Part shown: piece after piece, positions 1 through 64,000 of the stretch | Numbering within the stretch: position 1 is the first letter of the stretch | Layout: each line of letters begins with the position of its first letter | DNA from: Bacteroidetes bacterium 2013_40CM_41_45 | Lineage (GTDB): Bacteria > Bacteroidota > Bacteroidia > AKYH767-A > 2013-40CM-41-45 | DNA length: 64,000 nucleotides | Assembly (NCBI GenBank): GCA_002215675.1 | Contig: NGFH01000009.1 | Coordinates: 423,501 to 487,500, forward strand | Reading direction: 5' to 3' | Program-made: the position numbers and the translations under genes | The notes under the pieces: model-generated | Databases searched by the model: none | Seen by the model: only the letters and a program-made list of their open reading frames with translations | What the model was told of the DNA's origin: nothing

Positions 1-2
1 GA

Positions 3-1310
3 ATTGCCCGCTTCACCAACATTGATGTGAAACAGGTGATGACGGCGCGCACCGATGTGGTTGCGCTTGACATACGCATGAAGTTCCCGGTAATATTTTC
101 AACGATTTTCGAATCGGGATATTCCCGTATGCCGGTCTATGAAAATACATTCGATAATATAAAAGGTATCCTGCATGTAAAAGATTTGCTTCCGTTTGCC
201 CAACATAAAGAAGATGCCGGCTTCGACTGGAAAAAAATAATACGCCCGGCTCATTTTGTTCCTGAAAGCAAAAAGATAAATGATTTGCTGCGCGAGTTCC
301 AGGACAAGAAAACACATCTTGCCATTGTGGTGGACGAATTCGGTGGTGCATCGGGTATTGTAACCATGGAAGATATCCTGGAAGAAATCATTGGTGACCT
401 GCGCGATGAGTTTGACGATGAACAGGTGGAATACTCCAAGCTGAGCGAGACGGTTTTTGTTTTTGAAGGGAAGGCATTACTGAATGATGTGGCGCGCATA
501 ATGAATTTAGAACGTAAGTTATTTGATACCGGAAACGAAGAAGTGGACACGCTCGCAGGATTGGTTCTTGAACTGAAAGGAACATTGCCTGCGCAGAACG
601 AAGTGATTCAATTTAAAAACATGAGCTTCACCATTGAATCAATGGGTAAGAAAAGAATTAAGCGGGTAAAGATTAGTATTAACGAGCCGAAAGAACCGGA
701 TACAATTTCGTCTTCACCCTCAGCATCCGGTGGCAGTGATAATATTGTGTATTCATTGCTGCTCATCGCTTCAGTTTTATTTGCAGGATGTGAGGAAAAC
801 TATACACCTCGCCCGCGCGGCTATTTCAGGATGGAATTTCCGGAGAAAAAATATGAGCGCGCCCAAACCGGCAACTGCCCCTATGTTTTTGAAATACCTG
901 TTTATTCAACGCTTGTTCCCGACACTTCCAAAGAAACTGAACCATGCTGGTTCAATCTTGAGTTCAGTAAACTTAATGCCACGTTATACCTGAGCTATAA
1001 AAAAGTAAACGGCAACCTGGGTGCATTAATCGAAGACCACCACAAAATCACCATGAAACATATTTCCATGGCATCGGGCATTAACGAGGAAACGCTCACC
1101 GACCGTAAAAAAAATGTTTACGGGGTAATACAACATGTAAAAGGAAACGCAGCATCACCTTTGCAATTTTATGTCACCGACAGCTTGCATCATTTCCTGC
1201 GCGGCTCGCTTTACTTTTATGCAATACCTAATCCTGATTCTATTGCACCTGCGGAAAAATTTGTTACCGAAGATATAGACCGGCTGATTAATACGTTGGA
1301 GTGGAGGTAG
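3..1310 (+). CDS. gldE-gldD: GldE C-terminal part fused in frame to gliding lipoprotein GldD (5' partial)
   Basis: The frame is open from the left edge. The first part has two CBS domains and a CorC/HlyC-type C-terminal domain (about nt 3-680), as in GldE. After a Ser/Pro/Gly-rich linker (about nt 680-745) there is a hydrophobic segment ending in the lipobox LFAGC, with Cys codon 789-791. GldD-like sequence follows (YTPRPRGYFRMEFPEKKY) to the stop. GldD is an outer-membrane lipoprotein needed for gliding and T9SS function in Flavobacterium; gldE and gldD are neighbours there as separate genes. Here no stop codon separates them. The only plausible internal starts before the lipobox are GTG at 747 and TTG at 756, and that signal peptide would lack the usual basic n-region. 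It is either a true fusion, internal initiation, or a sequence error that removed a stop and start. Family calls are firm; the fusion is not. Confidence 0.85.
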   Translation: MARFTNIDVKQVMTARTDVVALDIRMKFPVIFSTIFESGYSRMPVYENTFDNIKGILHVKDLLPFAQHKEDAGFDWKKIIRPAHFVPESKKINDLLREFQDKKTHLAIVVDEFGGASGIVTMEDILEEIIGDLRDEFDDEQVEYSKLSETVFVFEGKALLNDVARIMNLERKLFDTGNEEVDTLAGLVLELKGTLPAQNEVIQFKNMSFTIESMGKKRIKRVKISINEPKEPDTISSSPSASGGSDNIVYSLLLIASVLFAGCEENYTPRPRGYFRMEFPEKKYERAQTGNCPYVFEIPVYSTLVPDTSKETEPCWFNLEFSKLNATLYLSYKKVNGNLGALIEDHHKITMKHISMASGINEETLTDRKKNVYGVIQHVKGNAASPLQFYVTDSLHHFLRGSLYFYAIPNPDSIAPAEKFVTEDIDRLINTLEWR

Positions 1311-1319
1311 ATAAATCCA

Positions 1320-3152
1320 TCACCTCACCACGGAAATCTTCCTTGTAATAATTGCCTCTCCAGCTTTAATGCGGCAGAGATACATTCCCGTTTCAAACTG
1401 CGAAACATCAACAGTAAGTTCGTGGCTTTGGGGAATACTGCTGTAGACCATTTCACCCAAAGAATTATAAATTTCAACCACTTCAATTTTTAATTCTGCA
1501 TTCTTAATTCGTAATTCTTTTGAAGCCGGATTAGGATAAACATAGCTTTCATTGCTAAGGAAATTCGCCGGCTCAACAGCAGTATTCGGGTCGCGGTCTA
1601 TAGTGGCATTTATCATCAGGTCGTTGGTTTGGCGGAAGCGATAAATTGCCCATGTGTGATTGGTAAGCACTTCAAAGGTTCGGTTTGAGATGGGCTTGCT
1701 GATGTTTTCGCCAAGAATAATATTCGCACCGCCCATTTGCCATTCAACAAAGAAACCTCCCGAGTCAATCATTATAGGCGCGGAGAGAATTACATTGTTC
1801 CATGTTCCGGCTACCACCGAAGTGGCAGGAACCCAGACAGAATCGAGCATATTACCGGGCAACCCATTGGGGCCACCGCTTTCATAGAGCTTTGCGGCAA
1901 ATCCTACGTTTGATGCATTAGATACAATGTAGAAATGTAATTGCTTAACACGGCATGGAAAAAACGGGGGGACAAACTGAACCCCGGCACCGCCATTGCC
2001 TCCGTTCCAATTGAGGCCGGGCCCATTGGCGGTATTGTCGTCATAAGACAAACGTATATTTAATTGTGATGTGTCGACAACTACAATTTCCAGCGAGTCG
2101 ATATTGTTAGAAGGAACACTGTCACCGGCTAAGGATGTAGTGGTTATCATCTTATAGGTTCCGGAAGTTGTGGGATTAAAAGTATTGCTCATAGTAAGAA
2201 CCTGCACCTGTGCCGGTGTAAGCAAACTGACTGTTGCATTGTCCTGAACCACCGTGGTATTCACACTATTCAGAATTTTACAGTTTGTATTGAAGGGACT
2301 GGTGTTTATGTTACCTGTGTTTTTTATGGCAGCAACCATCTGATATGGCGTGGGACTATTGCGCGATAGAAATATTCCCCCTGAAATAGCATTACCCGTC
2401 CAATGCGCCTCCGCATCGTTAGCAATGTATGTCGTGGAAGGCGGATAATAAAACTTAATCGCATACGGAGTGGTGAGGTAATACCCTCCCAGGTTTAATG
2501 GGTCGTGCAAAACCTGTAATCCAACAGAGCCGGAAATATTTTCGATCCCGACAGTCATGTAATTGCTAACTGCTCCCGAACTAAGTCCCGATTGCTGCTG
2601 GTACTGAAAGGTAATGGAACTGTCATTATTATTAAGAATAATCTGGAAAGTATTAGAACCTGTATAATAGGGTGCGTTCACCTGCCAGAACGGAACATTA
2701 ATCCATGAAATAATGCAGGTATCATTGGTAGGGCTTCTCCACAGCCAACACTGCGCCAGGTTTCCAACTCCGTCAAAGTTTAAATCGCTCAGCATGGCAG
2801 CAACAAAATTATTCGGCTGAGTGGTGCTGGGAATGGTATAAAAAGGTGATGCAAGATTATCGTTACCAAATGCTATAAACCCGTTGGAACCTACCCATAC
2901 CTGTGTTACATCGTACCAATAAAAGTGAAACGGGAAGCCAATTTGTAAAGCCCCAACGGTGTTATCATCGCCCAGCGGTTTTACGTCAACAGCACCGGTA
3001 ATGCCCGCAATATCAATCCAGTTATAGACCGGCCCGTTGGGGTCATTAATATCGCGCCATGTATACCCGTAAGCGTCAGGGCCTCCGGAGAGGGCGAACG
3101 AGTTTGATGTTATTCCAACGAGTATTAAGAGTAGAGCGTAAATTTTTTTCAT
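1320..3152 (-). CDS. Secreted protein with T9SS type A sorting domain
   Basis: About 610 residues. The frame is open further upstream, but the ATG at 3152 begins a clear signal peptide (MKKIYALLLILVGITSNSFA), so that start is chosen. The body is Asn/Thr/Ser-rich and beta-type, with WVGSNGFIAFGN near the N-terminus. The last ~80 residues are a type A T9SS CTD beginning YVYPNPAS and ending KISVVR. Such proteins cross the outer membrane through T9SS and are cleaved and anchored or released. No enzyme domain was recognised. Inside the CTD, codons at 1484-1518 consist of a heptanucleotide array found again near 23.3 kb and encode ELRIKNAELKI. It converges on gldD, with only 9 nt between the stops. 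Confidence 0.85.
   Translation of the reverse strand: MKKIYALLLILVGITSNSFALSGGPDAYGYTWRDINDPNGPVYNWIDIAGITGAVDVKPLGDDNTVGALQIGFPFHFYWYDVTQVWVGSNGFIAFGNDNLASPFYTIPSTTQPNNFVAAMLSDLNFDGVGNLAQCWLWRSPTNDTCIISWINVPFWQVNAPYYTGSNTFQIILNNNDSSITFQYQQQSGLSSGAVSNYMTVGIENISGSVGLQVLHDPLNLGGYYLTTPYAIKFYYPPSTTYIANDAEAHWTGNAISGGIFLSRNSPTPYQMVAAIKNTGNINTSPFNTNCKILNSVNTTVVQDNATVSLLTPAQVQVLTMSNTFNPTTSGTYKMITTTSLAGDSVPSNNIDSLEIVVVDTSQLNIRLSYDDNTANGPGLNWNGGNGGAGVQFVPPFFPCRVKQLHFYIVSNASNVGFAAKLYESGGPNGLPGNMLDSVWVPATSVVAGTWNNVILSAPIMIDSGGFFVEWQMGGANIILGENISKPISNRTFEVLTNHTWAIYRFRQTNDLMINATIDRDPNTAVEPANFLSNESYVYPNPASKELRIKNAELKIEVVEIYNSLGEMVYSSIPQSHELTVDVSQFETGMYLCRIKAGEAIITRKISVVR
1484..1518 (-). repeat. Heptanucleotide array inside a T9SS CTD
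   Basis: On the minus strand this is a run of 7-mers of the form GAATTAN. A 23-bp stretch (1487-1509) is identical to 23303-23325 in inverted orientation. It is read through as protein in the gene at 1320-3152. Confidence 0.8.
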
Positions 3153-3235
3153 GTGATGATTTTTTAGGATTATTTTACCCGACCAAATTACCAAAAAAAA
3201 TCTGAATGAAGGAAATGCATATAGTTCATCTTTAC

Positions 3236-3243
3236 TAAGTTTG
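3236..3243 (+). promoter_or_regulatory. Candidate Bacteroidota -7 element TAAGTTTG
   Basis: It matches the TAnnTTTG consensus of the Bacteroidota primary sigma factor and lies 15 nt before the first plausible ATG of the small gene at 3258. No convincing -33 TTG was found. Confidence 0.35.
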
Positions 3244-3257
3244 TGCTGTTTTGGGCT

Positions 3258-3461
3258 ATGTACATTATGAAAGTAAAAGGCACAGCGCGCATTCCTGACT
3301 ATGTTCAGATACGGGATGATGGCTTTACGCTTATTGCCTATTTCCGCGCCGACCGCCCCGAAAAAGAGCTGGCGCGCCTGGGGTTGAAGGGAATTGAAGA
3401 TAAATTGAAAAAGAAAATTGAAGAGATTCCTTATGGCAAACTTACTCACGTAGAATTTTGA
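3258..3461 (+). CDS. Small conserved-looking protein of unknown function
   Basis: About 67 residues from the ATG at 3258 (MYIMKVKGTARIPDY); the ATG at 3267 is also possible. There is no signal peptide or membrane segment. It is a charged alpha/beta-like protein with a basic helix (KGIEDKLKKKIEEIP) and a C-terminal strand. It lies 16 nt upstream of ftsE on the same strand, after a TAAGTTTG -7-like element, so it is probably the first gene of an operon with ftsE and the following glycosyltransferase. The codon pattern and tight spacing support a real gene. Function not recognised. Confidence 0.6.
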   Translation: MYIMKVKGTARIPDYVQIRDDGFTLIAYFRADRPEKELARLGLKGIEDKLKKKIEEIPYGKLTHVEF

Positions 3462-3477
3462 ATGAGTATAAAAACGC

Positions 3478-4167
3478 ATGACAACCTCTGAAACGATTAT
3501 CGATATTAAGGATTGCGAAATCCTTCAGAATAAAAATCTTATCCTGAGTGATGTTACGTTAACTATTAACCGCAGTGAGTTTGTTTACCTTATAGGAAGA
3601 ACAGGAACCGGTAAAAGCACGCTGCTGAAAATGTTGTATGGAGAGATTCCGCTAAAGCAAGGCGAAGCCACCATTGCAGGGTTCAACCTGAAGAAACTGC
3701 CTCGAAAAAAAATTCCATACCTGCGCAGAAAGCTCGGAATGATTTTCCAGGATTTTCAATTGCTGCCGGACCGTAGTGCGAATGATAATTTGAAATTCGT
3801 TTTACAATCTACCGGCTGGAAAAATAAAAATGAAATCAAAGACCGGATTCAGCAGGTGATGGAAAGAGCAGGGCTTGCGACCAAAGGATTTAAAATGCCT
3901 TATGAGCTATCGGGAGGGGAGCAGCAGCGACTTGTTATTGCGCGTGCCCTTGTAAACGACCCTGAAATTATTTTTGCCGATGAACCCACCGGAAACCTGG
4001 ACCCCGAAACCAGCACAGAGGTGTTGAAGCTTCTTTTTGAAATAAGTGGCTCCGGGAGAACGGTGGTAATGGCAACGCATAATTATCCCATCATAGAAAG
4101 GTTTCCGGGGCGCATTATAAAGTTTGAAGGCGGAAAAGTTTATCCCATGGTAAAGCCAGTAGCCTGA
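3478..4167 (+). CDS. ftsE: FtsE-like ABC transporter ATP-binding protein
   Basis: 229 residues, the usual FtsE length. Walker A GRTGTGKST is at residues 40-48, the Q-loop is near FQD 90-92, the signature LSGGEQQ at 144-150, Walker B IIFADEP at 164-170 and the H-loop His at 201. FtsE pairs with the membrane protein FtsX to control peptidoglycan hydrolysis at the septum; in Bacteroidota ftsX is often elsewhere, and no ftsX is seen here. It is followed after 11 nt by a GT2 gene on the same strand. LolD-type ATPases are close relatives, so FtsE is the best rather than the only reading. Confidence 0.8.
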   Translation: MTTSETIIDIKDCEILQNKNLILSDVTLTINRSEFVYLIGRTGTGKSTLLKMLYGEIPLKQGEATIAGFNLKKLPRKKIPYLRRKLGMIFQDFQLLPDRSANDNLKFVLQSTGWKNKNEIKDRIQQVMERAGLATKGFKMPYELSGGEQQRLVIARALVNDPEIIFADEPTGNLDPETSTEVLKLLFEISGSGRTVVMATHNYPIIERFPGRIIKFEGGKVYPMVKPVA

Positions 4168-4178
4168 ATTTCTCTTGC

Positions 4179-5072
4179 ATGCTTTCCATCCTTATTCCTG
4201 TTTATAATTTTGATGTAATTGTTTTGATGCACGAGTTGAAACGCCAGTGTGACGGCTGCGGGATTGATTATGAAATTTTTTTGTGCGATGATGCCTCGGA
4301 TGAAAACATAAGACTAATTAACCGTGAGGCAAGTGTTTTAAGCAATGTAAAGTATAAACAGCTGGAAAAAAATCATGGGCGTGCCCGCATTCGGAACTTG
4401 ATGGCCCGTGAAGCAAAATTTGAAAACCTGCTTTTCATGGATTGCGATTCTGAAGTGGTAAGTGACGACTACATTAAAGCATATATTGCCCATTGCGGAA
4501 GCAACCGGGTAATCTGTGGAGGCAGGGCTTACAGCACACATCCTCCCGCAGATAAAAAGAAACTTCTGCGCTGGAAAACCGGGAAAAGAAAAGAGGAAAT
4601 TAAAGCAGCGATAAGAAACAGGAACTCTTACCGCTCTTTTATGACGAATAATTTTCTTACCCCGAAGAATATTATTCTTAAAAATCCATTTGACGAAATC
4701 ATTTCTGGTTATGGGCATGAGGATACATTGTTTGGATTTGAGTTAAGAAGAAAAAATATCCCAGTCATTCATATTGACAATCCTCTGATGCACATTGGGC
4801 TTGAAGACGCTGAAGAGTTTTTAATCAAGACAGATAATGCGACAAAAAACCTGTGGTATATTTATCAGAATAAAAGATTATCTCAAGGCGAATTAAAAGA
4901 AATTCCTTTGATGAAAACGTATTTCTCCCTGAAGAAAATAGCCGGCGACAAAATAATTCGCGCCTTCTTTAATTTATTTCAAAAAAAAATCAGGAGAAAT
5001 TTGCTGTCAGAAAATCCTTTCGTGTTCTTATTTGATATTTACAAGATTGGAAGAATCGTAAGTTACAGCTAA
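4179..5072 (+). CDS. Family 2 glycosyltransferase
   Basis: 297 residues. The N-terminal GT-A fold opens MLSILIPVYNFD, with EIFLCDDASD in the nucleotide-sugar site and MDCDSE as the metal-binding DxD-like motif near residue 90. It probably transfers a sugar to an envelope glycan on the cytoplasmic face; the acceptor cannot be told. It follows ftsE by 11 nt. Its 3' end overlaps the convergent glycosyltransferase by 4 nt. Confidence 0.8.
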   Translation: MLSILIPVYNFDVIVLMHELKRQCDGCGIDYEIFLCDDASDENIRLINREASVLSNVKYKQLEKNHGRARIRNLMAREAKFENLLFMDCDSEVVSDDYIKAYIAHCGSNRVICGGRAYSTHPPADKKKLLRWKTGKRKEEIKAAIRNRNSYRSFMTNNFLTPKNIILKNPFDEIISGYGHEDTLFGFELRRKNIPVIHIDNPLMHIGLEDAEEFLIKTDNATKNLWYIYQNKRLSQGELKEIPLMKTYFSLKKIAGDKIIRAFFNLFQKKIRRNLLSENPFVFLFDIYKIGRIVSYS

Positions 5073-6178
5073 AAAAGCCGGAGAAACTTTTCTTTTTCTT
5101 TTTCCCAGTTCAATTCTGCGGCAGCGTGTTTTAGGTTTTCTTTCCATTTCATATACTGCGCTCCGTCAGACAACATGCCGTTAATTTTTTCACCTATGTG
5201 TTCAGGGTTATGATTGCTGATGAGCATCCCGATATCATATTCTGAAATGATTCGGGAAACTTCAGGAAGGGGAGAGGCAAGCACAGGTATTCCGGCGTGG
5301 ATGTAATCGAATAATTTATTGGGAAGTGAAAAACGATAATTAATGTTTGTGTCTTTATCCAGAGAGAGGCCGAGATGCGCAAGACGCGTAAGCGCTTTTA
5401 ATTCAGCAGGTGGAAGTTTGCCGGTGAAAAATACTTTTTGTTCAAGCTTTAGTTCCTTCGCCATACTTTTTAGTTTCGGAATAACATCCCCGCCACCTGC
5501 AAAGACCAGAACGGCATCGTTGACATATTGTATGGCCAACAATGCTTCCTCGGCACCGCGCTGAACGTTTATTCCTGCGCCTTGAAAAATGATTAACTTT
5601 TTATCAGGCAGTTGAAAATCTTCTTTTGTTTTTGGCAGAATATCTTTTTCATTGAGAGTTAACGGAAGATTACGGATTATATTTAAAGGGATGCCATATT
5701 CATCAGAATAAAGTTTTGCCATAGAATCATTGACCGTAATAACAGTTTTAAGTCTAGGAAAGATCAATCGCTCTATGGTTTTCCATATAGTGTACGGAAG
5801 TTTCCTTCCTTGCAGTTCGGGCATGCCGGTAAAATATTCATGGCAGTCGTAATACAATTTTTTCCTTTTCAATCCTGACACAATATAATTCGGGAGAAGT
5901 GTATCGAGGTCGTTGCTGTAAAAGATGTCTGCTTTATTGAACAAAAGGAAAAAGAAAAGCCGGATATTAAATGCTGCATAGAACAGAGGTCCCTTTTCCC
6001 AAAGCAAAGCAAAGCGTTTTGTCTTATAGGGAAGTTTAGGAAGCGCTAAACTGTCTTTCAGTTCTCGCCCTAGCACCAGCACATCAAACTGTGCCTGTTG
6101 CAATGTGAGAGCAGTGCGGTGAACACGCTGGTCGGTAACAAGGTCGGTAGTAACGGAAATAATGATTCGCTTCAACAA
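5069..6178 (-). CDS. Family 4-type glycosyltransferase
   Basis: 369 residues with a GT-B fold. The N-terminus contains SVTTDLVTDQRVHRTALTL, typical of a Bacteroidota GT4 group. The C-terminal donor domain has IFQGAGINVQRG, FAGGGD and the PNKLFDYIHAGIPVLAS motif. No ATG is available near the N-terminus; translation probably starts at TTG 6178 or TTG 6175. It lies back to back with the GT2 gene (4-nt convergent overlap) and is divergent from the symporter gene. The substrate is unknown. Confidence 0.8.
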   Translation of the reverse strand: MLKRIIISVTTDLVTDQRVHRTALTLQQAQFDVLVLGRELKDSLALPKLPYKTKRFALLWEKGPLFYAAFNIRLFFFLLFNKADIFYSNDLDTLLPNYIVSGLKRKKLYYDCHEYFTGMPELQGRKLPYTIWKTIERLIFPRLKTVITVNDSMAKLYSDEYGIPLNIIRNLPLTLNEKDILPKTKEDFQLPDKKLIIFQGAGINVQRGAEEALLAIQYVNDAVLVFAGGGDVIPKLKSMAKELKLEQKVFFTGKLPPAELKALTRLAHLGLSLDKDTNINYRFSLPNKLFDYIHAGIPVLASPLPEVSRIISEYDIGMLISNHNPEHIGEKINGMLSDGAQYMKWKENLKHAAAELNWEKEKEKFLRLF

Positions 6179-6206
6179 GAAATATTTTGTGCCAAATTAA
6201 AAGTTG

Positions 6207-6236
6207 TTTGCAAATAGAGACGTTTTCACACCTTTG
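6207..6236 (+). promoter_or_regulatory. Candidate promoter for the dicarboxylate symporter
   Basis: TTTG at 6207-6210 and CACCTTTG at 6229-6236 are spaced like Bacteroidota -33 and -7 elements, about 90 nt before the start at 6328. The TA of the -7 consensus is not conserved. Confidence 0.35.
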
Positions 6237-6239
6237 CCT

Positions 6240-6260
6240 TTAGGGGTAAGGGGTAAGCGA
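6240..6260 (+). repeat. Heptanucleotide array (TAAGGGG-type, three units)
   Basis: Three adjacent 7-mers, TTAGGGG, TAAGGGG and TAAGCGA, in the leader of the symporter gene. Confidence 0.55.
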
Positions 6261-6327
6261 TGGAAATTTCCTCGTTTAACTCCACTTAACTATTTTTCAC
6301 CAAAATTATTTCATACCTGATAACCTG

Positions 6328-7710
6328 ATGAAAAAAATCCTGACGTTTCTCTCTCTTGTATTAATAACCATTGCTGTGGTGGTACATATAGCGGGTCATT
6401 ACTTTGTCACAATTGATGGCTCGGTGCTTTTTACCCTTCGCTGGGCGGGCATAGCAGGGCTTCTATTATATGCAGTAAGAAAAAAATCTCTTGCTACATG
6501 GATATTGGTGAGCATGGTTGTTGGCGCAGAAGTAGGTCATGATTTTCCCGAGGTTGCAATCAAACTGCGTGTGCTTAGCCAGGTTTTTCTTCGACTTATA
6601 AAAACCATTATTGCTCCTCTTCTCTTCGGAACGTTGGTAGTCGGCATAGCAGGACATTCGGGGCTAAAGCAAGTTGGACGAATGGGATTAAAGTCCATCA
6701 TTTACTTTGAGATAGTAACAACATTCGCTTTATTCATCGGGCTTGCTGCCATCAATATAAGCCATGCAGGAGAGGGAATTGTACTTCCTAAAGAACATCA
6801 TGAAGAACTTCCTGCCGTTACTCCGCAAAATTTCAACGATGTAATCATGCACATATTTCCCGAGAACTTTGCCAAGTCCATCGTAGAAGGACAAGTGCTG
6901 CAAATCGTTGTGTTCAGCATCATCTTTGGTATTGCGCTTGCTTTAGTCAATCCCGTGAGGAGGCAGCCAATGCTAAACTTTGCCGAGTCGCTGTCAGAGA
7001 CCATGTTCAAGTTTACCAACATCGTCATGTATTTTGCTCCCATTGGTGTGGGCGCTGCCATTGCTTACACAGTCGGTAACATGGGACTTGATATCCTGGA
7101 AAACCTTTTCAAGCTGCTGGCAACCCTTTATTGCGCGTTGCTGGCATTCCTGTTATTTATCTTACTCCCGGTTGCCCTGATTGTAAAGGTTCCGCTGAAA
7201 AGATTTTTAAAGGCGATGATTGAACCGGTGTCCATTGCGTTTGCTACAACCAGTTCAGAAGCTGCTTTGCCGAGAGCCATGGAAGAGATGGAAAAAATCG
7301 GAGTGCCAAGAAAGATTGTCGCTTTTGTGATGCCTACCGGCTACAGCTTTAACCTTGACGGTTCTACGCTTTACCTTTCCCTGGCTTCGGTTTTCGTTGC
7401 TCAGGCGGCAGGCATTCATTTAAGCCTGGCACAGCAGCTTATAATAGCGTTCACCCTTATGCTTACAAGTAAAGGCGTGGCGGGCGTTTCACGGGCAGCA
7501 TTGGTGATTTTGCTTGGCACCGTCACTTCCTTCGGTCTGCCTGTAGAACCGGTGTTTATTATCCTTGGCATTGATGCGCTTATGGATATGGGACGTACAT
7601 CGGTGAACGTTATCGGTAATTGCCTTGCTACCATTGTTGTTGCAAGGTGGGAAGGGGAGTTTATAGATAACTACTCACCTAAAGAGGACATTGAAAAGCT
7701 GAAATCTTAA
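6328..7710 (+). CDS. Dicarboxylate/amino acid:cation symporter (DAACS family)
   Basis: 460 residues, many hydrophobic segments. The family hallmarks are present: a Ser-rich re-entrant loop FATTSSEAALPRAME, the MPTGYSFNLDGSTLY motif in TM7, and TSKGVAGVSRAALVIL with GIDALMDMGRTSVNVIGN in TM8. It takes up glutamate/aspartate or C4-dicarboxylates with Na+ or H+. Its N-terminus is longer than in GltP. Its stop overlaps the convergent phoU by 4 nt. Confidence 0.9.
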   Translation: MKKILTFLSLVLITIAVVVHIAGHYFVTIDGSVLFTLRWAGIAGLLLYAVRKKSLATWILVSMVVGAEVGHDFPEVAIKLRVLSQVFLRLIKTIIAPLLFGTLVVGIAGHSGLKQVGRMGLKSIIYFEIVTTFALFIGLAAINISHAGEGIVLPKEHHEELPAVTPQNFNDVIMHIFPENFAKSIVEGQVLQIVVFSIIFGIALALVNPVRRQPMLNFAESLSETMFKFTNIVMYFAPIGVGAAIAYTVGNMGLDILENLFKLLATLYCALLAFLLFILLPVALIVKVPLKRFLKAMIEPVSIAFATTSSEAALPRAMEEMEKIGVPRKIVAFVMPTGYSFNLDGSTLYLSLASVFVAQAAGIHLSLAQQLIIAFTLMLTSKGVAGVSRAALVILLGTVTSFGLPVEPVFIILGIDALMDMGRTSVNVIGNCLATIVVARWEGEFIDNYSPKEDIEKLKS

Positions 7711-8375
7711 GAAGTCTTAGAAGCACTGTGTTTCATCACCTTTGCTTCGGAATAAAAAATAATTTCTTCAGCAATGTTTTTACACTGGTCGCCTACGCGT
7801 TCCAGTTTGCGGATGGCAGAAAGAATGTATAATGCTTCTTCGGCATTATCGGGATGTTTCCTGATGTAATCGGCAACAACTGAATTTGCCTGCAGGTTAA
7901 TGCGGTCGAGCTTTTCATCACGTACAAATGTTTTTCGTGCAAGAGAAGTATCCTCGCTTTGAAATGAATCCAAAACATCCTGCAGCATTCCTATACTTTC
8001 GTCATACATGCTTATAATTTCTGTCCGCTCCACCAGCAATTTATCAAATGGCTTATTGGCATGCACCAGGTACTGGGCAATTCCCTCTGCAATGTCCCCG
8101 CTGCGTTCCAGGTTATTATTGATTTTAAGAACGGCAAGCACAAAGCGCAAGTCAACGGCAACCGGGTTAAAAAGTGCAAAAATATTTTCACAGTCGCGGT
8201 CAATCTTTAACTCTAAAGCGTTAACGTGCTTTTCATTGGTGATTACATCATTAGCCAGCGGTTTGTCAAAAGCTATTAATGCATCGTGCGTTTTCTTTAG
8301 CTGGGAGATGACCAGCGTCCATATGGAAATAAGCTCCGTTTTAAGCTGCTGAAGCTCGGTATCGAGATGAGTCAT
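7707..8375 (-). CDS. phoU: Phosphate transport regulator PhoU
   Basis: 222 residues, all helical, with two PhoU repeats. Motifs include RDCENIFALFNPVAVDLRFVLA and the second-repeat equivalent RKLERVGDQCKNIAEEIIFY. PhoU binds metal clusters and damps Pho signalling and PstSCAB activity. It is the last gene of the minus-strand phosphate operon, 35 nt after pstB; a heptanucleotide array lies in that gap. Confidence 0.92.
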   Translation of the reverse strand: MTHLDTELQQLKTELISIWTLVISQLKKTHDALIAFDKPLANDVITNEKHVNALELKIDRDCENIFALFNPVAVDLRFVLAVLKINNNLERSGDIAEGIAQYLVHANKPFDKLLVERTEIISMYDESIGMLQDVLDSFQSEDTSLARKTFVRDEKLDRINLQANSVVADYIRKHPDNAEEALYILSAIRKLERVGDQCKNIAEEIIFYSEAKVMKHSASKTS

Positions 8376-8382
8376 TGTAATG

Positions 8383-8409
8383 AGATATTAGAAGTGAGAT
8401 ATAGAATGA
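8383..8409. repeat. Heptanucleotide array between pstB and phoU
   Basis: Three to four 7-mers of AGATATN type (units start at 8383, 8390, 8397) fill most of the pstB-phoU gap. Confidence 0.5.
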
Positions 8410-8410
8410 A

Positions 8411-9229
8411 TTATCCGAATCTGCCGGTGATATAGTTCTGCGTTTTTTTGTCTTTGGGGTTGGTGAAAATTTCCTTCGTGTCCCCGTATTCAATAAGTTC
8501 TCCCAGGTAAAAGAAAGCCGTTGTATCACTCACCCTTCCCGCTTGCTGCATGTTGTGCGTCACAATAATGATGGTGTAATTTTTCTTCAGTTCGTAAATG
8601 AGTTCTTCAATCTTTGCGGTTGAAATGGGGTCAAGTGCCGAAGCAGGTTCGTCCATAAGAACGACCGATGGCTCTACTGCCAAAGCGCGCGCAATGCAAA
8701 GCCTCTGCTGCTGTCCGCCTGATAATTCGAATGCGGATTTTTTCAATTTGTCTTTCACTTCATCCCATAGTGCGGAACGCACTAAGGACTGTTCAACCTT
8801 TGCCTGGATAAATTTTTTATCATTTACTCCGTTTACCCGCAATCCATATGCAACATTTTCAAAAATGCTTTTTGGAAACGGGTTTGGTTTTTGAAATACC
8901 ATTCCTACTTTTCTCCTAAGTTCCACTACATCCGTTTCCGGTGCATAAATATCTTCTCCGTCCACAATAATGTTGCCGGTAATTTTCACCCCGTCAATCA
9001 AATCATTCATGCGGTTAAACAATCTAAGATATGTTGACTTACCGCAGCCCGATGGACCGATTAATGCCGTAACCGTATTGGGAAAAATCTCCAGCGTAAT
9101 TCCTTTCAATGCCTGGAAGTCGCCATAAAATAAATTCACATACCTCGTGGCAATTACGAGGTCAGTCCTGACCGGTTTATTTATGATGTCTGATAAATTG
9201 TTAGTCATTAAATATTGATCATTGGACAT
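8411..9229 (-). CDS. pstB: Phosphate ABC transporter ATPase PstB
   Basis: 272 residues from ATG 9229; the ATG at 9208 (MTNNLSD) is an equally good start. Walker A is GPSGCGKS (58-65), followed by the Q-loop VFQKPNPFP, signature [15 protein letters not shown], Walker [13 protein letters not shown] and H-loop VTHNMQQ. It powers high-affinity phosphate import with PstA and PstC. The first ~9 residues are encoded by a heptanucleotide array, so the native start has probably been overwritten. It overlaps the upstream S23-type ORF, which separates it from pstA. Confidence 0.95.
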
Positions 9230-9244
9230 TAGTCATTGGTCATT
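9203..9244 (-). repeat. Six-unit heptanucleotide array (AATGACT-type)
   Basis: Six consecutive 7-mers, consensus AATGACT on the minus strand. The array supplies the last codons of the S23-type ORF, its TAA stop, and both candidate starts of pstB. A four-unit array at 9648-9675 has the opposite orientation. Confidence 0.85.
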
Positions 9245-9609
9245 GCAACAGAAGCTTTTGTAGTTCCAATTGACTTAATGTAGTTGTTTAACATTTTGCC
9301 TATGGACTCAATCAATAACAAAAATGATTCAAATTCGGAAGTGTCAACTAACTTTCTGTTATGTGCTTTTGTAAGCCAAGTTTTGGTTTCAAACAATGAA
9401 CCTCTTGAGTAATATCCAAAATTTTTTGCCTCCTTGAAGTGGTATCTTCCAAACCCTTCACTGAGATTTGCAGCGATAGAATCTGCCGCTCTTACTAGTT
9501 GTTTTCCTACGGTGTCCTTAGCAAAATAATCCCATTTCGCAACTATGTCCCAAATTTTTTCTCCTAAATCCATGGATAAATTGTACGTATTTAATTCTTC
9601 AAGTTTCAT
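9229..9609 (-). CDS. S23-type four-helix-bundle protein inserted in the pst operon
   Basis: 126 residues. It matches the 23S rRNA intervening-sequence (IVP/S23) family: helical throughout, with the hallmark [21 protein letters not shown] and a [13 protein letters not shown] segment. The family forms pentameric four-helix bundles of unclear function; some members lie in 23S intervening sequences and a relative (Avd) serves diversity-generating retroelements. Neither rRNA nor a reverse transcriptase is present here. It sits between pstA and pstB on the same strand and is bounded by inverted heptanucleotide arrays at 9203-9244 and 9648-9675, one of which encodes its last residues. It is an accessory insertion, not a phosphate gene. 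Confidence 0.85.
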
Positions 9610-9647
9610 TTTGTTTCAGTGTTAAAATTTTTCTCTGTTTTATTTCT

Positions 9648-9675
9648 AATGACCAGTGACCAATGGCTAATGACC
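9648..9675 (+). repeat. Four-unit heptanucleotide array (AATGACC-type)
   Basis: Four 7-mers of AATGACC/AATGGCT type just upstream of the S23-type ORF start and downstream of the pstA stop. It is in the inverted sense relative to 9203-9244, so the two can pair across the ORF at roughly three quarters of positions. Confidence 0.85.
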
Positions 9676-9677
9676 GA

Positions 9678-10556
9678 TTAGTTCATCTTTACTTTATTTC
9701 CAAAATACTTTCTTAAGCCGTTAGCGCTGATATTTACTATGAGCACAATGGCTATAAGCACTAATGCAGTTCCATATGCCATGGGCCTCGATTCGGTGAT
9801 GTTGGTTCCACTGGTTGAAATTACATAGAGATGATAGGGGAGAGCCATGACCTGGTCAAAAATACTATGGGGAAGTTTGGGAAGAAAATATGCTGCTACT
9901 GTAAAAAGTATTGGTGCGGTTTCTCCTGAAACTCTTCCGATGGAAAGAATTAGCCCGGTAATAATGTTGGGAAATGCAATAGGCAACACTACTTTGCGTA
10001 TGGTTTGAAGCTTTGTTCCGCCGAGTGCATAGCTTCCGTGGCGGAAGGAATCGGGCACCGATTTAAGCGATTCTTCTGTGGTGCGGATTACGACAGGAAG
10101 TGTGAGCAGCCCAAGTGTAAATGAACCCGCAATGATGGAGTCGCCAAAACCTAATGTGTTTACAAAAAGCGACATGCCGAACAACCCGAATACAATAGAG
10201 GGGATGCCGGCAAGGTTATTTGTCATGAGCTTGATAAAGCGTTTCAACACTCCGTCTCTTGTATATTCATTGATGTAAATTGCAGAGAGCACTCCGACAG
10301 GGCCTGCAAACAGCATGCTTCCTGAAATCAAACACAGGGTCCCTACTATAGCTGGAAATATTCCTCCCTTTGTCATTCCCTCCTTGGGCATAGCAGTAAG
10401 AAATTCCCAACTGATAACTTTTATGCCATTGAAAATAATAAATGAAAGAATGATAAAAAGTATGGCGACAACCGTTATGCTTAATATGCGAAACAGGTTG
10501 AATGCAATTACCTGTTTGCGTTGTCTTGCCAGATGGAGCTTCCTGTCGGTTTTCAT
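9678..10556 (-). CDS. pstA: Phosphate ABC transporter permease PstA
   Basis: 292 residues with six predicted membrane segments. It has the permease EAA-type loop (GSYALGGTKLQTIRKVVLPIAFPNI) and the GRVSGETAPILFT motif. It forms the inner-membrane channel with PstC. Its start overlaps the arsC stop by 4 nt (ATGA), indicating translational coupling. Confidence 0.93.
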   Translation of the reverse strand: MKTDRKLHLARQRKQVIAFNLFRILSITVVAILFIILSFIIFNGIKVISWEFLTAMPKEGMTKGGIFPAIVGTLCLISGSMLFAGPVGVLSAIYINEYTRDGVLKRFIKLMTNNLAGIPSIVFGLFGMSLFVNTLGFGDSIIAGSFTLGLLTLPVVIRTTEESLKSVPDSFRHGSYALGGTKLQTIRKVVLPIAFPNIITGLILSIGRVSGETAPILFTVAAYFLPKLPHSIFDQVMALPYHLYVISTSGTNITESRPMAYGTALVLIAIVLIVNISANGLRKYFGNKVKMN

Positions 10557-10972
10557 TTTTTATTTTCAATCTTGCACAGGAGTTCTTTTACTTTCATCTC
10601 TATCAAATTGCGGATTACAATAAATTCATCCAACGGTAAATCTTTTGGGTCCGGAATATCCCAATCCTCCCGGTGTTTCGCAGGAAGATAAGGGCATTCA
10701 TCCCCGCAGCCCATTGTTATCACGTAATCCGGTTCACTGTTCCTGAAATCATCAGCAGATTTGGATGCGTGGTTAGTCAAATCATAACCCAGCATTTTCA
10801 TAGCTTCAATCGCTTTAGGATTTATTTTTCCTGACGGGCGCGAACCTGCACTGAAAGCATTTACAATTCCACGTCCGTGAATTTTTGCAAATGCTTCCGC
10901 CATCTGGCTGCGGTTTGAATTCTCTATGCAGACAAACAAAATACTTTTTTCGGGCAATGGCTGCGATTTCAC
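10553..10972 (-). CDS. arsC: Arsenate reductase / low-molecular-weight phosphatase family protein
   Basis: 139 residues. The P-loop C-x5-R is VCIENSNRS (Cys15, Arg21). Further cysteines at 89 and 93 in MGCGDECPYLP fit the thioredoxin-linked arsenate reductase mechanism, and an Asp-Pro motif lies near 105-109. ArsC reduces arsenate, a phosphate analogue, to arsenite. It is embedded between pstC (9-nt gap) and pstA (4-nt overlap), so it is expressed with the phosphate importer. That suits detoxifying arsenate brought in by PstSCAB. A protein tyrosine phosphatase role cannot be excluded. Confidence 0.85.
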   Translation of the reverse strand: MKSQPLPEKSILFVCIENSNRSQMAEAFAKIHGRGIVNAFSAGSRPSGKINPKAIEAMKMLGYDLTNHASKSADDFRNSEPDYVITMGCGDECPYLPAKHREDWDIPDPKDLPLDEFIVIRNLIEMKVKELLCKIENKK

Positions 10973-10981
10973 TTTGTAAAG

Positions 10982-12190
10982 TTACCTCGAAATGTTTTTT
11001 CTTTTTGACGAAATATATTCAACAAGAAGATTGATTCCCAATGTCATTAAAAATAAAATACATCCCAATGCAAATAATGCTTTGAAATGTAAACCTTGCT
11101 GTGGCGCTTCTCCCAACTCCGCTGCAATGGTTGCCGGTATGGTGCGCAGCGGTTGAAGTAATCCATGCGGAATGACAGCCGCGTTACCCGTAACCATAAG
11201 AGCGGCCATCGTTTCTCCTACCGCTCTGCCGATACCAAGAATTGCTGCTGCTGTTATTCCCGAAATTGCATACGGAATAATGACACGGTGTATGGTCTGC
11301 CATTTGTTTGCTCCAAGCGCCAGGCTTGCTTCTTTCATAGAGAGCGGTGTGGTGCGAATAGCGTCTTCAGAAATGGTGATGATAGTTGGAAGCGCCATGA
11401 TGCCGAGCACAATGCTTCCTGCCAGGCCCGTTTCTCCCACAGGTAAATTAAATACTTTCTGGATAAGAGGAACAATTACAATAAGCCCGAAGAAGCCATA
11501 TACGACAGAGGGAATTCCGGCAAGGAGCTCTATGAGCGGCTTCATGACTCTCCTTGTTTTTTCATTGGCAATTTCTGCCATGTAGATAGCTGTTGCAAGC
11601 CCTAGCGGAAGTGCAAATAAAATAGCAGCGAAGCTTACCCAAAGCGTTCCGAGAATCAACGGCAGCGCTCCGAATTGTGCAGCAGGTTGCGCGGTTGGAT
11701 ACCATTGTTTTTCTGCCAGGAATTTTCCAGCCGTAATTTTATCGGTTGTAATAATTTTTCCTGCAAAATCATTTTCCGTAAATTTTTCGGGAATGAATGC
11801 AATGATACCCGGTGTTTTATTAATCAACTCACTGATTTTTGCCGGAACGTGTTCAAGATTTTCCCCCAGTTCTTCTTCGGAAAAATAATTTGAGATGTCG
11901 TCCGTCCGGAAAAGAACAATGTCTTCGATGTTTCCTCCCAGTTCTTTCCAGGAAGTTATTTTCCCGTCAAAAATGTCTTTGATTTGAGATGCTTTGATTT
12001 CCGAAACCGGGTTTTTGTTGTTCACTGCAATCACAAATCCTTCTTCTACCGGGCTGCGCCCGAATAAAGCAAACCCTTCACGGAACAGGAAAATAACAAT
12101 CAGCACGATTGCCAAACTGGTAACCGTGCTGCTCAGGAATAAAATTCCTTCAATAATCTTTTCGAAAAGCTTTTTAAAAAACCTTCTCAT
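10982..12190 (-). CDS. pstC: Phosphate permease PstC with a PstS-like periplasmic insert
   Basis: 402 residues, longer than the ~310-320 of E. coli PstC. After the first membrane helix (about 15-40) comes a soluble segment (about 50-155) that copies the pattern of Pst[35 protein letters not shown], then TPGIIAFIP. The permease core follows, with [20 protein letters not shown] and [11 protein letters not shown] motifs. The insert would lie in the periplasm next to the translocation path. It is co-transcribed with arsC and pstA. An inverted repeat with a U-tract separates it from pstS. Confidence 0.92.
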
Positions 12191-12229
12191 CCAATCAACC
12201 GCTTTTCATTTTCGGTGCGTTAAGATATA

Positions 12230-12305
12230 CTAAAAAGTTAAGGCGCTTCAGCGATTTAAAACCGGAAACGATAAACCAAATGTGATTTCCGCTGAATGCC
12301 TTAAC
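12230..12305 (-). terminator. Attenuator-type hairpin between pstS and pstC
   Basis: Arms 12237-12253 and 12290-12305 pair (GTTAAGGC and TTCAGCG with their complements, small bulge). On the minus strand the stem is followed by TTTTT. It probably stops part of the transcripts after pstS, giving more binding protein than permease. Confidence 0.7.
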
Positions 12306-12320
12306 AGGCCTTTGTAATAC

Positions 12321-13151
12321 TCAGTTGAGCGGTACGTAACCGACTTCCTCCACAACTTTTTGTCCTGCAGGAGAAAGAACATAGCTGATGAATGGCTTTA
12401 CTTTCGCCTCGTCTTTATTCAAATGATAATAGAACAGCGGACGTATGATGGGATACGTTTTATTTTTTGCTGTTTCCATAGATGCTCCCACGTAAGTTTT
12501 GCCTTTGTCGTAAGAAACTTTTATATCCTTTACGTTCTTTTCCAAATACGCAAGCCCTATATAGCCAATGGCCCCTTTGGTCTGGCTTACAGATTGCACA
12601 ATGGCTCCCGTTGCGGGCATCATAAGAATTGCGCTGCCGTAATTTTTTCCATTCATAACATGCTCTTTGAAGAATTCAAATGTTCCTGAGCTGGACTCGC
12701 GTGAGTAGGTAATAATTTTTTCATCGTCACCGCCCACTTCTTTCCAGTTGGTTATTTTACCGGTAAAGATTCCTTCAAGCTGTTCCTTGGTAAGCTGGCT
12801 TACTTTGTTTGCGGGATTTACAATTACTGAAAGCGCATCGAAAGCAATGGTAACTTCCTTGTATGATTTTCCTGCATCCTGTAATTTAAGTTTTTCGCTC
12901 ATCTTTATTTTGCGCGATGCCATAGCAATGTCTGTGGTGCCATCAATAAATGCGGCAAGCCCCACTCCGCTGCCTCCGCCAATAACCGTAATTTTCGCGG
13001 AAGCATTTTGCTTCATATAGGTTTCTGCTTCTTTCTGTGAAAGTGGAAGCACCGTGTCACTTCCTTTTATTTTTAATTCCTGGGAAAATGCAGTTACCGA
13101 ATAAAGTACCACTGCAATGCTCAATGTTAACCTGATAAAATTCTTTTTCAT
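12321..13151 (-). CDS. pstS: Phosphate-binding protein PstS
   Basis: 276 residues with a signal peptide (MKKNFIRLTLSIAVVLYSVTAFS). PstS motifs are KGSDTVLPLSQKEAE, GGGSGVGLAAFIDGTTDIAMASR, IFTGKITNWKEVGG and YSRESSSGTFEFF. It binds periplasmic phosphate and delivers it to PstCA. It lies 69 nt downstream of the porin gene; that gap holds a three-repeat PHO-box-like element, so it probably has its own promoter. Confidence 0.95.
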   Translation of the reverse strand: MKKNFIRLTLSIAVVLYSVTAFSQELKIKGSDTVLPLSQKEAETYMKQNASAKITVIGGGSGVGLAAFIDGTTDIAMASRKIKMSEKLKLQDAGKSYKEVTIAFDALSVIVNPANKVSQLTKEQLEGIFTGKITNWKEVGGDDEKIITYSRESSSGTFEFFKEHVMNGKNYGSAILMMPATGAIVQSVSQTKGAIGYIGLAYLEKNVKDIKVSYDKGKTYVGASMETAKNKTYPIIRPLFYYHLNKDEAKVKPFISYVLSPAGQKVVEEVGYVPLN

Positions 13152-13189
13152 GGTTTAAGTTTTGTTTTGTTGTAAAAGTCTGTTTCTAT

Positions 13190-13218
13190 TGTTAAGTATG
13201 TTTTAAATCTGTTTTAAG
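13190..13218 (-). promoter_or_regulatory. Candidate PHO box upstream of pstS
   Basis: TTAA occurs at 13192, 13203 and 13214, an exact 11-bp period, within TGTTNNAA-like repeats. This is the geometry of PhoB sites (7-bp repeat plus 4-bp spacer), about 40 nt before the pstS start. Confidence 0.5.
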
Positions 13219-13220
13219 TT

Positions 13221-14585
13221 TCAGAATTTGTACTGGATGCGAAGGGTAAACACATTATCTTTTAAATCCTGTGTGTATCCTGAAAGGTTAGCGCTGCTTT
13301 CGTTTTTCACCATATCATAATACGCCGTTATTTTCACATTAGAATCCCAGCGGTAGGCAAGGCCCAGTCCCGTAGTGGTGTATTTAATATCGGTAGCGCC
13401 TGTCTTTTTAAATGTGCTTTGCACGCCCTTTCCTATTTGGTCTCCTTCCACATCGGTATTCGGGTCGTACCAGTCATATTTTACAATGACCTGCCATCTT
13501 GATTGCGCTATGCTTTGAATAAAATAAAAGTACGCCCCGTTGAATTTTCTTTTATAAATATCTGAAGTAACAACTCCGGACGGTGAAGCGGTGGAAGAAG
13601 AAGTTCCCGGCTGGTTGCCCTGTATATATTCTGCACGGAGTGTTGTAATACCTGCGGCCCAGTCAATGCTTACTTGCGCATCAGCGCCAATATATTCTCG
13701 CTTCGCTTCTTTCCGATTATGAAAATCGGTGATGAGAAGGTTGTCAGACTTTTTTATTTCCTGCATAAACCCTCTTGTTCCTGCAGAGTCAGCGGCAGAA
13801 GTATAAACATTAACCGTATCTATTCTATATCCGCCATTGTACATGGAAACCCCTAAGCCCCATGCAACTTTTTCTGACTTGTTGGTGCGGTTAACAGTAA
13901 GGTGCCCGATAAAATCTTTGTACGAATCGAAGTCGCTGGTGTTGGCAAGAGCGCTGGGTCCTCCGGTACCGTTGAACATTCCGGCATCCAGCTTAAGCCA
14001 GTTCCAGGTTGATGTTTTTGGCCCTTGTATGGTGAGCATCGCACCGAGGTCTCTTTCGTTGGGGAAAATGATTTGAGACATCCTTCCGCGCTCCGGAGAC
14101 TCGCGATTGCTGGATGAATACCCGATTTCAAATCCGAAGGGGCGGTTCTGCATTCCTGCAGTTATAGAAAACCAACCTGTCCATGGGTCAGTGATTTTTG
14201 CATATAAGTCCTTTATAGTGGGTCCTTTTTCAGTTACGTCAATTTGAAATAGATATTGTGAAGTAGAAAAACCTTTGTCATTTAACGGGGTGTCATACTG
14301 GAATTTTATCCGCGCTCTTCTAAGCATAAAACGTTTATCCAGGGGAGTAGCAGAACCGGTAGGTCCTACAAAATTACCTCCGGCAAAAGAGTTGATGCCT
14401 GCCGAATCGGCAACCTGGAATTGCGGCTGCAGATAGCCGGATATTTTAAGCCGCTTGATAACATCTATATCTGAAGAAATGCGTGCCAAGGTAGCAGCGA
14501 CAGTATCGCCACTGCTTTCCTGCGCATAAGAATGAAATCCCATTGTCATAGCAGCAATGAGAGAGAGTAAAAGTGTTTTTTTCAT
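13221..14585 (-). CDS. Phosphate-selective porin O/P family protein
   Basis: 454 residues with a signal peptide (cleavage after FHSYAQ). The sequence is made of amphipathic beta-strands and ends in an aromatic residue (RIQYKF), as outer-membrane barrels do. Typical OprP-type stretches are FMLRRARIKFQYD, GMQNRPFGFEIGYSSSNRESPERG and NERDLGAML. It probably lets phosphate or other anions across the outer membrane. It stands first in the minus-strand phosphate operon, divergent from the DUF47-Pit pair and next to a candidate PHO box. Confidence 0.85.
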   Translation of the reverse strand: MKKTLLLSLIAAMTMGFHSYAQESSGDTVAATLARISSDIDVIKRLKISGYLQPQFQVADSAGINSFAGGNFVGPTGSATPLDKRFMLRRARIKFQYDTPLNDKGFSTSQYLFQIDVTEKGPTIKDLYAKITDPWTGWFSITAGMQNRPFGFEIGYSSSNRESPERGRMSQIIFPNERDLGAMLTIQGPKTSTWNWLKLDAGMFNGTGGPSALANTSDFDSYKDFIGHLTVNRTNKSEKVAWGLGVSMYNGGYRIDTVNVYTSAADSAGTRGFMQEIKKSDNLLITDFHNRKEAKREYIGADAQVSIDWAAGITTLRAEYIQGNQPGTSSSTASPSGVVTSDIYKRKFNGAYFYFIQSIAQSRWQVIVKYDWYDPNTDVEGDQIGKGVQSTFKKTGATDIKYTTTGLGLAYRWDSNVKITAYYDMVKNESSANLSGYTQDLKDNVFTLRIQYKF

Positions 14586-14640
14586 GGTCGGGTTTTAATA
14601 TTTATTTCTGCAAACGTGCCGTTATCATATAAACATGCAG

Positions 14641-14670
14641 TTAATGCAGTGTTAACTTTATGTTAAAAAA
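14641..14670. promoter_or_regulatory. Candidate PHO box in the porin/DUF47 divergent region
   Basis: TTAA at 14641, 14652 and 14663 repeats with the same exact 11-bp period as at 13192-13217. It can serve the porin gene, the DUF47-pit operon, or both. A TTTCTTTG -7-like word lies at 14704-14711. Confidence 0.5.
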
Positions 14671-14728
14671 AGAAACATAAATTAGGCCTTTTCTAAAATT
14701 GACTTTCTTTGCGCCAAATTAAAATCTC

Positions 14729-15370
14729 ATGTTAAAGTTTATTAACTTTCTTGTTCCACGCGACAGTAAGTTTTTTCCCCTTTTCGAAAAAGCATCGGGT
14801 AACCTGCTGCATATTTCAAAAGTACTGGTAGAAATGGTAAATACAACAGCCCCGGAAAAACGGAAAGAGCTTATCAAGGAAATCGAACATCTTGAACACG
14901 TAGGCGACAGCGTTACGCATGAAATCTTCAACGAACTCAGCACCAACTTCATCACTCCCTTCGACCGCGAGGACATTCATGCTCTTGTTTCTTCTGTTGA
15001 CGATATTGTTGATTTTATCCACGGTTCTGCCAAACGAATGGAGCTGTATAAAATTACCGAGACGAATACTTCCATAAGCAAGCTGTCAGAACTTATTCTC
15101 CAGGGCTCCGAAGAGCTTCACAAAGGCATTACCGGCTTGCGCAGGATGAAAAATATTAATGCCGTAAAAGAAGCCTGCGTTAAAATAAACAGCATTGAGA
15201 ACCATGCTGACGATATTTTTGATATGACCATTGCCCAGTTATTCGAGGATGAAAAAGATGCCATAAAGATTATCAAGCTTAAAGAAATCCTTTCTGCCCT
15301 TGAGACAGCAACAGACAAATGCGAAGATGCCGCTAATGTTCTGGAATCCATCATAGTCAAAAATGCCTGA
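14729..15370 (+). CDS. DUF47 family (PhoU-like) Pit accessory protein
   Basis: 213 residues, helical, of the TIGR00153/DUF47 family: FPLFEKASGNLLHISKVLVE at the N-terminus and the metal-binding IEHLEHVGDSVTHEIFNELS motif. These proteins are encoded with Pit transporters and are thought to regulate them. The pit gene follows after 43 nt that hold a heptanucleotide array. Confidence 0.88.
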   Translation: MLKFINFLVPRDSKFFPLFEKASGNLLHISKVLVEMVNTTAPEKRKELIKEIEHLEHVGDSVTHEIFNELSTNFITPFDREDIHALVSSVDDIVDFIHGSAKRMELYKITETNTSISKLSELILQGSEELHKGITGLRRMKNINAVKEACVKINSIENHADDIFDMTIAQLFEDEKDAIKIIKLKEILSALETATDKCEDAANVLESIIVKNA

Positions 15371-15377
15371 CGTGAAA

Positions 15378-15412
15378 ATCGTAAGTCGTAATTCATAAAC
15401 CATACGTCACTA
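15378..15412 (+). repeat. Heptanucleotide array between DUF47 gene and pit
   Basis: Five 7-mers (ATCGTAA, GTCGTAA, TTCATAA, ACCATAC, GTCACTA) occupy nearly the whole gap up to the GTG start of pit. Confidence 0.65.
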
Positions 15413-15413
15413 A

Positions 15414-16400
15414 GTGAGTTTCCTGCTAATCATCATCTTGCTCGCTCTCGTTTTTGATTTCATCAACGGGTTTCATGATGCGGCCAATTCAATCGCCACG
15501 GTTGTATCAACCAAGGTGCTTACACCGTTCCAGGCAGTGCTTTGGGCAGCGGCATTTAACTTCCTTGCTTATTGGATATTTGAATTAAAAGTAGCCGATA
15601 CTGTTGCTAAGACAGTAAAGCCGGAGTTCATCACTCTGCCTGTCGTTTTTTCAGGACTTATCGCTGCCATTACGTGGAATCTTCTTACCTGGTGGAGAGG
15701 AATTCCTTCAAGCTCGTCTCATACCCTTATCGGGGGATTTGCGGGAGCGGGCATTGCTAATGCGGGAGCTATAGATGGAGTGAACATCGCTAAAATTATG
15801 CCTACAGTTTATTTTATTGTACTTGCTCCCGTTATCGGGATGGTTATATCCGGCATCATTCACATCATTACCATAAACATTTGCCGTAAATCCAAACCCT
15901 CAAAAGTTGATAATGTTTTCAGGCGGTTGCAGTTGCTTTCTTCTGCTGCTTTTAGTTTAGGCCATGGCGGAAGCGATGCGCAAAAAGTCATTGGCATTAT
16001 TGCTGCTGCAATGCTGTCGCAGGGATTAATAGCAGATATAAAACATATTCCGCCGTGGGTGCCTGTTGCATGCTATACGTCTATAGCTCTCGGAACAATT
16101 TTCGGCGGATGGAGAATTGTTAAGACTATGGGTCAGCGTGTAACCAAGCTTACTCCCTTTGAAGGTTTCAGTGCTGAAACGGCCGGAGCGCTTACGCTTT
16201 TCGGCACGCAGCATTTTAAAATTCCGGTGAGCACCACGCATACAATTACCGGTTCTATTATTGGAGTGGGCGCGGTGAAGAGAGTTGCTGCCGTTCGCTG
16301 GGGTGTTACCCGCGACTTGCTCATAGCATGGATTCTTACCATTCCGGTCAGTGCATTAATCGCGGCAATTATCTTTTATATTTTCAGAAACTTCACTTAA
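15414..16400 (+). CDS. pit: Low-affinity inorganic phosphate transporter (Pit family)
   Basis: 328 residues starting at GTG 15414. It has the two PiT signature halves, FDFINGFHDAANSIATVVST near the N-terminus and GAFAL-like GTQHFKIPVSTTHTITGSIIGVG in the second half, plus SSSHTLIGGFAGAGIANAG. It imports metal-phosphate with a cation. It is co-directional with the DUF47 partner. Having both Pit and Pst in one 10-kb block suggests a phosphate-acquisition island. Confidence 0.92.
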   Translation: MSFLLIIILLALVFDFINGFHDAANSIATVVSTKVLTPFQAVLWAAAFNFLAYWIFELKVADTVAKTVKPEFITLPVVFSGLIAAITWNLLTWWRGIPSSSSHTLIGGFAGAGIANAGAIDGVNIAKIMPTVYFIVLAPVIGMVISGIIHIITINICRKSKPSKVDNVFRRLQLLSSAAFSLGHGGSDAQKVIGIIAAAMLSQGLIADIKHIPPWVPVACYTSIALGTIFGGWRIVKTMGQRVTKLTPFEGFSAETAGALTLFGTQHFKIPVSTTHTITGSIIGVGAVKRVAAVRWGVTRDLLIAWILTIPVSALIAAIIFYIFRNFT

Positions 16401-16414
16401 CCGGGTTAATCGGT

Positions 16415-16442
16415 TTTGTCTTAGCCGCAGCGATTATCTTTG
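16415..16442 (+). promoter_or_regulatory. Candidate promoter of the histidine kinase gene
   Basis: TTTG at 16415-16418 and TATCTTTG at 16435-16442 (perfect TAnnTTTG) with a 16-nt spacer, 39 nt before the ATG at 16482. Confidence 0.5.
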
Positions 16443-16481
16443 CCCGTTGTTTCCCGTAGGGAACATCACTCAACTTTCCTG

Positions 16482-17507
16482 ATGAATAAAAAGTTCAGTA
16501 CATCATTTCGTATTTCGCTAAGCATTGCAGCAGTGTGCGTTGTTGTTGCTTTCCTCCTTGAGCATTTCATTTTTGGAATTGACTTTTCCGTCAAGTGGAT
16601 AATGCTTCACCTGGGATTATTTGCAATAATTTTTGACTGCTCATGGGTTATTCTTGAAGTTTTTGTTTTCCGGAAAATCCGTTCGGTGTTTAACCAGGTT
16701 AATTCACAGCTGCATCCAAACCAGCAACCACCGTCCTCAAGTCTTCTCAAAGGATTGCAACAAAATGTAAATACACTTACAGTGGAGCGCAAAGATGAGA
16801 TAGAACGCCTTCAGAAACTTGAAATCTACAGGAAGGAACTGCTTGGTAATGTTTCGCACGAATTAAAAACACCCATCTTTAACATACAAGGTTACATTCA
16901 TACGCTGCTTGACGGAGCCATGGATGATAAAAATATAAACCGCGAATACCTGCAACGCGCCGGCAAAAGTGTTGACCGCATGATTGCAATTGTTGAAGAC
17001 CTTCAGACCATAACCCAACTTGAAAAAGGGGAACTGGAACTGGACGAAGAACGTTTTGATGCAGTAGCTCTTTCAAAAGATGTTATCGATTCGCAGGAGC
17101 TCAAGGCAAAAGAAACCGGCATATTCCTGGAACTGGTAAATGATGAATCGCAGCCGGTTTATGTTTTTGCCGACCGTTTCAGAATACGGCAGGTGCTGGT
17201 GAATCTCGTTGTGAATTCAATCCGCTATGGAAAGCAGAACGGAAAAACATCTGTGAGGCTGAGCAATACCGGGGAAAAAATTATAATTGAAGTTGCCGAT
17301 AACGGAATAGGGATTTCGAAAGAACATCTGCCAAGAGTTTTTGAACGATTCTACCGCGTAGATAAATCCCGCTCAAGAGAGCATGGAGGCACGGGCCTCG
17401 GCCTGTCCATTGTAAAACATATTATAGAAGCGCACGGGCAAAACATTGAAGTGCTTAGCACAGAGGGAGCCGGCTCTGTGTTCTCATTTACTCTTAAAAA
17501 GGGATGA
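16482..17507 (+). CDS. Sensor histidine kinase, PhoR-like
   Basis: 341 residues from ATG 16482 (MNKKFSTSF). Two membrane helices (about 11-32 and 38-62) enclose almost no periplasmic loop. The HisKA phospho-acceptor is His126 in NVSHELKTPIFNIQGYIH. HATPase motifs are NLVVNSIRYG (N box), ADNGIGIS, FERFYRVDKSRSREHGGTGLGLSIVK. The short sensor fits PhoR-type kinases that read the transporter through PhoU, and the position after the phosphate genes agrees. No response regulator is adjacent. Confidence 0.82.
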   Translation: MNKKFSTSFRISLSIAAVCVVVAFLLEHFIFGIDFSVKWIMLHLGLFAIIFDCSWVILEVFVFRKIRSVFNQVNSQLHPNQQPPSSSLLKGLQQNVNTLTVERKDEIERLQKLEIYRKELLGNVSHELKTPIFNIQGYIHTLLDGAMDDKNINREYLQRAGKSVDRMIAIVEDLQTITQLEKGELELDEERFDAVALSKDVIDSQELKAKETGIFLELVNDESQPVYVFADRFRIRQVLVNLVVNSIRYGKQNGKTSVRLSNTGEKIIIEVADNGIGISKEHLPRVFERFYRVDKSRSREHGGTGLGLSIVKHIIEAHGQNIEVLSTEGAGSVFSFTLKKG

Positions 17508-17510
17508 ACA

Positions 17511-17585
17511 GTTATACGTTATATGTTAAATGTTATACGGAAGGTTGCTGGGCTTTACACTGTCGTATAACGTATAACACATAAC
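17511..17585. repeat. Inverted pair of heptanucleotide arrays
   Basis: Four GTTATAC-type units (17511-17538) and three GTATAAC-type units (17565-17585) are reverse complements of one another and can form a stem. They begin 3 nt after the kinase stop, so they could also act as a transcript 3' structure. Confidence 0.75.
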
Positions 17586-17602
17586 TTTTTTATCACCTTA
17601 GC

Positions 17603-18349
17603 ATGCGTTACTTTCTTGAACTTTCCTTCCTCGGAACAAACTATCACGGCTGGCAGCGGCAGCAGAATGCTCATGCTGTTCAGCAGGAATTAGAGAATGC
17701 CCTTAAAATTTTATTGAGGCGTGATACAGAAACCACCGGCTGCGGAAGAACAGATACAGGCGTTCATGCCCGAAAATTCTTTTGTCATTTTGATGTAATA
17801 GAAAGTATTGATAACTATTCGCATTTTATCCATCACCTAAACTCTTTATTGCCTAAAGATATTTCTGTAATTAATATTCATCATGTGAAAGATGAAGCGC
17901 ATGCACGTTTTGATGCAACATCCAGAACATATGAATACATTATAACAAGAAGAAAAGATGCACTGCTGCAAGGATTAAGTTTTCAGTTTGAATATCCACT
18001 TGATATTGAACGGATGAATTATTTTGCAAAAACATTTATAGGCCAGCACGATTTTGCTTCGTTCAGCAAATCGCGCACGCAGGTAAAAACAACGTTATGC
18101 ATTGTATCCGAAGCAGCATGGAAAACAGAAGCGCACAAACTTATTTTCAGAATCAGTGCCGACCGTTTTCTCCGCAACATGGTAAGAGCGATTGTAGGAA
18201 CCCTTCTTGAAGCAGGGGAGAACAAAATTTCTGAAAATGATTTTAAAGCAATTTTTGAGAGTAAAAACCGAAGTGAAGCAGGTATGTCTGTTCCCGCCTG
18301 CGGATTATATCTTTGCGATGTAAAATATCCGTATATAAAAAGTAATTAG
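17603..18349 (+). CDS. truA: tRNA pseudouridine(38-40) synthase TruA
   Basis: 248 residues. Catalytic Asp51 sits in GCGRTDTGVHA; other TruA motifs are LSFLGTNYHGWQRQ at the N-terminus, DATSRTYEY, and RFLRNMVRAIVGTLLEAG. It isomerises uridines 38-40 in the tRNA anticodon stem. It stands between two heptanucleotide-repeat regions, and its TAG stop overlaps the second. Confidence 0.95.
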   Translation: MRYFLELSFLGTNYHGWQRQQNAHAVQQELENALKILLRRDTETTGCGRTDTGVHARKFFCHFDVIESIDNYSHFIHHLNSLLPKDISVINIHHVKDEAHARFDATSRTYEYIITRRKDALLQGLSFQFEYPLDIERMNYFAKTFIGQHDFASFSKSRTQVKTTLCIVSEAAWKTEAHKLIFRISADRFLRNMVRAIVGTLLEAGENKISENDFKAIFESKNRSEAGMSVPACGLYLCDVKYPYIKSN

Positions 18350-18434
18350 TACTCAGTTCTGAAGTAAGGTCTCCGAATGCTGACGATTAATGTCAGCATC
18401 CTGACCGAAGCGTCAGGACTCCCGACTCCGAACT
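18348..18434. repeat. Paired hairpins with heptanucleotide flanks, truA to ABC exporter
   Basis: Two perfect hairpins follow each other: ATGCTGAC arms (18377-18384 and 18392-18399) and CCTGAC arms (18400-18405 and 18412-18417). On the right are 7-mers CAGGACT, CCCGACT, CCGAACT (18414-18434). On the left are AGTACTC and AGTTCTG (18348-18361) in inverted sense. No T-tract follows, so it is not a typical terminator. Confidence 0.7.
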
Positions 18435-18437
18435 AAA

Positions 18438-20204
18438 ATGGCAAAAGGCATATCAGGAAGCGCATTTGATTTTCCGGTTCTGAAAAGAGTTTTTGCATTC
18501 ACGTTTCCGTACAAAAAATATTTTTATTTCAGCGTTGCGCTTACGCTTTTACTGGCAGTGTTGTCACCGCTGCTGCCGTGGCTGGTTCAGTTCACTGTTG
18601 ACGGATACATTATGAAAAGCGATGCACACGGGCTTACGAATATGGTTCTGCTTATGATTGCATTGCTTCTGTTCAGGGGCGTTGTTCAATTTGCTCATAC
18701 ATGGTATACTAATCTTTTGGGTCAGGTTGCAGTGCGCGATATGCGTTCAAAACTGTTTAGTCATATTGTCGGGTTTCGCACAGCTTATTTCGACCATACT
18801 CCTGTGGGAACGCTTGTAACACGCACGGTTTCTGATATGGAAACGGTTGCCGATATTTTTTCTGAAGGGCTCATCGTGATTATTGGCGACTTGCTCACAT
18901 TGGTATTTATTGTCGGCTTTATGTTTTATGTTGACTGGCGGTTGACATTAATCAGCTTAAGCACGATTCCCTTGCTGATAGTTGCTGCAAACGTTTTTAA
19001 AAATGGCATCAAGGAAGCATTCCGCGAAGTGCGCACGCAAGTTGCCCATCTTAATGCCTTTGTGCAGGAACATATTACAGGAATGAACATCGTGCAGATT
19101 TTTAACCGCGAAGAAACTGAGTTCAAAAAATTTAAAGACATTAATGCGCTGCACCGTGATGCGCACATTAAATCCAACTGGTATTATTCAATCTTTTTTC
19201 CTGTTGTTGAATTGCTGTCGTCTGCTTCTATTGCGTTGCTGGTATGGTGGGGCGCGCGAGGTGTGCTTCATAACGAAGTTACGCTGGGCAATCTCATTGC
19301 CTTTATCATGTACATTAATCTTCTTTTCCGTCCTATACGCGAGCTGGCAGATAAGTTTAACACGCTTCAGCTTGGCATGGTGAGCTCGGAAAGAATTTTT
19401 AAGCTATTCGATACCAACGAATTTATCCCGAATGCCGGAACAATAAGCAACATAAAAGTGAAAGGAGAAATTAGTTTTGAAAATGTATGGTTTGCTTACA
19501 AGGATGAAGATTGGGTTCTGAAAGATTTATCGCTGCAAATTTCCGCAGGAAAAATGACAGCGCTTGTGGGAGCCACCGGTTCGGGAAAATCATCAATCAT
19601 AAATACTATCGGCAGGCATTATGATTTTCAAAAAGGAAATATTTTTCTTGACGGAAGAAGCATCCGCGATTACGAACTTTCTTTTTTAAGGAGAAATATT
19701 GCCATGGTTCTCCAGGATGTTTTTCTTTTTTCCGATACCGTTTTTAATAACATAACGCTCAACAATTCATCCATTACAAAAGAAAAAGTTGAAGAGGCCG
19801 CAAGAGCGGTGGGCGTTGACAGCTTTATAGAGCAGCTTCCCGGCAAGTATAATTACGAAGTGGGGGAGAGAGGCGCAACATTATCGACAGGGCAGCGGCA
19901 GCTGATTTCTTTTGTGCGTGCTTATGTATACAATCCATCTATCCTGGTTCTTGATGAAGCGACTTCAAGCATTGATACAGAAACCGAAATTATGATTCGT
20001 GAGGCCACTGCCCGTCTTACCCAAAACCGGACTTCCATTGTAATTGCGCACCGGCTCGCTACCATACAAAGAGCGGATAAAATTATTGTACTGGAGCACG
20101 GTAAAATTGCTGAAGAAGGAACCCATTTTGAATTGTTGCGCAAAGGCGGACTTTACAAAAAGCTTTATGAAGCGCAATTTGCTGTTTTTGAGACACAAAT
20201 CTGA
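18438..20204 (+). CDS. ABC exporter, fused permease-ATPase (MsbA/MdlB type)
   Basis: 588 residues. The N-terminal six-helix ABC transmembrane domain covers about 20-310 and the ATPase about 345-588. Motifs are Walker A GATGSGKSS, Q-loop VLQDVFLFSDTVFNNI, signature LSTGQRQ and Walker B ILVLDEATSSID, then H-loop IAHRLATI. A single-chain half-transporter that would act as a homodimer. The signature has Thr in place of the usual Gly (LSTGQ). Substrate (lipid, peptide or drug) cannot be told from sequence. Confidence 0.88.
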   Translation: MAKGISGSAFDFPVLKRVFAFTFPYKKYFYFSVALTLLLAVLSPLLPWLVQFTVDGYIMKSDAHGLTNMVLLMIALLLFRGVVQFAHTWYTNLLGQVAVRDMRSKLFSHIVGFRTAYFDHTPVGTLVTRTVSDMETVADIFSEGLIVIIGDLLTLVFIVGFMFYVDWRLTLISLSTIPLLIVAANVFKNGIKEAFREVRTQVAHLNAFVQEHITGMNIVQIFNREETEFKKFKDINALHRDAHIKSNWYYSIFFPVVELLSSASIALLVWWGARGVLHNEVTLGNLIAFIMYINLLFRPIRELADKFNTLQLGMVSSERIFKLFDTNEFIPNAGTISNIKVKGEISFENVWFAYKDEDWVLKDLSLQISAGKMTALVGATGSGKSSIINTIGRHYDFQKGNIFLDGRSIRDYELSFLRRNIAMVLQDVFLFSDTVFNNITLNNSSITKEKVEEAARAVGVDSFIEQLPGKYNYEVGERGATLSTGQRQLISFVRAYVYNPSILVLDEATSSIDTETEIMIREATARLTQNRTSIVIAHRLATIQRADKIIVLEHGKIAEEGTHFELLRKGGLYKKLYEAQFAVFETQI

Positions 20205-20278
20205 CAAAAACTTAATTGAGGGTCTTTCGTATTATCTGGCATTACTATTGTAATGCACGCCCAAAAAACTTTATTCCC

Positions 20279-21337
20279 ATGAAAATCAAAAAAGTACTCT
20301 ATTTCCTGTTTGCAGGAATAACCGTTTTATTATTTGCACAGTGCGGCTCCATGCGAAGTGTCGGCATCAATTCCATGCGCCCGGCAGAAATTACGTTTCC
20401 ATCCTACGTTAATACTCTCTTGCTTGTAGACCGCACAAAGTTTGAAAGCAATGCAGTGAACATTATTGAAGGAGTGCTCACCGGAGAAATGCCGGGTGCC
20501 GATAAGGCGGCTGCACAGGAGGCGCTCGGTTCTCTTCAGCAAACACTTATGGAATCGCCGCGCTTTAAGGTAATACGCGCTTCTGAAACATTGAAAGGAA
20601 ACAGCATTACCCAGGCATTTCCTGATGCAATTCCGTGGAATGTAATTGAAGGTCTTTGCTCACAATACAAAACGGAAGCGGTGGTGGCGCTGGAAATTTT
20701 CGACAGTAATTTTATTGTTACTAAAGGGCAGCGCGTAAAGAAGAAGCAGGTCGAGGAAAACGGTGTCAAAAAAGAAGTTGACGTGGACGAGTTTTATGCC
20801 GAAGGTGTCGCCAAAATTAAAATCGGGATGCGGCTATATGACCCCAAGCCAAAAAGCATTGTTGACCAGCAACTCTTCACGAAGACAAAAAAATGGGAAG
20901 CCACCGGCAATAGTATCACCGATGCCATTGTTAAACTAATTCAAAGGAACGATGCAACGATGCAGGTAAGCCGCATGGCGGGCAGCGATTACGCTTATAA
21001 GATTGCTCCCATGCCGGTGCGGTTGTCGCGGCAGTATTATGGTAAAGGAAAGAAAGCAATACAGGTTGCAGCAGGTGCAAGAAGGGCAGAAGTGAATGAC
21101 TGGCAGGGGGCGCTTTCTACATGGGAAGGCGCTATGAATGGCGCAATACAAAAAGATGCAGCGCGGTTAAGTTACAATATAGCTGTGGCGAACGAGGTGC
21201 TTGGAAATACAGCCGATGCAAAAAACTGGGCATCGCGCTCGTATGTTGATTACGGAAATAAGAAAGCCAAAAGTTATTTGTATATGATTGAAAACCGGCT
21301 TCGCGATGAGGAACTTTCGGACAGGCAGATGAAATGA
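20279..21337 (+). CDS. Lipoprotein of DUF6340-like type
   Basis: About 352 residues from ATG 20279. The signal peptide ends in a lipobox (LLFAQC), so it is an outer-membrane or periplasmic lipoprotein. The C-terminal third resembles a TPR-like pair of helices (NDWQGALSTWEGAMN, YNIAVANEVLGNTADAKNWA). It looks like a Bacteroidota family of tetratricopeptide-ended lipoproteins (DUF6340, from memory). Function unknown. It is on the same strand as lemA, 60 nt apart. Confidence 0.7.
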   Translation: MKIKKVLYFLFAGITVLLFAQCGSMRSVGINSMRPAEITFPSYVNTLLLVDRTKFESNAVNIIEGVLTGEMPGADKAAAQEALGSLQQTLMESPRFKVIRASETLKGNSITQAFPDAIPWNVIEGLCSQYKTEAVVALEIFDSNFIVTKGQRVKKKQVEENGVKKEVDVDEFYAEGVAKIKIGMRLYDPKPKSIVDQQLFTKTKKWEATGNSITDAIVKLIQRNDATMQVSRMAGSDYAYKIAPMPVRLSRQYYGKGKKAIQVAAGARRAEVNDWQGALSTWEGAMNGAIQKDAARLSYNIAVANEVLGNTADAKNWASRSYVDYGNKKAKSYLYMIENRLRDEELSDRQMK

Positions 21338-21397
21338 CAAAGAAGGTTACCTTTGAGGCGAAATTTTTCTGTGTAACTTAAAACATAAAATTTTTTT

Positions 21398-21976
21398 ATG
21401 AGAAAATATATCGTCTGGGGAGTCGTAGCGCTCCTTGTCATTTATCTTATTTCACTTTACAACGGTTTGGTCAGCATGCGCGAAAATGTCAACAGGGCAT
21501 GGGCGAATGTGGAAAGCCAATACCAACGAAGAGCCGACCTTGTGCCTAATTTAGTAAGCACTGTGCAAGGCGCTGCCGATTTTGAGAAATCGACATTGCA
21601 AGCTGTGGTGGATGCAAGAGCACGCGCTACCAGCATACAGGTTGACCCGAATAAATTAACTCCCGAAAAGCTGCAGGAATTCCAGCAAGCGCAGGGCGCA
21701 TTAAGCACAGCCATCGGGCGATTGCTTGCTGTGGCGGAAAATTACCCGCAGCTTAAAGCCGTTGATGCTTTCCGCGACTTGCAGGCGCAGTTAGAGGGGA
21801 CTGAAAACAGAATTAACGAAGCCCGCAGGCAATTCAACGAAGCAGCCCAAGGTTATAATGCCGGGCTTCAAAGATTTCCACGGGTAATCTTTGCGAGACT
21901 TTTTGGTTTTGAATCACGCGCGTATTTCCAATCTGAACAGGGCGCAGAAAAAGCACCTAAGGTTCAGTTCAAATAA
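21398..21976 (+). CDS. lemA: LemA family protein
   Basis: 192 residues with one N-terminal membrane helix (about 5-22) and a periplasmic helical bundle. LemA motifs: NVNRAWANVESQYQRRADLVPNL cut to its core RRADLVPNLV, then AENYPQLKA, QLEGTENRI and ARRQFNEAAQGYN. LemA proteins are commonly encoded with TPM-domain proteins, as here, and are linked to envelope functions that remain poorly understood. Confidence 0.92.
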   Translation: MRKYIVWGVVALLVIYLISLYNGLVSMRENVNRAWANVESQYQRRADLVPNLVSTVQGAADFEKSTLQAVVDARARATSIQVDPNKLTPEKLQEFQQAQGALSTAIGRLLAVAENYPQLKAVDAFRDLQAQLEGTENRINEARRQFNEAAQGYNAGLQRFPRVIFARLFGFESRAYFQSEQGAEKAPKVQFK

Positions 21977-22074
21977 AAGACACAGGTGATACTGATGTTG
22001 CTGATTAACGCGAATAAATAATCCGCTTTCATTTGTAATGTCCGTGTCATCAGTGTTCTACTGATTTTTTTCTG
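21977..22074. repeat. Degenerate GACACTGATG-type repeats, inverted
   Basis: The 98-nt gap contains ACTGATGTTGCTGATT and, on the other strand, AATCAGTAGAACACTGATG with ACACGGAC. These are related words in opposite orientation. The period is irregular, unlike the heptanucleotide islands. Confidence 0.4.
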
Positions 22075-22503
22075 ATGACCCGATTTTTCTCCAAAGAGGA
22101 ACACAGCAAAATCATCGCTTCCATAAAAGAAGCGGAGAAGCAAACTTCTGGAGAAATCCGTTTATTTATAGAGAAGCGTTCTAAAGGTGATGTGCTCGAC
22201 AGGGCAGCTTTCATCTTTAAGAAGCTGGGCATTCACAACACAAAAAAACGTAATGGAGTTTTGTTTTATATAGCTCATGATGACAGGCAATTTGCCATTA
22301 TAGGTGATGCAGGAATACATTCTGCCGTTCAAAATAATTTCTGGGACAGGATAAAAGAAGAAATGCAAAAGCATTTTGCCGAAGGAAAATTTGCAGAAGG
22401 GGTTATTAAAGGAATTACTCAGACGGGAGAAGCGTTAAAAAAATATTTTCCTCATAACGGAAACGATACAAATGAGTTGCCGGATGAAATTACTTTGGGT
22501 TAG
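22075..22503 (+). CDS. TPM-domain protein (short)
   Basis: 142 residues. The TPM domain fills most of it: FSKEEHSKIIASIKEAEKQT, SGEIRLFIE, and GVLFYIAHDDRQFAIIGDAGIH. No signal peptide or membrane segment is seen, so it appears cytoplasmic. It lies between lemA and a longer TPM gene (11-nt gap), the common lemA-TPM-TPM arrangement of Bacteroidota. Confidence 0.85.
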   Translation: MTRFFSKEEHSKIIASIKEAEKQTSGEIRLFIEKRSKGDVLDRAAFIFKKLGIHNTKKRNGVLFYIAHDDRQFAIIGDAGIHSAVQNNFWDRIKEEMQKHFAEGKFAEGVIKGITQTGEALKKYFPHNGNDTNELPDEITLG

Positions 22504-22514
22504 AACGATTTAGG

Positions 22515-23288
22515 ATGAGAAAAATATTTTTCTTTCTTATATTTTTTGCTTCAGTTGCTTTAGCATCTGATGATTTTCCTCCGCGTTCAAACCGGCTTGT
22601 AACAGATTATACGAATACACTTTCACCCGAAGAGCAAAATCGACTGGAACATAAGCTGGTGGATTTTAATAATGCTACCTCAACACAAATAGCGATTGTG
22701 ATTATGAAATCCATTGGCGGATATGATATTAATGATTATGCCGTGCAGCTTGCAAACAATTGGGGTATAGGGCAGAAAAGTAAAAACAACGGTATCCTGA
22801 TTTTGCTTGCTATGGAAAGCCATGGTGTGAGCATCCAGATTGGTTATGGACTTGAAGGCGCAGCGCCCGATGTGCTTGCCAAACGGATTATTGAGAATGA
22901 CATGATTCCCTATTTCAAGCAGGGAAACTTTTTTGCAGGACTCGATAAAGGAACTGATACATTGATCTCACTTGTAAAAGGAGAATTCTCTGCGGATGAG
23001 TATGTAAAAAGAGGAGGGCAGTTTCCATGGTTTATAATATTCATAATACTTTTTATAATAATCATCAGCATGGGTGCGCAGGTAAACCGCACGCGTAATT
23101 ATGCTCACATCAATCATATTACTTTCTGGGCAGCTTGGTTTCTCCTGGCGCAGTTACGAAATAAGCAACGCGGCTCATGGGGACATTTTTCTTCAGGCAG
23201 TGGTGGTTTCGGCGGAGGTGGTGGTGGCGGCTTCGGAGGATTTGGGGGAGGTGGTTTTGGCGGGGGAGGTGCAAGCGGCAGCTGGTAG
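22515..23288 (+). CDS. TPM-domain membrane protein with Gly-rich tail
   Basis: 257 residues. There is a signal peptide, then a periplasmic TPM domain (about 25-150: LVTDYTNTLSPEEQNRLE, STQIAIVIMKSIGG, NGILILLAMESHGVSIQIGYGLEG). One or two membrane helices follow near 172-185 and 195-215, and then a tail of mostly Gly, Phe and Ser ending GGGGASGSW. Such tails are usual in YgcG-like members. Operon partner of lemA. Confidence 0.87.
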   Translation: MRKIFFFLIFFASVALASDDFPPRSNRLVTDYTNTLSPEEQNRLEHKLVDFNNATSTQIAIVIMKSIGGYDINDYAVQLANNWGIGQKSKNNGILILLAMESHGVSIQIGYGLEGAAPDVLAKRIIENDMIPYFKQGNFFAGLDKGTDTLISLVKGEFSADEYVKRGGQFPWFIIFIILFIIIISMGAQVNRTRNYAHINHITFWAAWFLLAQLRNKQRGSWGHFSSGSGGFGGGGGGGFGGFGGGGFGGGGASGSW

Positions 23289-23293
23289 GGTAA

Positions 23294-23332
23294 GGAATTA
23301 GAAATTAAGAATGCAGAATTAAAAAATTGAAA
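23294..23332 (+). repeat. Heptanucleotide array (GAATTAN-type)
   Basis: Starts 6 nt after the TPM gene stop. Units GAATTAG, AAATTAA, GAATGCA, GAATTAA. A 23-bp core (23303-23325) is shared exactly, inverted, with 1487-1509 in a coding sequence. Confidence 0.8.
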
Positions 23333-23350
23333 AATAACTTCAAACATTAC

Positions 23351-24301
23351 ATGCGTTTTCTAAAGTATTTTTTTCTTCTTCTATTGACTGGATGTTCACA
23401 GCAAAGGAGCGGCAATGTTGCAGTTGTGGGCTTTCTTGATTTGCTTGAAGATGAAACCCTGGCGCAGGCGCGCAAAGGATTTTTTGTTGCACTGAAAGAA
23501 AATGGTTTGAGCGATAGCCTGCATAACTTAAAAATCATTTACCGCAATGCACATGGCGACCAACCTACGCTTTTGCAGGCATGCGATTACCTGGTATCTC
23601 AAAGCCCTGATTTAATTGCTACCAACCCAACACTTCCAACAATTGTTGCAGTGCAAAAGACAAAAGCAATTCCTGTTTTTATGATGGTGTCTCCGCGCCC
23701 TGACCTATCAGGGCTGACGGATAAGAAAGGAAATGCTCCTGCAAATCTTTTCGGAGTATATGAAACGCTGGATTATATTGACACATCTGTAATGCTTATT
23801 CATTCTGTTTTACCATCGGTAAAAAAAATAGGAACAACTTTTAATCAATCAGAGCCACAGTCAGTGATGGCGTTAAAGAAAATTGAAAACAGGTGTGCAG
23901 CACTCGGAATTGAAATCGTAAGCCAGCCGGTGAACAATTCGTCCGAAACGCAATTGGTTGTGGCAGCATTGCTGAATAAAAACATTGATGCATTTTTTGC
24001 CCTGCCCGACAATGTTGTCTTTGCATCATTTGAAGTGATAGCAAAAAGCTGCGGTGATAAAAAGGTTCCTGTTTTCACAAGTGAAGAAGGATTGGTAAAG
24101 CGGGGCGCGCTTGCCGCATTTGGCGCTGACATGTATCAATGGGGCCACCAGGCGGGGATGCAGGCAGCGCAATTCTTGAAATCAAAATCAACCGAAGGAC
24201 TGAAACCGGAAATTGTAAAAGTGAGGCGAAAGGTTTACAATGCGGGGCAAGCAAAGCTCTACCAAATTAATTTTGATTCTGATTTTATTGCTGTCAGGTA
24301 A
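23351..24301 (+). CDS. ABC transporter substrate-binding lipoprotein
   Basis: 316 residues from ATG 23351 (MRFLKYFFLLLLTGC), a lipobox signal. An upstream in-frame TTG at 23327 lies inside a repeat array and is rejected. The fold pattern is that of PF04392/TrpX-type periplasmic-binding proteins: VAVVGFLDLLEDETLAQARKGF cut to VAVVGFLD, IIYRNAHGDQPTL, IATNPTLPTIVAVQ, and ALAAFGADMYQWGHQAG. No permease or ATPase gene is adjacent. The ligand is unknown. Confidence 0.82.
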   Translation: MRFLKYFFLLLLTGCSQQRSGNVAVVGFLDLLEDETLAQARKGFFVALKENGLSDSLHNLKIIYRNAHGDQPTLLQACDYLVSQSPDLIATNPTLPTIVAVQKTKAIPVFMMVSPRPDLSGLTDKKGNAPANLFGVYETLDYIDTSVMLIHSVLPSVKKIGTTFNQSEPQSVMALKKIENRCAALGIEIVSQPVNNSSETQLVVAALLNKNIDAFFALPDNVVFASFEVIAKSCGDKKVPVFTSEEGLVKRGALAAFGADMYQWGHQAGMQAAQFLKSKSTEGLKPEIVKVRRKVYNAGQAKLYQINFDSDFIAVR

Positions 24302-24307
24302 AAGCAT

Positions 24308-25237
24308 TCACTCGCTAAGAATGCCCGTATATTCTTGCTGGAGGATTTTAATAAAATAAGATTTCCCTGATTTATCGGTTAGCGTATTCTGGCGAAGCCA
24401 CGGATTCAGGAGTTTTAGCTTTTTGTAATTTATATTCTGCGAAAGGGCAAGTTCTGCAAGGTCATCCACAGAGTTATCGATACAAATATCAGAATACTGA
24501 TAAGGAGAATACAAATCTTTTTTGCGTATATGAAATCCATATTTTTCAGGGTAAGTAAGAATTTCTTTCATGGCAATGATGCGCGCCACATAGCGGAATG
24601 TTTCGTCATTGAGAAGCAGGTCGTAATACGAAGTCACTTTCTGTTTTTCAATCTGGTTTTCCAGGCCATCCATTCCCATATTGTATGATGCCGCCACAAG
24701 CGACCAACTGTTGAATGTTTCATATGCTTTACGGAAATACTGACATGCTGCCTCGGTTGATTTTTCTACGTGATAGCGTTCATCAATTTCATCATTGATT
24801 TCGAGCCCGTATTTTTTTCCTGTTGCTTTCAGGAACTGCCAGTAACCCACCGCCCCTGCAGGAGAAACTATATTGATGAGTCCGCTTTCGGCTGCAGCCA
24901 GGAACTTAAAATCAGTCGGGATGTTATTTTTTATAAGTATGGAATCTAAAACCGGGAACCATCGCGCCGAGCGCTTCAGCAAAAGAATAGTTTGGGATTG
25001 CCAATAGGTATTGACTAAAAATTCCCGTTCAATTCTTTCGCGCACATCGAACTGGTTAAGAGGAACTTGTTCACCTGCAAAATCGAGCGAATCGGGGAGA
25101 GGTGGCGAAAATATCTGGTACTCTGTTAAAAATTTCTGCCTAAGTGCTTCGTCCGACCGGGGAGAAAAATAAAGAAATAATAACGCGAGAGGAATAAGTG
25201 CGAGGAGCAAAAAGAAAAAACGTTGCAGCATTTTCAT
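24308..25237 (-). CDS. Membrane-anchored lytic transglycosylase
   Basis: 309 residues from ATG 25237 (MKMLQRFF). It has one N-terminal membrane helix, then an SLT domain with catalytic Glu in FLAAAESGL, then SPAGAVGYWQFLKATGKKYGL, DERYHVEKSTEAACQYF and NSWSLVAASYNMG. The C-terminal ~70 residues may be LysM-like. It cleaves peptidoglycan glycan strands (MltD/Slt type). A TACTTTTG -7 word lies 5 nt upstream of the start, and an integrated element begins only 45 nt upstream of it. Confidence 0.88.
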   Translation of the reverse strand: MKMLQRFFFLLLALIPLALLFLYFSPRSDEALRQKFLTEYQIFSPPLPDSLDFAGEQVPLNQFDVRERIEREFLVNTYWQSQTILLLKRSARWFPVLDSILIKNNIPTDFKFLAAAESGLINIVSPAGAVGYWQFLKATGKKYGLEINDEIDERYHVEKSTEAACQYFRKAYETFNSWSLVAASYNMGMDGLENQIEKQKVTSYYDLLLNDETFRYVARIIAMKEILTYPEKYGFHIRKKDLYSPYQYSDICIDNSVDDLAELALSQNINYKKLKLLNPWLRQNTLTDKSGKSYFIKILQQEYTGILSE

Positions 25238-25241
25238 GCCG

Positions 25242-25249
25242 CAAAAGTA
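25242..25249 (-). promoter_or_regulatory. -7 element TACTTTTG of the transglycosylase gene
   Basis: Perfect TAnnTTTG on the minus strand, 5 nt before ATG 25237, implying a very short leader. No good -33 is seen at the usual distance. Confidence 0.4.
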
Positions 25250-25281
25250 CAATAGTCTGAATGATAGCTACTTCTCAATCA

Positions 25282-25301
25282 TGAGCAACAAATCAACAAC
25301 A
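25282..25301 (+). repeat. Left attachment-site repeat
   Basis: TGAGCAACAAATCAACAACA, identical to 36653-36672. Confidence 0.8.
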
Positions 25302-25372
25302 TTTTCTAATATCTTTCTCTTGCATGGAAGAAAAAGTGCATAAAAGTAAACCCGTAAGCACCTATCAGCGGA

Positions 25373-25731
25373 ATAAAATTCATTTGTCAATATCTAAGCA
25401 AAAAATTTTATCGCTGTTTCAACGGAATGACTGAAAAAGTGAATTGAATCATAAAATGATTTGATTGTCGGAATGGAACGAAGTGGAATGTAGCAAGCAA
25501 ATCATTTAAAACGAAGCCGAGGCCCGTGAAGAAAGCGCTCCTATAACTCAATTAGGAAAGCTCCTGTGCTTTCTTCACGGGTCCAGCGTAGTGGTGTGTT
25601 CAATTCTCTTTTTCGGACATGCAGTGAAGAGAAATAGGGGTAAAATTTTTGTTACCCGGAGGGCAAATGTTTTGTTAGGTTACATGAAGTGAACCATTCA
25701 AAACATTTGGGTATTGACAAATGAATTTTAT
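25373..25731. repeat. 20-bp perfect inverted repeat enclosing further hairpins
   Basis: Arms 25373-25392 and 25712-25731 (TATTGACAAATGAATTTTAT on the right). The 14-bp CCCGTGAAGAAAGC inverted repeat and two smaller hairpins are nested inside. Confidence 0.85.
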
Positions 25732-25836
25732 AGAGATACCTTGCGTAAGGGTTTTTGGTCAAAGAATTTGTCTGTCATTTTAACAGATGGGCAGAGCATA
25801 CGATTCTAGAGGCTTAGTTTATAACATAGCCTATTT

Positions 25837-25852
25837 AGTCCGCATGCGGACT
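25837..25852. repeat. 16-nt perfect palindrome AGTCCGCATGCGGACT
   Basis: It lies 76 nt beyond the 3' end of the excisionase-like gene. Another short hairpin (AGGCT 25810-25814 / AGCCT 25828-25832) is just to its left. Confidence 0.85.
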
Positions 25853-25927
25853 GAGATAACCTAAAAATGGGGTTTTTAGAAAATGACAATTTTTCACTAA
25901 GAGTGATATGATAGACTACAAAAGTTG

Positions 25928-26245
25928 CTAATATTTGTTTGCTTGTTCCATAAACTCAGAAACAGTTTTCTGTTTACCTTCTTTAAGCCAAGCGGTTAAC
26001 TCTGCTTTCGAGAAATAAAGTTTCTTGCCTCGCTTAATGTGAGGTATTAAATTCTTAGAAGTCATTCCATAAATGGTTTGTACTGCCAAATTTAAAAATA
26101 CGCTTGCTTCTATAGTTGACATCAGCTTGTCTGAACTGCTCATATCATCTCCGGGACTTTGTTCTTTCAAAGCTTCGGTAATGAAGGTTCTTATCATTTC
26201 TTTGAACTCTTGCTTGGAAACTTGAATTAAGATTAAATCTTGCAT
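25928..26245 (-). CDS. Excisionase-like helix-turn-helix DNA-binding protein
   Basis: 105 residues. A MerR/HTH_17-type winged helix-turn-helix spans about 41-90: LMSTIEASVFLNLAVQTIYGMTSKN cut to its core ASVFLNLAVQTIYGM, then PHIKRGKKLYFSKAELTAWL. Proteins of this form are the usual excisionases or transfer regulators of Bacteroidota integrative elements. It is the leftmost gene of the element, next to the structured non-coding end. Confidence 0.8.
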   Translation of the reverse strand: MQDLILIQVSKQEFKEMIRTFITEALKEQSPGDDMSSSDKLMSTIEASVFLNLAVQTIYGMTSKNLIPHIKRGKKLYFSKAELTAWLKEGKQKTVSEFMEQANKY

Positions 26246-26290
26246 TGTTATCAGTTTAAATACAGTGCAAAACTCCTTAGATGAAAAAGA

Positions 26291-26327
26291 AAAAGTCGTT
26301 ACAGGTAATGACTCAGTAACGACTTTT
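26291..26327 (-). terminator. Intrinsic terminator
   Basis: Perfect 12-bp arms 26291-26302 and 26316-26327 (AAAAGTCGTTAC). On the minus strand the stem runs into a T-rich tract. It ends transcription from the gene at 26350-26973. Confidence 0.8.
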
Positions 26328-26349
26328 AGTTATAACTGGTTGAAATCTA

Positions 26350-26973
26350 TTATGTTTTTTTTCTGTTGTTTGGTTTTATTTGGTTGAATTTCGACTTAAA
26401 ATTCTTGGTTCTTATTTCCGAATACAGTTTCTCATTCGTTTGCTTATCGAGATGCGGTTTTAAAATTTGATGAATTGTATTACTGTGGGAAAAATAATCT
26501 GCTATTAGATTAGCATTAATTCCATCAATCCATCCTTTATCATGTAATTCAACAAATAACTCAGCTAATTCCTTTTGCGTTCCTTGCCACTGAATTTTTG
26601 GTAAATATGCTTTTGTAACTGCTAGCGGAACTTCTGTTTGTTTATCAATAGTATTTTTGAATTGTTTTAAAAACAATTTTGCAGTCTCGAAATCTCTTTT
26701 AAATGCTTCGGTGTGTTGATGTGCCGTTTCATTCCCCTCATACGGATAAAAACTTGATAGAGAATAAAACTTTAATTTCTTGAATGCAGCTAATTGAGTG
26801 GAATTTTCACCGAATACCTCTTTCAATGTTATTTCAACTGAAACTTTCCAGCTACTAAAATTTGGTTCAGTATAAAATGTTGTCGAGATTTTATTGGCTT
26901 CATCTGAAAGCTCACTCAAAACCTGGTGCTTCCTTTCCTTTGAAAGATTAATTGGCGGCATAGTTGTTTCCAT
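26350..26973 (-). CDS. Protein of unknown function carried by the element
   Basis: 207 residues, no signal or membrane segment, Lys-rich C-terminus. The N-terminal ~80 residues have a pattern of helix, Trp (SSWKVSVEITLKEVFG) and SLSSFYP, loosely like N-terminal domains of some phage-defence proteins. Residues about 125-170 (KIQWQGTQKELAELFVELHDKGW cut to IQWQGTQKELAELF) resemble a small winged-helix-like module seen in Bacteroidota mobile-element proteins. Both resemblances are by eye and weak. It lies 44 nt downstream of the PLD nuclease gene on the same strand and has its own terminator, so the two probably form one unit. Confidence 0.7.
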   Translation of the reverse strand: METTMPPINLSKERKHQVLSELSDEANKISTTFYTEPNFSSWKVSVEITLKEVFGENSTQLAAFKKLKFYSLSSFYPYEGNETAHQHTEAFKRDFETAKLFLKQFKNTIDKQTEVPLAVTKAYLPKIQWQGTQKELAELFVELHDKGWIDGINANLIADYFSHSNTIHQILKPHLDKQTNEKLYSEIRTKNFKSKFNQIKPNNRKKT

Positions 26974-27017
26974 GCGACCAAAATTAAAAAAAATTAGCTC
27001 CTTTTAAGTAATTCTAT

Positions 27018-27782
27018 TTAAATCGTAGAGTCGGTTAATTGAAAAATCTCTTTTGCTTTTTTCCAATTCTTCTTGAGGATTGGTTTTGCAAATGAGGTCT
27101 CACCATTGGAAGGCTCACCTGAGAAATGGCAAAATTTTTCAGGATAATCTTCATCACTATACTTACTCCATGCTTTATAGGCATCATGGCTTAAGGGTTT
27201 ATCAATGTTAAAAGGAATCTTCCCCCCGGTTCTAATGCAATAACCATTCGGTAAATGTAATTTGACTTCTTGTTTATTACTTGTTGTTTTATCATTTCGT
27301 TTTTCGATTGGCATAGGAGCCGATTGTTGCACGTCCTGAATTTTGTCCGCGAAACGTTTACTAGTTGTATTAATGTAAACAACTTCTTTGAAAGCATCTT
27401 CAAAAAGCTCCTGGTCATGTGGGTTTGACTTTTCTATTAGGACACCCATTTCTTTATTGTTAATCATTGAAAAGTCGTAAAAGTTTAAAGACGTTATTAT
27501 TATTTTATCATCGTTTACATAACATTTTGCGTGTATTTCATCTTTGCATTTTAGGATAACAAAGCGAAGGCTTTCTAAGAATTTCATTTCATCCGCTTTA
27601 AGTTTAGATTCTCGACATATTACTGTAGTAATTTTCTCTTTGTCATTTCTGTATGATAACATTTCCTTAAAATCATTTGAGAATTTAAGATAAGGTGAAA
27701 TTAAAATCAAAGTTTGTCCAGCTTCTTTGATTAAATCTTCAATCTCAGAAACTGCTTTTTTGGTGTTTAAGAATTTCGCCAT
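27018..27782 (-). CDS. PLD-family nuclease-like protein
   Basis: 254 residues. A single phospholipase D (HKD) motif is present: His84, Lys86, then Asp91/92, Ser98, Asn100 and Glu111 (IHAKCYVNDDK, IITSLNFYD). One HKD per chain implies a dimer, as in Nuc and BfiI nucleases. The C-terminal ~70 residues carry spaced Cys/His (GYCIRTGGKIPFN, FCHFSGEP), maybe a metal-binding or substrate-sensing tail. Small PLD proteins with a divergent XRE regulator are frequent in defence and restriction loci. Here the XRE gene is 116 nt away, divergent. Confidence 0.8.
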   Translation of the reverse strand: MAKFLNTKKAVSEIEDLIKEAGQTLILISPYLKFSNDFKEMLSYRNDKEKITTVICRESKLKADEMKFLESLRFVILKCKDEIHAKCYVNDDKIIITSLNFYDFSMINNKEMGVLIEKSNPHDQELFEDAFKEVVYINTTSKRFADKIQDVQQSAPMPIEKRNDKTTSNKQEVKLHLPNGYCIRTGGKIPFNIDKPLSHDAYKAWSKYSDEDYPEKFCHFSGEPSNGETSFAKPILKKNWKKAKEIFQLTDSTI

Positions 27783-27831
27783 TCTTTTCTGTTTTTTGTT
27801 TTCAATGCAATATTAAAAATAATTAAATATA

Positions 27832-27845
27832 TATCATATTTGATA
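27832..27845. promoter_or_regulatory. Possible operator between PLD and XRE genes
   Basis: TATCA and TGATA form a small palindrome (TATCATATTTGATA) in the AT-rich divergent gap, a plausible binding site for the XRE protein. Confidence 0.3.
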
Positions 27846-27898
27846 ATAGCTTTTTTTGATTAAAAGTGAATCATTGTCAGAGTTTTTGATGCTTTGTA

Positions 27899-28156
27899 AT
27901 GACTCATAAAGATAAGGAAAGAAAAGAGAGGCAATTATGGCTGAAAGCCTTTGGTGCTCACCTTAAAAAGATGAGAATAGGGAAGGGGCTTTCCGGTGCT
28001 GAATTTGCGCGATTACTTTTTATTGACCAACCCAACTTAACACGTCTTGAAAAAGGGCGCGTAAATCCATCCGTTTATCTTATCAAGAAAATTTGTGATG
28101 TGCTAAGAATTGATATGGATGAATTTTTTAAACAATTTAATGAGAAGCAGAGCTAA
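27899..28156 (+). CDS. XRE-family transcriptional regulator
   Basis: 85 residues. The Cro/C1-type HTH spans about 18-75: FGAHLKKMRIGKGLSGAEFA, DQPNLTRLEKGRVNPSVYLI. It is only a DNA-binding domain, with no sensor domain. Divergent from the PLD nuclease gene, which it probably represses. It is the only plus-strand gene of the element. Confidence 0.85.
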   Translation: MTHKDKERKERQLWLKAFGAHLKKMRIGKGLSGAEFARLLFIDQPNLTRLEKGRVNPSVYLIKKICDVLRIDMDEFFKQFNEKQS

Positions 28157-28232
28157 TTTGGTAAAACTGTTTCATGTTGTAACCAATGATAATCGATATG
28201 AGCATAAAACGAAACAGATAAGACAAGATTTT

Positions 28233-29546
28233 TTACTCTTTGATTATCTTCTTTCTCAAAATAGTTTTACTGTTTCTGACTTCAGCTATGTAAAGACCAT
28301 CTGCTAAACCAGAAACATCGACAGAATATTTCTGTGAATCAAAGTTTGCTTCCAACACTTTTTTTCCAAGTAAATTATAAATGCTCAAATACTTTATCTC
28401 CGCATCAGCATAAGAAAATTCTAGAATTAAATTATCTGAAACTGGATCCGGATAAATTTTAACTATATCTTTATTACGCTTTGCAGGTAACTCTTCTCCC
28501 AAATGCCATCCATCATATTTTGCAATGTAATTTACTGTGTCTGAATTAATGTATCTAAATCCCCCTGTTACGTACATTTCACCATTAAAAACAGCAATGT
28601 CTGAAACGGTCTGGTCAAAAGTATCATTCGAAAAAGCAGACCAGTTATTTCCATCCCAAACGGCTATATTGCTGACAGGAACGACCCCTGCTGTATCTAT
28701 TGTTCCTACAGCAAAGAGCTTATCATCAATTATTCTTAAATTAAATATAGCCCCATGAATATCATTGCCGACAGCGGAAAAATTTGTTCCGTCATACTTC
28801 ACAAGGTGTGAACTAGGGCCTGTCAAATAATTGCCTCCAATATAGAGTTCATTGTTGTACACAACCATTGAGCCGACAAATCCCCCTACAGTACCAATTT
28901 GTATCCAGTTTGTACCATTCCATTTTGCAAATCCATATAAAGTACCCGAACTGTCATAAAAATTTCCAGCTATATAAAGTTCATTCTGAAAAAAACAACC
29001 AAGCATATAACCACTTGCCCAATTAGGAAATCCTATTGGAAAAATATTGTTGCCATCCCATGAAGTGATCATTGGTGAATGAATATGATTCACGCTATCA
29101 AAACCTCCAATGCAATACAACAGATTATTATGTTCAAAGAGTTGAAGTATGCCATTGTTATCATTTTGAAATGTCCCCACTGAGTCAAAGGAGAAACCAT
29201 TCCATCTTGTAAAGCCGTTGACCAGTCCGGTGTTAGGAGAGTTTAAATAAATAAAATCGCCTCCGACATAGACGTAATTTTGGAAACCAGTTATTGAACG
29301 CACAATGTTGGGTAACCCACCACCAAGGGTATCCCACAAAATACCATTCCAAGCGGCAATTCCCAGAGCTTGATGCCCATCAACAGAACCGAAGTTTCCT
29401 CCAACAAATAATTTATTCGTAATACTATCTGAATGCAATACTCTGGCTTGAAAATCTAATCCACCCAAAAGAGGCATCCAAGCCTGCGCATTTAATTCAG
29501 CACAAAGCCACCAATTTATGATTACCATGAAGAAAACTTTCTTCAT
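28233..29546 (-). CDS. Secreted beta-propeller protein with T9SS sorting domain (copy 2)
   Basis: 437 residues: signal peptide (to LNAQ), then about seven repeats of the form AAWNGILWDTLGGGLP / LYIGGNY, like Rax2/kelch-type propellers. After IAKYDGWHLGEELPAK comes a type A CTD (VKIYPDPVSDN to KKIIKE). It is the same length as, and by eye roughly 60% identical to, the protein at 29849-31162, so the pair is a tandem duplicate. Its ATG overlaps the stop of an orphan CTD remnant (ATGA). Probably a surface adhesin or structural protein; no active-site motif seen. Confidence 0.8.
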   Translation of the reverse strand: MKKVFFMVIINWWLCAELNAQAWMPLLGGLDFQARVLHSDSITNKLFVGGNFGSVDGHQALGIAAWNGILWDTLGGGLPNIVRSITGFQNYVYVGGDFIYLNSPNTGLVNGFTRWNGFSFDSVGTFQNDNNGILQLFEHNNLLYCIGGFDSVNHIHSPMITSWDGNNIFPIGFPNWASGYMLGCFFQNELYIAGNFYDSSGTLYGFAKWNGTNWIQIGTVGGFVGSMVVYNNELYIGGNYLTGPSSHLVKYDGTNFSAVGNDIHGAIFNLRIIDDKLFAVGTIDTAGVVPVSNIAVWDGNNWSAFSNDTFDQTVSDIAVFNGEMYVTGGFRYINSDTVNYIAKYDGWHLGEELPAKRNKDIVKIYPDPVSDNLILEFSYADAEIKYLSIYNLLGKKVLEANFDSQKYSVDVSGLADGLYIAEVRNSKTILRKKIIKE

Positions 29547-29800
29547 TTCTCTTTTATAAATTTTTTACCTTTTTTTAAATCTTTTGCATTCAATTGCACG
29601 AAATAAATGCCTTCGGGAAGGTTTGATAAAGATACGGAGAATTTATTTGCGCCCCTGCTTCCCTGGAGCTTTTGGCTAAACACAATCCTTCCCAATACAT
29701 CATAAATAATGAGTTTCAATTCAGAATGTTTTTCTAAATTAATGATTATATTTATTTCATCCGTAGCGGGATTAGGATAAACGGATAGCCCCCTGTTGGG
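29543..29800 (-). pseudogene. Orphan T9SS CTD remnant from a tandem duplication
   Basis: Translates from GLSVYPNPATDE to KKGKKFIKEK and a TGA at 29543-29545. It matches the CTD of the 1365-residue protein at 31159 position by position, including the ATGA overlap with the next gene. It has no start or signal of its own. Its frame is continuous with the TAG stop of the gene at 29849, with about 15 unrelated codons between. Confidence 0.8.
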
Positions 29801-29848
29801 TAAGCTTCGTGCGAAAGCAAAAGCGTCAGACAGCTTCGCCCTTGTAAA

Positions 29849-31162
29849 CTACAGCTTGATAATCTTTTTTCTTGTAACTTCTTTCTCTGTTCTTACCTCC
29901 ACAAAATAAATCCCACTCCCCAGACCGGAAACATTAATCTCGGATTTCTGATTTGTGATTTCCGATTTGTAAACTACTTCTCCCAACACATTGTAAATGC
30001 TCAAATGTTTTTTTTCAGCTATAGAAGTAGAAATCTCTATTGTTATGTTACTTGAAGTTGGATTAGGATAAACTTTAATCCCATCCATTTTTTTTGCAGG
30101 CAGTTCTTCTCCCAAATGCCATCCATCATACTTTGCAATATAATTTACCGTATCAGAGTTTATCATATTGAAGCCACCTGTAACGTAAAGCTCCCCGTTA
30201 AAAACAGCAACATCATTAATTGCGCCATTAAAAACATCGCTAGAAAAAGCAGCCCAGGTATTCCCATCCCACATTGCAATATTGCTGACGGGAATACCTC
30301 CAGCTGTGTCTATGATACCAACAGCAAACAATTTATCATCAATAACTCTAAGACCCCAAACATTTCCATGAAAACCAGTTCCTACTTGAGAAAAATTGGT
30401 CCCATCATATTTTACAAGGTAAGAATTGGGCCCCGATAAATAATTGCCTCCAAAATATAATTCATTATGATAAACCGCTGCTGCGTGAATTAATCCCCCA
30501 AAGTTTCCACCTACATCTACCCATGTATTTCCATTCCATTTCGCACATCCGCTTACAGTTCCGGTACTATCTGTAAAAGTACCAGCTATGTATAATTCAT
30601 TCTGATATATACATCCAACTTCAGTAATTCCACTTAAATATTGCGGTAAACCAATAGGCATCCAATTATTTCCATTCCAAATTACTGCCAACGGAGAATA
30701 GAAAGTTCCTACCGTGTCAAAAGCTCCCGTGCAATAAAGTAAATTATTGTATTCTAAGCATTCATAAGGTGCACCCCGAAATCCAATAGTAAGCGAATCC
30801 CAACCTACTCCATTCCATCTTGTAAAGCCATTAACTTTTACAGAATACGGAGACCAGTGTAAATAAATAAAAGCGCCTCCTACATATATATAATTTTGGA
30901 ATCGAGTTATAGTAATTACATTACCGGGTAATCCTCCTGCAAGGGTATCCCATATCATCCCATTCCATGCTGTTATAGACCTACTTTGATGCCCGTCGGC
31001 TGTACTGAAACTCCCGCCAATGAATAGATTATCAGAAACACTATCAGAAAATAATACATAACCATGAAAATCCAATCCGCTTCCAAGATTTATCCAGCTT
31101 TGAGAATAGGCATAACCACTAAACCAAAAGAAAATACAAAGTATGAAACAGTTTTTCTTCAT
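29849..31162 (-). CDS. Secreted beta-propeller protein with T9SS sorting domain (copy 1)
   Basis: 437 residues: signal peptide (to GYAYSQ), Rax2/kelch-like repeats (AWNGMIWDTLAGGLPG, LYFGGNYLSGPNSYLVKYDG) and a type A CTD (IKVYPNPTSSN to KKIIKL). The start overlaps the stop of the large SBBP gene by 4 nt. Within the CTD, residues KSEITNQKSEI are encoded by a heptanucleotide array (29941-29968); copy 2 lacks the array but has the same length there. It is probably made and exported together with the large upstream protein. Confidence 0.82.
   Translation of the reverse strand: MKKNCFILCIFFWFSGYAYSQSWINLGSGLDFHGYVLFSDSVSDNLFIGGSFSTADGHQSRSITAWNGMIWDTLAGGLPGNVITITRFQNYIYVGGAFIYLHWSPYSVKVNGFTRWNGVGWDSLTIGFRGAPYECLEYNNLLYCTGAFDTVGTFYSPLAVIWNGNNWMPIGLPQYLSGITEVGCIYQNELYIAGTFTDSTGTVSGCAKWNGNTWVDVGGNFGGLIHAAAVYHNELYFGGNYLSGPNSYLVKYDGTNFSQVGTGFHGNVWGLRVIDDKLFAVGIIDTAGGIPVSNIAMWDGNTWAAFSSDVFNGAINDVAVFNGELYVTGGFNMINSDTVNYIAKYDGWHLGEELPAKKMDGIKVYPNPTSSNITIEISTSIAEKKHLSIYNVLGEVVYKSEITNQKSEINVSGLGSGIYFVEVRTEKEVTRKKIIKL
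29941..29968 (-). repeat. Heptanucleotide array (AAATCNN) inside a T9SS CTD
   Basis: Four 7-mers AAATCNN on the minus strand, read as KSEITNQKSEI. The same word family occurs in prmC at 55587-55614. Confidence 0.85.
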
Positions 31163-34100
31163 CTATCTATTACAAACTTTTTACCTTTCACCAAATCTTT
31201 AGTTTTCAACTGTACGAAATAAATCCCCTCTACAAGACCAGATAAAGATAGGGAGAATTTATTTATTCCCTTATTACCTCGTAATTTAATGCTTGAAGCA
31301 ATTCTTCCAATGGCATCAAAGATATTTATGGTCAGCGGGGTGGCAGTTTCAAGATTAAAAGCAATGTTCAGTTCGCCTTCTGTCGGATTCGGATAAATTA
31401 AAATTTCACCCGAGGGATTATTTACTTCAGCATCGACTATTCCTGTAATGCAAGAGATATCAAACCTTCCGTCAACTGGCGGGAGCTGGTTAGGACTAAT
31501 TAATGAATTGTTATAAAAAATATAGTTGCCGCTGTTCGAAAGAAATGTGGGGAATGCATAACCGGGGTTTGCAAATGTTGTGGTGTTTGATGACACAAAA
31601 TTAAGCCAGGTTGGTCCGCTGGCGGAGGAAATATTCAAGCTCGTAATACAACTGTTATCTCCTCCAAGATATGTTGACCATATTAAATCATCTCCACTGA
31701 ATGCGGCTACAAAAGCATCCGGATACCCTCCCGTTCCCCCAAAGGAGCAGGTATAAGAAGGTATGCACAAATTGTTACAAAGTGGAAAGTCGCCATTGCT
31801 TAATGCTGTGCAGCTGCTTGACGAGCTTGAGGAGGTCGTGTTTCCGGCAATATAGATGATGCCTGTTGTATTATCTACCGCTATAGCTCCTGTTCCAGGG
31901 CCTCCTCCCGGAGTCCATTGTGCCACACCTTCATTACCGCTGCCTCCAAAATAAGTAGTCCAGTTTTGTCCGAAATCACTTTCTTTAAACTCGGCAATAA
32001 AGCAATCGAAAGACCCCCCGCCATAGGTACTTTGATAAAATGGCCCTGATAGTAATGGAAAATCAGAACCCGGAGGAGTGCCGGGAGGAGAGTCAGTTTG
32101 ACCCAGCACATAAAAATTCGTACCGGCTACAGTTATACTATTTGAATATATCCAGTCATCTACCGAGCCGCCGAAATAGGTAGCCCAGATTAATTCATCA
32201 TTTGCATTGAAGGAAACCAACAAAGCATCGTCATATCCGTTAGGTGTATCGTCAAAATATGGCGACCCTGATGGATAAGCTAATTGCAAAGTATGATTAT
32301 TGTTTGCATTGGCTGCGGTCTGCACGCCTGGATTTCCCGGACCGGGACTGCTGGGATTATTGCTTTCGGTAAAACCGCCTATTATTACTTTATCATCACT
32401 TGCAATGGCAATGCTCCCAAAAGTAGTTAAAACATTTCCACCAAAAAAACTTGACCATCTTAAAATATCGCTGTCATCGAATCTCATAATAAATCCGTCC
32501 AAGCTCCCGTTGAATGCTGTTTGATCATAAGGAGTGCCCGAACCATTTGACGGTTGAAGCGGAAAATCAGAACTGTATGTCAGACCTGCAACATATACAT
32601 GTCTGTAGTTCGGGCTTGAAAGATTTTGGTTTACTTCTACCTGCATGGGGAAATCACCACTAATATTAGAACCCCCTATATAAGATGACCAGATTATAGA
32701 AGGGACAGCAGTGATGTCACTTATTTTCAAAATAAATCCATCGTTAGTTCCACCTTGGAAGGTGTTGTAGTTAAAATTACCTGTGGGGCTTTGAACAAGA
32801 GAAAGAGCAGGCAAGGAACCTTCTGTATTGCCCACCACGTAAACGTCTCCTGTATTGTTCACAGCAATAGATGAGGCATATTCCCGGAGAGTTCCGCCAT
32901 AATATGTGCACCAGGCAATGTTATATGGAAATGTCAATTGAGTTGAATTGATGGGTTTAAATTTTGCTATAAAGCAATCTTCCAGTCCTCCCCCAAATGT
33001 TTGAGAGATTGCTGCAGCATTATTAATAGGAAAATCGATATTGTTAGCATTCCATGTGTTTCCACATATAAAAACATTTCCATTATTATCACTGGTATTA
33101 TCCATAGCCATGCCATTAAATGTTCCAAGCAATGCGCTCCACTGGAAGTTATCTTGCGTGCACGAAGGAGGTGTTTCCGGCACATATCTTCCCACTTCAA
33201 TCACCAGCGGCATATCGGTGTAATAGCTTTGCAAAGCAAACCCCACGCGTCCGCTATCTAAGTCAACATATTCCGGTGCCCATGCAACATCTTGTCTGTT
33301 CCCAAGAGAATCAATCTGAAAAACTATTGGCCTAACGTAAGTATAGTTGCCAAGGCTCGTAACAATTGTGAGCGTGGAATCTGTAATTATTAAACTATCC
33401 TGCCCGGTAAACTTTAAATCAATATCGGGTTCACCGTCCGGCTTAACGATGATGTATATTTTCATTCCGCTGCCGTTGCCATAAAACTGAATATCGGTTT
33501 TAAAGAAGGCATCGGGGTAAGAAATTCTTTTATATCCCTCCACACCTGTGATTCCATTAGGGCACTGATGCAAATAATAATTCATCAATCCATTTTCTGA
33601 TTTGTCCACAGCAAGTGCGTGTGTCTTTTGCACCATTGGCTCAAATGTTTTGTCATAACTTTCGAACGTTAAGTCAACTCTATGTAAAGTATCGTTGGTT
33701 GCAGTATCATTATCAACGTGAGAAAATACGTACGACATTACCGTATAATCATTGCTTGTGTCCGGCTCAAAAAAGTATAGGAACGGATAATGGTTTACCG
33801 AATAATATTTTATGTCCATTCTCACCGAATCATCCGTATCCACTATTTGTCCAAAGTTTGTATAGTATCCTACAGAGGTAGGAGTATCGGTCGAATCGGA
33901 AGGAGGTATCAGCACGTGCCTTGAATAATAACGAATTGTTACATATTCATAAGTTGAATCATTAACGCATCCTTGCCCGCTTACATAAACTACTCCTCCA
34001 GTATCGCACACAACATTTGTTGCTTTGTCGTTACAATGTCCTATGCCGTCATAAATATCCTTCCACAGCAAAAGTCCATCAGAAGTTTGGTAAGCAATGG

Positions 34101-35256
34101 TGCAGAAGTCAGAATTGGCTCCATTGTACGTTTCTCCGGTAACATAAGCCGTACCGATGGAATCAACATCAATATCCCACGCAATATCTTTTCCATTTCC
34201 AGATCCGTTAAAATATTTAATCCATTGCAAATCTCCCGAAGAATCGTATTTGAGGGTTATATAATCTTCGTTTGCCGAATCAGCTGTACCATATCCTGTT
34301 ACGTAAATATTTTCTTCCGCGTCAACATCAATGCTTGTGGCTTCATCCATAAGACCATTGTAATCGTAGCTTCGAATCCATTGTATAGAGCCAGATGGAT
34401 TCAGCTTTACGGTGCGTATGTCGTAATCATTGCCTCCAATAAACGCTCTTCCAGTAATGTAAGCGATTCCTGAATCCGTAAGGGCCACGGCATTGGCTCT
34501 GTCAAAAGAGCTGCCTGTATTGTTAACTCTTGTTGCGCTCAATAACGAACCTGAAGTATCATACATGAGCGATACATAATCCCAGTCGAGATATGAGTTT
34601 TGACTTCCACCCGTTACATTAATTCTTGTTCCACCCGCTTTCATAGCTCTTGGAACATCATACAGATGCGCAGAATAATCATAATGATTTGTCCAACCTA
34701 CGTTTCCGTTACTGCCTTTGTATCTAATTGTGACTATATCTAAAAGACCTGTGCTATCCTGACTAGTACCTGTTACGAAGACATATCCGAGAAGAGGAAC
34801 AATTGAAACAGGTACATCATATCCACCTGTATAATTACCGTTATAAAATTTTACCCACTGCTGAGAACCTGAAGAATCATACTTTATAGTTACATAATCA
34901 AACCCATGAGATGAATCGACAAATGTGATTCCCGTGACATACACACTATAATCCGGATCTACACAAATGGCAGTTGCCTGGTCGCGATTGTAACCGCTTC
35001 CTGTAAATTGGTTACTCCATTTTTCATTACCGTACCTATCATACTTGACGACAACAATATCTGCACCCGTGCTATCAGTCCAAGTATAACCTGCCACATA
35101 GTAGTTCTGGTGCGCATCCTTTACAGAAGGGCTTTCCATAATGCTGTCTTGGATAGCAAAATGTTTTACCCATTCGCGAATGACGGCAACCTGTGTTTGG
35201 GCCTTGCAATAAAATGCAACAAAAAATAAAATAGAGAAAATAATTTTTGTTTTCAT
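31159..35256 (-). CDS. Large secreted SBBP-repeat protein with T9SS sorting domain
   Basis: 1365 residues from ATG 35256 (MKTKIIFSILFFVAFYCKAQ); a longer frame upstream is not used. The N-terminal ~470 residues are SBBP beta-propeller repeats (DYVTIKYDSSGSQQWVKFYNG cut to YVTIKYDSSGSQQW; DEATSIDVDAEENIYVTGYG). A central beta-rich part follows, then a second set of repeats (IIWSSYIGG, WATYFGG, WSTYLGG with YVVGNTEG/YVAGLTYS). The C-terminus is a type A CTD (ILIYPNPTEGE to KKFVIDR). Likely a cell-surface or released adhesin. It heads a three-gene T9SS-cargo operon that fills most of the integrated element. Confidence 0.85.
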   Translation of the reverse strand: MKTKIIFSILFFVAFYCKAQTQVAVIREWVKHFAIQDSIMESPSVKDAHQNYYVAGYTWTDSTGADIVVVKYDRYGNEKWSNQFTGSGYNRDQATAICVDPDYSVYVTGITFVDSSHGFDYVTIKYDSSGSQQWVKFYNGNYTGGYDVPVSIVPLLGYVFVTGTSQDSTGLLDIVTIRYKGSNGNVGWTNHYDYSAHLYDVPRAMKAGGTRINVTGGSQNSYLDWDYVSLMYDTSGSLLSATRVNNTGSSFDRANAVALTDSGIAYITGRAFIGGNDYDIRTVKLNPSGSIQWIRSYDYNGLMDEATSIDVDAEENIYVTGYGTADSANEDYITLKYDSSGDLQWIKYFNGSGNGKDIAWDIDVDSIGTAYVTGETYNGANSDFCTIAYQTSDGLLLWKDIYDGIGHCNDKATNVVCDTGGVVYVSGQGCVNDSTYEYVTIRYYSRHVLIPPSDSTDTPTSVGYYTNFGQIVDTDDSVRMDIKYYSVNHYPFLYFFEPDTSNDYTVMSYVFSHVDNDTATNDTLHRVDLTFESYDKTFEPMVQKTHALAVDKSENGLMNYYLHQCPNGITGVEGYKRISYPDAFFKTDIQFYGNGSGMKIYIIVKPDGEPDIDLKFTGQDSLIITDSTLTIVTSLGNYTYVRPIVFQIDSLGNRQDVAWAPEYVDLDSGRVGFALQSYYTDMPLVIEVGRYVPETPPSCTQDNFQWSALLGTFNGMAMDNTSDNNGNVFICGNTWNANNIDFPINNAAAISQTFGGGLEDCFIAKFKPINSTQLTFPYNIAWCTYYGGTLREYASSIAVNNTGDVYVVGNTEGSLPALSLVQSPTGNFNYNTFQGGTNDGFILKISDITAVPSIIWSSYIGGSNISGDFPMQVEVNQNLSSPNYRHVYVAGLTYSSDFPLQPSNGSGTPYDQTAFNGSLDGFIMRFDDSDILRWSSFFGGNVLTTFGSIAIASDDKVIIGGFTESNNPSSPGPGNPGVQTAANANNNHTLQLAYPSGSPYFDDTPNGYDDALLVSFNANDELIWATYFGGSVDDWIYSNSITVAGTNFYVLGQTDSPPGTPPGSDFPLLSGPFYQSTYGGGSFDCFIAEFKESDFGQNWTTYFGGSGNEGVAQWTPGGGPGTGAIAVDNTTGIIYIAGNTTSSSSSSSCTALSNGDFPLCNNLCIPSYTCSFGGTGGYPDAFVAAFSGDDLIWSTYLGGDNSCITSLNISSASGPTWLNFVSSNTTTFANPGYAFPTFLSNSGNYIFYNNSLISPNQLPPVDGRFDISCITGIVDAEVNNPSGEILIYPNPTEGELNIAFNLETATPLTINIFDAIGRIASSIKLRGNKGINKFSLSLSGLVEGIYFVQLKTKDLVKGKKFVIDR

Positions 35257-35356
35257 GATGATTAAGATTTTAATTAAAAAATATTCAGGGGAGATAATTT
35301 TTCTTCTCACTTTATATATTTGGTTAAAGTATTCAGGAATTACATACGGCTAAAAA

Positions 35357-35410
35357 TTCCGGCAAGCACTTCCGGAAAAAAACGGTCGCGAAATAGTTTG
35401 TCAAACTATT
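35357..35410. promoter_or_regulatory. Two hairpins upstream of the SBBP operon
   Basis: TTCCGG/CCGGAA arms (35357-35362, 35372-35377) and AATAGTTT/AAACTATT arms (35392-35399, 35403-35410, loop GTC). The second is a good dyad-symmetric operator candidate. Confidence 0.4.
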
Positions 35411-35447
35411 GTCAATAAAAAACTTCAGTCGCTTTTTAGAAATTATG

Positions 35448-35504
35448 GAAAAAATAAAAACTAGGGAAAACCCTAATACGAATTAGGGAAAACCCTAGTT
35501 TTTT
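35448..35504. terminator. Bidirectional terminator of the integrase gene
   Basis: CTAGGGAAAACCCTAAT (35461-35477) and ATTAGGGAAAACCCTAG (35482-35498) pair except at the central AAAA. T-tracts follow on both strands (35499-35504 plus; 35448-35460 minus). Confidence 0.75.
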
Positions 35505-35528
35505 CTGAAATGCTGTTCCTGCTTAAAC

Positions 35529-36626
35529 TTACGTAATTTTAGGCAATAGGTTTACTGCTTCAATTTTCTTTTGGTCAATGATTTTTCCATAAATTTCAGT
35601 AGTCCTTACTTGCCTATGACCTAGTAATTTGGAGACAGTATAAATATCAACTCCATTCGAAAGTAATAATGTTGCATGTGTATGTCTGGCAGAATGAAAA
35701 GTAATGTTTTTAGTTATTCCTGCTTTCATCATCCAAAGGGAAAGTTTCAGATTCATGCCAGTTGAATACTTTAGTTGCGCAAATACTCTTTCATCTGGAT
35801 TTCCACTTTCTCCTAATAGCTCTCTCGCTTGAGCGGTTATCGGCAAATATTCCTGTTCGTTAGTTTTCTTCTGCTTAAAAACAATTTTCCAACCAGTTTT
35901 TTCAGAATATTCAATTTCAGACCACAGCAATTTACTTAAATCAGACCACCTTAATCCGGTTAGTACACTAAACATAAAAGCTTGTTTAAGTAAAGGATAA
36001 TTGCAGTCTGCTGCAGAAAGTTTTTTTACTTCTTCAAGAGTTAAATACTCTCTTTTAGATTCTTCTTGTTCGATTCCTTTTATTCGAGTTCCCGGGTTGT
36101 AATCGAGAAATCTGGACTCATACGCTTTATTGAGTACAGCTTTAAATTTACTGAAGTAAATAAATGCGGAATTTCGAGCTAGTTTTTTTTTGGCTTGTGA
36201 AATTTCCCCGTGAAGCAAATAGTCTTTAAAACCCTCTATTAACTTTTCGTTCAAATCTTGAACTGAACATTTGTTGTTTACATAATTCTTGAAATGACGA
36301 AAACAGTTTCGCCAAATAATATTATTGCCCTTACTTTCAAAATGTCCCTCTGTAAGTAGTTTAAAGTAGGCTAGAAAATCTTTCTTAGAATTTTCACCAA
36401 CCTTTTTGAAGCCATAAGTTCCATTCTGTAAATCTATTTGTCGTTTACCTTTTATGGCTTCGGCAAGTTGTAAAGCTTCCTTGTTTTGTTTCCTATCAAT
36501 TGGAGTTTTTGGTGAAACCAGGTACAAGTTTAAGTATTCATACTCACGCTTACCATTATTGTAAACGTCTAAGTAAAGACTGGTTTTACCTGTACCGTTT
36601 TTTCTTTTCCTGAGGGTAACTTTCAT
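35529..36626 (-). CDS. Tyrosine recombinase / integrase
   Basis: 365 residues from ATG 36626 (MKVTLRKRKNGTGK); an upstream in-frame start at 36662 would run through the attachment repeat. It has an N-terminal arm-binding region, an SAM-like core-binding domain (about 80-180) and a catalytic domain with Arg226 (TGLRWSDL), His311 and Arg314 (HSARHTHA), His337 (LLGHRQ) and Tyr346 (TEIYGK). It is complete, of the Bacteroidota phage/ICE integrase group. It sits at the right end of the element, directly beside the att repeat. Confidence 0.93.
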   Translation of the reverse strand: MKVTLRKRKNGTGKTSLYLDVYNNGKREYEYLNLYLVSPKTPIDRKQNKEALQLAEAIKGKRQIDLQNGTYGFKKVGENSKKDFLAYFKLLTEGHFESKGNNIIWRNCFRHFKNYVNNKCSVQDLNEKLIEGFKDYLLHGEISQAKKKLARNSAFIYFSKFKAVLNKAYESRFLDYNPGTRIKGIEQEESKREYLTLEEVKKLSAADCNYPLLKQAFMFSVLTGLRWSDLSKLLWSEIEYSEKTGWKIVFKQKKTNEQEYLPITAQARELLGESGNPDERVFAQLKYSTGMNLKLSLWMMKAGITKNITFHSARHTHATLLLSNGVDIYTVSKLLGHRQVRTTEIYGKIIDQKKIEAVNLLPKIT

Positions 36627-36633
36627 GTTGCTA

Positions 36634-36664
36634 ATTTGTTGCTTGAAGATTTTGAGCAACAAAT
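36634..36664. other. Inverted core-type site at the right att
   Basis: ATTTGTTGCT (36634-36643) and AGCAACAAAT (36655-36664) are perfect inverted 10-mers with an 11-bp spacer. This is the geometry of a tyrosine-recombinase core site, and it overlaps the direct repeat. Confidence 0.55.
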
Positions 36665-36672
36665 CAACAACA
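36653..36672 (+). repeat. Right attachment-site repeat
   Basis: TGAGCAACAAATCAACAACA, identical to 25282-25301. Confidence 0.8.
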
Positions 36673-36800
36673 AAAAATTAATAAGCAACAAAAATTAGAG
36701 AAAATGTTATATAGAACTTATCAACATAACTTACTGATTAACACAATTATCAATAGGAACCGAAAGGCATCGATAACCAATATAATTTCATGCCGCGAAA

Positions 36801-37886
36801 TTATCCCGATTTCGTTTTAAAAAATGTTATGGAGAATAATATTCCTAACACAATAAGAATGTAAGCGGTAAAAATAAAAGTGTGCACCGCCGTCCAAACC
36901 GGAATAAATTTTTCGATGCAAAGAACAAGCAGGATTGAAAACAAGGAAATGCCGATAAACGTGAGTGCCACCTGGCGGTCGCTGAAGCCGATATAAGCAA
37001 GGGAATGAGTGGTATGGTCTTTCCCGCCTACAAAGGGTGACTGCTTGCGAAGTATACGGTTAATGAATACAGTTGTGGTATCAACGATAGGTACAATAAA
37101 CACAAGGATAGGAATTATTACCTGGCGGAAATCGATAAGCTCTGACGGAGGAACGGTGCCAGCCTGCCAGAAAAATTTTATTCCGACGGCCGAGAGAAAC
37201 ACGCCGAGAAACTGGCTTCCCGTATCGCCCATGTAAATAACGGCAGGATGCCAGTTGTAAAAAAGAAATCCGATAATGGCGCCCAGCATACCGATGAGAA
37301 TAATCATATAAATACCCGAAAAATCACCGCCGAGAATCATGATACAAATGGCAGCAAGGATTACGGTAACCGAAAATGAGGATGCAATAGCATCCATGTT
37401 GTCGAGCATATTAAGGGCATTCATAATTCCGACCACCCAGAATACCGTCAGGAAGTAATTCAGCGGCATCCACGAACTTATATTAATCTGTATACCCGAA
37501 ACCATAAGAAGAATGCCGCAGGTTAATTGTGCATTGAATTTAAGAAACGGCTGTGTGTTGTAAGCATCATCGGCAAGGCCGAGCAGGAATCCGAGAATGC
37601 ACGCAACCAGCAATCCGAAAAATTCTTTATTGAGAAAAACTTTATTCACATCAAAGAAGATAGAATAGCATGCAACGGACAAAAGAAAAATGATGAAAAA
37701 AGAAAAGCCGCCCACCGACGGTTTTGAGCTGGAGCCCCAGCGAATAATTTTATCGTGAGAACGGATGCCGAGAGTGAAAAGAAACCGCAGGAACAGGCGG
37801 TTGATGAGAAAAGATAAGATGACACAGCCCACAAAGAATGCGCTGTAAACCAAAACGAGATACTGATTTTGCGTTAATGTTATCAT
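36801..37886 (-). CDS. Undecaprenyl-phosphate sugar-1-phosphate transferase (MraY/WecA family)
   Basis: 361 residues, about ten membrane helices. Family motifs: LLGLADDAYN (Asp106-Asp107), LNMLDNMDAI, VIYMGDTGSQFLG, and GGKDHTTHSLAYIGFS. It loads the first sugar phosphate onto undecaprenyl phosphate, starting an exopolysaccharide or O-antigen unit. It is the last gene of the minus-strand EPS operon, 1 nt after rfbC. The integrated element lies just downstream. Confidence 0.85.
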   Translation of the reverse strand: MITLTQNQYLVLVYSAFFVGCVILSFLINRLFLRFLFTLGIRSHDKIIRWGSSSKPSVGGFSFFIIFLLSVACYSIFFDVNKVFLNKEFFGLLVACILGFLLGLADDAYNTQPFLKFNAQLTCGILLMVSGIQINISSWMPLNYFLTVFWVVGIMNALNMLDNMDAIASSFSVTVILAAICIMILGGDFSGIYMIILIGMLGAIIGFLFYNWHPAVIYMGDTGSQFLGVFLSAVGIKFFWQAGTVPPSELIDFRQVIIPILVFIVPIVDTTTVFINRILRKQSPFVGGKDHTTHSLAYIGFSDRQVALTFIGISLFSILLVLCIEKFIPVWTAVHTFIFTAYILIVLGILFSITFFKTKSG

Positions 37887-37887
37887 G

Positions 37888-38448
37888 TTATATCATTTTT
37901 GTTTCAACCAAACCAGCTTCAAACTCCCTTAGCAGCGGAAGCCGGGCATCTTTTTCCGAGAGTATGGGATTAGAAATTCCCCAATTAATATTAAGGTCCG
38001 AATCATTCCAGCGGATTCCTTTTTCAGAATCTTTATTATACGGAGCCGTGCACTTGTAAACAACCACCGTATCATCTTCGAGCGCTAAAAAGCCATGCGC
38101 AAACCCGGGGGGAATCCACAACATAAGATTATTCTTTCCGCTGAGTGTTATGCTGAATGACTTTTTATAGGTGGAAGAATTTTTACGGATATCCGTTGCG
38201 ACATCAAGAGCTGAACCATTTACCACACGAACCAGTTTTCCCTGCTCAAAAGGAGCTATTTGAAAATGCATTCCTCTCAGCACATTTTTATGAGAACGTG
38301 ACTGGTTGTCCTGAACAAAGAGGTACGAAATTCCAGCCTGCAAAAAATCTTTTTCGGCATACGATTCAAAAAAATCACCGCGGCTGTCCGGAAATACTTT
38401 TGGTTCAATAAGCAATAAGCCTTCTATCGGAGTAGTTTTTACTTCCAT
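37888..38448 (-). CDS. rfbC: dTDP-4-dehydrorhamnose 3,5-epimerase
   Basis: 186 residues, standard length. RmlC motifs: EGLLLIEPKVFPDSRGDFFESY cut to PKVFPDSRGDFFE, QDNQSRSHKNVLRGMHFQ (catalytic His in RGMHFQ), LMLWIPPGFAHGFLAL, and VYKCTAPYNKDSEKGIRWND cut to YNKDSEKGIRWND. It makes dTDP-L-rhamnose precursors, but rfbA, rfbB and rfbD are not in the window. It is 11 nt after the wzc-like gene. Confidence 0.93.
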   Translation of the reverse strand: MEVKTTPIEGLLLIEPKVFPDSRGDFFESYAEKDFLQAGISYLFVQDNQSRSHKNVLRGMHFQIAPFEQGKLVRVVNGSALDVATDIRKNSSTYKKSFSITLSGKNNLMLWIPPGFAHGFLALEDDTVVVYKCTAPYNKDSEKGIRWNDSDLNINWGISNPILSEKDARLPLLREFEAGLVETKMI

Positions 38449-38459
38449 TTAGATACCGT

Positions 38460-40871
38460 TCAACTTTTAAAAATCATTTCCTTCAGCATTTCCCATCGCG
38501 AAAGTTTTTTCTTCGATTCATCATCGTAATATCCGTATCCGTAGCCGTAGCCATATCCATAGCCGTATCCATAGCCGTACCCATACCTGAATCTCGAAAG
38601 TTCGACACCATTGAGAACGACAGAAAGTTTTTTAATTTTATTTTCTTCAAGGAGCTTATTAAGATTTTGAATAAACATCCGCTTCGAATATCCAGCACGC
38701 AGAATATAGATGGGATAATCGGCTTTTTGAATCATATCCACACCATCGGTTACAATACCCACGGGGGGAGTATCAACAATAATAACATCGTAACGGGCCT
38801 TTAGATATTCTAAAAGCTCGTTCATCTTGCCGCTTATAATCAGCTCTGACGGATTGGGAGGAATAGGCCCTGCCGTAATGAAATCAAGATTAGCTAAACT
38901 GCTTTTCAGAATGCAATTGTCGGGAGTGTCTCTTCCGATAAGAATGGTGCTTACTCCGTTTATATTTTCAACATTAAACCCTATATGGATTTTAGGTTTG
39001 CGCATGTCAAGGTCTATGATGATAACTTTCTTTCCTGAAAATGCAATAACCCCTGCAAGGTTGATAGCTATAAATGTTTTGCCTTCTGCAGAGATGGTTG
39101 AAGTAACGGCAATAACCTTTGGGCCGGGGTCGTTGGAAATAAACTGAAGGTTGGTTCTCACCGAGCGGAACGATTCCGATATGGCCGACTTTGGATTTTT
39201 ATCCACGAGAAGCTGTGAGACCGGGATATCATGTTTGTATTTGGGAATAATTCCCAGCAGCGCGGCATCGGTATATAAGTTCACTTCATCCAGCGATGTT
39301 ATTTCGTTATAAAAAAGATAGCGCAGGAAAATAATGATGAACCCGATTACAAGGCCCACCAGCACCGTTGAACTGATTACCAGCATACGATTAGGGCTTA
39401 CCGGGAAATTGGCAAAGCTTGCCCGCTCCATCAGGAGATTATTCGAAACGATTCCCGCTTTGGTAACAAGAAACTCTGCTTTTTTCTGAAGAAGCGTTGT
39501 GTAAAAATTCTGGTTGATAGTGTACAACCGGTCGAGCCGCGTATATTCTCCCTGTAGCGCGGGCAATTTAAGATACTCGCCCTGTAGCGCCACTATCCTG
39601 TTCTGAATGGCTTGCTTCCTGTCTTCTGCAGCCTTCCGGGCATTAACAATCGCATTTAGCAATAAGTTTTTCTGTTCATTCATTTGCATGGTAAGCTGCT
39701 TTATTACTTCGTTTTCAGGCGTTGCTTCCATAAGGAGCTGGTCTTTTTGGTTTTGAAGCGTCTGCAGTCCGGAAATCAAAACACTTAAGGTTGGATCAAG
39801 AGTGGTTCCGGCAAGCGAAGGAACAAACTGCGTCAAGTCATTCTTTTCCAAAATGTTTTTTTCGAGTCTCGCAATATTGTAAAGCTCAATATCAACATTA
39901 AGCTTTTGTAAATTCAATTCATTTATTTTACCCAGGTTAAACTCTGCTTCTGCAGAGGGATTCATAATCATGTTAGAGGTCTTGAAATTTTCTAACGATT
40001 GTTCGGATTGAGTAAGCTCGTTATTAATATTGAGCAAAGAAGTATCTATAAAGCCGATAATATTTTCGGCACTCTGACTCAGGCGCTGAAGGTCATATTT
40101 AATAAATTCTTCTGCAATGGCATTGGCAAGGTCTGCGCACTTCTTCGGATTTTTATCACTCACCACTATCTGAATGGTTTGCGCGCTTTGATTTAACAGC
40201 TGAACCGTTACGCTTCCTATATACTTGCGGATGTTAGATTCGGGGGTGTTCATCACAAAGAAAAACGCGTCCTGCTTGAAGAGAGATTGTTGTTCCAGCA
40301 CCGACTTAATGTCTGTAATGCTCAGGTTAATATCGAACTGTGGAAACGAATGCCACTCTTCAGAATGAAACGTTCCGCTGTAGCGTTCTCCGTTAAAAAC
40401 ATAATTAATGTGGTACGAATCATGTCCCGGAAAATCTACGAATACCGGAACACCGAAAAACGAAGAATCAATTATTCTTACTTCCACCTTGAAAGGACAA
40501 TTGCCATAAAGTTCGTTAAGCAACACGGTGCCTTTGGCATAATAACTTATTTCCAACGGCAGTGTTCTCACCGCGCGCTCCAATATTATTTTAGAGCGCA
40601 GCAATTCTATATCGCCAACAAATTGGTTGGTTGCCTCATCGTAGGCGCGGTTGGTAGAAATATCAAGAATACTGCTCGCTTTATTTTCGGAACCTATTCT
40701 TAGTGTTGCTCTTGATTGATAGGTAGGCGGAGTATAACGCAGGTAGAGATACGCTGTTGTGATTCCGAGAGTAAGAAAGAAAAAGAGCCAGAAAAGATTC
40801 TTTCTTGCAATAAGCAGAAAGAGCTTCAGATCAAAATCCTCATTCAGGTTCGATATCTTTTTTTTCGGCAT
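38460..40871 (-). CDS. Wzc-like polysaccharide co-polymerase / tyrosine autokinase
   Basis: 803 residues. The N-terminal Wzz domain is flanked by membrane helices near 30-50 and about 500-520, with a long coiled-coil periplasmic region between. The BY-kinase domain has Walker A STISAEGKTF, Walker A' VIIIDLDMRKP and Walker B VIIVDTPPVG. The C-terminal tail has about eleven Tyr in an alternating Tyr-Gly run (codons 38526-38585). Autophosphorylation of such clusters controls chain length and export. Works with the wza-like lipoprotein encoded just upstream. Confidence 0.93.
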   Translation of the reverse strand: MPKKKISNLNEDFDLKLFLLIARKNLFWLFFFLTLGITTAYLYLRYTPPTYQSRATLRIGSENKASSILDISTNRAYDEATNQFVGDIELLRSKIILERAVRTLPLEISYYAKGTVLLNELYGNCPFKVEVRIIDSSFFGVPVFVDFPGHDSYHINYVFNGERYSGTFHSEEWHSFPQFDINLSITDIKSVLEQQSLFKQDAFFFVMNTPESNIRKYIGSVTVQLLNQSAQTIQIVVSDKNPKKCADLANAIAEEFIKYDLQRLSQSAENIIGFIDTSLLNINNELTQSEQSLENFKTSNMIMNPSAEAEFNLGKINELNLQKLNVDIELYNIARLEKNILEKNDLTQFVPSLAGTTLDPTLSVLISGLQTLQNQKDQLLMEATPENEVIKQLTMQMNEQKNLLLNAIVNARKAAEDRKQAIQNRIVALQGEYLKLPALQGEYTRLDRLYTINQNFYTTLLQKKAEFLVTKAGIVSNNLLMERASFANFPVSPNRMLVISSTVLVGLVIGFIIIFLRYLFYNEITSLDEVNLYTDAALLGIIPKYKHDIPVSQLLVDKNPKSAISESFRSVRTNLQFISNDPGPKVIAVTSTISAEGKTFIAINLAGVIAFSGKKVIIIDLDMRKPKIHIGFNVENINGVSTILIGRDTPDNCILKSSLANLDFITAGPIPPNPSELIISGKMNELLEYLKARYDVIIVDTPPVGIVTDGVDMIQKADYPIYILRAGYSKRMFIQNLNKLLEENKIKKLSVVLNGVELSRFRYGYGYGYGYGYGYGYGYGYYDDESKKKLSRWEMLKEMIFKS
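38526..38585 (-). repeat. Hexanucleotide repeat encoding the (YG)n tail
   Basis: Sixty nt, about nine imperfect copies of TAYGGN-type hexamers, encode nine Tyr-Gly pairs and a final Tyr-Tyr. The unit keeps the reading frame when copies are gained or lost. Confidence 0.85.
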
Positions 40872-40877
40872 CTTAAA

Positions 40878-41627
40878 TTATTTGCGAACAAGAGCAACAA
40901 CCAGAATTATGGTAGTGAGCAATCCCACAACCGGTGATAGCTGAACAAGCACTGTTTGCCCGATATTTCTGGTCGGCTCAATATAAATAATATCATTGGA
41001 TTGTAGCTGAAGGTCTGCAGCTTTCATTCCTTCTACGGTTGAAAGGTCTATAAGATATATTTTTGGGTTCTTTAAATCGCCCCGGATAAGCTTTATCTTA
41101 TATGCTTTACCCGTTTCTTTTATACCTCCTGACTGGGCCAGGGCCTCTACGAGCGTCATATTGTCTGAATTCATCTGAACAATTGAACCACTTCCGCCCT
41201 CACCATTAAAAATATATACCTTGCGATTTGCAACTCTAAGTACAACAAACGGGTTGTTAAAATAAGCGCTGTATTTTTCCTCAAGCATTTTTTCTGCCTC
41301 CCTTACCGAGTACCCTTTTAATGAAACCCTTCCAAGCTGAGGCAACTTGGCAAAGCCGTCTTTTTCAATAATATACTTTACCGTACTGGTAAGTGCAGAA
41401 GTCTGGCCGCCGGTAACGTCAACTAACTTATATCCATTGTTGCTGTAAATAAGCAGTTCAAGTTGGTCATATTCAGCAAGTTTATATTCACTTTGAACAC
41501 GTTTTGAGACGGAATCGGGCTGAGTAAATTCATAGCCCTTTCCAGTCTTGAACATTACACTTGGGTTGAATGTTCTGCATGAATAAAATATTGAAATAGT
41601 AAAAAAAAGCAGAACAATTCTTCTCAT
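40878..41627 (-). CDS. Wza-like polysaccharide export lipoprotein
   Basis: 249 residues. Lipobox Cys17 (TISIFYSC). A poly-export domain (about 45-125: YKLAEYDQLELLIYSN, VSLKGYSVREAEKMLEEKY) is followed by one SLBB domain (VYIFNGEGGSGSIVQM, TLVEALAQSGGI). It ends in a C-terminal hydrophobic helix instead of the Wza amphipathic one. It forms the outer-membrane export channel. Six nt upstream of the wzc-like gene. Confidence 0.88.
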   Translation of the reverse strand: MRRIVLLFFTISIFYSCRTFNPSVMFKTGKGYEFTQPDSVSKRVQSEYKLAEYDQLELLIYSNNGYKLVDVTGGQTSALTSTVKYIIEKDGFAKLPQLGRVSLKGYSVREAEKMLEEKYSAYFNNPFVVLRVANRKVYIFNGEGGSGSIVQMNSDNMTLVEALAQSGGIKETGKAYKIKLIRGDLKNPKIYLIDLSTVEGMKAADLQLQSNDIIYIEPTRNIGQTVLVQLSPVVGLLTTIILVVALVRK

Positions 41628-41682
41628 AAATCGGGTCGAGTTATCAAAGCAAAAATAAATATAAATGAATACAAGTCAATAA

Positions 41683-42885
41683 TCAAACTTGGATAGTTTT
41701 CTTCGAAAGTAATTCATTGTAAAGCAGAGACATATCCCTTACAAGGCGCTTATAGCTGAAACGCTCACTAACAAATTCCTTCCCTTTAGCCTGCATTTTT
41801 TTTCTTAGCGCTTCATCTTGTATCAACAGCAGCATATTTTGCGCAAAAGCCTGCGAATTACCGGTAGCTGAAAGTAGGGCCGTTTCTCCTTTTATTACAA
41901 CATCATCTATACCTCCCACCGAAGTGGCAATTACGGGCTTTCCCGCCGCCTGGGCTTCGATAATGCTTACAGGGGTGCCTTCGTTTAATGAAGTCATTGC
42001 AATTATATCAAGCCCCGCAATGGCTGTATCTATTTTCTTAATCCACGAAGTAAAAACCAATTTAGCATCAGGGTTATTTTTTTCGGGAGTTGAAAAAGGA
42101 ATGCGTAATGAGGAGGCAACGGATTCTATTTTATATCTGTCTTCTCCATCCCCGATAATAAATGCCTTGACAGGGGAAGTCGTTTTTTCCAGAACAATTT
42201 TCAGAGCGTTAAGAAAAAGAGTATGATTTTTAACTGGAACAATCCTGCCGATGATACCTATTGCAATTGTATGGTCCGATAAACGGTAACTTTCTCTGAA
42301 TTTTTTTCTTTTCAGTTCAGAGTCGATAGAAAATTTTGCCAGGTCGAACCCCAATGGAATCACCCTGATTTTTTCCGGGCTGCAGACGGGATAATCTATG
42401 CTTAGTTCCTTTTTCTGTGTTTCGCTCAGTGCTATGATGGCATCGCTGCGCCCGGCGAGATATTGCTCTATCTTCAGAAAAATTTTTGTCTTATATGAGC
42501 TGAAATACGAATGAAAAAAATGTCCGTGAAAAGTGTGCACCAAAACAGGGACTTTATTTCTTATTGCAGCAACACGCCCTAATGCGCCTGCCTTGGCGGC
42601 ATGAGTATGTACGATATGTGGCTTAAACGTTTTTATGATGGAATTGATTTTATTGTATGATATTATGTCTTTGAACGGGCTGATGTCGCGGCTCATTTCA
42701 GGAATGATTACCGGTTCCACACCAAGTTCTCTAAGGATAAATTCTGAACTTTCTTCCGTTGCCTGCTTTACCCCGGCAATAAGAATCGTTTCAAATTCAG
42801 GAGCAAGATATTTTGTGAGATAAACGGCATTATAGGTAGGGCCTCCGAGATTCAAGCGATTTATAATTCTAACGATGCGGGGCAT
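41683..42885 (-). CDS. Family 4 glycosyltransferase
   Basis: 400 residues with a GT-B fold. N-terminal motifs are RIINRLNLGGPTYNAVYLT and HTHAAKAGALGRVAA; the C-terminal donor site has GIIGRIVPVKNH, MTSLNEGTPVSIIEAQAAGKP cut to EGTPVSIIEAQAAGKPV, and ATSVGGIDDVV. It probably adds a sugar to the lipid-linked EPS unit. First gene of the operon GT4, wza-like, wzc-like, rfbC, wecA-like. Confidence 0.87.
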   Translation of the reverse strand: MPRIVRIINRLNLGGPTYNAVYLTKYLAPEFETILIAGVKQATEESSEFILRELGVEPVIIPEMSRDISPFKDIISYNKINSIIKTFKPHIVHTHAAKAGALGRVAAIRNKVPVLVHTFHGHFFHSYFSSYKTKIFLKIEQYLAGRSDAIIALSETQKKELSIDYPVCSPEKIRVIPLGFDLAKFSIDSELKRKKFRESYRLSDHTIAIGIIGRIVPVKNHTLFLNALKIVLEKTTSPVKAFIIGDGEDRYKIESVASSLRIPFSTPEKNNPDAKLVFTSWIKKIDTAIAGLDIIAMTSLNEGTPVSIIEAQAAGKPVIATSVGGIDDVVIKGETALLSATGNSQAFAQNMLLLIQDEALRKKMQAKGKEFVSERFSYKRLVRDMSLLYNELLSKKTIQV

Positions 42886-43015
42886 AAAAAATTACTTCTG
42901 AATTTTACCGGCAATAATAATGGGAATTTCAAGCCGAAACTCACGGAAAGGTTCCTCTTTCTCCACGGGTCTGAGCTATTCGTTTCTGTTTTCTAATTTC
43001 ACGCCATATAATATT

Positions 43016-43873
43016 ATGCAGGCAAATTGTTTTACCGTTGACTTTGAGGACTGGTACCAGGGAATTGAAATTCCTATTTCGCTGTGGCACTCGTATGAGC
43101 CCAGGATTGAAAAAGGATTTTACAAAGTTGTTGAGCTGCTCGCTTCACGAAATGTAAAGGCGACTTTTTTCACGCTGGGCTGGATTGCAGAAAAATATCC
43201 CCACCTTGTAAGGGAATTAGACGCTGCAGGCCACGAACTTGGCTCGCATACCTATTCTCACGAAAAAGTGTATCATCAAACTGCACAGGAATTCAGAGAG
43301 GAGATACACAGAACAAAAAATATTATTGAAAATATTACCGGAAAAAAAATAGTTACGCATCGCTCTCCATTTTTTTCCATCACCTCAAAATGCCTGTGGG
43401 CGCTGGATGTTCTTGCCGAAGAAGGTTATACAATTGACTGCTCTGTTTCACCTATCAAGACATGGAGGTATGGCATTTCTACATGCCCTGACGAAATATT
43501 CAGGATAAAAGAAAATAATTTGATTGAATTTCCTGTATCGAAATTTTCTTTGCTTGGAAAAAACTGGGCGGTAGGAGGAGCGTACTTCAGAATCTTCCCG
43601 TATTTTTTTACAGCAAAAGGTTTGCGCTATCGTGATAAAGCTAATTTACCCTCCATGTTTTATATTCATCCCTGGGAATATGATGCGGAGCATCCACGAG
43701 TTAAGTTCGAGAGAAAGGCAATGCTCACGCATTATGCACGCTTAAAAAAAACTTTTCTCAATACAGAAAAGCTGCTGAATGAATTTACGTTTGATACGGT
43801 GAGCAACACGGTAAAAAATTATGAACAGCAAAACAGAATCCGCACCATCGGAATTGACATTCTCCGCGACTGA
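43016..43873 (+). CDS. XrtA/PEP-CTERM-type polysaccharide deacetylase
   Basis: About 285 residues from ATG 43016 (MQANCFTVDFEDWYQG). The NodB domain has catalytic Asp in TVDFEDWY, metal-binding SHTYSHE, and THRSPFFSI. The C-terminal part (MFYIHPWEYDAEHPRV) is the DUF3473-type ending of the TIGR03006 subfamily, which occurs in EPS loci linked to exosortase A. It removes acetyl groups from the exported polysaccharide. Its 3' end overlaps the next gene by 53 nt. Confidence 0.88.
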   Translation: MQANCFTVDFEDWYQGIEIPISLWHSYEPRIEKGFYKVVELLASRNVKATFFTLGWIAEKYPHLVRELDAAGHELGSHTYSHEKVYHQTAQEFREEIHRTKNIIENITGKKIVTHRSPFFSITSKCLWALDVLAEEGYTIDCSVSPIKTWRYGISTCPDEIFRIKENNLIEFPVSKFSLLGKNWAVGGAYFRIFPYFFTAKGLRYRDKANLPSMFYIHPWEYDAEHPRVKFERKAMLTHYARLKKTFLNTEKLLNEFTFDTVSNTVKNYEQQNRIRTIGIDILRD

Positions 43874-44921
43874 ATCGGGCGTGGGTTCTGAAGAATTGCT
43901 CCGGAGTATAAAAGAAATACTTACCGAAGGCGGCTCTCATAACGCTGACTTGTTCAGCAGGGAGCACTGGAACTGGCAGTACAAAAGCCTGCCGGCAAAC
44001 CGCTCTGGTGTTTTCACTTGCATGGTGGAAAATAAAATTGCAGGATACTATCATGCCCCTTTTTATGAAGGGCAAATTAAAGGGGAGAAAAAGCTATTCG
44101 CAGTGGTGCAGGATGTTGCTGTAAAAAATGAATTGCGTGGTAAAGGTGTCTTCAGGAAGCTTGCTGAATATTCCACATCTCAACTTCTGGCTTCAGGAGC
44201 AAACCTTATTTATACTTTTCCAAATGACAAGAGCATACATACATTTCTAAAGTATGACGGGTACAAAACAGTTTGTTCGTACGACACTTTTTTGCTTCCC
44301 GTAAAATTCTCTGAAATTATTAAATCACGAATCTCACTGGCGGGTATTGAGAAACTTATCGGTTCCGTGGCTGACATTTTTTTCAAAAGAAATTTCAGGT
44401 TAACGCAGGAAGAAAAGATTACCGTGTGGCAGGATTTTGATGATGACACAGCAGGTTTTTTCAACCGCTTCGCTGCTTCATTTCCAATTTCAAGGACGCG
44501 AAGCAAAGAATATTTAAAGTGGCGATATTCTGATAGACCGGGTACAAAATATTTTATACTTATTCTTTCATCTGCCAATAAAATAAGTGCAGCAGCCGTA
44601 TTTAAGTGTGATAAAATTTTTGGAGTGAATGCTGCTCTCCTTCTTGACTTCGCATTTGAGAATGAAAGGGACATTGCAAAATTGATTCATTATGTGAAAG
44701 CAAATTCACTGCAGGTTTTTAATATACAGGTGGGATTAATTTTCACCGCTTTTTGCTGCAACAGGTTTTTGAAAAATAAAAAATATGGATTTGTAAAAGT
44801 CCCTAAGCGATTGAATCCCCGCCCTGTTAATCTTCTTGTAAAAAATATATCAGAGGAAGAATCGTTGCTTATGAATTCTTCTAACTGGTTTGCAACGCTG
44901 GGCGACTGGGATGTTTTTTAA
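43821..44921 (+). CDS. GNAT-family acyltransferase-like protein
   Basis: 366 residues. A GNAT fold is suggested by FAVVQDVAVKNELRGKGVFRKLAE, with the acetyl-CoA loop RGKGVFRKL and then IYTFPNDKSIHTFLKYDGYK cut to FPNDKSIHTFLKYDGY. The C-terminal half may be a second, degenerate GNAT domain. Such proteins occur in EPS clusters, perhaps acylating a sugar. It overlaps the deacetylase gene, so the two are translationally linked. The acceptor is unknown. Confidence 0.75.
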   Translation: MNSKTESAPSELTFSATESGVGSEELLRSIKEILTEGGSHNADLFSREHWNWQYKSLPANRSGVFTCMVENKIAGYYHAPFYEGQIKGEKKLFAVVQDVAVKNELRGKGVFRKLAEYSTSQLLASGANLIYTFPNDKSIHTFLKYDGYKTVCSYDTFLLPVKFSEIIKSRISLAGIEKLIGSVADIFFKRNFRLTQEEKITVWQDFDDDTAGFFNRFAASFPISRTRSKEYLKWRYSDRPGTKYFILILSSANKISAAAVFKCDKIFGVNAALLLDFAFENERDIAKLIHYVKANSLQVFNIQVGLIFTAFCCNRFLKNKKYGFVKVPKRLNPRPVNLLVKNISEEESLLMNSSNWFATLGDWDVF

Positions 44922-44926
44922 GAACA

Positions 44927-46567
44927 TTATCTCTTGTACACATTGGTAATCTTATCTGAATATAAAAGAGTAAGCGTTTTTGTCTCGTCGAAGATTTTAT
45001 CAATAATGATATAATCATAATTACGGATTGTATCTGCGCTTACTTTTACCAATGGATTATTATATTTTACAATAGCACTGTTAAAGTTGCGGGTTTTAAG
45101 TTCGAAAGAAAGTACCGCATCGTACCATCGGCAATTCAGGTAGTAGCTGTGGTTTCCGGCTATATTTTTATTTATTTCAGCGTAACTCATATTCTCACTC
45201 TTGTGCGATTTCATTTTTATAAAAAAGCTGTAGAGAAATATGAATTGAATAAAGATAATAGCCATGGTAATATTTGTATGTGAAAATTTATCCAGGTAAG
45301 CGTTTACCGGAATCGCACAAAGAAAAGGCAGCACGATACAATAATAACTGAAGGTTCTTGCAAATGGAATTACCGGATGTATGAGCATAAGGAGGAGAGG
45401 TGCTATGACAAATGCTGCCATTAATTTTATTTCGAGATTCCTTTTTTGAATAACCAGAAGGAGGAGCGCTGCCAGTAATAATAGTGCAATTATCCAAAAG
45501 CTGATTCCAGTTATTTCGGAGAGAGAGTCGGAGGCAAATGCCGGAAATAAATTTAATACTCCTGCCCGCGTTGCGGATTGAAGTTGTTTATTGTTTGTTA
45601 GTGCCTCCAGCCCGTTCACTGCAATTACAGGCATATATAATATCGCAACCATAATGACAGTCGCAAATCCGGAAAGCAGCTGCTTTGAAAGTCCCTTGAA
45701 ATTATTTAAGAGTAATACGAGATTCAATGTAAAGAAAGGATATAAAAAAGAAGGCATAGCATAAAAACCCAGGGCGCTGAAAACAGAAAAATAGAACCAA
45801 TGCCTTGCCTGGTTATTTTCAAAAACTATTTTATAAACGCAAGACAAGGACAGGACAAAAAATAAATTTACAAGTGCGTAACCCCTTGACACAAAACTGT
45901 AATAGACAGACAAATAAAGCACCGATGAAATTCCGGTAACCATCAAGGCGATGTTTAATGAATAATATTTTCTGACGAATGAGAATAATAGAATGCACGT
46001 AAGTATTGAAGCGAGGATACTGGAAATTCTCATGCATTGAAGCGGTTCCAGGAAAGGAATGTATTTCGTGAAATTTGTAATTACCGAATGCAGAATATGA
46101 TTATTGGGCGCTGGATAGTAAAGCATTGAAACCAATGGGGAGCGCGATGTAAAATTCAGGTAAGTTGATGCTTCGTCATAGGCAACGGGAAGGTAAAAGG
46201 CAAAAAAGACATAACTTACAATGGGCAAGACTAATATGAACCGTGCTTCAGAGTGCAGCGCATCCCTGAAAACCTGCTTAAAAGTTTCTTTGAAACCGAT
46301 AAAATTTTTTCGGATGAATTGCCATACAATATTAAATTTTATCAGTAAGAAAAATATTAGAATTGAAACTATGAGAAGAATTCCCTGAAGCAGTAAAAAT
46401 TTATTCGCTGTAACAAGCCACAATATTTTATCTGCTCGTGTCTCCTCGTGCATCAGCGAAATCAGAAAAGTCATCGAGGTAATATATCCGGCTATAAACG
46501 AAACCGCCAAAGAGCATAATATTGCCGTGGCCATTAACCACAATAATATTTTCAGAAAGAATCTCAT
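44927..46567 (-). CDS. GT-C-type integral membrane glycosyltransferase
   Basis: About 546 residues from ATG 46567 (MRFFLKILLWLMATA). Around twelve membrane helices and a first periplasmic loop with Asp-Glu (LPVAYDEASTYLNF) are typical of PMT/ArnT-like enzymes that use polyprenyl-phosphate sugars. The C-terminal soluble tail is short. It is coupled to asnB by a 4-nt ATGA overlap. It probably decorates the EPS outside the inner membrane. Confidence 0.75.
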   Translation of the reverse strand: MRFFLKILLWLMATAILCSLAVSFIAGYITSMTFLISLMHEETRADKILWLVTANKFLLLQGILLIVSILIFFLLIKFNIVWQFIRKNFIGFKETFKQVFRDALHSEARFILVLPIVSYVFFAFYLPVAYDEASTYLNFTSRSPLVSMLYYPAPNNHILHSVITNFTKYIPFLEPLQCMRISSILASILTCILLFSFVRKYYSLNIALMVTGISSVLYLSVYYSFVSRGYALVNLFFVLSLSCVYKIVFENNQARHWFYFSVFSALGFYAMPSFLYPFFTLNLVLLLNNFKGLSKQLLSGFATVIMVAILYMPVIAVNGLEALTNNKQLQSATRAGVLNLFPAFASDSLSEITGISFWIIALLLLAALLLLVIQKRNLEIKLMAAFVIAPLLLMLIHPVIPFARTFSYYCIVLPFLCAIPVNAYLDKFSHTNITMAIIFIQFIFLYSFFIKMKSHKSENMSYAEINKNIAGNHSYYLNCRWYDAVLSFELKTRNFNSAIVKYNNPLVKVSADTIRNYDYIIIDKIFDETKTLTLLYSDKITNVYKR

Positions 46568-48486
46568 GAGCCTTCTGTTCCCAAATATTTTTTCCACCAG
46601 TACTGAAATACAATCAGCGCCCAAACCTGCAATGGAGCATCGCCCGGGCTGGAAGAATAAAGCCGCTGAAGAATATTTTTTATGGCAGACTTTTCAAAAA
46701 TACCCTGGCGTTCCAGCATCTCATCGCTCAGCAAATCTTCAGTTATCATTGCCTTTAATTCTTCTCTGAACCAGTCGAGCAACGGCACTTCAAATCCTTT
46801 TTTACCGCGGCTGTAAACTTCTTGCGGCAGTAAATTTCTGAATGTATCTCTCACAATTTTTTTTCCCCGGCTGCTATCAATTTTAAAAGTTTCAGGAAGT
46901 GAGAATGCAAAATTTACCACTTCATAGTCAAGAAAAGGTACTCGCACTTCAAGAGAGTTTGCCATCGACATCAGGTCCACTTTAGTAAGCATGTCATTGG
47001 GAAGAACAAGTTGTGTGTCAGCATAAAAAATATCGTTCATACTGCCGGTGAAATTTAACTCGCCGAAGAATTCCTTTTTTCTTCTTTCAAATTCAGCAAC
47101 AGCAGGGTGGTAATGATTTTCTTTCTGTATCCACGATAAAACATCACCGGTTTCATTAAATGATGCCCAAAACAAATACCTCTCATCCGTCGGTAGTGAA
47201 GCGCCTTTTATAAAACGTTGCGCCTGGCGAATTTTGTTTGCATATTTATTGGAGCGGGACAAAGGAAGTTTCTGAAAAAGGGGCAAAGAAAACTTAAGCA
47301 AAGCCGCTGAAGAAGAAAATTTTTGCACAAGCATCTCGGCAAAATGTTTGTTGTAGCCGCCAAAGATTTCATCCGCCCCGTCACCCGATAATGCAACGGT
47401 AACGTGTCTGCGCGTATGCATGGAAAGAATATGCACAGGCAGCGCAGATGAATCTGCAAACGGTTCATCGAGGTATTCAAGAACCGAATGAAGGTTGGCA
47501 AACAAATCGTCTTTAGTAAGACGAAAAGCAGAATGGTCTGTTTTGCATTTGCGTGCTACGGCTTCGGCAAAACCGGTTTCATCATAAAAAGCGTTGTCCT
47601 TAAAGCCGATGGAAAATGTTTTAATGTTTGGCTTATGGAGTGCAGCCAATGCGGTTACCACAGATGAATCAATTCCACCGCTTAGAAATGTACCGAGCGG
47701 AACATCTGAAATCAACCTGCGTTCCACAGAACCTTCCATAAGTTTAAATAGTTCCTTCTGTGCATCCTCATACGTTCCTTTAAAATGACTTCCTGTTTCC
47801 AGTTTAGGAACAGAATAATATTTTTCAGCCCTGAATGAATTTTTATCCGTTGTATCCAACACTGCATAAGTTCCCGGTAAAAGTTTTCTGACATTTTTAA
47901 AAATGCTGCCCGGCGCAGGTATATAATAGAATTGCAGGTACTGGAGCAGCGATGCGTAATCAAGTTCCCTCGGAATTCCCATTGCCATAAGCGACTTCAT
48001 TTCCGATGCGAATAAAAATTTCTCATCGTCCATGTAATAAAGAAGCGGCTTAATTCCCATGCGGTCGCGGGCAAGGAAAACGGTTTGCTTCTCACTATCA
48101 TAAATTGCAAAGGAAAAAAAGCCGTTCACCCTTTTGAGACATTCCGCACCTTCGAGGATATAGAGATAAAGCAGCACTTCGGTATCACTTTCAGTACGAA
48201 GCGCTACACCTTTACTTTTTAAAAATTCGCGGTGCTCTTTAAAATTGAAAAATTCACCATTGAAGATAATCGTATACCGCCCCGATTCATCGTGCATGGG
48301 CTGGTTGGCGGCAGCGGAAGTATCTATAACAGCAAGCCGCCTGTGACCAAGTGCAACATTTTTATGCCTGAAAATTCCCTGCCCGTCAGGGCCGCGTAAT
48401 GCAATACATTTTGTTGCTTCCTCTATGCGCTCAAGAGTAATGTTACCTGCCTCTGAAAATGAAACAATACCTGCAATGCCACACAT
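46564..48486 (-). CDS. asnB: Glutamine-hydrolysing asparagine synthase family protein
   Basis: 640 residues. N-terminal Ntn glutaminase domain with Cys2 (MCGIAGIVSF) and an FNGEFFNF pocket; C-terminal ATP-PPase domain with LSGGIDSSVVTAL and SGDGADEIFGGYNKH. Inside EPS loci, such proteins (the exosortase-associated amidotransferase group) are thought to amidate a sugar acid and not to make free asparagine. Its place next to a GT-C gene and the XrtA-type deacetylase favours that role. Confidence 0.88.
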   Translation of the reverse strand: MCGIAGIVSFSEAGNITLERIEEATKCIALRGPDGQGIFRHKNVALGHRRLAVIDTSAAANQPMHDESGRYTIIFNGEFFNFKEHREFLKSKGVALRTESDTEVLLYLYILEGAECLKRVNGFFSFAIYDSEKQTVFLARDRMGIKPLLYYMDDEKFLFASEMKSLMAMGIPRELDYASLLQYLQFYYIPAPGSIFKNVRKLLPGTYAVLDTTDKNSFRAEKYYSVPKLETGSHFKGTYEDAQKELFKLMEGSVERRLISDVPLGTFLSGGIDSSVVTALAALHKPNIKTFSIGFKDNAFYDETGFAEAVARKCKTDHSAFRLTKDDLFANLHSVLEYLDEPFADSSALPVHILSMHTRRHVTVALSGDGADEIFGGYNKHFAEMLVQKFSSSAALLKFSLPLFQKLPLSRSNKYANKIRQAQRFIKGASLPTDERYLFWASFNETGDVLSWIQKENHYHPAVAEFERRKKEFFGELNFTGSMNDIFYADTQLVLPNDMLTKVDLMSMANSLEVRVPFLDYEVVNFAFSLPETFKIDSSRGKKIVRDTFRNLLPQEVYSRGKKGFEVPLLDWFREELKAMITEDLLSDEMLERQGIFEKSAIKNILQRLYSSSPGDAPLQVWALIVFQYWWKKYLGTEGS

Positions 48487-48525
48487 GAGTGCGATGTTAA
48501 GAATTTTTGTGCCCTGTTGTTAATT

Positions 48526-48540
48526 AGTATTATAAATACT
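48526..48540. promoter_or_regulatory. Dyad AGTATT-ATA-AATACT
   Basis: A perfect 6-bp dyad in the divergent region between asnB and the T9SS cargo gene at 48593; a possible operator. Confidence 0.3.
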
Positions 48541-48592
48541 GAACGCCGGTTTGCAAAAAGCAATTATTTTTAACCGCATAAAATAATATCCC

Positions 48593-49198
48593 ATGAAAAT
48601 TAAAATTACGCTTTTACTTTTTGCAGCGATATTTGCTGTCAGTTTAAGGGGTCATGCGCAGATTACTGCAACCTTGACCGTCAGCCCTGGAACAACGGTA
48701 TGTGATACAATGCCTGTGACTTTCACAGTAAATGTTGTCGGTTGTACGCTGGCATATAAAGTTAACTGGATTATAAACGGTTTGATTCATGATTCCTGCA
48801 ACAGCTGTACTTCATGGACTACTACTTTATCAACCAACGATACCATGGTCTGGTGTTATGTAAATTGTAACCCGATGGGTAATGATAATTCTAATGCCAT
48901 CGATATGACCATTACTCCTTGTGCAGGAATAGAAGAATATGAAAACGGCTCAATGGTTTCCTTATATCCTAATCCTGCTTCGGGTAATATTGTTATTGAT
49001 GTCGAAAGGCTCCGAATGTTTCCCGCAGCGCTTTTTGTTTATGACAACCGGGGAAAATCTTTGAACGTCAACTATGAAATTAAAAACCGTTCTGCCATAC
49101 TCAGCGCAAAACAATTTGAGGACGGAATCTATTATTATCGTATTGCTGACAACGACCGGAAAAAATCAGCAGCAGGGAAGTTTGTAATTTTGCAATAA
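48593..49198 (+). CDS. Small secreted protein with T9SS sorting domain
   Basis: 201 residues: signal peptide (to RGHAQ), about 95 residues of a small beta domain with six cysteines (CDTMPVTF, CNSCTSW, WCYVNCNP), and a type A CTD from SLYPNPASGN to the C-terminus. The paired cysteines suggest disulphides, consistent with an exported domain. No known function recognised. Confidence 0.82.
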   Translation: MKIKITLLLFAAIFAVSLRGHAQITATLTVSPGTTVCDTMPVTFTVNVVGCTLAYKVNWIINGLIHDSCNSCTSWTTTLSTNDTMVWCYVNCNPMGNDNSNAIDMTITPCAGIEEYENGSMVSLYPNPASGNIVIDVERLRMFPAALFVYDNRGKSLNVNYEIKNRSAILSAKQFEDGIYYYRIADNDRKKSAAGKFVILQ

Positions 49199-49217
49199 GA
49201 ATCAATTGCTGATGTTC

Positions 49218-49245
49218 AATGACTAATGACTAATGGCTAATGACC
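49218..49245 (+). repeat. Four-unit heptanucleotide array (AATGACT-type)
   Basis: Four exact-period 7-mers between the converging T9SS cargo gene and lpdA. The word family is the same as in the pair flanking the S23-type ORF at 9.2-9.7 kb. Confidence 0.85.
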
Positions 49246-49246
49246 A

Positions 49247-50635
49247 TTACAAGTCAACCGCCTCCCCGTAAGCAACGGCAGCGGCCTCTTTAATCGATTC
49301 TGATATAGTAGGGTGGGGGTGAACCGATTTAATTATTTCGTGAGCCGTAGTTTCCAGCTTGCGCGCCACAACAACTTCTGCAATCAGTTCGGTGACATTG
49401 TCACCGATGAAATGAGCGCCCAGCCACTCCCCGTACTTGGCATCGAATATTACTTTTAAAAAACCGTCTTTGGCTCCGGCAGCATTTGCCTTACCCGAAG
49501 CTGTGAGAGGAAATTTTCCAATTTTTATTTCATACCCCGCTTCGCGCGCGCCTTTCTCCGTATAACCTACTGAAGCAATTTCCGGCTGGCAATAAGTACA
49601 ACCAGGGAGGTTATTATAATTGAGCGGTTCGGGATTTTGCCCCGCAATTTTTTCAACGCAGATAATTCCTTCTGCGGAAGCTACGTGCGCCAATGCCGGG
49701 CCGGGAATAATATCGCCAATGGCGTAGTAACCGGGAATGTTGGTCTGGTAATATTCGTTGACGCGGACTTTTCCTTTATCCGTAATAATACCTACGTCTT
49801 CCAATCCAATATTTTCTAAGTTCGAAGAAATGCCGACAGCAGAAAGCACTATATCGCATTCAACCGTTGCACTGCCGCTTTTGCTTTTGATAGTTACTTT
49901 GCATTGCTCTCCCGAGGTATCTACCGATTCCACGGTTGCTTCCGTCATTATTTCTATGCCCTGTTTTTTAAAGCTACGAGACAGTTGCTTGCTCACTTCC
50001 TCATCTTCAACAGGAACAATGTTGGGCAGCATTTCCACCAGCGTAACTTTTGTTCCGAGTGAATTATAGAAATATGCAAACTCGCTTCCTATAGCTCCTG
50101 AGCCAATGATAACCATGGAGCCGTATATTTTTTCGGGAATCATTGCTTCTCTGTAACCAATGATTTTTTTCCCGTCTATCTTTAAGTTAGGCAGCTCGCG
50201 CGAACGCCCTCCTGTTGCAATAATGATATGCTTTGCTTCATGCACATTTTTTTTGCCATCGGCGCCGGTTACTTCCACTTTTTTACCGGCAAGAATTTTT
50301 CCTGCGCCGGGAATATGGTCAATTTTATTTTTCTTAAAAAGAAAAGCAACGCCTTTGCTTCGCCCGTCCGCCACATCGCGGCTGCGCTTTACCATTGCTT
50401 TTATGTCCGCCTGCGATTCTTTTACATTGATTCCGTAGTCCGCAGCATGACGGATGTATTCAAATACCTGTGCGCTCTTGAGCAACGCCTTGGTGGGTAT
50501 ACAACCCCAGTTAAGACAGATACCGCCCAGTTCTGCTTTTTCTACTACAGCTGTTTTTAAACCAAGCTGCGATGCACGAATGGCAGCAACATATCCTCCC
50601 GGTCCGCTGCCTATTACTATTAAATCATAAGCCAT
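49247..50635 (-). CDS. lpdA: Dihydrolipoyl dehydrogenase
   Basis: 462 residues, usual length. FAD-binding GSGPGGYVAAIRASQLGL at the N-terminus, redox-active disulphide in GGICLNWGCIPTKALL, NAD-binding IGSGAIGSEFA, and C-terminal His-Glu in HPHPTISE. It reoxidises lipoamide in 2-oxoacid dehydrogenase complexes; no E1 or E2 genes are adjacent. Confidence 0.95.
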   Translation of the reverse strand: MAYDLIVIGSGPGGYVAAIRASQLGLKTAVVEKAELGGICLNWGCIPTKALLKSAQVFEYIRHAADYGINVKESQADIKAMVKRSRDVADGRSKGVAFLFKKNKIDHIPGAGKILAGKKVEVTGADGKKNVHEAKHIIIATGGRSRELPNLKIDGKKIIGYREAMIPEKIYGSMVIIGSGAIGSEFAYFYNSLGTKVTLVEMLPNIVPVEDEEVSKQLSRSFKKQGIEIMTEATVESVDTSGEQCKVTIKSKSGSATVECDIVLSAVGISSNLENIGLEDVGIITDKGKVRVNEYYQTNIPGYYAIGDIIPGPALAHVASAEGIICVEKIAGQNPEPLNYNNLPGCTYCQPEIASVGYTEKGAREAGYEIKIGKFPLTASGKANAAGAKDGFLKVIFDAKYGEWLGAHFIGDNVTELIAEVVVARKLETTAHEIIKSVHPHPTISESIKEAAAVAYGEAVDL

Positions 50636-50695
50636 AAAAATCTTTTTTCGCAGCGCGAAGATAGGAAGTTCAGCCGTATTTTAAGCGAAGGAATT

Positions 50696-53600
50696 TTATT
50701 CTCCGTCCCCTTCTTGTTCCGGGTTAAGGCGTTTGAGGAAATCATTTTTCCTGCGGTCGGTGGAGAGCATAAATTCAAGACCGGGTTTATCGTCCTTCGG
50801 TTTTTGAATTTTCTTTTCGGGTTTCAGGTTATTGATGAAATCATTGAATGCAGTGTTTGAAGAAATAGCTTGCAGCAATCCGCGCTGGTAGCTGAAAAAG
50901 TACCAGGTAAAATTGTCGACCTGGAAATACATGTTCAAGACATCACTGCTGCGCCTGCGTACAAGCTCTACATTGCCTTTCACCTTACGATGTATTTGCT
51001 CCTTGCCTATATAACCGATTCCGATTTCGCCAACAGAACGGTAGGAACCGCTTTGCGGGTTCCAGCGCATTTTTAAGTCGGTAAAGAAAATAGTCTTTGC
51101 CAATTCTTCCGGCACTTTTTTAACGGTTCCATATAAGCTCATTTCGCTAATCATCTTGTCTGCCTTTTCTTTTCCTAAAATTTCAGGAAGCCCTTTCAGA
51201 TAAGTGCCGCGGGTTAAATCCTGGGTAGGAGTAAGAATGCCTGTGCCCAATATATTATCCGAAAACATTTTCATTGCGTCATCTGCAAAAAAGAAGTCCA
51301 CACCGAGCATTAAATCAAAATCGGTGCTGTCGTTGTTCAGGTTGTGGGTAACATTTCCAATTTGTGTTAATGTTATCTGACCGAAATCAACTGCAAGGTC
51401 AAGCTTGCCTTCGCCATACGAAATGCATTTGCGGTCATCAAAGTTCACATAGTTACCGGCGCTATTGGGAGACTTAAGTTTTTCTTCCGAAGAAATCCTG
51501 AATTCGTTGGTCTCATTATCGAAGGTGAGGAATCCTACGGCAGAAATTATTTCTTTGTCTTTCGTTCTTTCTTTAGGAGTAAGGAATGTGCTGTAGACGC
51601 GGGCAGAGTCGCTTGCAAAAAGAATGGATGAATACAGCCGCACCCCATTATCATTCACAGGAGCCGTGATAGGAATGCGGATACTGTCGGGATTAATTTC
51701 TCCTTTAAAATCAAACCAGCTAGCAGTCAGCTGGGTGCAGTTGAACACAGGTTTTGTATAGCCGCTGAACGTGAGATATTTTCTTGAGGCCGCAAGTGAC
51801 ACACCTCCTTTATATTTAAAGCGGGGACTGAACATTAGGCCTGCGGCTTCATCCACCGTTCCATCTGCAACGGTTTGTCCGCCTGCATCTACTCCAATCG
51901 TACTGAATTTTACGAGGTGCTTTTCCTTCGACTGGTCAACAAAATAATATTCGCCGGTACCCGCATATTTTTTTCTTCCGCCTACATTTACTGTTGCATT
52001 GAAGATGGAATGATATTTATGCAGCGTGTCGGCAACAATTCCTGCCTTTTCCAGCGTGCGCATCTTCGCTTCTTTTTCGATCACCACTTTTCCGCTGTCG
52101 GGAATAATGCTCGCATCCGCAACTTTAATTTCTTTTACTCCGTCTGCTTTAATTATGTAATCGTTCAGGTTGTATGCCGCCTTCTGCGCCACCCACCGCA
52201 GCGAATCCTGAACCGGGTGGATTGAAATAAATTCTGAACCGCCACCGGTTGCTTCAGCCACCTGCGGCGCTCCGATTTCAATTTCTTTCTTATCCATAAA
52301 CCAGCGGAACTGGTCTATGTAACAGATGTATTGGTTAGCAGGGAAAGTAACATAAGAGCCGGTACCATTTGAGCGAAATTCACCGAGGCGTTTTTCAAAA
52401 TCAATCATGGAGTTTACATTCTTCGAGGCAAATGCAAACTCTCCTTCGCGGTCAGATAACAGCCGCAAATCGGCGGTATCGGCCCGGAAAGAATTTTGTT
52501 TGAAAGCGTAAAGGTTGGATTCCATTTCTGCTTTCTCAAAGCTGATGAGCCCATTGCCCGAAAGTCCTTTAGGTTCAAGAAGAAGATTGCCATCAAGCTT
52601 TGCAATGGCATCGTACATTATCATCGGGTCTTTTTTCTTGTTCACAAACATCTGGTCTTGCTTGGGAAGCCAGTGCATGTAAATTTCATTCGCACGCACC
52701 GATGGAAATTCCGTACCATTATAAGGCCCCTTTTTCAGGTTGAAATCCATGGCATCGGCATTGGTAGAATCGGGCAGAAAAATAAATTTGTCAGAACGTG
52801 TTGTAGAAGCAAGGTATTCCAGCTTGCCCGAGCCAATAAGCCCGTTATGACTTAGGTTGATGGTGTTATAGAATGTTCCTTTGCCGGAATAAGTAGACAT
52901 CCCGCTTTCAGGAGTAATACGTGTGAGACCAAGTGAATAATCGGGCTGCAGGCGAAGCGTGTCTCTGAAGTCGGGAAAAATTTGTGCGGATACAAATTCA
53001 CCACTGAATCGGAGTCCGTCTTTGTTAAAGTTATCAAGGGAGTCAACTGTAAACGGGTCGAGGTGGAAATAAAAATTCTCTTTCAGGTATGCTCCGCTTT
53101 GAATCCACGGCTTGTCATAGTATGCAAAGCAGTCCTTCTTGCTGTTGAAAATAGGATACTGGGGATAATTTCTTAACCCCGATTTATTTCCGAGGTAATC
53201 AACCTGCAAATCGCCGGTTATGTTTTCAAGAACAGTTTTTACTGCTGTCAGTGGTTTGTTTCCGTAAATGTCCGGTTCGCCCGCATCATCGGGTACCCTC
53301 ATCCGCAGCGAATCAATATGGTCCAGGTTGACTTTGAAGTTTTGATAATCAAATGCAAAAGTATTTCCGTAGAAATCAAAACGCCCCGCACGCACTCTGC
53401 CGGCAAAAGTAAAGTCGCGGTTTTTCTTCAGCGTAATTTCCTGCTCTTTCGGATAGATGAAAACATTCTGCGAATCGCTAACAGCAACGCGGCTTACGCC
53501 CCGCATGTTGATATCAAAGTTGAGAAGATTGATGCTGGCGTTCGATTTTTTTGAGATGACCGATTCAAAGGCGATTACATCATAATCGGTTTTCCCCGAG

Positions 53601-55162
53601 CGGGCAAGAAGATAAAAGTACAGCCGGTCTTTGATGACAGCTTTGTCCTCCGCGCCATCATAAGAAACAAACCCTTGCGCAGAAAGATTAATCAGCATGA
53701 TGCGCACATCGCTCACCGGCAGGCGCATATACTTTGCAAGGTCTTCGCAATATATAATCTTGCTCTGGTTTTTTTCAGCAAACCTTTTTATGGTTGCCAG
53801 CGGGCTTATATCGCTGGTTGCCTGAATGCGATTGAAGCGGCTCTCGCGATAAAAATCTGCTGATTCAAATACAAGGCGGCTTTCTTCCTTGCCTGCAATC
53901 ATCTTCAGGTCCATAAGGGGGTCGTCCACTTTCCAGTAGAGTGCATCAAAATACATGAACACCTGGTGGTACGAATCGAAGTAAGGCACGTTGGTTTGCC
54001 CCTCGCCCAAGATGAGAGCCACTTCCCTGTCCTTGTCAATGTATTTCATTTCAACATTGGGATGATAGATAGAATCATTTTCAAAATAAATGGTGGCCGA
54101 AGCGTGCTGCGATGTAACACGGTCAGTCCGGATAATAAATCCGAGCGAAGAAGTGACCATCTGCAATTTATTCTTCGGATGGAAATAAATATTTGCCGGC
54201 TCCTCTTTAGTTCCGCTTCCTACCATGCGGCTTCCCTGCAATGAAAATCCACCGCGGTAATCAATATCACCAAAAAGATTTTTTATCTCAAGCGAAACAT
54301 CGTAAGACTGAAAGCGAGGATAAGTTGCATCTTCAGAAGTTACACTTGCCAGAATTTTATCATAATATTTTCCTGTAAGCGATTGCTTGAAAAAGTGAGG
54401 GTTGTAAAAGGTAACTGAATCAGCAGAACATTCGGCCTTGCTTACATCAAGCGAATAGTTTTTTAACGTGGCATATATTTTATTTGCATCCCAGCCGGCG
54501 CGCTGCCAATTCACTTTTCCCCCGCTGCCATAAAATGTTTCGGTGGTCGGGTAGTAAACACCTTTAGTGTTATAGATAATAGAAGAGTCTCCTTTGGCAC
54601 TGCAGGTGAGTGTAAGCGCCGGAAAAGTTATTTTAGGAAGCGAGTCGACAGAAAAAGTATAGTTGTTATTATCTGAACGCCACGTTACATATTGCGATGA
54701 ATAAAGAGAGTTATCGGCAAACAAACTTTTACTTACGAGGATGAAAGAAGCAAACACCAAATTTTTTCCCTGCAACAATGCATCAAGTGATTTTTGCCAC
54801 GCATCAAAAACACTTTCTGTCTGGCCGCTGTTTATAAAAGCTGCAAGAGCCGTCAGGTAATTTCTGAAATCAGGCTCTGCTTTCATGCGCTTCTTCAACA
54901 TCTGGTTTGCTGTTCGGTAAACGGCATCCTGCTGCGCAGCGCTAAGCCGTCCTTTTTTCCAATATGGAATAAATTCATCGAGAACATCTGCTGATTGCTC
55001 GCTGGCTGTTTCCTTGAAAAAAGTTTTCAGCTCCTCAATAAACTTATTGGCATCGGGAGTGAAACTTTTAATACTTTGGGCATTGACCCACGCACTGAAC
55101 AAAAAAAGAAAAGCTACAAGGGCGAATTTTTTTATGTGAAAAAAATTATTTTCTCTTGCCAT
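50696..55162 (-). CDS. Very large exported protein of unknown function
   Basis: 1488 residues with a signal peptide ending FSAWVNAQ. The first ~150 residues are helical (KFIEELKTFFKETASEQSAD cut to FIEELKTFFKETA). The rest is long stretches of short beta-strands with many Asp/Asn/Tyr turns and repeated phrases such as NIYFHPKNKLQMVTSSLGF cut to IYFHPKNKLQM, GRVRAGRFDFYGNTFAFDYQ and SGKGTFYNTINLSHNGLIGSGKLEY cut to NLSHNGLIGSGKLEY, resembling a beta-helix or OstA-like architecture. No CTD, lipobox or barrel end was recognised. By length and style it looks like a conserved Bacteroidota envelope protein, but no function can be assigned. It is alone on its strand between lpdA and prmC. Confidence 0.75.
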   Translation of the reverse strand: MARENNFFHIKKFALVAFLFLFSAWVNAQSIKSFTPDANKFIEELKTFFKETASEQSADVLDEFIPYWKKGRLSAAQQDAVYRTANQMLKKRMKAEPDFRNYLTALAAFINSGQTESVFDAWQKSLDALLQGKNLVFASFILVSKSLFADNSLYSSQYVTWRSDNNNYTFSVDSLPKITFPALTLTCSAKGDSSIIYNTKGVYYPTTETFYGSGGKVNWQRAGWDANKIYATLKNYSLDVSKAECSADSVTFYNPHFFKQSLTGKYYDKILASVTSEDATYPRFQSYDVSLEIKNLFGDIDYRGGFSLQGSRMVGSGTKEEPANIYFHPKNKLQMVTSSLGFIIRTDRVTSQHASATIYFENDSIYHPNVEMKYIDKDREVALILGEGQTNVPYFDSYHQVFMYFDALYWKVDDPLMDLKMIAGKEESRLVFESADFYRESRFNRIQATSDISPLATIKRFAEKNQSKIIYCEDLAKYMRLPVSDVRIMLINLSAQGFVSYDGAEDKAVIKDRLYFYLLARSGKTDYDVIAFESVISKKSNASINLLNFDINMRGVSRVAVSDSQNVFIYPKEQEITLKKNRDFTFAGRVRAGRFDFYGNTFAFDYQNFKVNLDHIDSLRMRVPDDAGEPDIYGNKPLTAVKTVLENITGDLQVDYLGNKSGLRNYPQYPIFNSKKDCFAYYDKPWIQSGAYLKENFYFHLDPFTVDSLDNFNKDGLRFSGEFVSAQIFPDFRDTLRLQPDYSLGLTRITPESGMSTYSGKGTFYNTINLSHNGLIGSGKLEYLASTTRSDKFIFLPDSTNADAMDFNLKKGPYNGTEFPSVRANEIYMHWLPKQDQMFVNKKKDPMIMYDAIAKLDGNLLLEPKGLSGNGLISFEKAEMESNLYAFKQNSFRADTADLRLLSDREGEFAFASKNVNSMIDFEKRLGEFRSNGTGSYVTFPANQYICYIDQFRWFMDKKEIEIGAPQVAEATGGGSEFISIHPVQDSLRWVAQKAAYNLNDYIIKADGVKEIKVADASIIPDSGKVVIEKEAKMRTLEKAGIVADTLHKYHSIFNATVNVGGRKKYAGTGEYYFVDQSKEKHLVKFSTIGVDAGGQTVADGTVDEAAGLMFSPRFKYKGGVSLAASRKYLTFSGYTKPVFNCTQLTASWFDFKGEINPDSIRIPITAPVNDNGVRLYSSILFASDSARVYSTFLTPKERTKDKEIISAVGFLTFDNETNEFRISSEEKLKSPNSAGNYVNFDDRKCISYGEGKLDLAVDFGQITLTQIGNVTHNLNNDSTDFDLMLGVDFFFADDAMKMFSDNILGTGILTPTQDLTRGTYLKGLPEILGKEKADKMISEMSLYGTVKKVPEELAKTIFFTDLKMRWNPQSGSYRSVGEIGIGYIGKEQIHRKVKGNVELVRRRSSDVLNMYFQVDNFTWYFFSYQRGLLQAISSNTAFNDFINNLKPEKKIQKPKDDKPGLEFMLSTDRRKNDFLKRLNPEQEGDGE

Positions 55163-55236
55163 TGTTGCAAAGATTATACAAAAGCGGTTAAGAAGAAATG
55201 ATTGGGAAGTGAGTTACCAACAAATATTGACCGTGA

Positions 55237-55264
55237 TTTGCGTTGAATAATTCATTTAATTTGA
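55237..55264 (+). promoter_or_regulatory. Candidate prmC promoter
   Basis: TTTG at 55237-55240 and TTAATTTG near 55256-55263 approximate -33 and -7 elements, 11 nt before the prmC ATG. Confidence 0.35.
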
Positions 55265-55274
55265 ACTTTCCTTT

Positions 55275-56123
55275 ATGAGCTTATCGGAGCTGCGAACAAA
55301 ATTTCAGAAGGAACTTTCAGGAAAATATCCTGAAGGTGAAACCGATACCATCTTCTTTTTACTCCTTCATCATTATACAGGAATTAATAAAACTAATTTT
55401 TTTAGCAACGGAAAGCAATTATCGGCTGATGATGCTGAAAAGCTAAGCAGCGCATTGCAGCGGCTGCACGAGAATGAACCCGTTCAATACATCATGGGCG
55501 AAACAGAATTCTGCGGATTAAAAATAAAAGTAAATCCTTCGGTACTTATCCCTCGTCCTGAAACGGAGGAACTGGTTGAATTAATTAAATCTCAAATCTC
55601 GAATCCCAAATCTGAAATACTGGATGTATGCTCGGGAAGCGGTTGTATCGCTATCGCACTGAAAAAATATTTCCCTCAATCATCGGTTACTGCCTTTGAG
55701 CTTTCGCCCGAAGCCATTCGCACAGCAAAAGAAAATGCGTCATTCAATAATACCGAAATACATTTTATCCGCGGCGATGTTTTTAACCCTTCGGCAGAGC
55801 TGGAGAAATATTCGTTTGATTTAATTGTAAGCAACCCTCCGTATGTGCTGCCTTCTGAAAAGGACAGCATGGGACCCAACGTATATGACCACGAGCCGGA
55901 AGTGGCGGTGTTCGTACCGGAAAATAAACCGCTCATGTTTTATGATGCGATTTCAGATTTAGCATCTAAAAGATTAAAACCCGGAGGTACGCTTTGGTTC
56001 GAGTCTGATGAAGACCGTGCCGATGATGTAGGCGAATTGGTACGCAGGAAAAAATTTTCAGATGTAAAAGTTCATACTGACCTAAGCGGAAAGAAGAGAT
56101 TTATAAGCGGCCAGTCTGTGTAA
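55275..56123 (+). CDS. prmC: Release factor glutamine methyltransferase PrmC
   Basis: 282 residues. SAM-binding EILDVCSGSGCIAIAL, catalytic VSNPPYVLPSE and substrate loop IPRPETEELVE. It methylates the GGQ glutamine of RF1 and RF2. Residues KSQISNPKSEI just before the SAM motif are encoded by a heptanucleotide array (55587-55614), an addition in a normally variable linker. The enzyme otherwise looks complete. Confidence 0.94.
   Translation: MSLSELRTKFQKELSGKYPEGETDTIFFLLLHHYTGINKTNFFSNGKQLSADDAEKLSSALQRLHENEPVQYIMGETEFCGLKIKVNPSVLIPRPETEELVELIKSQISNPKSEILDVCSGSGCIAIALKKYFPQSSVTAFELSPEAIRTAKENASFNNTEIHFIRGDVFNPSAELEKYSFDLIVSNPPYVLPSEKDSMGPNVYDHEPEVAVFVPENKPLMFYDAISDLASKRLKPGGTLWFESDEDRADDVGELVRRKKFSDVKVHTDLSGKKRFISGQSV
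55587..55614 (+). repeat. Heptanucleotide array (AAATCNN) inside prmC
   Basis: Four 7-mers (AAATCTC twice, GAATCCC, AAATCTG). It encodes a heptad peptide nearly identical to the one in the T9SS CTD at 29941-29968. Confidence 0.85.
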
Positions 56124-56129
56124 ATAAGT

Positions 56130-56978
56130 TCACTTCACAAACTTAATCCCGCGCTGCATACCATTGCCGGTGATGTTGCAGAGATACATTCCTTTGGAAA
56201 GATCTTCAGTCGGAACAGGAAACTCATGATGCCCGCCCGGTAAATTAAAGTCGCGCAGATAAACTCTTTTACCATCAATATTGTAGATGCTCATCCGGAA
56301 CGATGCAGGTGCCAGCAGGTCAACATAAAGAATATGATTTAATGACTGCGCATCAGGGCGCAACACCGCCGATGGAAAATGTGCCTCGATAATTTCATCA
56401 ATGCCAACCGCATAAGTCATAGCTAAATCATCGAGCTGTCCGTTGGTGTTGATAGAATTGGATGAAAGCGCTATGTTCACGGATGTATACAGCAGCGTCA
56501 ATGAATTTGTATAGTTCACATTCACGGTGAATGCAGTCCAGTTGGGAAGGTTAATGGCTGAAGGTGTAGTCTGAGAACCGGTTCCACAGATAGTTGAAGT
56601 GGTGTCTGCTACGTTTATGTCAATAGTAATTCCATCATTGGGTGTTGCATCAAAAGTTCCTTTCCAATATCCCGATAGCGAAAGCGGTTTTGCAACGCCA
56701 TTGTAATTAATTTGTATAGAGCCGCCTTCAAATCCCCCTAAGCTATCGGCCCGCGAAATCAAGGAGACCGAATGACTGCCGGTTCTGGGAGCGCCCTGGA
56801 CAACAGTCGCAGCCGACGGTACTACCCCGTTGTTCGTAGTCCAGCCATCGGGGTCAAGAAAAGTGGAAGGCCCTGCCGACCAATTCTCGAATCCTCCATT
56901 GGTAAGAATTTGTGCAGGCGCTTGCGACAGAGATAAGAACATTGCAAAAATGCTGATGAGTGTAATTTTCCTTTTCAT
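56130..56978 (-). CDS. Secreted protein with T9SS sorting domain
   Basis: 282 residues: signal peptide (to SQAPAQ), then a jelly-roll-like domain starting ILTNGGFENWSAGPS with GSHSVSLIS and YWKGTFDAT, as in carbohydrate-binding-like modules. Residues about 200-282 are a CTD-like region (ADAQSLNHILYVDLLAP to MQRGIKFVK); the YPNP opening is replaced by RPDAQS. Converges on prmC with a 6-nt gap. Confidence 0.78.
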   Translation of the reverse strand: MKRKITLISIFAMFLSLSQAPAQILTNGGFENWSAGPSTFLDPDGWTTNNGVVPSAATVVQGAPRTGSHSVSLISRADSLGGFEGGSIQINYNGVAKPLSLSGYWKGTFDATPNDGITIDINVADTTSTICGTGSQTTPSAINLPNWTAFTVNVNYTNSLTLLYTSVNIALSSNSINTNGQLDDLAMTYAVGIDEIIEAHFPSAVLRPDAQSLNHILYVDLLAPASFRMSIYNIDGKRVYLRDFNLPGGHHEFPVPTEDLSKGMYLCNITGNGMQRGIKFVK

Positions 56979-57242
56979 GGTATTGTGTTTAATGTGTTAA
57001 ATTTTTTGGAAGTATTAAAACAAAAATAAAGAAGAAGAGAAGCAATTACAATGAAAAAAACACAAACTATTAATGTGCTGTGGTTAATAACCTTTTGCTT
57101 TAAAATTTAATTGCTTTTTGTAAGACTCGTGTAAGGTTTTTATAAATATTTTTTTTGAGCGGTTCTCAAAGCATCATGATAAAACCCGCATGGTTAGGGC
57201 ATTTGACGTATGTGCTATATTTGAGATTCCTGCAATTGTAGA
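56979..57242. other. Intergenic region, no gene seen
   Basis: 264 nt of AT-rich DNA (T-runs near 57148). No ORF, hairpin with T-tract or convincing -7/-33 pair was found; it should contain the promoter of the T9SS gene at 56978. Confidence 0.5.
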
Positions 57243-58469
57243 TTATAAATTCTGCATCCCAGGGGCAGGGGTCATATTTTTTTCTCCGTACAGTATTGAG
57301 TCAGCTACTATTTTGAACCATATTGTAATGCACGGGACAGCTTTTAAAACATAAGGAGTCACGTAAGAAACCCGGAATTCTTTTGGAAATAAATCGGTCT
57401 GAGAAAGTACCGTTAACATAAAGGCAAGTATCAGTAGCACTGTGTTTTCAATTTTTCTTTCCTGCGAAAAGTACCAGACAGCAACTCCTGTTATCGCTAT
57501 TACAAATGTTGGCGACTCTGCCTTATGGTTAAATATAACCAGCCAAATAAGAAGAGAAGACAAAAAGAGCAGGCGGAATTTTAAGTCGTGGTAGAATTTG
57601 ACTTTGAATAAGGGAACTAAAAGTAAAACAGCGCCAATAATCACAATCATGTTTTTAGAAAAATCGAGGTGGAACCAGCTATGTAACCATCCTGCAATGG
57701 ATAATCCATACGACAAGCTGCTGTCATGAATTAAAAGTTGAAACCAGCTGTGATAAAGAAAATAAAGCTGAGATGGGGTGACGACAATTAAGGGTAATAA
57801 TGCAAGCAGTAAAGTCCAGCAAATACTGTAAGCAATAGCTTTAAGCTTATGAGAATAAAAAATAAAAAGAGTAAAAGCCACAAGCCCGAAGAGCTTGATA
57901 AACACTGTTAACACAATGCATAGCGATGCCAGAGCAATTTTTTTATTTTCTAAAAGAACAAATGCTGCCACGATAAGACCTGCAACCAGCCCGTTACTTT
58001 GAGAATTCTGTAAAGATGTTATCAATTCTATAAGTATAAATGCTACTGTAAATAGTCGCGCTCCATCGGAGCTTAGAGGCAATTTCCAGAGCGCGATGAA
58101 CAAAATCAGTGTGTTTAATAAGTTCCAGGTAAGCAGTCCTAAAGAGTCCGGCATGTAGGCAAACGGAGCCATAAGCAAGGCAAACGTTGGGCTGTATTTA
58201 TAATAATCCCAGTGCTCATCGGGATAAAGTTCGTACAGGTTTTTATTTTCAATCAAATGAAAATAAGATAAGCTGAAGATTTTATAGTTGTTATAACCTG
58301 TATACTTTGTTTCGCCCTGGTATGTCTTTGTTCCAAGTAGAAAACGTTGCCCTGTAATTGTAATTACAATTAGGGTCAGAATTATTCCGACATACAATGG
58401 CTTTTGTAATTTCTTCAGCACTGCATTTAGCTTGTTCACAAAAGTGGTGACTTTATTCCTGTGAACCAA
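57243..58469 (-). CDS. GT87-type (DUF2029) membrane glycosyltransferase
   Basis: 408 residues, about ten membrane helices. The first loop has YELYPDEHWDYYKYSPTFALLMAPFAYMPD cut to HWDYYKYSPTFALLMAPF, the hallmark of GT87 mannosyltransferase-like proteins that use polyprenyl-phosphate sugars. No ATG is available; TTG 58469 is the likely start. It is co-directional with clpC but separated by two terminators, so it is an independent unit. Confidence 0.75.
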   Translation of the reverse strand: MVHRNKVTTFVNKLNAVLKKLQKPLYVGIILTLIVITITGQRFLLGTKTYQGETKYTGYNNYKIFSLSYFHLIENKNLYELYPDEHWDYYKYSPTFALLMAPFAYMPDSLGLLTWNLLNTLILFIALWKLPLSSDGARLFTVAFILIELITSLQNSQSNGLVAGLIVAAFVLLENKKIALASLCIVLTVFIKLFGLVAFTLFIFYSHKLKAIAYSICWTLLLALLPLIVVTPSQLYFLYHSWFQLLIHDSSLSYGLSIAGWLHSWFHLDFSKNMIVIIGAVLLLVPLFKVKFYHDLKFRLLFLSSLLIWLVIFNHKAESPTFVIAITGVAVWYFSQERKIENTVLLILAFMLTVLSQTDLFPKEFRVSYVTPYVLKAVPCITIWFKIVADSILYGEKNMTPAPGMQNL

Positions 58470-58489
58470 GGGCGCGAGTCATATAAAAA

Positions 58490-58517
58490 AAGAGCAGCCC
58501 GGTAAGGAGCTGCTCTT
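58490..58517 (-). terminator. Second intrinsic terminator downstream of clpC
   Basis: Perfect 9-bp arms 58490-58498 and 58509-58517 (AAGAGCAGC). On the minus strand it is followed by seven T residues. It would end any transcript that passed the first terminator. Confidence 0.7.
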
Positions 58518-58537
58518 GAAAAATATTTCCCAAAAAA

Positions 58538-58591
58538 TTATTTAATCACAACCACAGATTTATTTGCTCTTTCCTCCAAAAGAAAAAAGCC
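58538..58591 (-). pseudogene. Possible tail of a lost T9SS CTD gene
   Basis: Between the two terminators an open frame ends LLEERANKSVVVIK then TAA, which resembles the last strand of a T9SS CTD. Only about 17 codons remain, so it may be chance. Confidence 0.3.
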
Positions 58592-58618
58592 CCTGAAACA
58601 TTGGTACCAGGGGCTTTT
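58582..58618 (-). terminator. Intrinsic terminator of clpC
   Basis: Perfect 11-bp arms 58585-58595 and 58608-58618 (AAAAGCCCCTG), with a T-rich run after the stem on the minus strand, 19 nt past the clpC stop. Confidence 0.88.
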
Positions 58619-58636
58619 AGAGCATCAAGGAAAAAA

Positions 58637-61201
58637 TTAATGATTATTTTCTTCTTTCTTTTTCCTTGTCTTAACTGGGGGAGTGGGGGACGCTGCTTTT
58701 ATAAGATTGATTTTTATCGCAGAAGCTTCCTTGTCTAAAGTTACTTCAAGCGTATCGCCTTCTACAGGAGATGATTTAATGATTTCTTCTGCTACTGCAT
58801 CTTCAAGATATTTCTGAAGCGCACGTTTCAGCGGGCGGGCTCCGAAGTTTACATCGAATCCTTTTTCCGCAAGAAACTCCTTTGCTTCCGTAGTCAGCGT
58901 CATCTTAAAGCCAAGTCCTTCAATGCGCTTGTAAACATTTACCAGCTCCACATCAATGATTTTGAAAATATCTTCTTTGGTGAGAGAATTGAAAATGACT
59001 ACATCATCAATACGGTTCAGGAATTCAGGCGCAAAAGCTTTCTTCAACGCGTTTTCAATGATACCTTTTGCATGGTCATCAGATGCGCTTTGCCGTGCAT
59101 TGGTGGAGAAACCAACACCTTGTCCGAAATCTTTCAATTGGCGTGAACCGATGTTGGAAGTCATTATCATTATAGTATTCTTGAAATCAACTTTACGTCC
59201 AAGACTGTCGGTAAGAGTTCCTTCATCCAGAACCTGGAGGAGGAGATTGAAAATATCAGGATGTGCTTTTTCAATTTCATCAAGCAATACAACTGCATAA
59301 GGTTTGCGTCTTACTTTTTCAGTGAGTTGTCCGCCTTCCTCATATCCAACATATCCCGGAGGAGCGCCAATTAAACGGCTCACGGCAAACTTCTCCATGT
59401 ATTCACTCATATCAATGCGGACGAGCGCGTCATCGTTGTCGAACAAATAGCGGGCAAGAACTTTTGCAAGCTCTGTTTTACCAACACCGGTAGGGCCGAG
59501 AAAAACAAAGGTGCCAATGGGTTTGTTAGGGTCTTTAAGACCTGCACGATTACGCTGAATAGCTTTAACTACTTTCTTAATTGCTTCTTCCTGTCCTATA
59601 ACTTTACCGCTTAATTCATCGTACATTTTTACAAGGCGCGAACTTTCTGCCTGTGCAATGCGGAATACGGGGATACCCGTCATCATAGATACAACGGCTG
59701 CAACGTCCTGTTCAGTTACAGTGTAGCGCTGGCTCTTGGTATCTTCTTCCCAGGCGCGCTTTGCAGTATCAAGCTGTTCGATGAGCTGCTTTTCAGAATC
59801 GCGCAGGCGCGCAGCTTCTTCATATCGTTGGCTCTTTACTACTTTATTTTTTTCCGTCTTGATTTCCGCAACGCGGTTTTCAAGGTTCACAATATTTTCC
59901 GGCACATGAATATTGGTGATGTGAACACGTGAACCGCTTTCATCCAAAGCATCAATAGCTTTATCCGGCAAAAACCTGTCGGTGATATAACGTGCTGTTA
60001 ATGTAACACACGCTTTTAATGCCTCGGGAGTATATGTAACGTTGTGATGTTCCTCATAACGTTCTTTTATGTTGACAAGGATTTCAATGGTTTCCTCAAT
60101 GGATGCCGGTTCAACCAACACACGCTGAAACCTGCGGTCAAGAGCTCCGTCTTTTTCAATATACTGACGGTACTCATCAAGAGTAGTGGCGCCAATGCAC
60201 TGGATTTCTCCGCGTGCAAGAGCGGGCTTAAACATGTTGGAAGCATCGAGTGAACCTGATGCACCACCTGCACCTATAATAGTATGAATCTCGTCTATAA
60301 AAAGAATTACTTCGGGAGATTTCTCCAGCTCATTCATCACGGCTTTCATCCGCTCTTCGAATTGTCCGCGGTATTTGGTTCCGGCTACAAGAGAAGCAAG
60401 GTCAAGCGTAACAATTCTTTTTCCGAAAAGAACACGGGATACTTTTCTTTGAACGATGCGCAGTGCAAGCCCTTCAGCAATAGCCGATTTACCAACACCC
60501 GGTTCACCTATAAGAATAGGATTGTTTTTCTTTCTGCGGGAGAGAATCTGTGATACGCGTTCTATTTCTTTATCACGTCCTACAATAGGGTCGAGGCGGC
60601 CTTCCTCGGCTGCCTTGGTTAAATCACGTCCGAAATTATCGAGAACAGGAGTGCGTGATTTACTGTCGGCAGATTTTTTGCCTTGCGTGAAACCACCTCC
60701 GCCTTCTTCCTCTTTGCTGAACGGGTCATCTTCTGCAGGATTGTGCGGGGCTTCACCGCGAAATGCAGACTTAAGCATATCGAGCTCTTCTTTCACAATT
60801 TCGTAATTCACGCCCTGCTGATTCAATATCTGTGTTGCAGTGTTGTCTTCGTCTTTTAAAATAGAAAGTAATAAATGTTCTGTGCCTATATATTCGCTCT
60901 TGAAATATTTGGCTTCAAGATTAGTCAGCTTAATTGCTTTCTCCGCCTGCTTGGTCAAAGGCATGTTGCTAAGGTTGTTGGTAGAGTGGGCGCTGCTCTT
61001 CACAGAGCTTTCAATCAGCTTGCGAAGCTCTGCCATATTTATTCCAAGCGATTTAAGAATGCGCACAGCCATTCCTTCGCCCTCACGGATTAAACCGAGA
61101 AGCAAATGCTCGGGGCCGATATAGTCGTGGCCTAAGCGCAAAGCTTCTTCCCTGGAAAATGTGAGAACATCTTTTACACGCGGAGAGAATTTTAAGTCCA
61201 T
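58637..61201 (-). CDS. clpC: ClpC-type AAA+ unfoldase
   Basis: 854 residues. Two N-terminal Clp repeats (about 1-145), then AAA-1 with Walker [14 protein letters not shown], a UVR-containing middle domain ([18 protein letters not shown]), AAA-2 with [19 protein letters not shown] and Walker [14 protein letters not shown]. It unfolds substrates for ClpP. An acidic, Lys-rich linker (about 155-180) lies before AAA-1. clpP is not in the window. Confidence 0.95.
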
Positions 61202-61445
61202 AGTTTTGTTAATTTATGATGCTGTAACGTTGGTCAGCAGAAATAAGTTTTAAGATTTTACAGAGCGAAATTACAATTAATACTATTCTTTATTACACGC
61301 TTTCAATTGTCCGAGATAGATACATGAGAATAATGACTTTGTCCTGATTTTGCTGACATAATTTTGTTGATATCTTCCAATAATCATTCCACACTTTTCG
61401 TTACCTTCGGAACGTATTTTTCACTCCTAAATTATAGATTTTAAT

Positions 61446-64000
61446 ATGGCTGAAACCGAAAAGATTATCCCTATCAATATAGAGGAAGAGATGAAGACCG
61501 CGTACATCGATTATTCGATGTCGGTCATTGTGTCACGGGCGTTACCGGATGTTAGGGATGGGCTGAAGCCGGTGCATCGCAGAGTCCTTTATGGAATGCT
61601 CGATTTAGGCGTTTTATCCAATCGTCCTTACAAAAAATCAGCAAGAATAGTGGGGGAGGTGCTGGGTAAGTACCATCCACACGGAGATACCTCAGTTTAT
61701 GATGCGATGGTAAGAATGGCACAAGATTGGTCGTTGCGCTATACTTTAATAGACGGGCAAGGAAACTTTGGCTCCGTAGACGGAGATAGCCCTGCAGCAA
61801 TGCGTTATACCGAAGCCCGCTTAAGGAAAATTGCTGAAGAGCTTTTGGCCGATATTGAAAAAGAAACGGTAGACTTTACGCTGAATTTTGACGATTCCTT
61901 ACAGGAACCAACAGTGCTTCCGGCAAGGGTTCCGAACCTGCTCATTAACGGTGCATCCGGTATTGCAGTTGGTATGGCAACCAACATGCCTCCGCATAAT
62001 ATCACCGAAGTAATCACTGCTGTAATTGCATACATTGATAATAAAGAAATCAGTATTGGCGAACTGATGAAAATAGTTACCGCTCCCGATTTTCCAACCG
62101 GCGGAATCATTTACGGACATACGGGTGTAAAAGAAGCATACGAAACCGGCCGAGGAAGAATTGTAGTACGCGCAAAAGCTACGGTTGAAATGCAGAAGAA
62201 CGGTAAAGAAACTATTATCGTAACTGAAATTCCATACCAGGTTAACAAAGCAGAACTGATTAGAAAAACGGCAGACCTGATAAACGATAAAAGAATCGAA
62301 GGCATATCGGATATCCGCGATGAATCGGACCGTGACGGAATGCGTATTGTTTATGAATTGAAGAGAGATGCAATCCCCAACATCGTTCTTAATTCTCTTT
62401 ACAAATACACCGAACTGCAGGATACATTTAATGTAAACAACATTGCGCTGGTGCATGGCAGGCCCATGTTACTGAATCTTAGAGACCTTGTCAAACATTA
62501 TGTTGACCACAGGCACGATGTAGTAATTCGCAAAACAAAATTCGAGCTGCGCGAAGCAGAGGAAAGGGCACACATACTTCAAGGACTTTTAATTGCGCTC
62601 GATAACCTTGACGCTGTCATTACTTTAATCCGTGCATCCAAAACTCCTGACGAAGCAAAGACGGGACTGATGGAAAATTTCGGGCTCACCGAAATCCAGG
62701 CAAAAGCGATTCTGGATTTACGCCTTCAAAAGCTTACGGGGTTGGAGAGAGATAAAATCAAAGATGAATATAAGGAGCTGATGAACCTCATCGATTATTA
62801 CCGCGATGTTCTTTCCAATGAAGATTTGCGGATGGACATTATCAAGGATGAAATGACGGAGATGCGCGAGAAATACGGAGACGCACGCAGAACAGAAATC
62901 GTTTATGCTGCCGATGATTTATCCATTACAGATATTATTCCCGATGAAGATGTGGTCATCACCGTTTCGCATATGGGATACATTAAGCGCACCAACCTGA
63001 ATGAATACCGCAAGCAGGGAAGGGGTGGCAAGGGAGCCAAGGGCAGCAGCACGCGCGAAGAAGATTTTATAGAATACATATTTATTGCATCCACACATAA
63101 TTATTTATTGTTTTTCACCGAGCAGGGACAATGTTACTGGCTCAGAGTTTACGAAATTCCTGAGGGAACAAAAACATCGAAGGGAAGGGCCATACAAAAT
63201 ATCATCAGCATTCCGAATGGCGATAAAGTCAAGGCATTCATCAATGTAAAGAATCTTGAAGACGAGCAATACATCAACAATAATTATATCGTGATGTGCA
63301 CTCGCAAGGGCACCATTAAGAAAACGATGCTCGAAGCATATTCACGGCCGCGTGCAAATGGAATACGTGCTATCAATATTGACCAGGGCGACCAGTTGCT
63401 CGAAGCAAAAATGACCAACGGAACCAATGAGATTCTGCTGGCATCAAGAAAAGGAAAAGTAGTTCGCTTCAATGAAAAAGATGTGCGCGATATGGGAAGA
63501 ACAGCTTACGGAGTGCGCGGAATTACGCTTGATGGTGAGGATGATGAGGTCATCGGCATGGTTTCTGTAACAGACGTGCAGAATGAAACGGTGCTTGTAG
63601 TTTCGGAAAAGGGATTTGGAAAGCGTTCTGACCTGGAAGACTATCGGATTACATACCGCGGTGGAAAAGGAGTGAAGACCATTAACATAACAGACAAAAC
63701 CGGGATGCTGATTGCCATTAAAACGGTGAGAGAAAAAGATGACTTGATGATCATTAATAAATCGGGAATCATTATCCGTATGCCGGTTGAAGAGCTTCGC
63801 GTAATGGGACGTGCAACGCAGGGTGTGCGGCTTATCCGTCTTGAAGAAGGAGACAGCATTGCATCGGTGGCTAAGGTGGAAGTGGATGATGAGCCGGAAG
63901 TAGTTGAAGCAAAGGAAAATCCTGTCGTGAATGGAGAAGCTGGCATTAATAATGACGCTCCACAAAATGAGCAACCCGGCACGGATGAAAATGAACCTGA
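61446..64000 (+). CDS. gyrA: DNA gyrase subunit A (3' end outside window)
   Basis: 851 residues visible from ATG 61446 ([16 protein letters not shown]). Catalytic Tyr121 is in [10 protein letters not shown]. The GyrA box in the C-terminal domain ([12 protein letters not shown]) marks it as gyrase and not topoisomerase IV. Residue 82, equivalent to E. coli Ser83, is Thr ([13 protein letters not shown]), and Asp86 matches Asp87. An acidic tail starts near the end and runs off the window. Confidence 0.95.

Follow-up and report, generated by a model that had tools for sequence, protein, structure and literature searches.

In the octamer of E. coli K30 Wzc, each C-terminal tail enters the active site of the neighbouring subunit and is phosphorylated starting at its C-terminal end; a pocket holds the i-2 tyrosine in readiness, and once four phosphorylations have taken place the octamer falls apart (available parts of PMC11986026 and PMC8285477). 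The YxY pattern of the tail was named a molecular ratchet by the authors. Work on E. coli mutants indicated that the regulatory function of Wzc depends on how far the tail is phosphorylated and on no tyrosine in particular, and a D28-K701 ion pair was described as the signal coupling (accessible text of PMC11986026).

The kinase described here is encoded in a 64,000-nucleotide stretch of DNA from Bacteroidetes bacterium 2013_40CM_41_45, the whole of which is called the window. It resembles the E. coli K30 and K-12 proteins (PDB 7nhr, 9r62, 3la6; available parts of PMC11986026 and PMC8285477) in its domain order, Walker motifs and C-terminal YxY tyrosine cluster. However, E. coli Wzc has five target tyrosines (708, 713, 715, 717 and 718) and the YxY pattern of the K30 protein is broken at N711, whereas the window kinase carries an unbroken ladder of 11 (portion available of PMC11986026). 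The pocket residue differs as well, E675 in the K30 protein and F733 in the window kinase.

Streptococcus pneumoniae CpsD/Wze is also a BY-kinase with a Tyr-Gly repeat tail, but its unit has three residues and is repeated few times, whereas the window kinase has a two-residue YG unit in nine pairs (PMC8519296, partial text). In pneumococcal 19A there are 3 or 4 YGX repeats depending on the subtype, 4 being found in one subtype (same partial text, PMC8519296), whereas the count is constant between species in the window's family, f1. The pneumococcal kinase is formed by two chains, CpsC and CpsD (PMC4574921, in the part available), and the window kinase by one. Porphyromonas gingivalis Ptk1 is likewise a Bacteroidota BY-kinase with a tyrosine cluster and with PHP and LMW phosphatases. 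Its cluster has 6 tyrosines, fewer than the 11 of the window kinase, and php1 lies beside ptk1, whereas the PHP-type match of the window genome is on another contig (accessible sections of PMC8863745).

The kinase gene and its surroundings

The Wzz, GNVR and AAA_31 (AAA/CobQ-type nucleotide-binding) domains of the 803-residue protein were all matched above their cut-offs, and the NCBIfam model for polysaccharide biosynthesis tyrosine autokinases gave 177.2 bits with a cut-off of 108.05 (Table 1). The two chain-length modules precede the kinase domain in one chain, and the C terminus carries a tyrosine cluster with YxY spacing, as in PCP-2a BY-kinases. The closest solved structures were those of E. 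coli Wzc (E 7.4e-51), while the score with the E. coli Wzc equivalog of NCBIfam (NF008568) was 222.1 bits, below the curated cut-off of 1068. Domain matches, profile matches and the alignment with E. coli Wzc all agree with the preliminary description, which had proposed a Wzc-like kinase with its tail at the tyrosine cluster. A scan of genome contigs matched one locus, in a Flavobacteriales bin, at 39% identity.

With a Wza-like export gene on one side and rmlC-like and glycosyltransferase genes on the other, the gene most likely encodes the protein that regulates chain length and export for a polysaccharide cluster. It is an ordinary kind of protein, and its acceptor tail is unusually long and regular. 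An acidic and then basic end comparable to that following the ladder was recognized by eye in many relatives. A phage-integrase-type gene lies just past the polysaccharide genes, at 35529-36662 on the minus strand.

Table 1. Positions in the window of the kinase gene, its parts and the adjoining polysaccharide genes
Feature	Position	Strand	Evidence
wzc-like gene (chain-length determinant and bacterial tyrosine autokinase), 803 aa	38460..40871	-	PF02706 Wzz, PF13807 GNVR, PF13614 AAA_31, TIGR01007
Kinase domain, residues 530-767 (as searched)	38571..39284	-	Walker A K598, A' D620/D622, B D700, F733
Tyrosine ladder (YG)9YY, residues 763-782	38526..38585	-	codon listing; unit number same in 11/11 family f1 genomes
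Tail end beyond the ladder, acidic and then basic, DDESKKKLSRWEMLKEMIFKS	38463..38525	-	translation
Wza-like polysaccharide export gene, directly upstream of the kinase gene	40878..41627	-	PF02563, SLBB_2
rmlC-like gene (dTDP-4-dehydrorhamnose 3,5-epimerase), directly downstream of the kinase gene	37888..38448	-	PF00908, TIGR01221
Glycosyltransferase family 4 (WecA/MraY type) gene	36801..37886	-	PF00953
Group 1 glycosyltransferase gene, polysaccharide cluster of the kinase gene	41683..42885	-	PF00534

The orthologues, 129 in number, represent 34 families and 67 genera within the class, 38 coming from a first genome set and 91 from a second. The first set held 40 genomes with matches, two of which gave no orthologue (G036, with no orthologue-grade match, and G038, whose match lacked the tail). 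In the second set, 99 of 197 sampled class genomes passed a threshold of E 1e-160 and 98 had no match at that threshold; G120, which is truncated, was excluded together with the second copy of G198. Four orthologues (L030, L203, L207, L208) were removed from the tree, spacing and purity counts because the end of the tract could not be defined, leaving 125. Three of these four are the entire sample of genus g64, and their tails look variable. The tract of L011 was parsed two residues too long owing to an extra upstream Tyr and was set by hand to 20 for the length counts.

Residues E566, R569, G597, K598, T599, D620, D622, R624 and D700 were identical in all 125 aligned orthologues. Among them are what we take to be the residues of Walker A (K598, T599), A' (D620, D622) and B (D700) and of the E..R oligomerisation motif (E566, R569), all of which are thus present throughout. 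The tyrosine pocket was a different matter. In the sequence alignment E675 of the E. coli K30 pocket fell without gaps on F733, and the acidic residue of the K30 ratchet was absent from this position in the orthologues (of 125, 118 have Phe, 6 have Tyr and 1 has a gap). Another 56 sequences, for the most part paralogues and including L034, L202 and L212, carried His (23), Tyr (15), Phe (13) or other residues (5) at the position, and none carried Glu or Asp. S. aureus CapB has a Glu at the equivalent position when the alignment is read by eye. Basic residues stand just before F733, with K or R at position 730 in 124 and at position 731 in all 125 orthologues. Additionally, Lys701 of E. coli aligned with S759. 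Because E675 is replaced by F733, one part of the published ratchet mechanism may differ in this kinase.

Matches to the LMW-PTP or CpsB/CapC families were sought next to the kinase gene and none was found there. Elsewhere in the genome there was an LMW-PTP match (L213, C2:309423-309854, 128.1 bits) and, on a contig other than that of the kinase gene, a CpsB/CapC-type match (C6:239796-240392, 162 bits), so that candidate reset enzymes exist. A second Wzc-like gene (L002, G000:C2:300096-302369) lies about 7 kb from the LMW-PTP match and has the short tail YGYGYY; more generally, other Wzc copies in the f1 genomes have ladders different from those of the orthologues. In the window itself, a small ORF at 10553-10972 on the minus strand matched the LMW-PTP family and is located between phosphate-transport permease-like genes. 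From the reading of these sequences, on which the transport label also rests, it is perhaps an arsenate-reductase-like protein.

The ladder and its constancy in family f1

Residues 763-782, YGYGYGYGYGYGYGYGYGYY, comprise nine Tyr-Gly pairs and one Tyr-Tyr, 11 tyrosines in all, and are encoded by positions 38585-38526 of the minus strand; the codon listing reproduced exactly the location and the count given in the preliminary description. At the peptide level the tract clearly exceeds what chance would give, a judgement for which no probability was calculated. As a DNA microsatellite it is weak. The hexamers, in order, are TATGGG, TACGGC, TATGGA, TACGGC, TATGGA, TATGGC, TACGGC, TACGGA, TACGGA and TATTAC. 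The nine YG pairs are therefore written with five different hexamers and one of the eight neighbouring pairs of units is identical, so the tandem hexamers of the earlier account hold for the consensus and fail for the exact sequence. The longest exact match run within the 60 bases was 8 bases at period 6 and 14 bases at period 12. Tandem Repeats Finder gave 78% matches and a score of 52 at period 6, and its top-ranked period was 30, with a score of 93. Taken by itself, the synonymous codon order of the window tract was indistinguishable from a shuffle.

Simple-sequence-repeat phase-variable genes are a general kind of system, with which this locus shares a tandem repeat within a surface-polysaccharide gene. 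The window tract differs from them in lacking a perfect array, in having a unit length that keeps the frame and in showing no length variation among its f1 relatives. When several identical tandem units were looked for in it, no more than two identical neighbouring hexamers were found. Elsewhere in the window, imperfect arrays with a period of 7 or its multiples, each with a different unit, were observed at 1485-1519, 9201-9245, 17511-17539, 29943-29970, 49218-49244 and 55587-55618.

The f1 sample comprised 11 genomes of 8 genera, one genome per species. The pattern (YG)4Y gave exactly six overlapping matches in the f1 orthologue of all 11, which corresponds to (YG)9Y in each, and the ladder peptides were also read directly in every genome. 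The unit number thus did not vary among these relatives. The seven full-length f1 relatives share 54-57% identity with the window protein, and over the 55 pairs of tracts an average of 61% of the 20 codons differ (range 30-85%). Parsimony on the f1 tree required at least 96 base changes inside the 60-base tract, all of them synonymous third-position changes, and inferred no amino-acid replacement and no change of length or unit number. Against 3.3 length changes expected from the rate outside the family, none was observed (Poisson P 0.038), a modest result from a test picked after the data had been seen. The step number of nine YG pairs and a YY is probably held by purifying selection in f1. 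Because the same number of pairs occurs in every related species examined, the tail is probably a fixed phosphorylation series and not a slipping switch. A repeat that looks slippery as protein has kept the same number of units in 8 genera, although its codons were shuffled.

The reading that we prefer, with a probability of roughly 0.72, is that the tract serves a Wzc-like (PCP-2a) kinase as its phospho-acceptor tail, an unbroken YxY ladder whose step number in f1 is under selection and which does not act as a slippage switch. Tyrosines at every second residue would provide an uninterrupted track with the Tyr-x-Tyr spacing that the ratchet published for E. coli Wzc uses. By analogy with that protein, each tail would reach into the active site of its neighbour in a kinase octamer and be phosphorylated stepwise, beginning at the C-terminal end, until the ring disintegrates, and phosphatases would then reset the phosphorylated tail. 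We infer an effect on polymer length as well. Elsewhere in the class, outside f1, ladders have lengthened and shortened as species diverged, for the most part in steps of an even number of residues.

Ladder length and codon order across the class

The tracts of the 125 orthologues ranged from 8 to 44 residues and from 5 to 21 tyrosines, so that no single number is needed in general. Tract length was even in 106 of them. The gap between successive tyrosines was 2 in 1188 of 1427 cases and 1 in 128, mostly the final YY; the other 111 gaps had other values. Parsimony gave 54 length changes, of which 39 were even, the commonest being changes of two (15) and four (12) residues. Orthologue lengths that differ mostly by even numbers of residues indicate that whole-unit, in-frame changes occur between species, and in this respect the preliminary description was borne out, with 10 of 23 genera varying; in f1, no such change was inferred. 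The strict pattern (YG)3YY(D/E) was found phylum-wide in 4 of 198 genomes, all in the window's class and one of them the window's own. This narrow pattern is therefore uncommon even within the class.

The six species sampled from genus g31 (family f14) have ladders of 26, 28, 28, 30, 32 and 32 residues. In one of these (L184) the unit TATGGT is repeated nine times without a change, which makes the array a genuine hexanucleotide microsatellite, and a congener (L192) has an array of TATGGT/TACGGA dodecamers. Five or more identical tandem hexamers were present in 2 of the 125 tracts. When length-variable and length-constant genera were compared for excess tract purity (n=23), no difference was found (Mann-Whitney P 0.83). 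Tract purity as the reason why some genera vary is accordingly unsupported.

Codon order was counted in 115 tracts, 15 of 130 having been taken out as near-duplicates. Identical neighbouring Gly codons were too rare (251 of 829, with 308.2 expected; z -5.4), as were identical neighbouring Tyr codons (387 of 829, with 432.5 expected; z -3.8), and Gly codons at a distance of two units were identical too often (338 of 714, with 264.6 expected; z +6.5), all of these z values being optimistic because the tracts are related to each other. The lag-2 excess of Gly codons was also present in other families and in paralogues. Furthermore, two-unit and three-unit repeats were over-represented in all tracts pooled and in hand-picked length-variable families. 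Within the 11 f1 tracts, identical neighbours are weakly depleted, with 19 of 88 for Gly (28.0 expected, z -2.3), 45 of 88 for Tyr (44.5 expected) and 8 of 88 for whole hexamers (14.3 expected, z -1.9).

Ordinary coding DNA from 57 sources (the window and loci longer than 4.5 kb), with the YG tracts masked, was used as a control. Codons two apart were identical in 152 of 430 cases for Gly (132.6 expected, z +2.05) and in 121 of 188 for Tyr (108.6 expected, z +1.88). Since both z values are positive, there is no general depletion in coding DNA, which speaks against the possibility that the alternation merely mirrors ordinary coding sequence. The lag-2 excess may reflect duplications of 12 and 18 bases. 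The depletion of identical neighbours could be due to avoidance of slippery arrays or could be a footprint of the 12-base duplications; the shuffles fix the composition, so an excess at lag 2 depresses lag 1 and the two are not fully separable.

Alternative readings and biological meaning

A bolder reading, which we regard as doubtful, makes the ladder a counted device. Its step number would set how many phosphorylations occur before the ring falls apart, the steps would be read by the aromatic or His pocket with its basic neighbours, and the count would be protected by alternating synonymous codons. It is in keeping with this idea that L184, with its pure array, belongs to a genus whose count changes. 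However, purity did not predict length variation over the 23 genera, and the alternation is weak in the f1 tracts.

The possibility was also considered that the repeat is under low constraint, the tail needing only to be tyrosine-rich and the constancy in f1 reflecting shared inheritance with no selection on the count. The lengths do vary freely across the class, and the rate test reached P 0.038 only. Moreover, among the 23 genera with at least two kept species, 13 are constant anyway, two of them in f1, and same-genus species pairs had equal lengths in 84 of 136 cases; together with the P value, these counts speak against a special status of f1. Yet f1 is old enough for 61% of the 20 tract codons to differ, and no replacement has occurred, whereas S, T, N, H or Q occur within the ladders of other families. 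We therefore consider low constraint an unlikely explanation.

The preliminary description had proposed that the hexamer array slips and that the number of acceptor tyrosines shifts unit by unit, tuning polysaccharide length in a population. Such slippage is possible in g31, where ladders differ by whole in-frame units and L184 offers nine TATGGT repeats, and arrays of this kind do occur in the class (the 2 tracts of 125 mentioned above). The number of YGX units also differs among pneumococcal 19A subtypes (PMC8519296, partial text). At the window locus, slippage tuning was rejected in view of the scrambled codons (one identical neighbour in eight), the constancy of all 11 f1 genomes and the lack of any unit change despite at least 96 synonymous substitutions, and purity was unrelated to length variation over the 23 genera. 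The description had itself set a constant repeat number against its proposal, and between species, over the 8 genera of f1, the number was constant. As an account of the ladder, slippage is very unlikely.

It is highly implausible that the YG array acts as a self-assembling sticker by which the kinase rings are clustered or ordered, with phosphorylation in a secondary role, because the array occupies the place of the BY-kinase phospho-acceptor cluster, even though an alternating pattern would suit a beta strand and amyloid-like fibrils are formed by the synthetic heptapeptide GYGYGYG, whose critical concentration is above that of its sister peptides (available part of PMC10510724). Among the accessible papers containing the string GYGYGYG, none deals with a BY-kinase as judged by titles, which is not proof of absence.

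The preferred reading is thus that of an acceptor ladder with a selected step number in f1, and the points of interest are the class-wide series of ladders, the alternation of codons and the aromatic pocket. Ladders with 5 to 21 tyrosines, for the most part in YxY register, occur naturally and are a ready series with which to probe step number against polymer length. If the ladder were indeed a counted device, the step number would work as a dial that evolution can turn from one species to the next but that stays locked inside each species.
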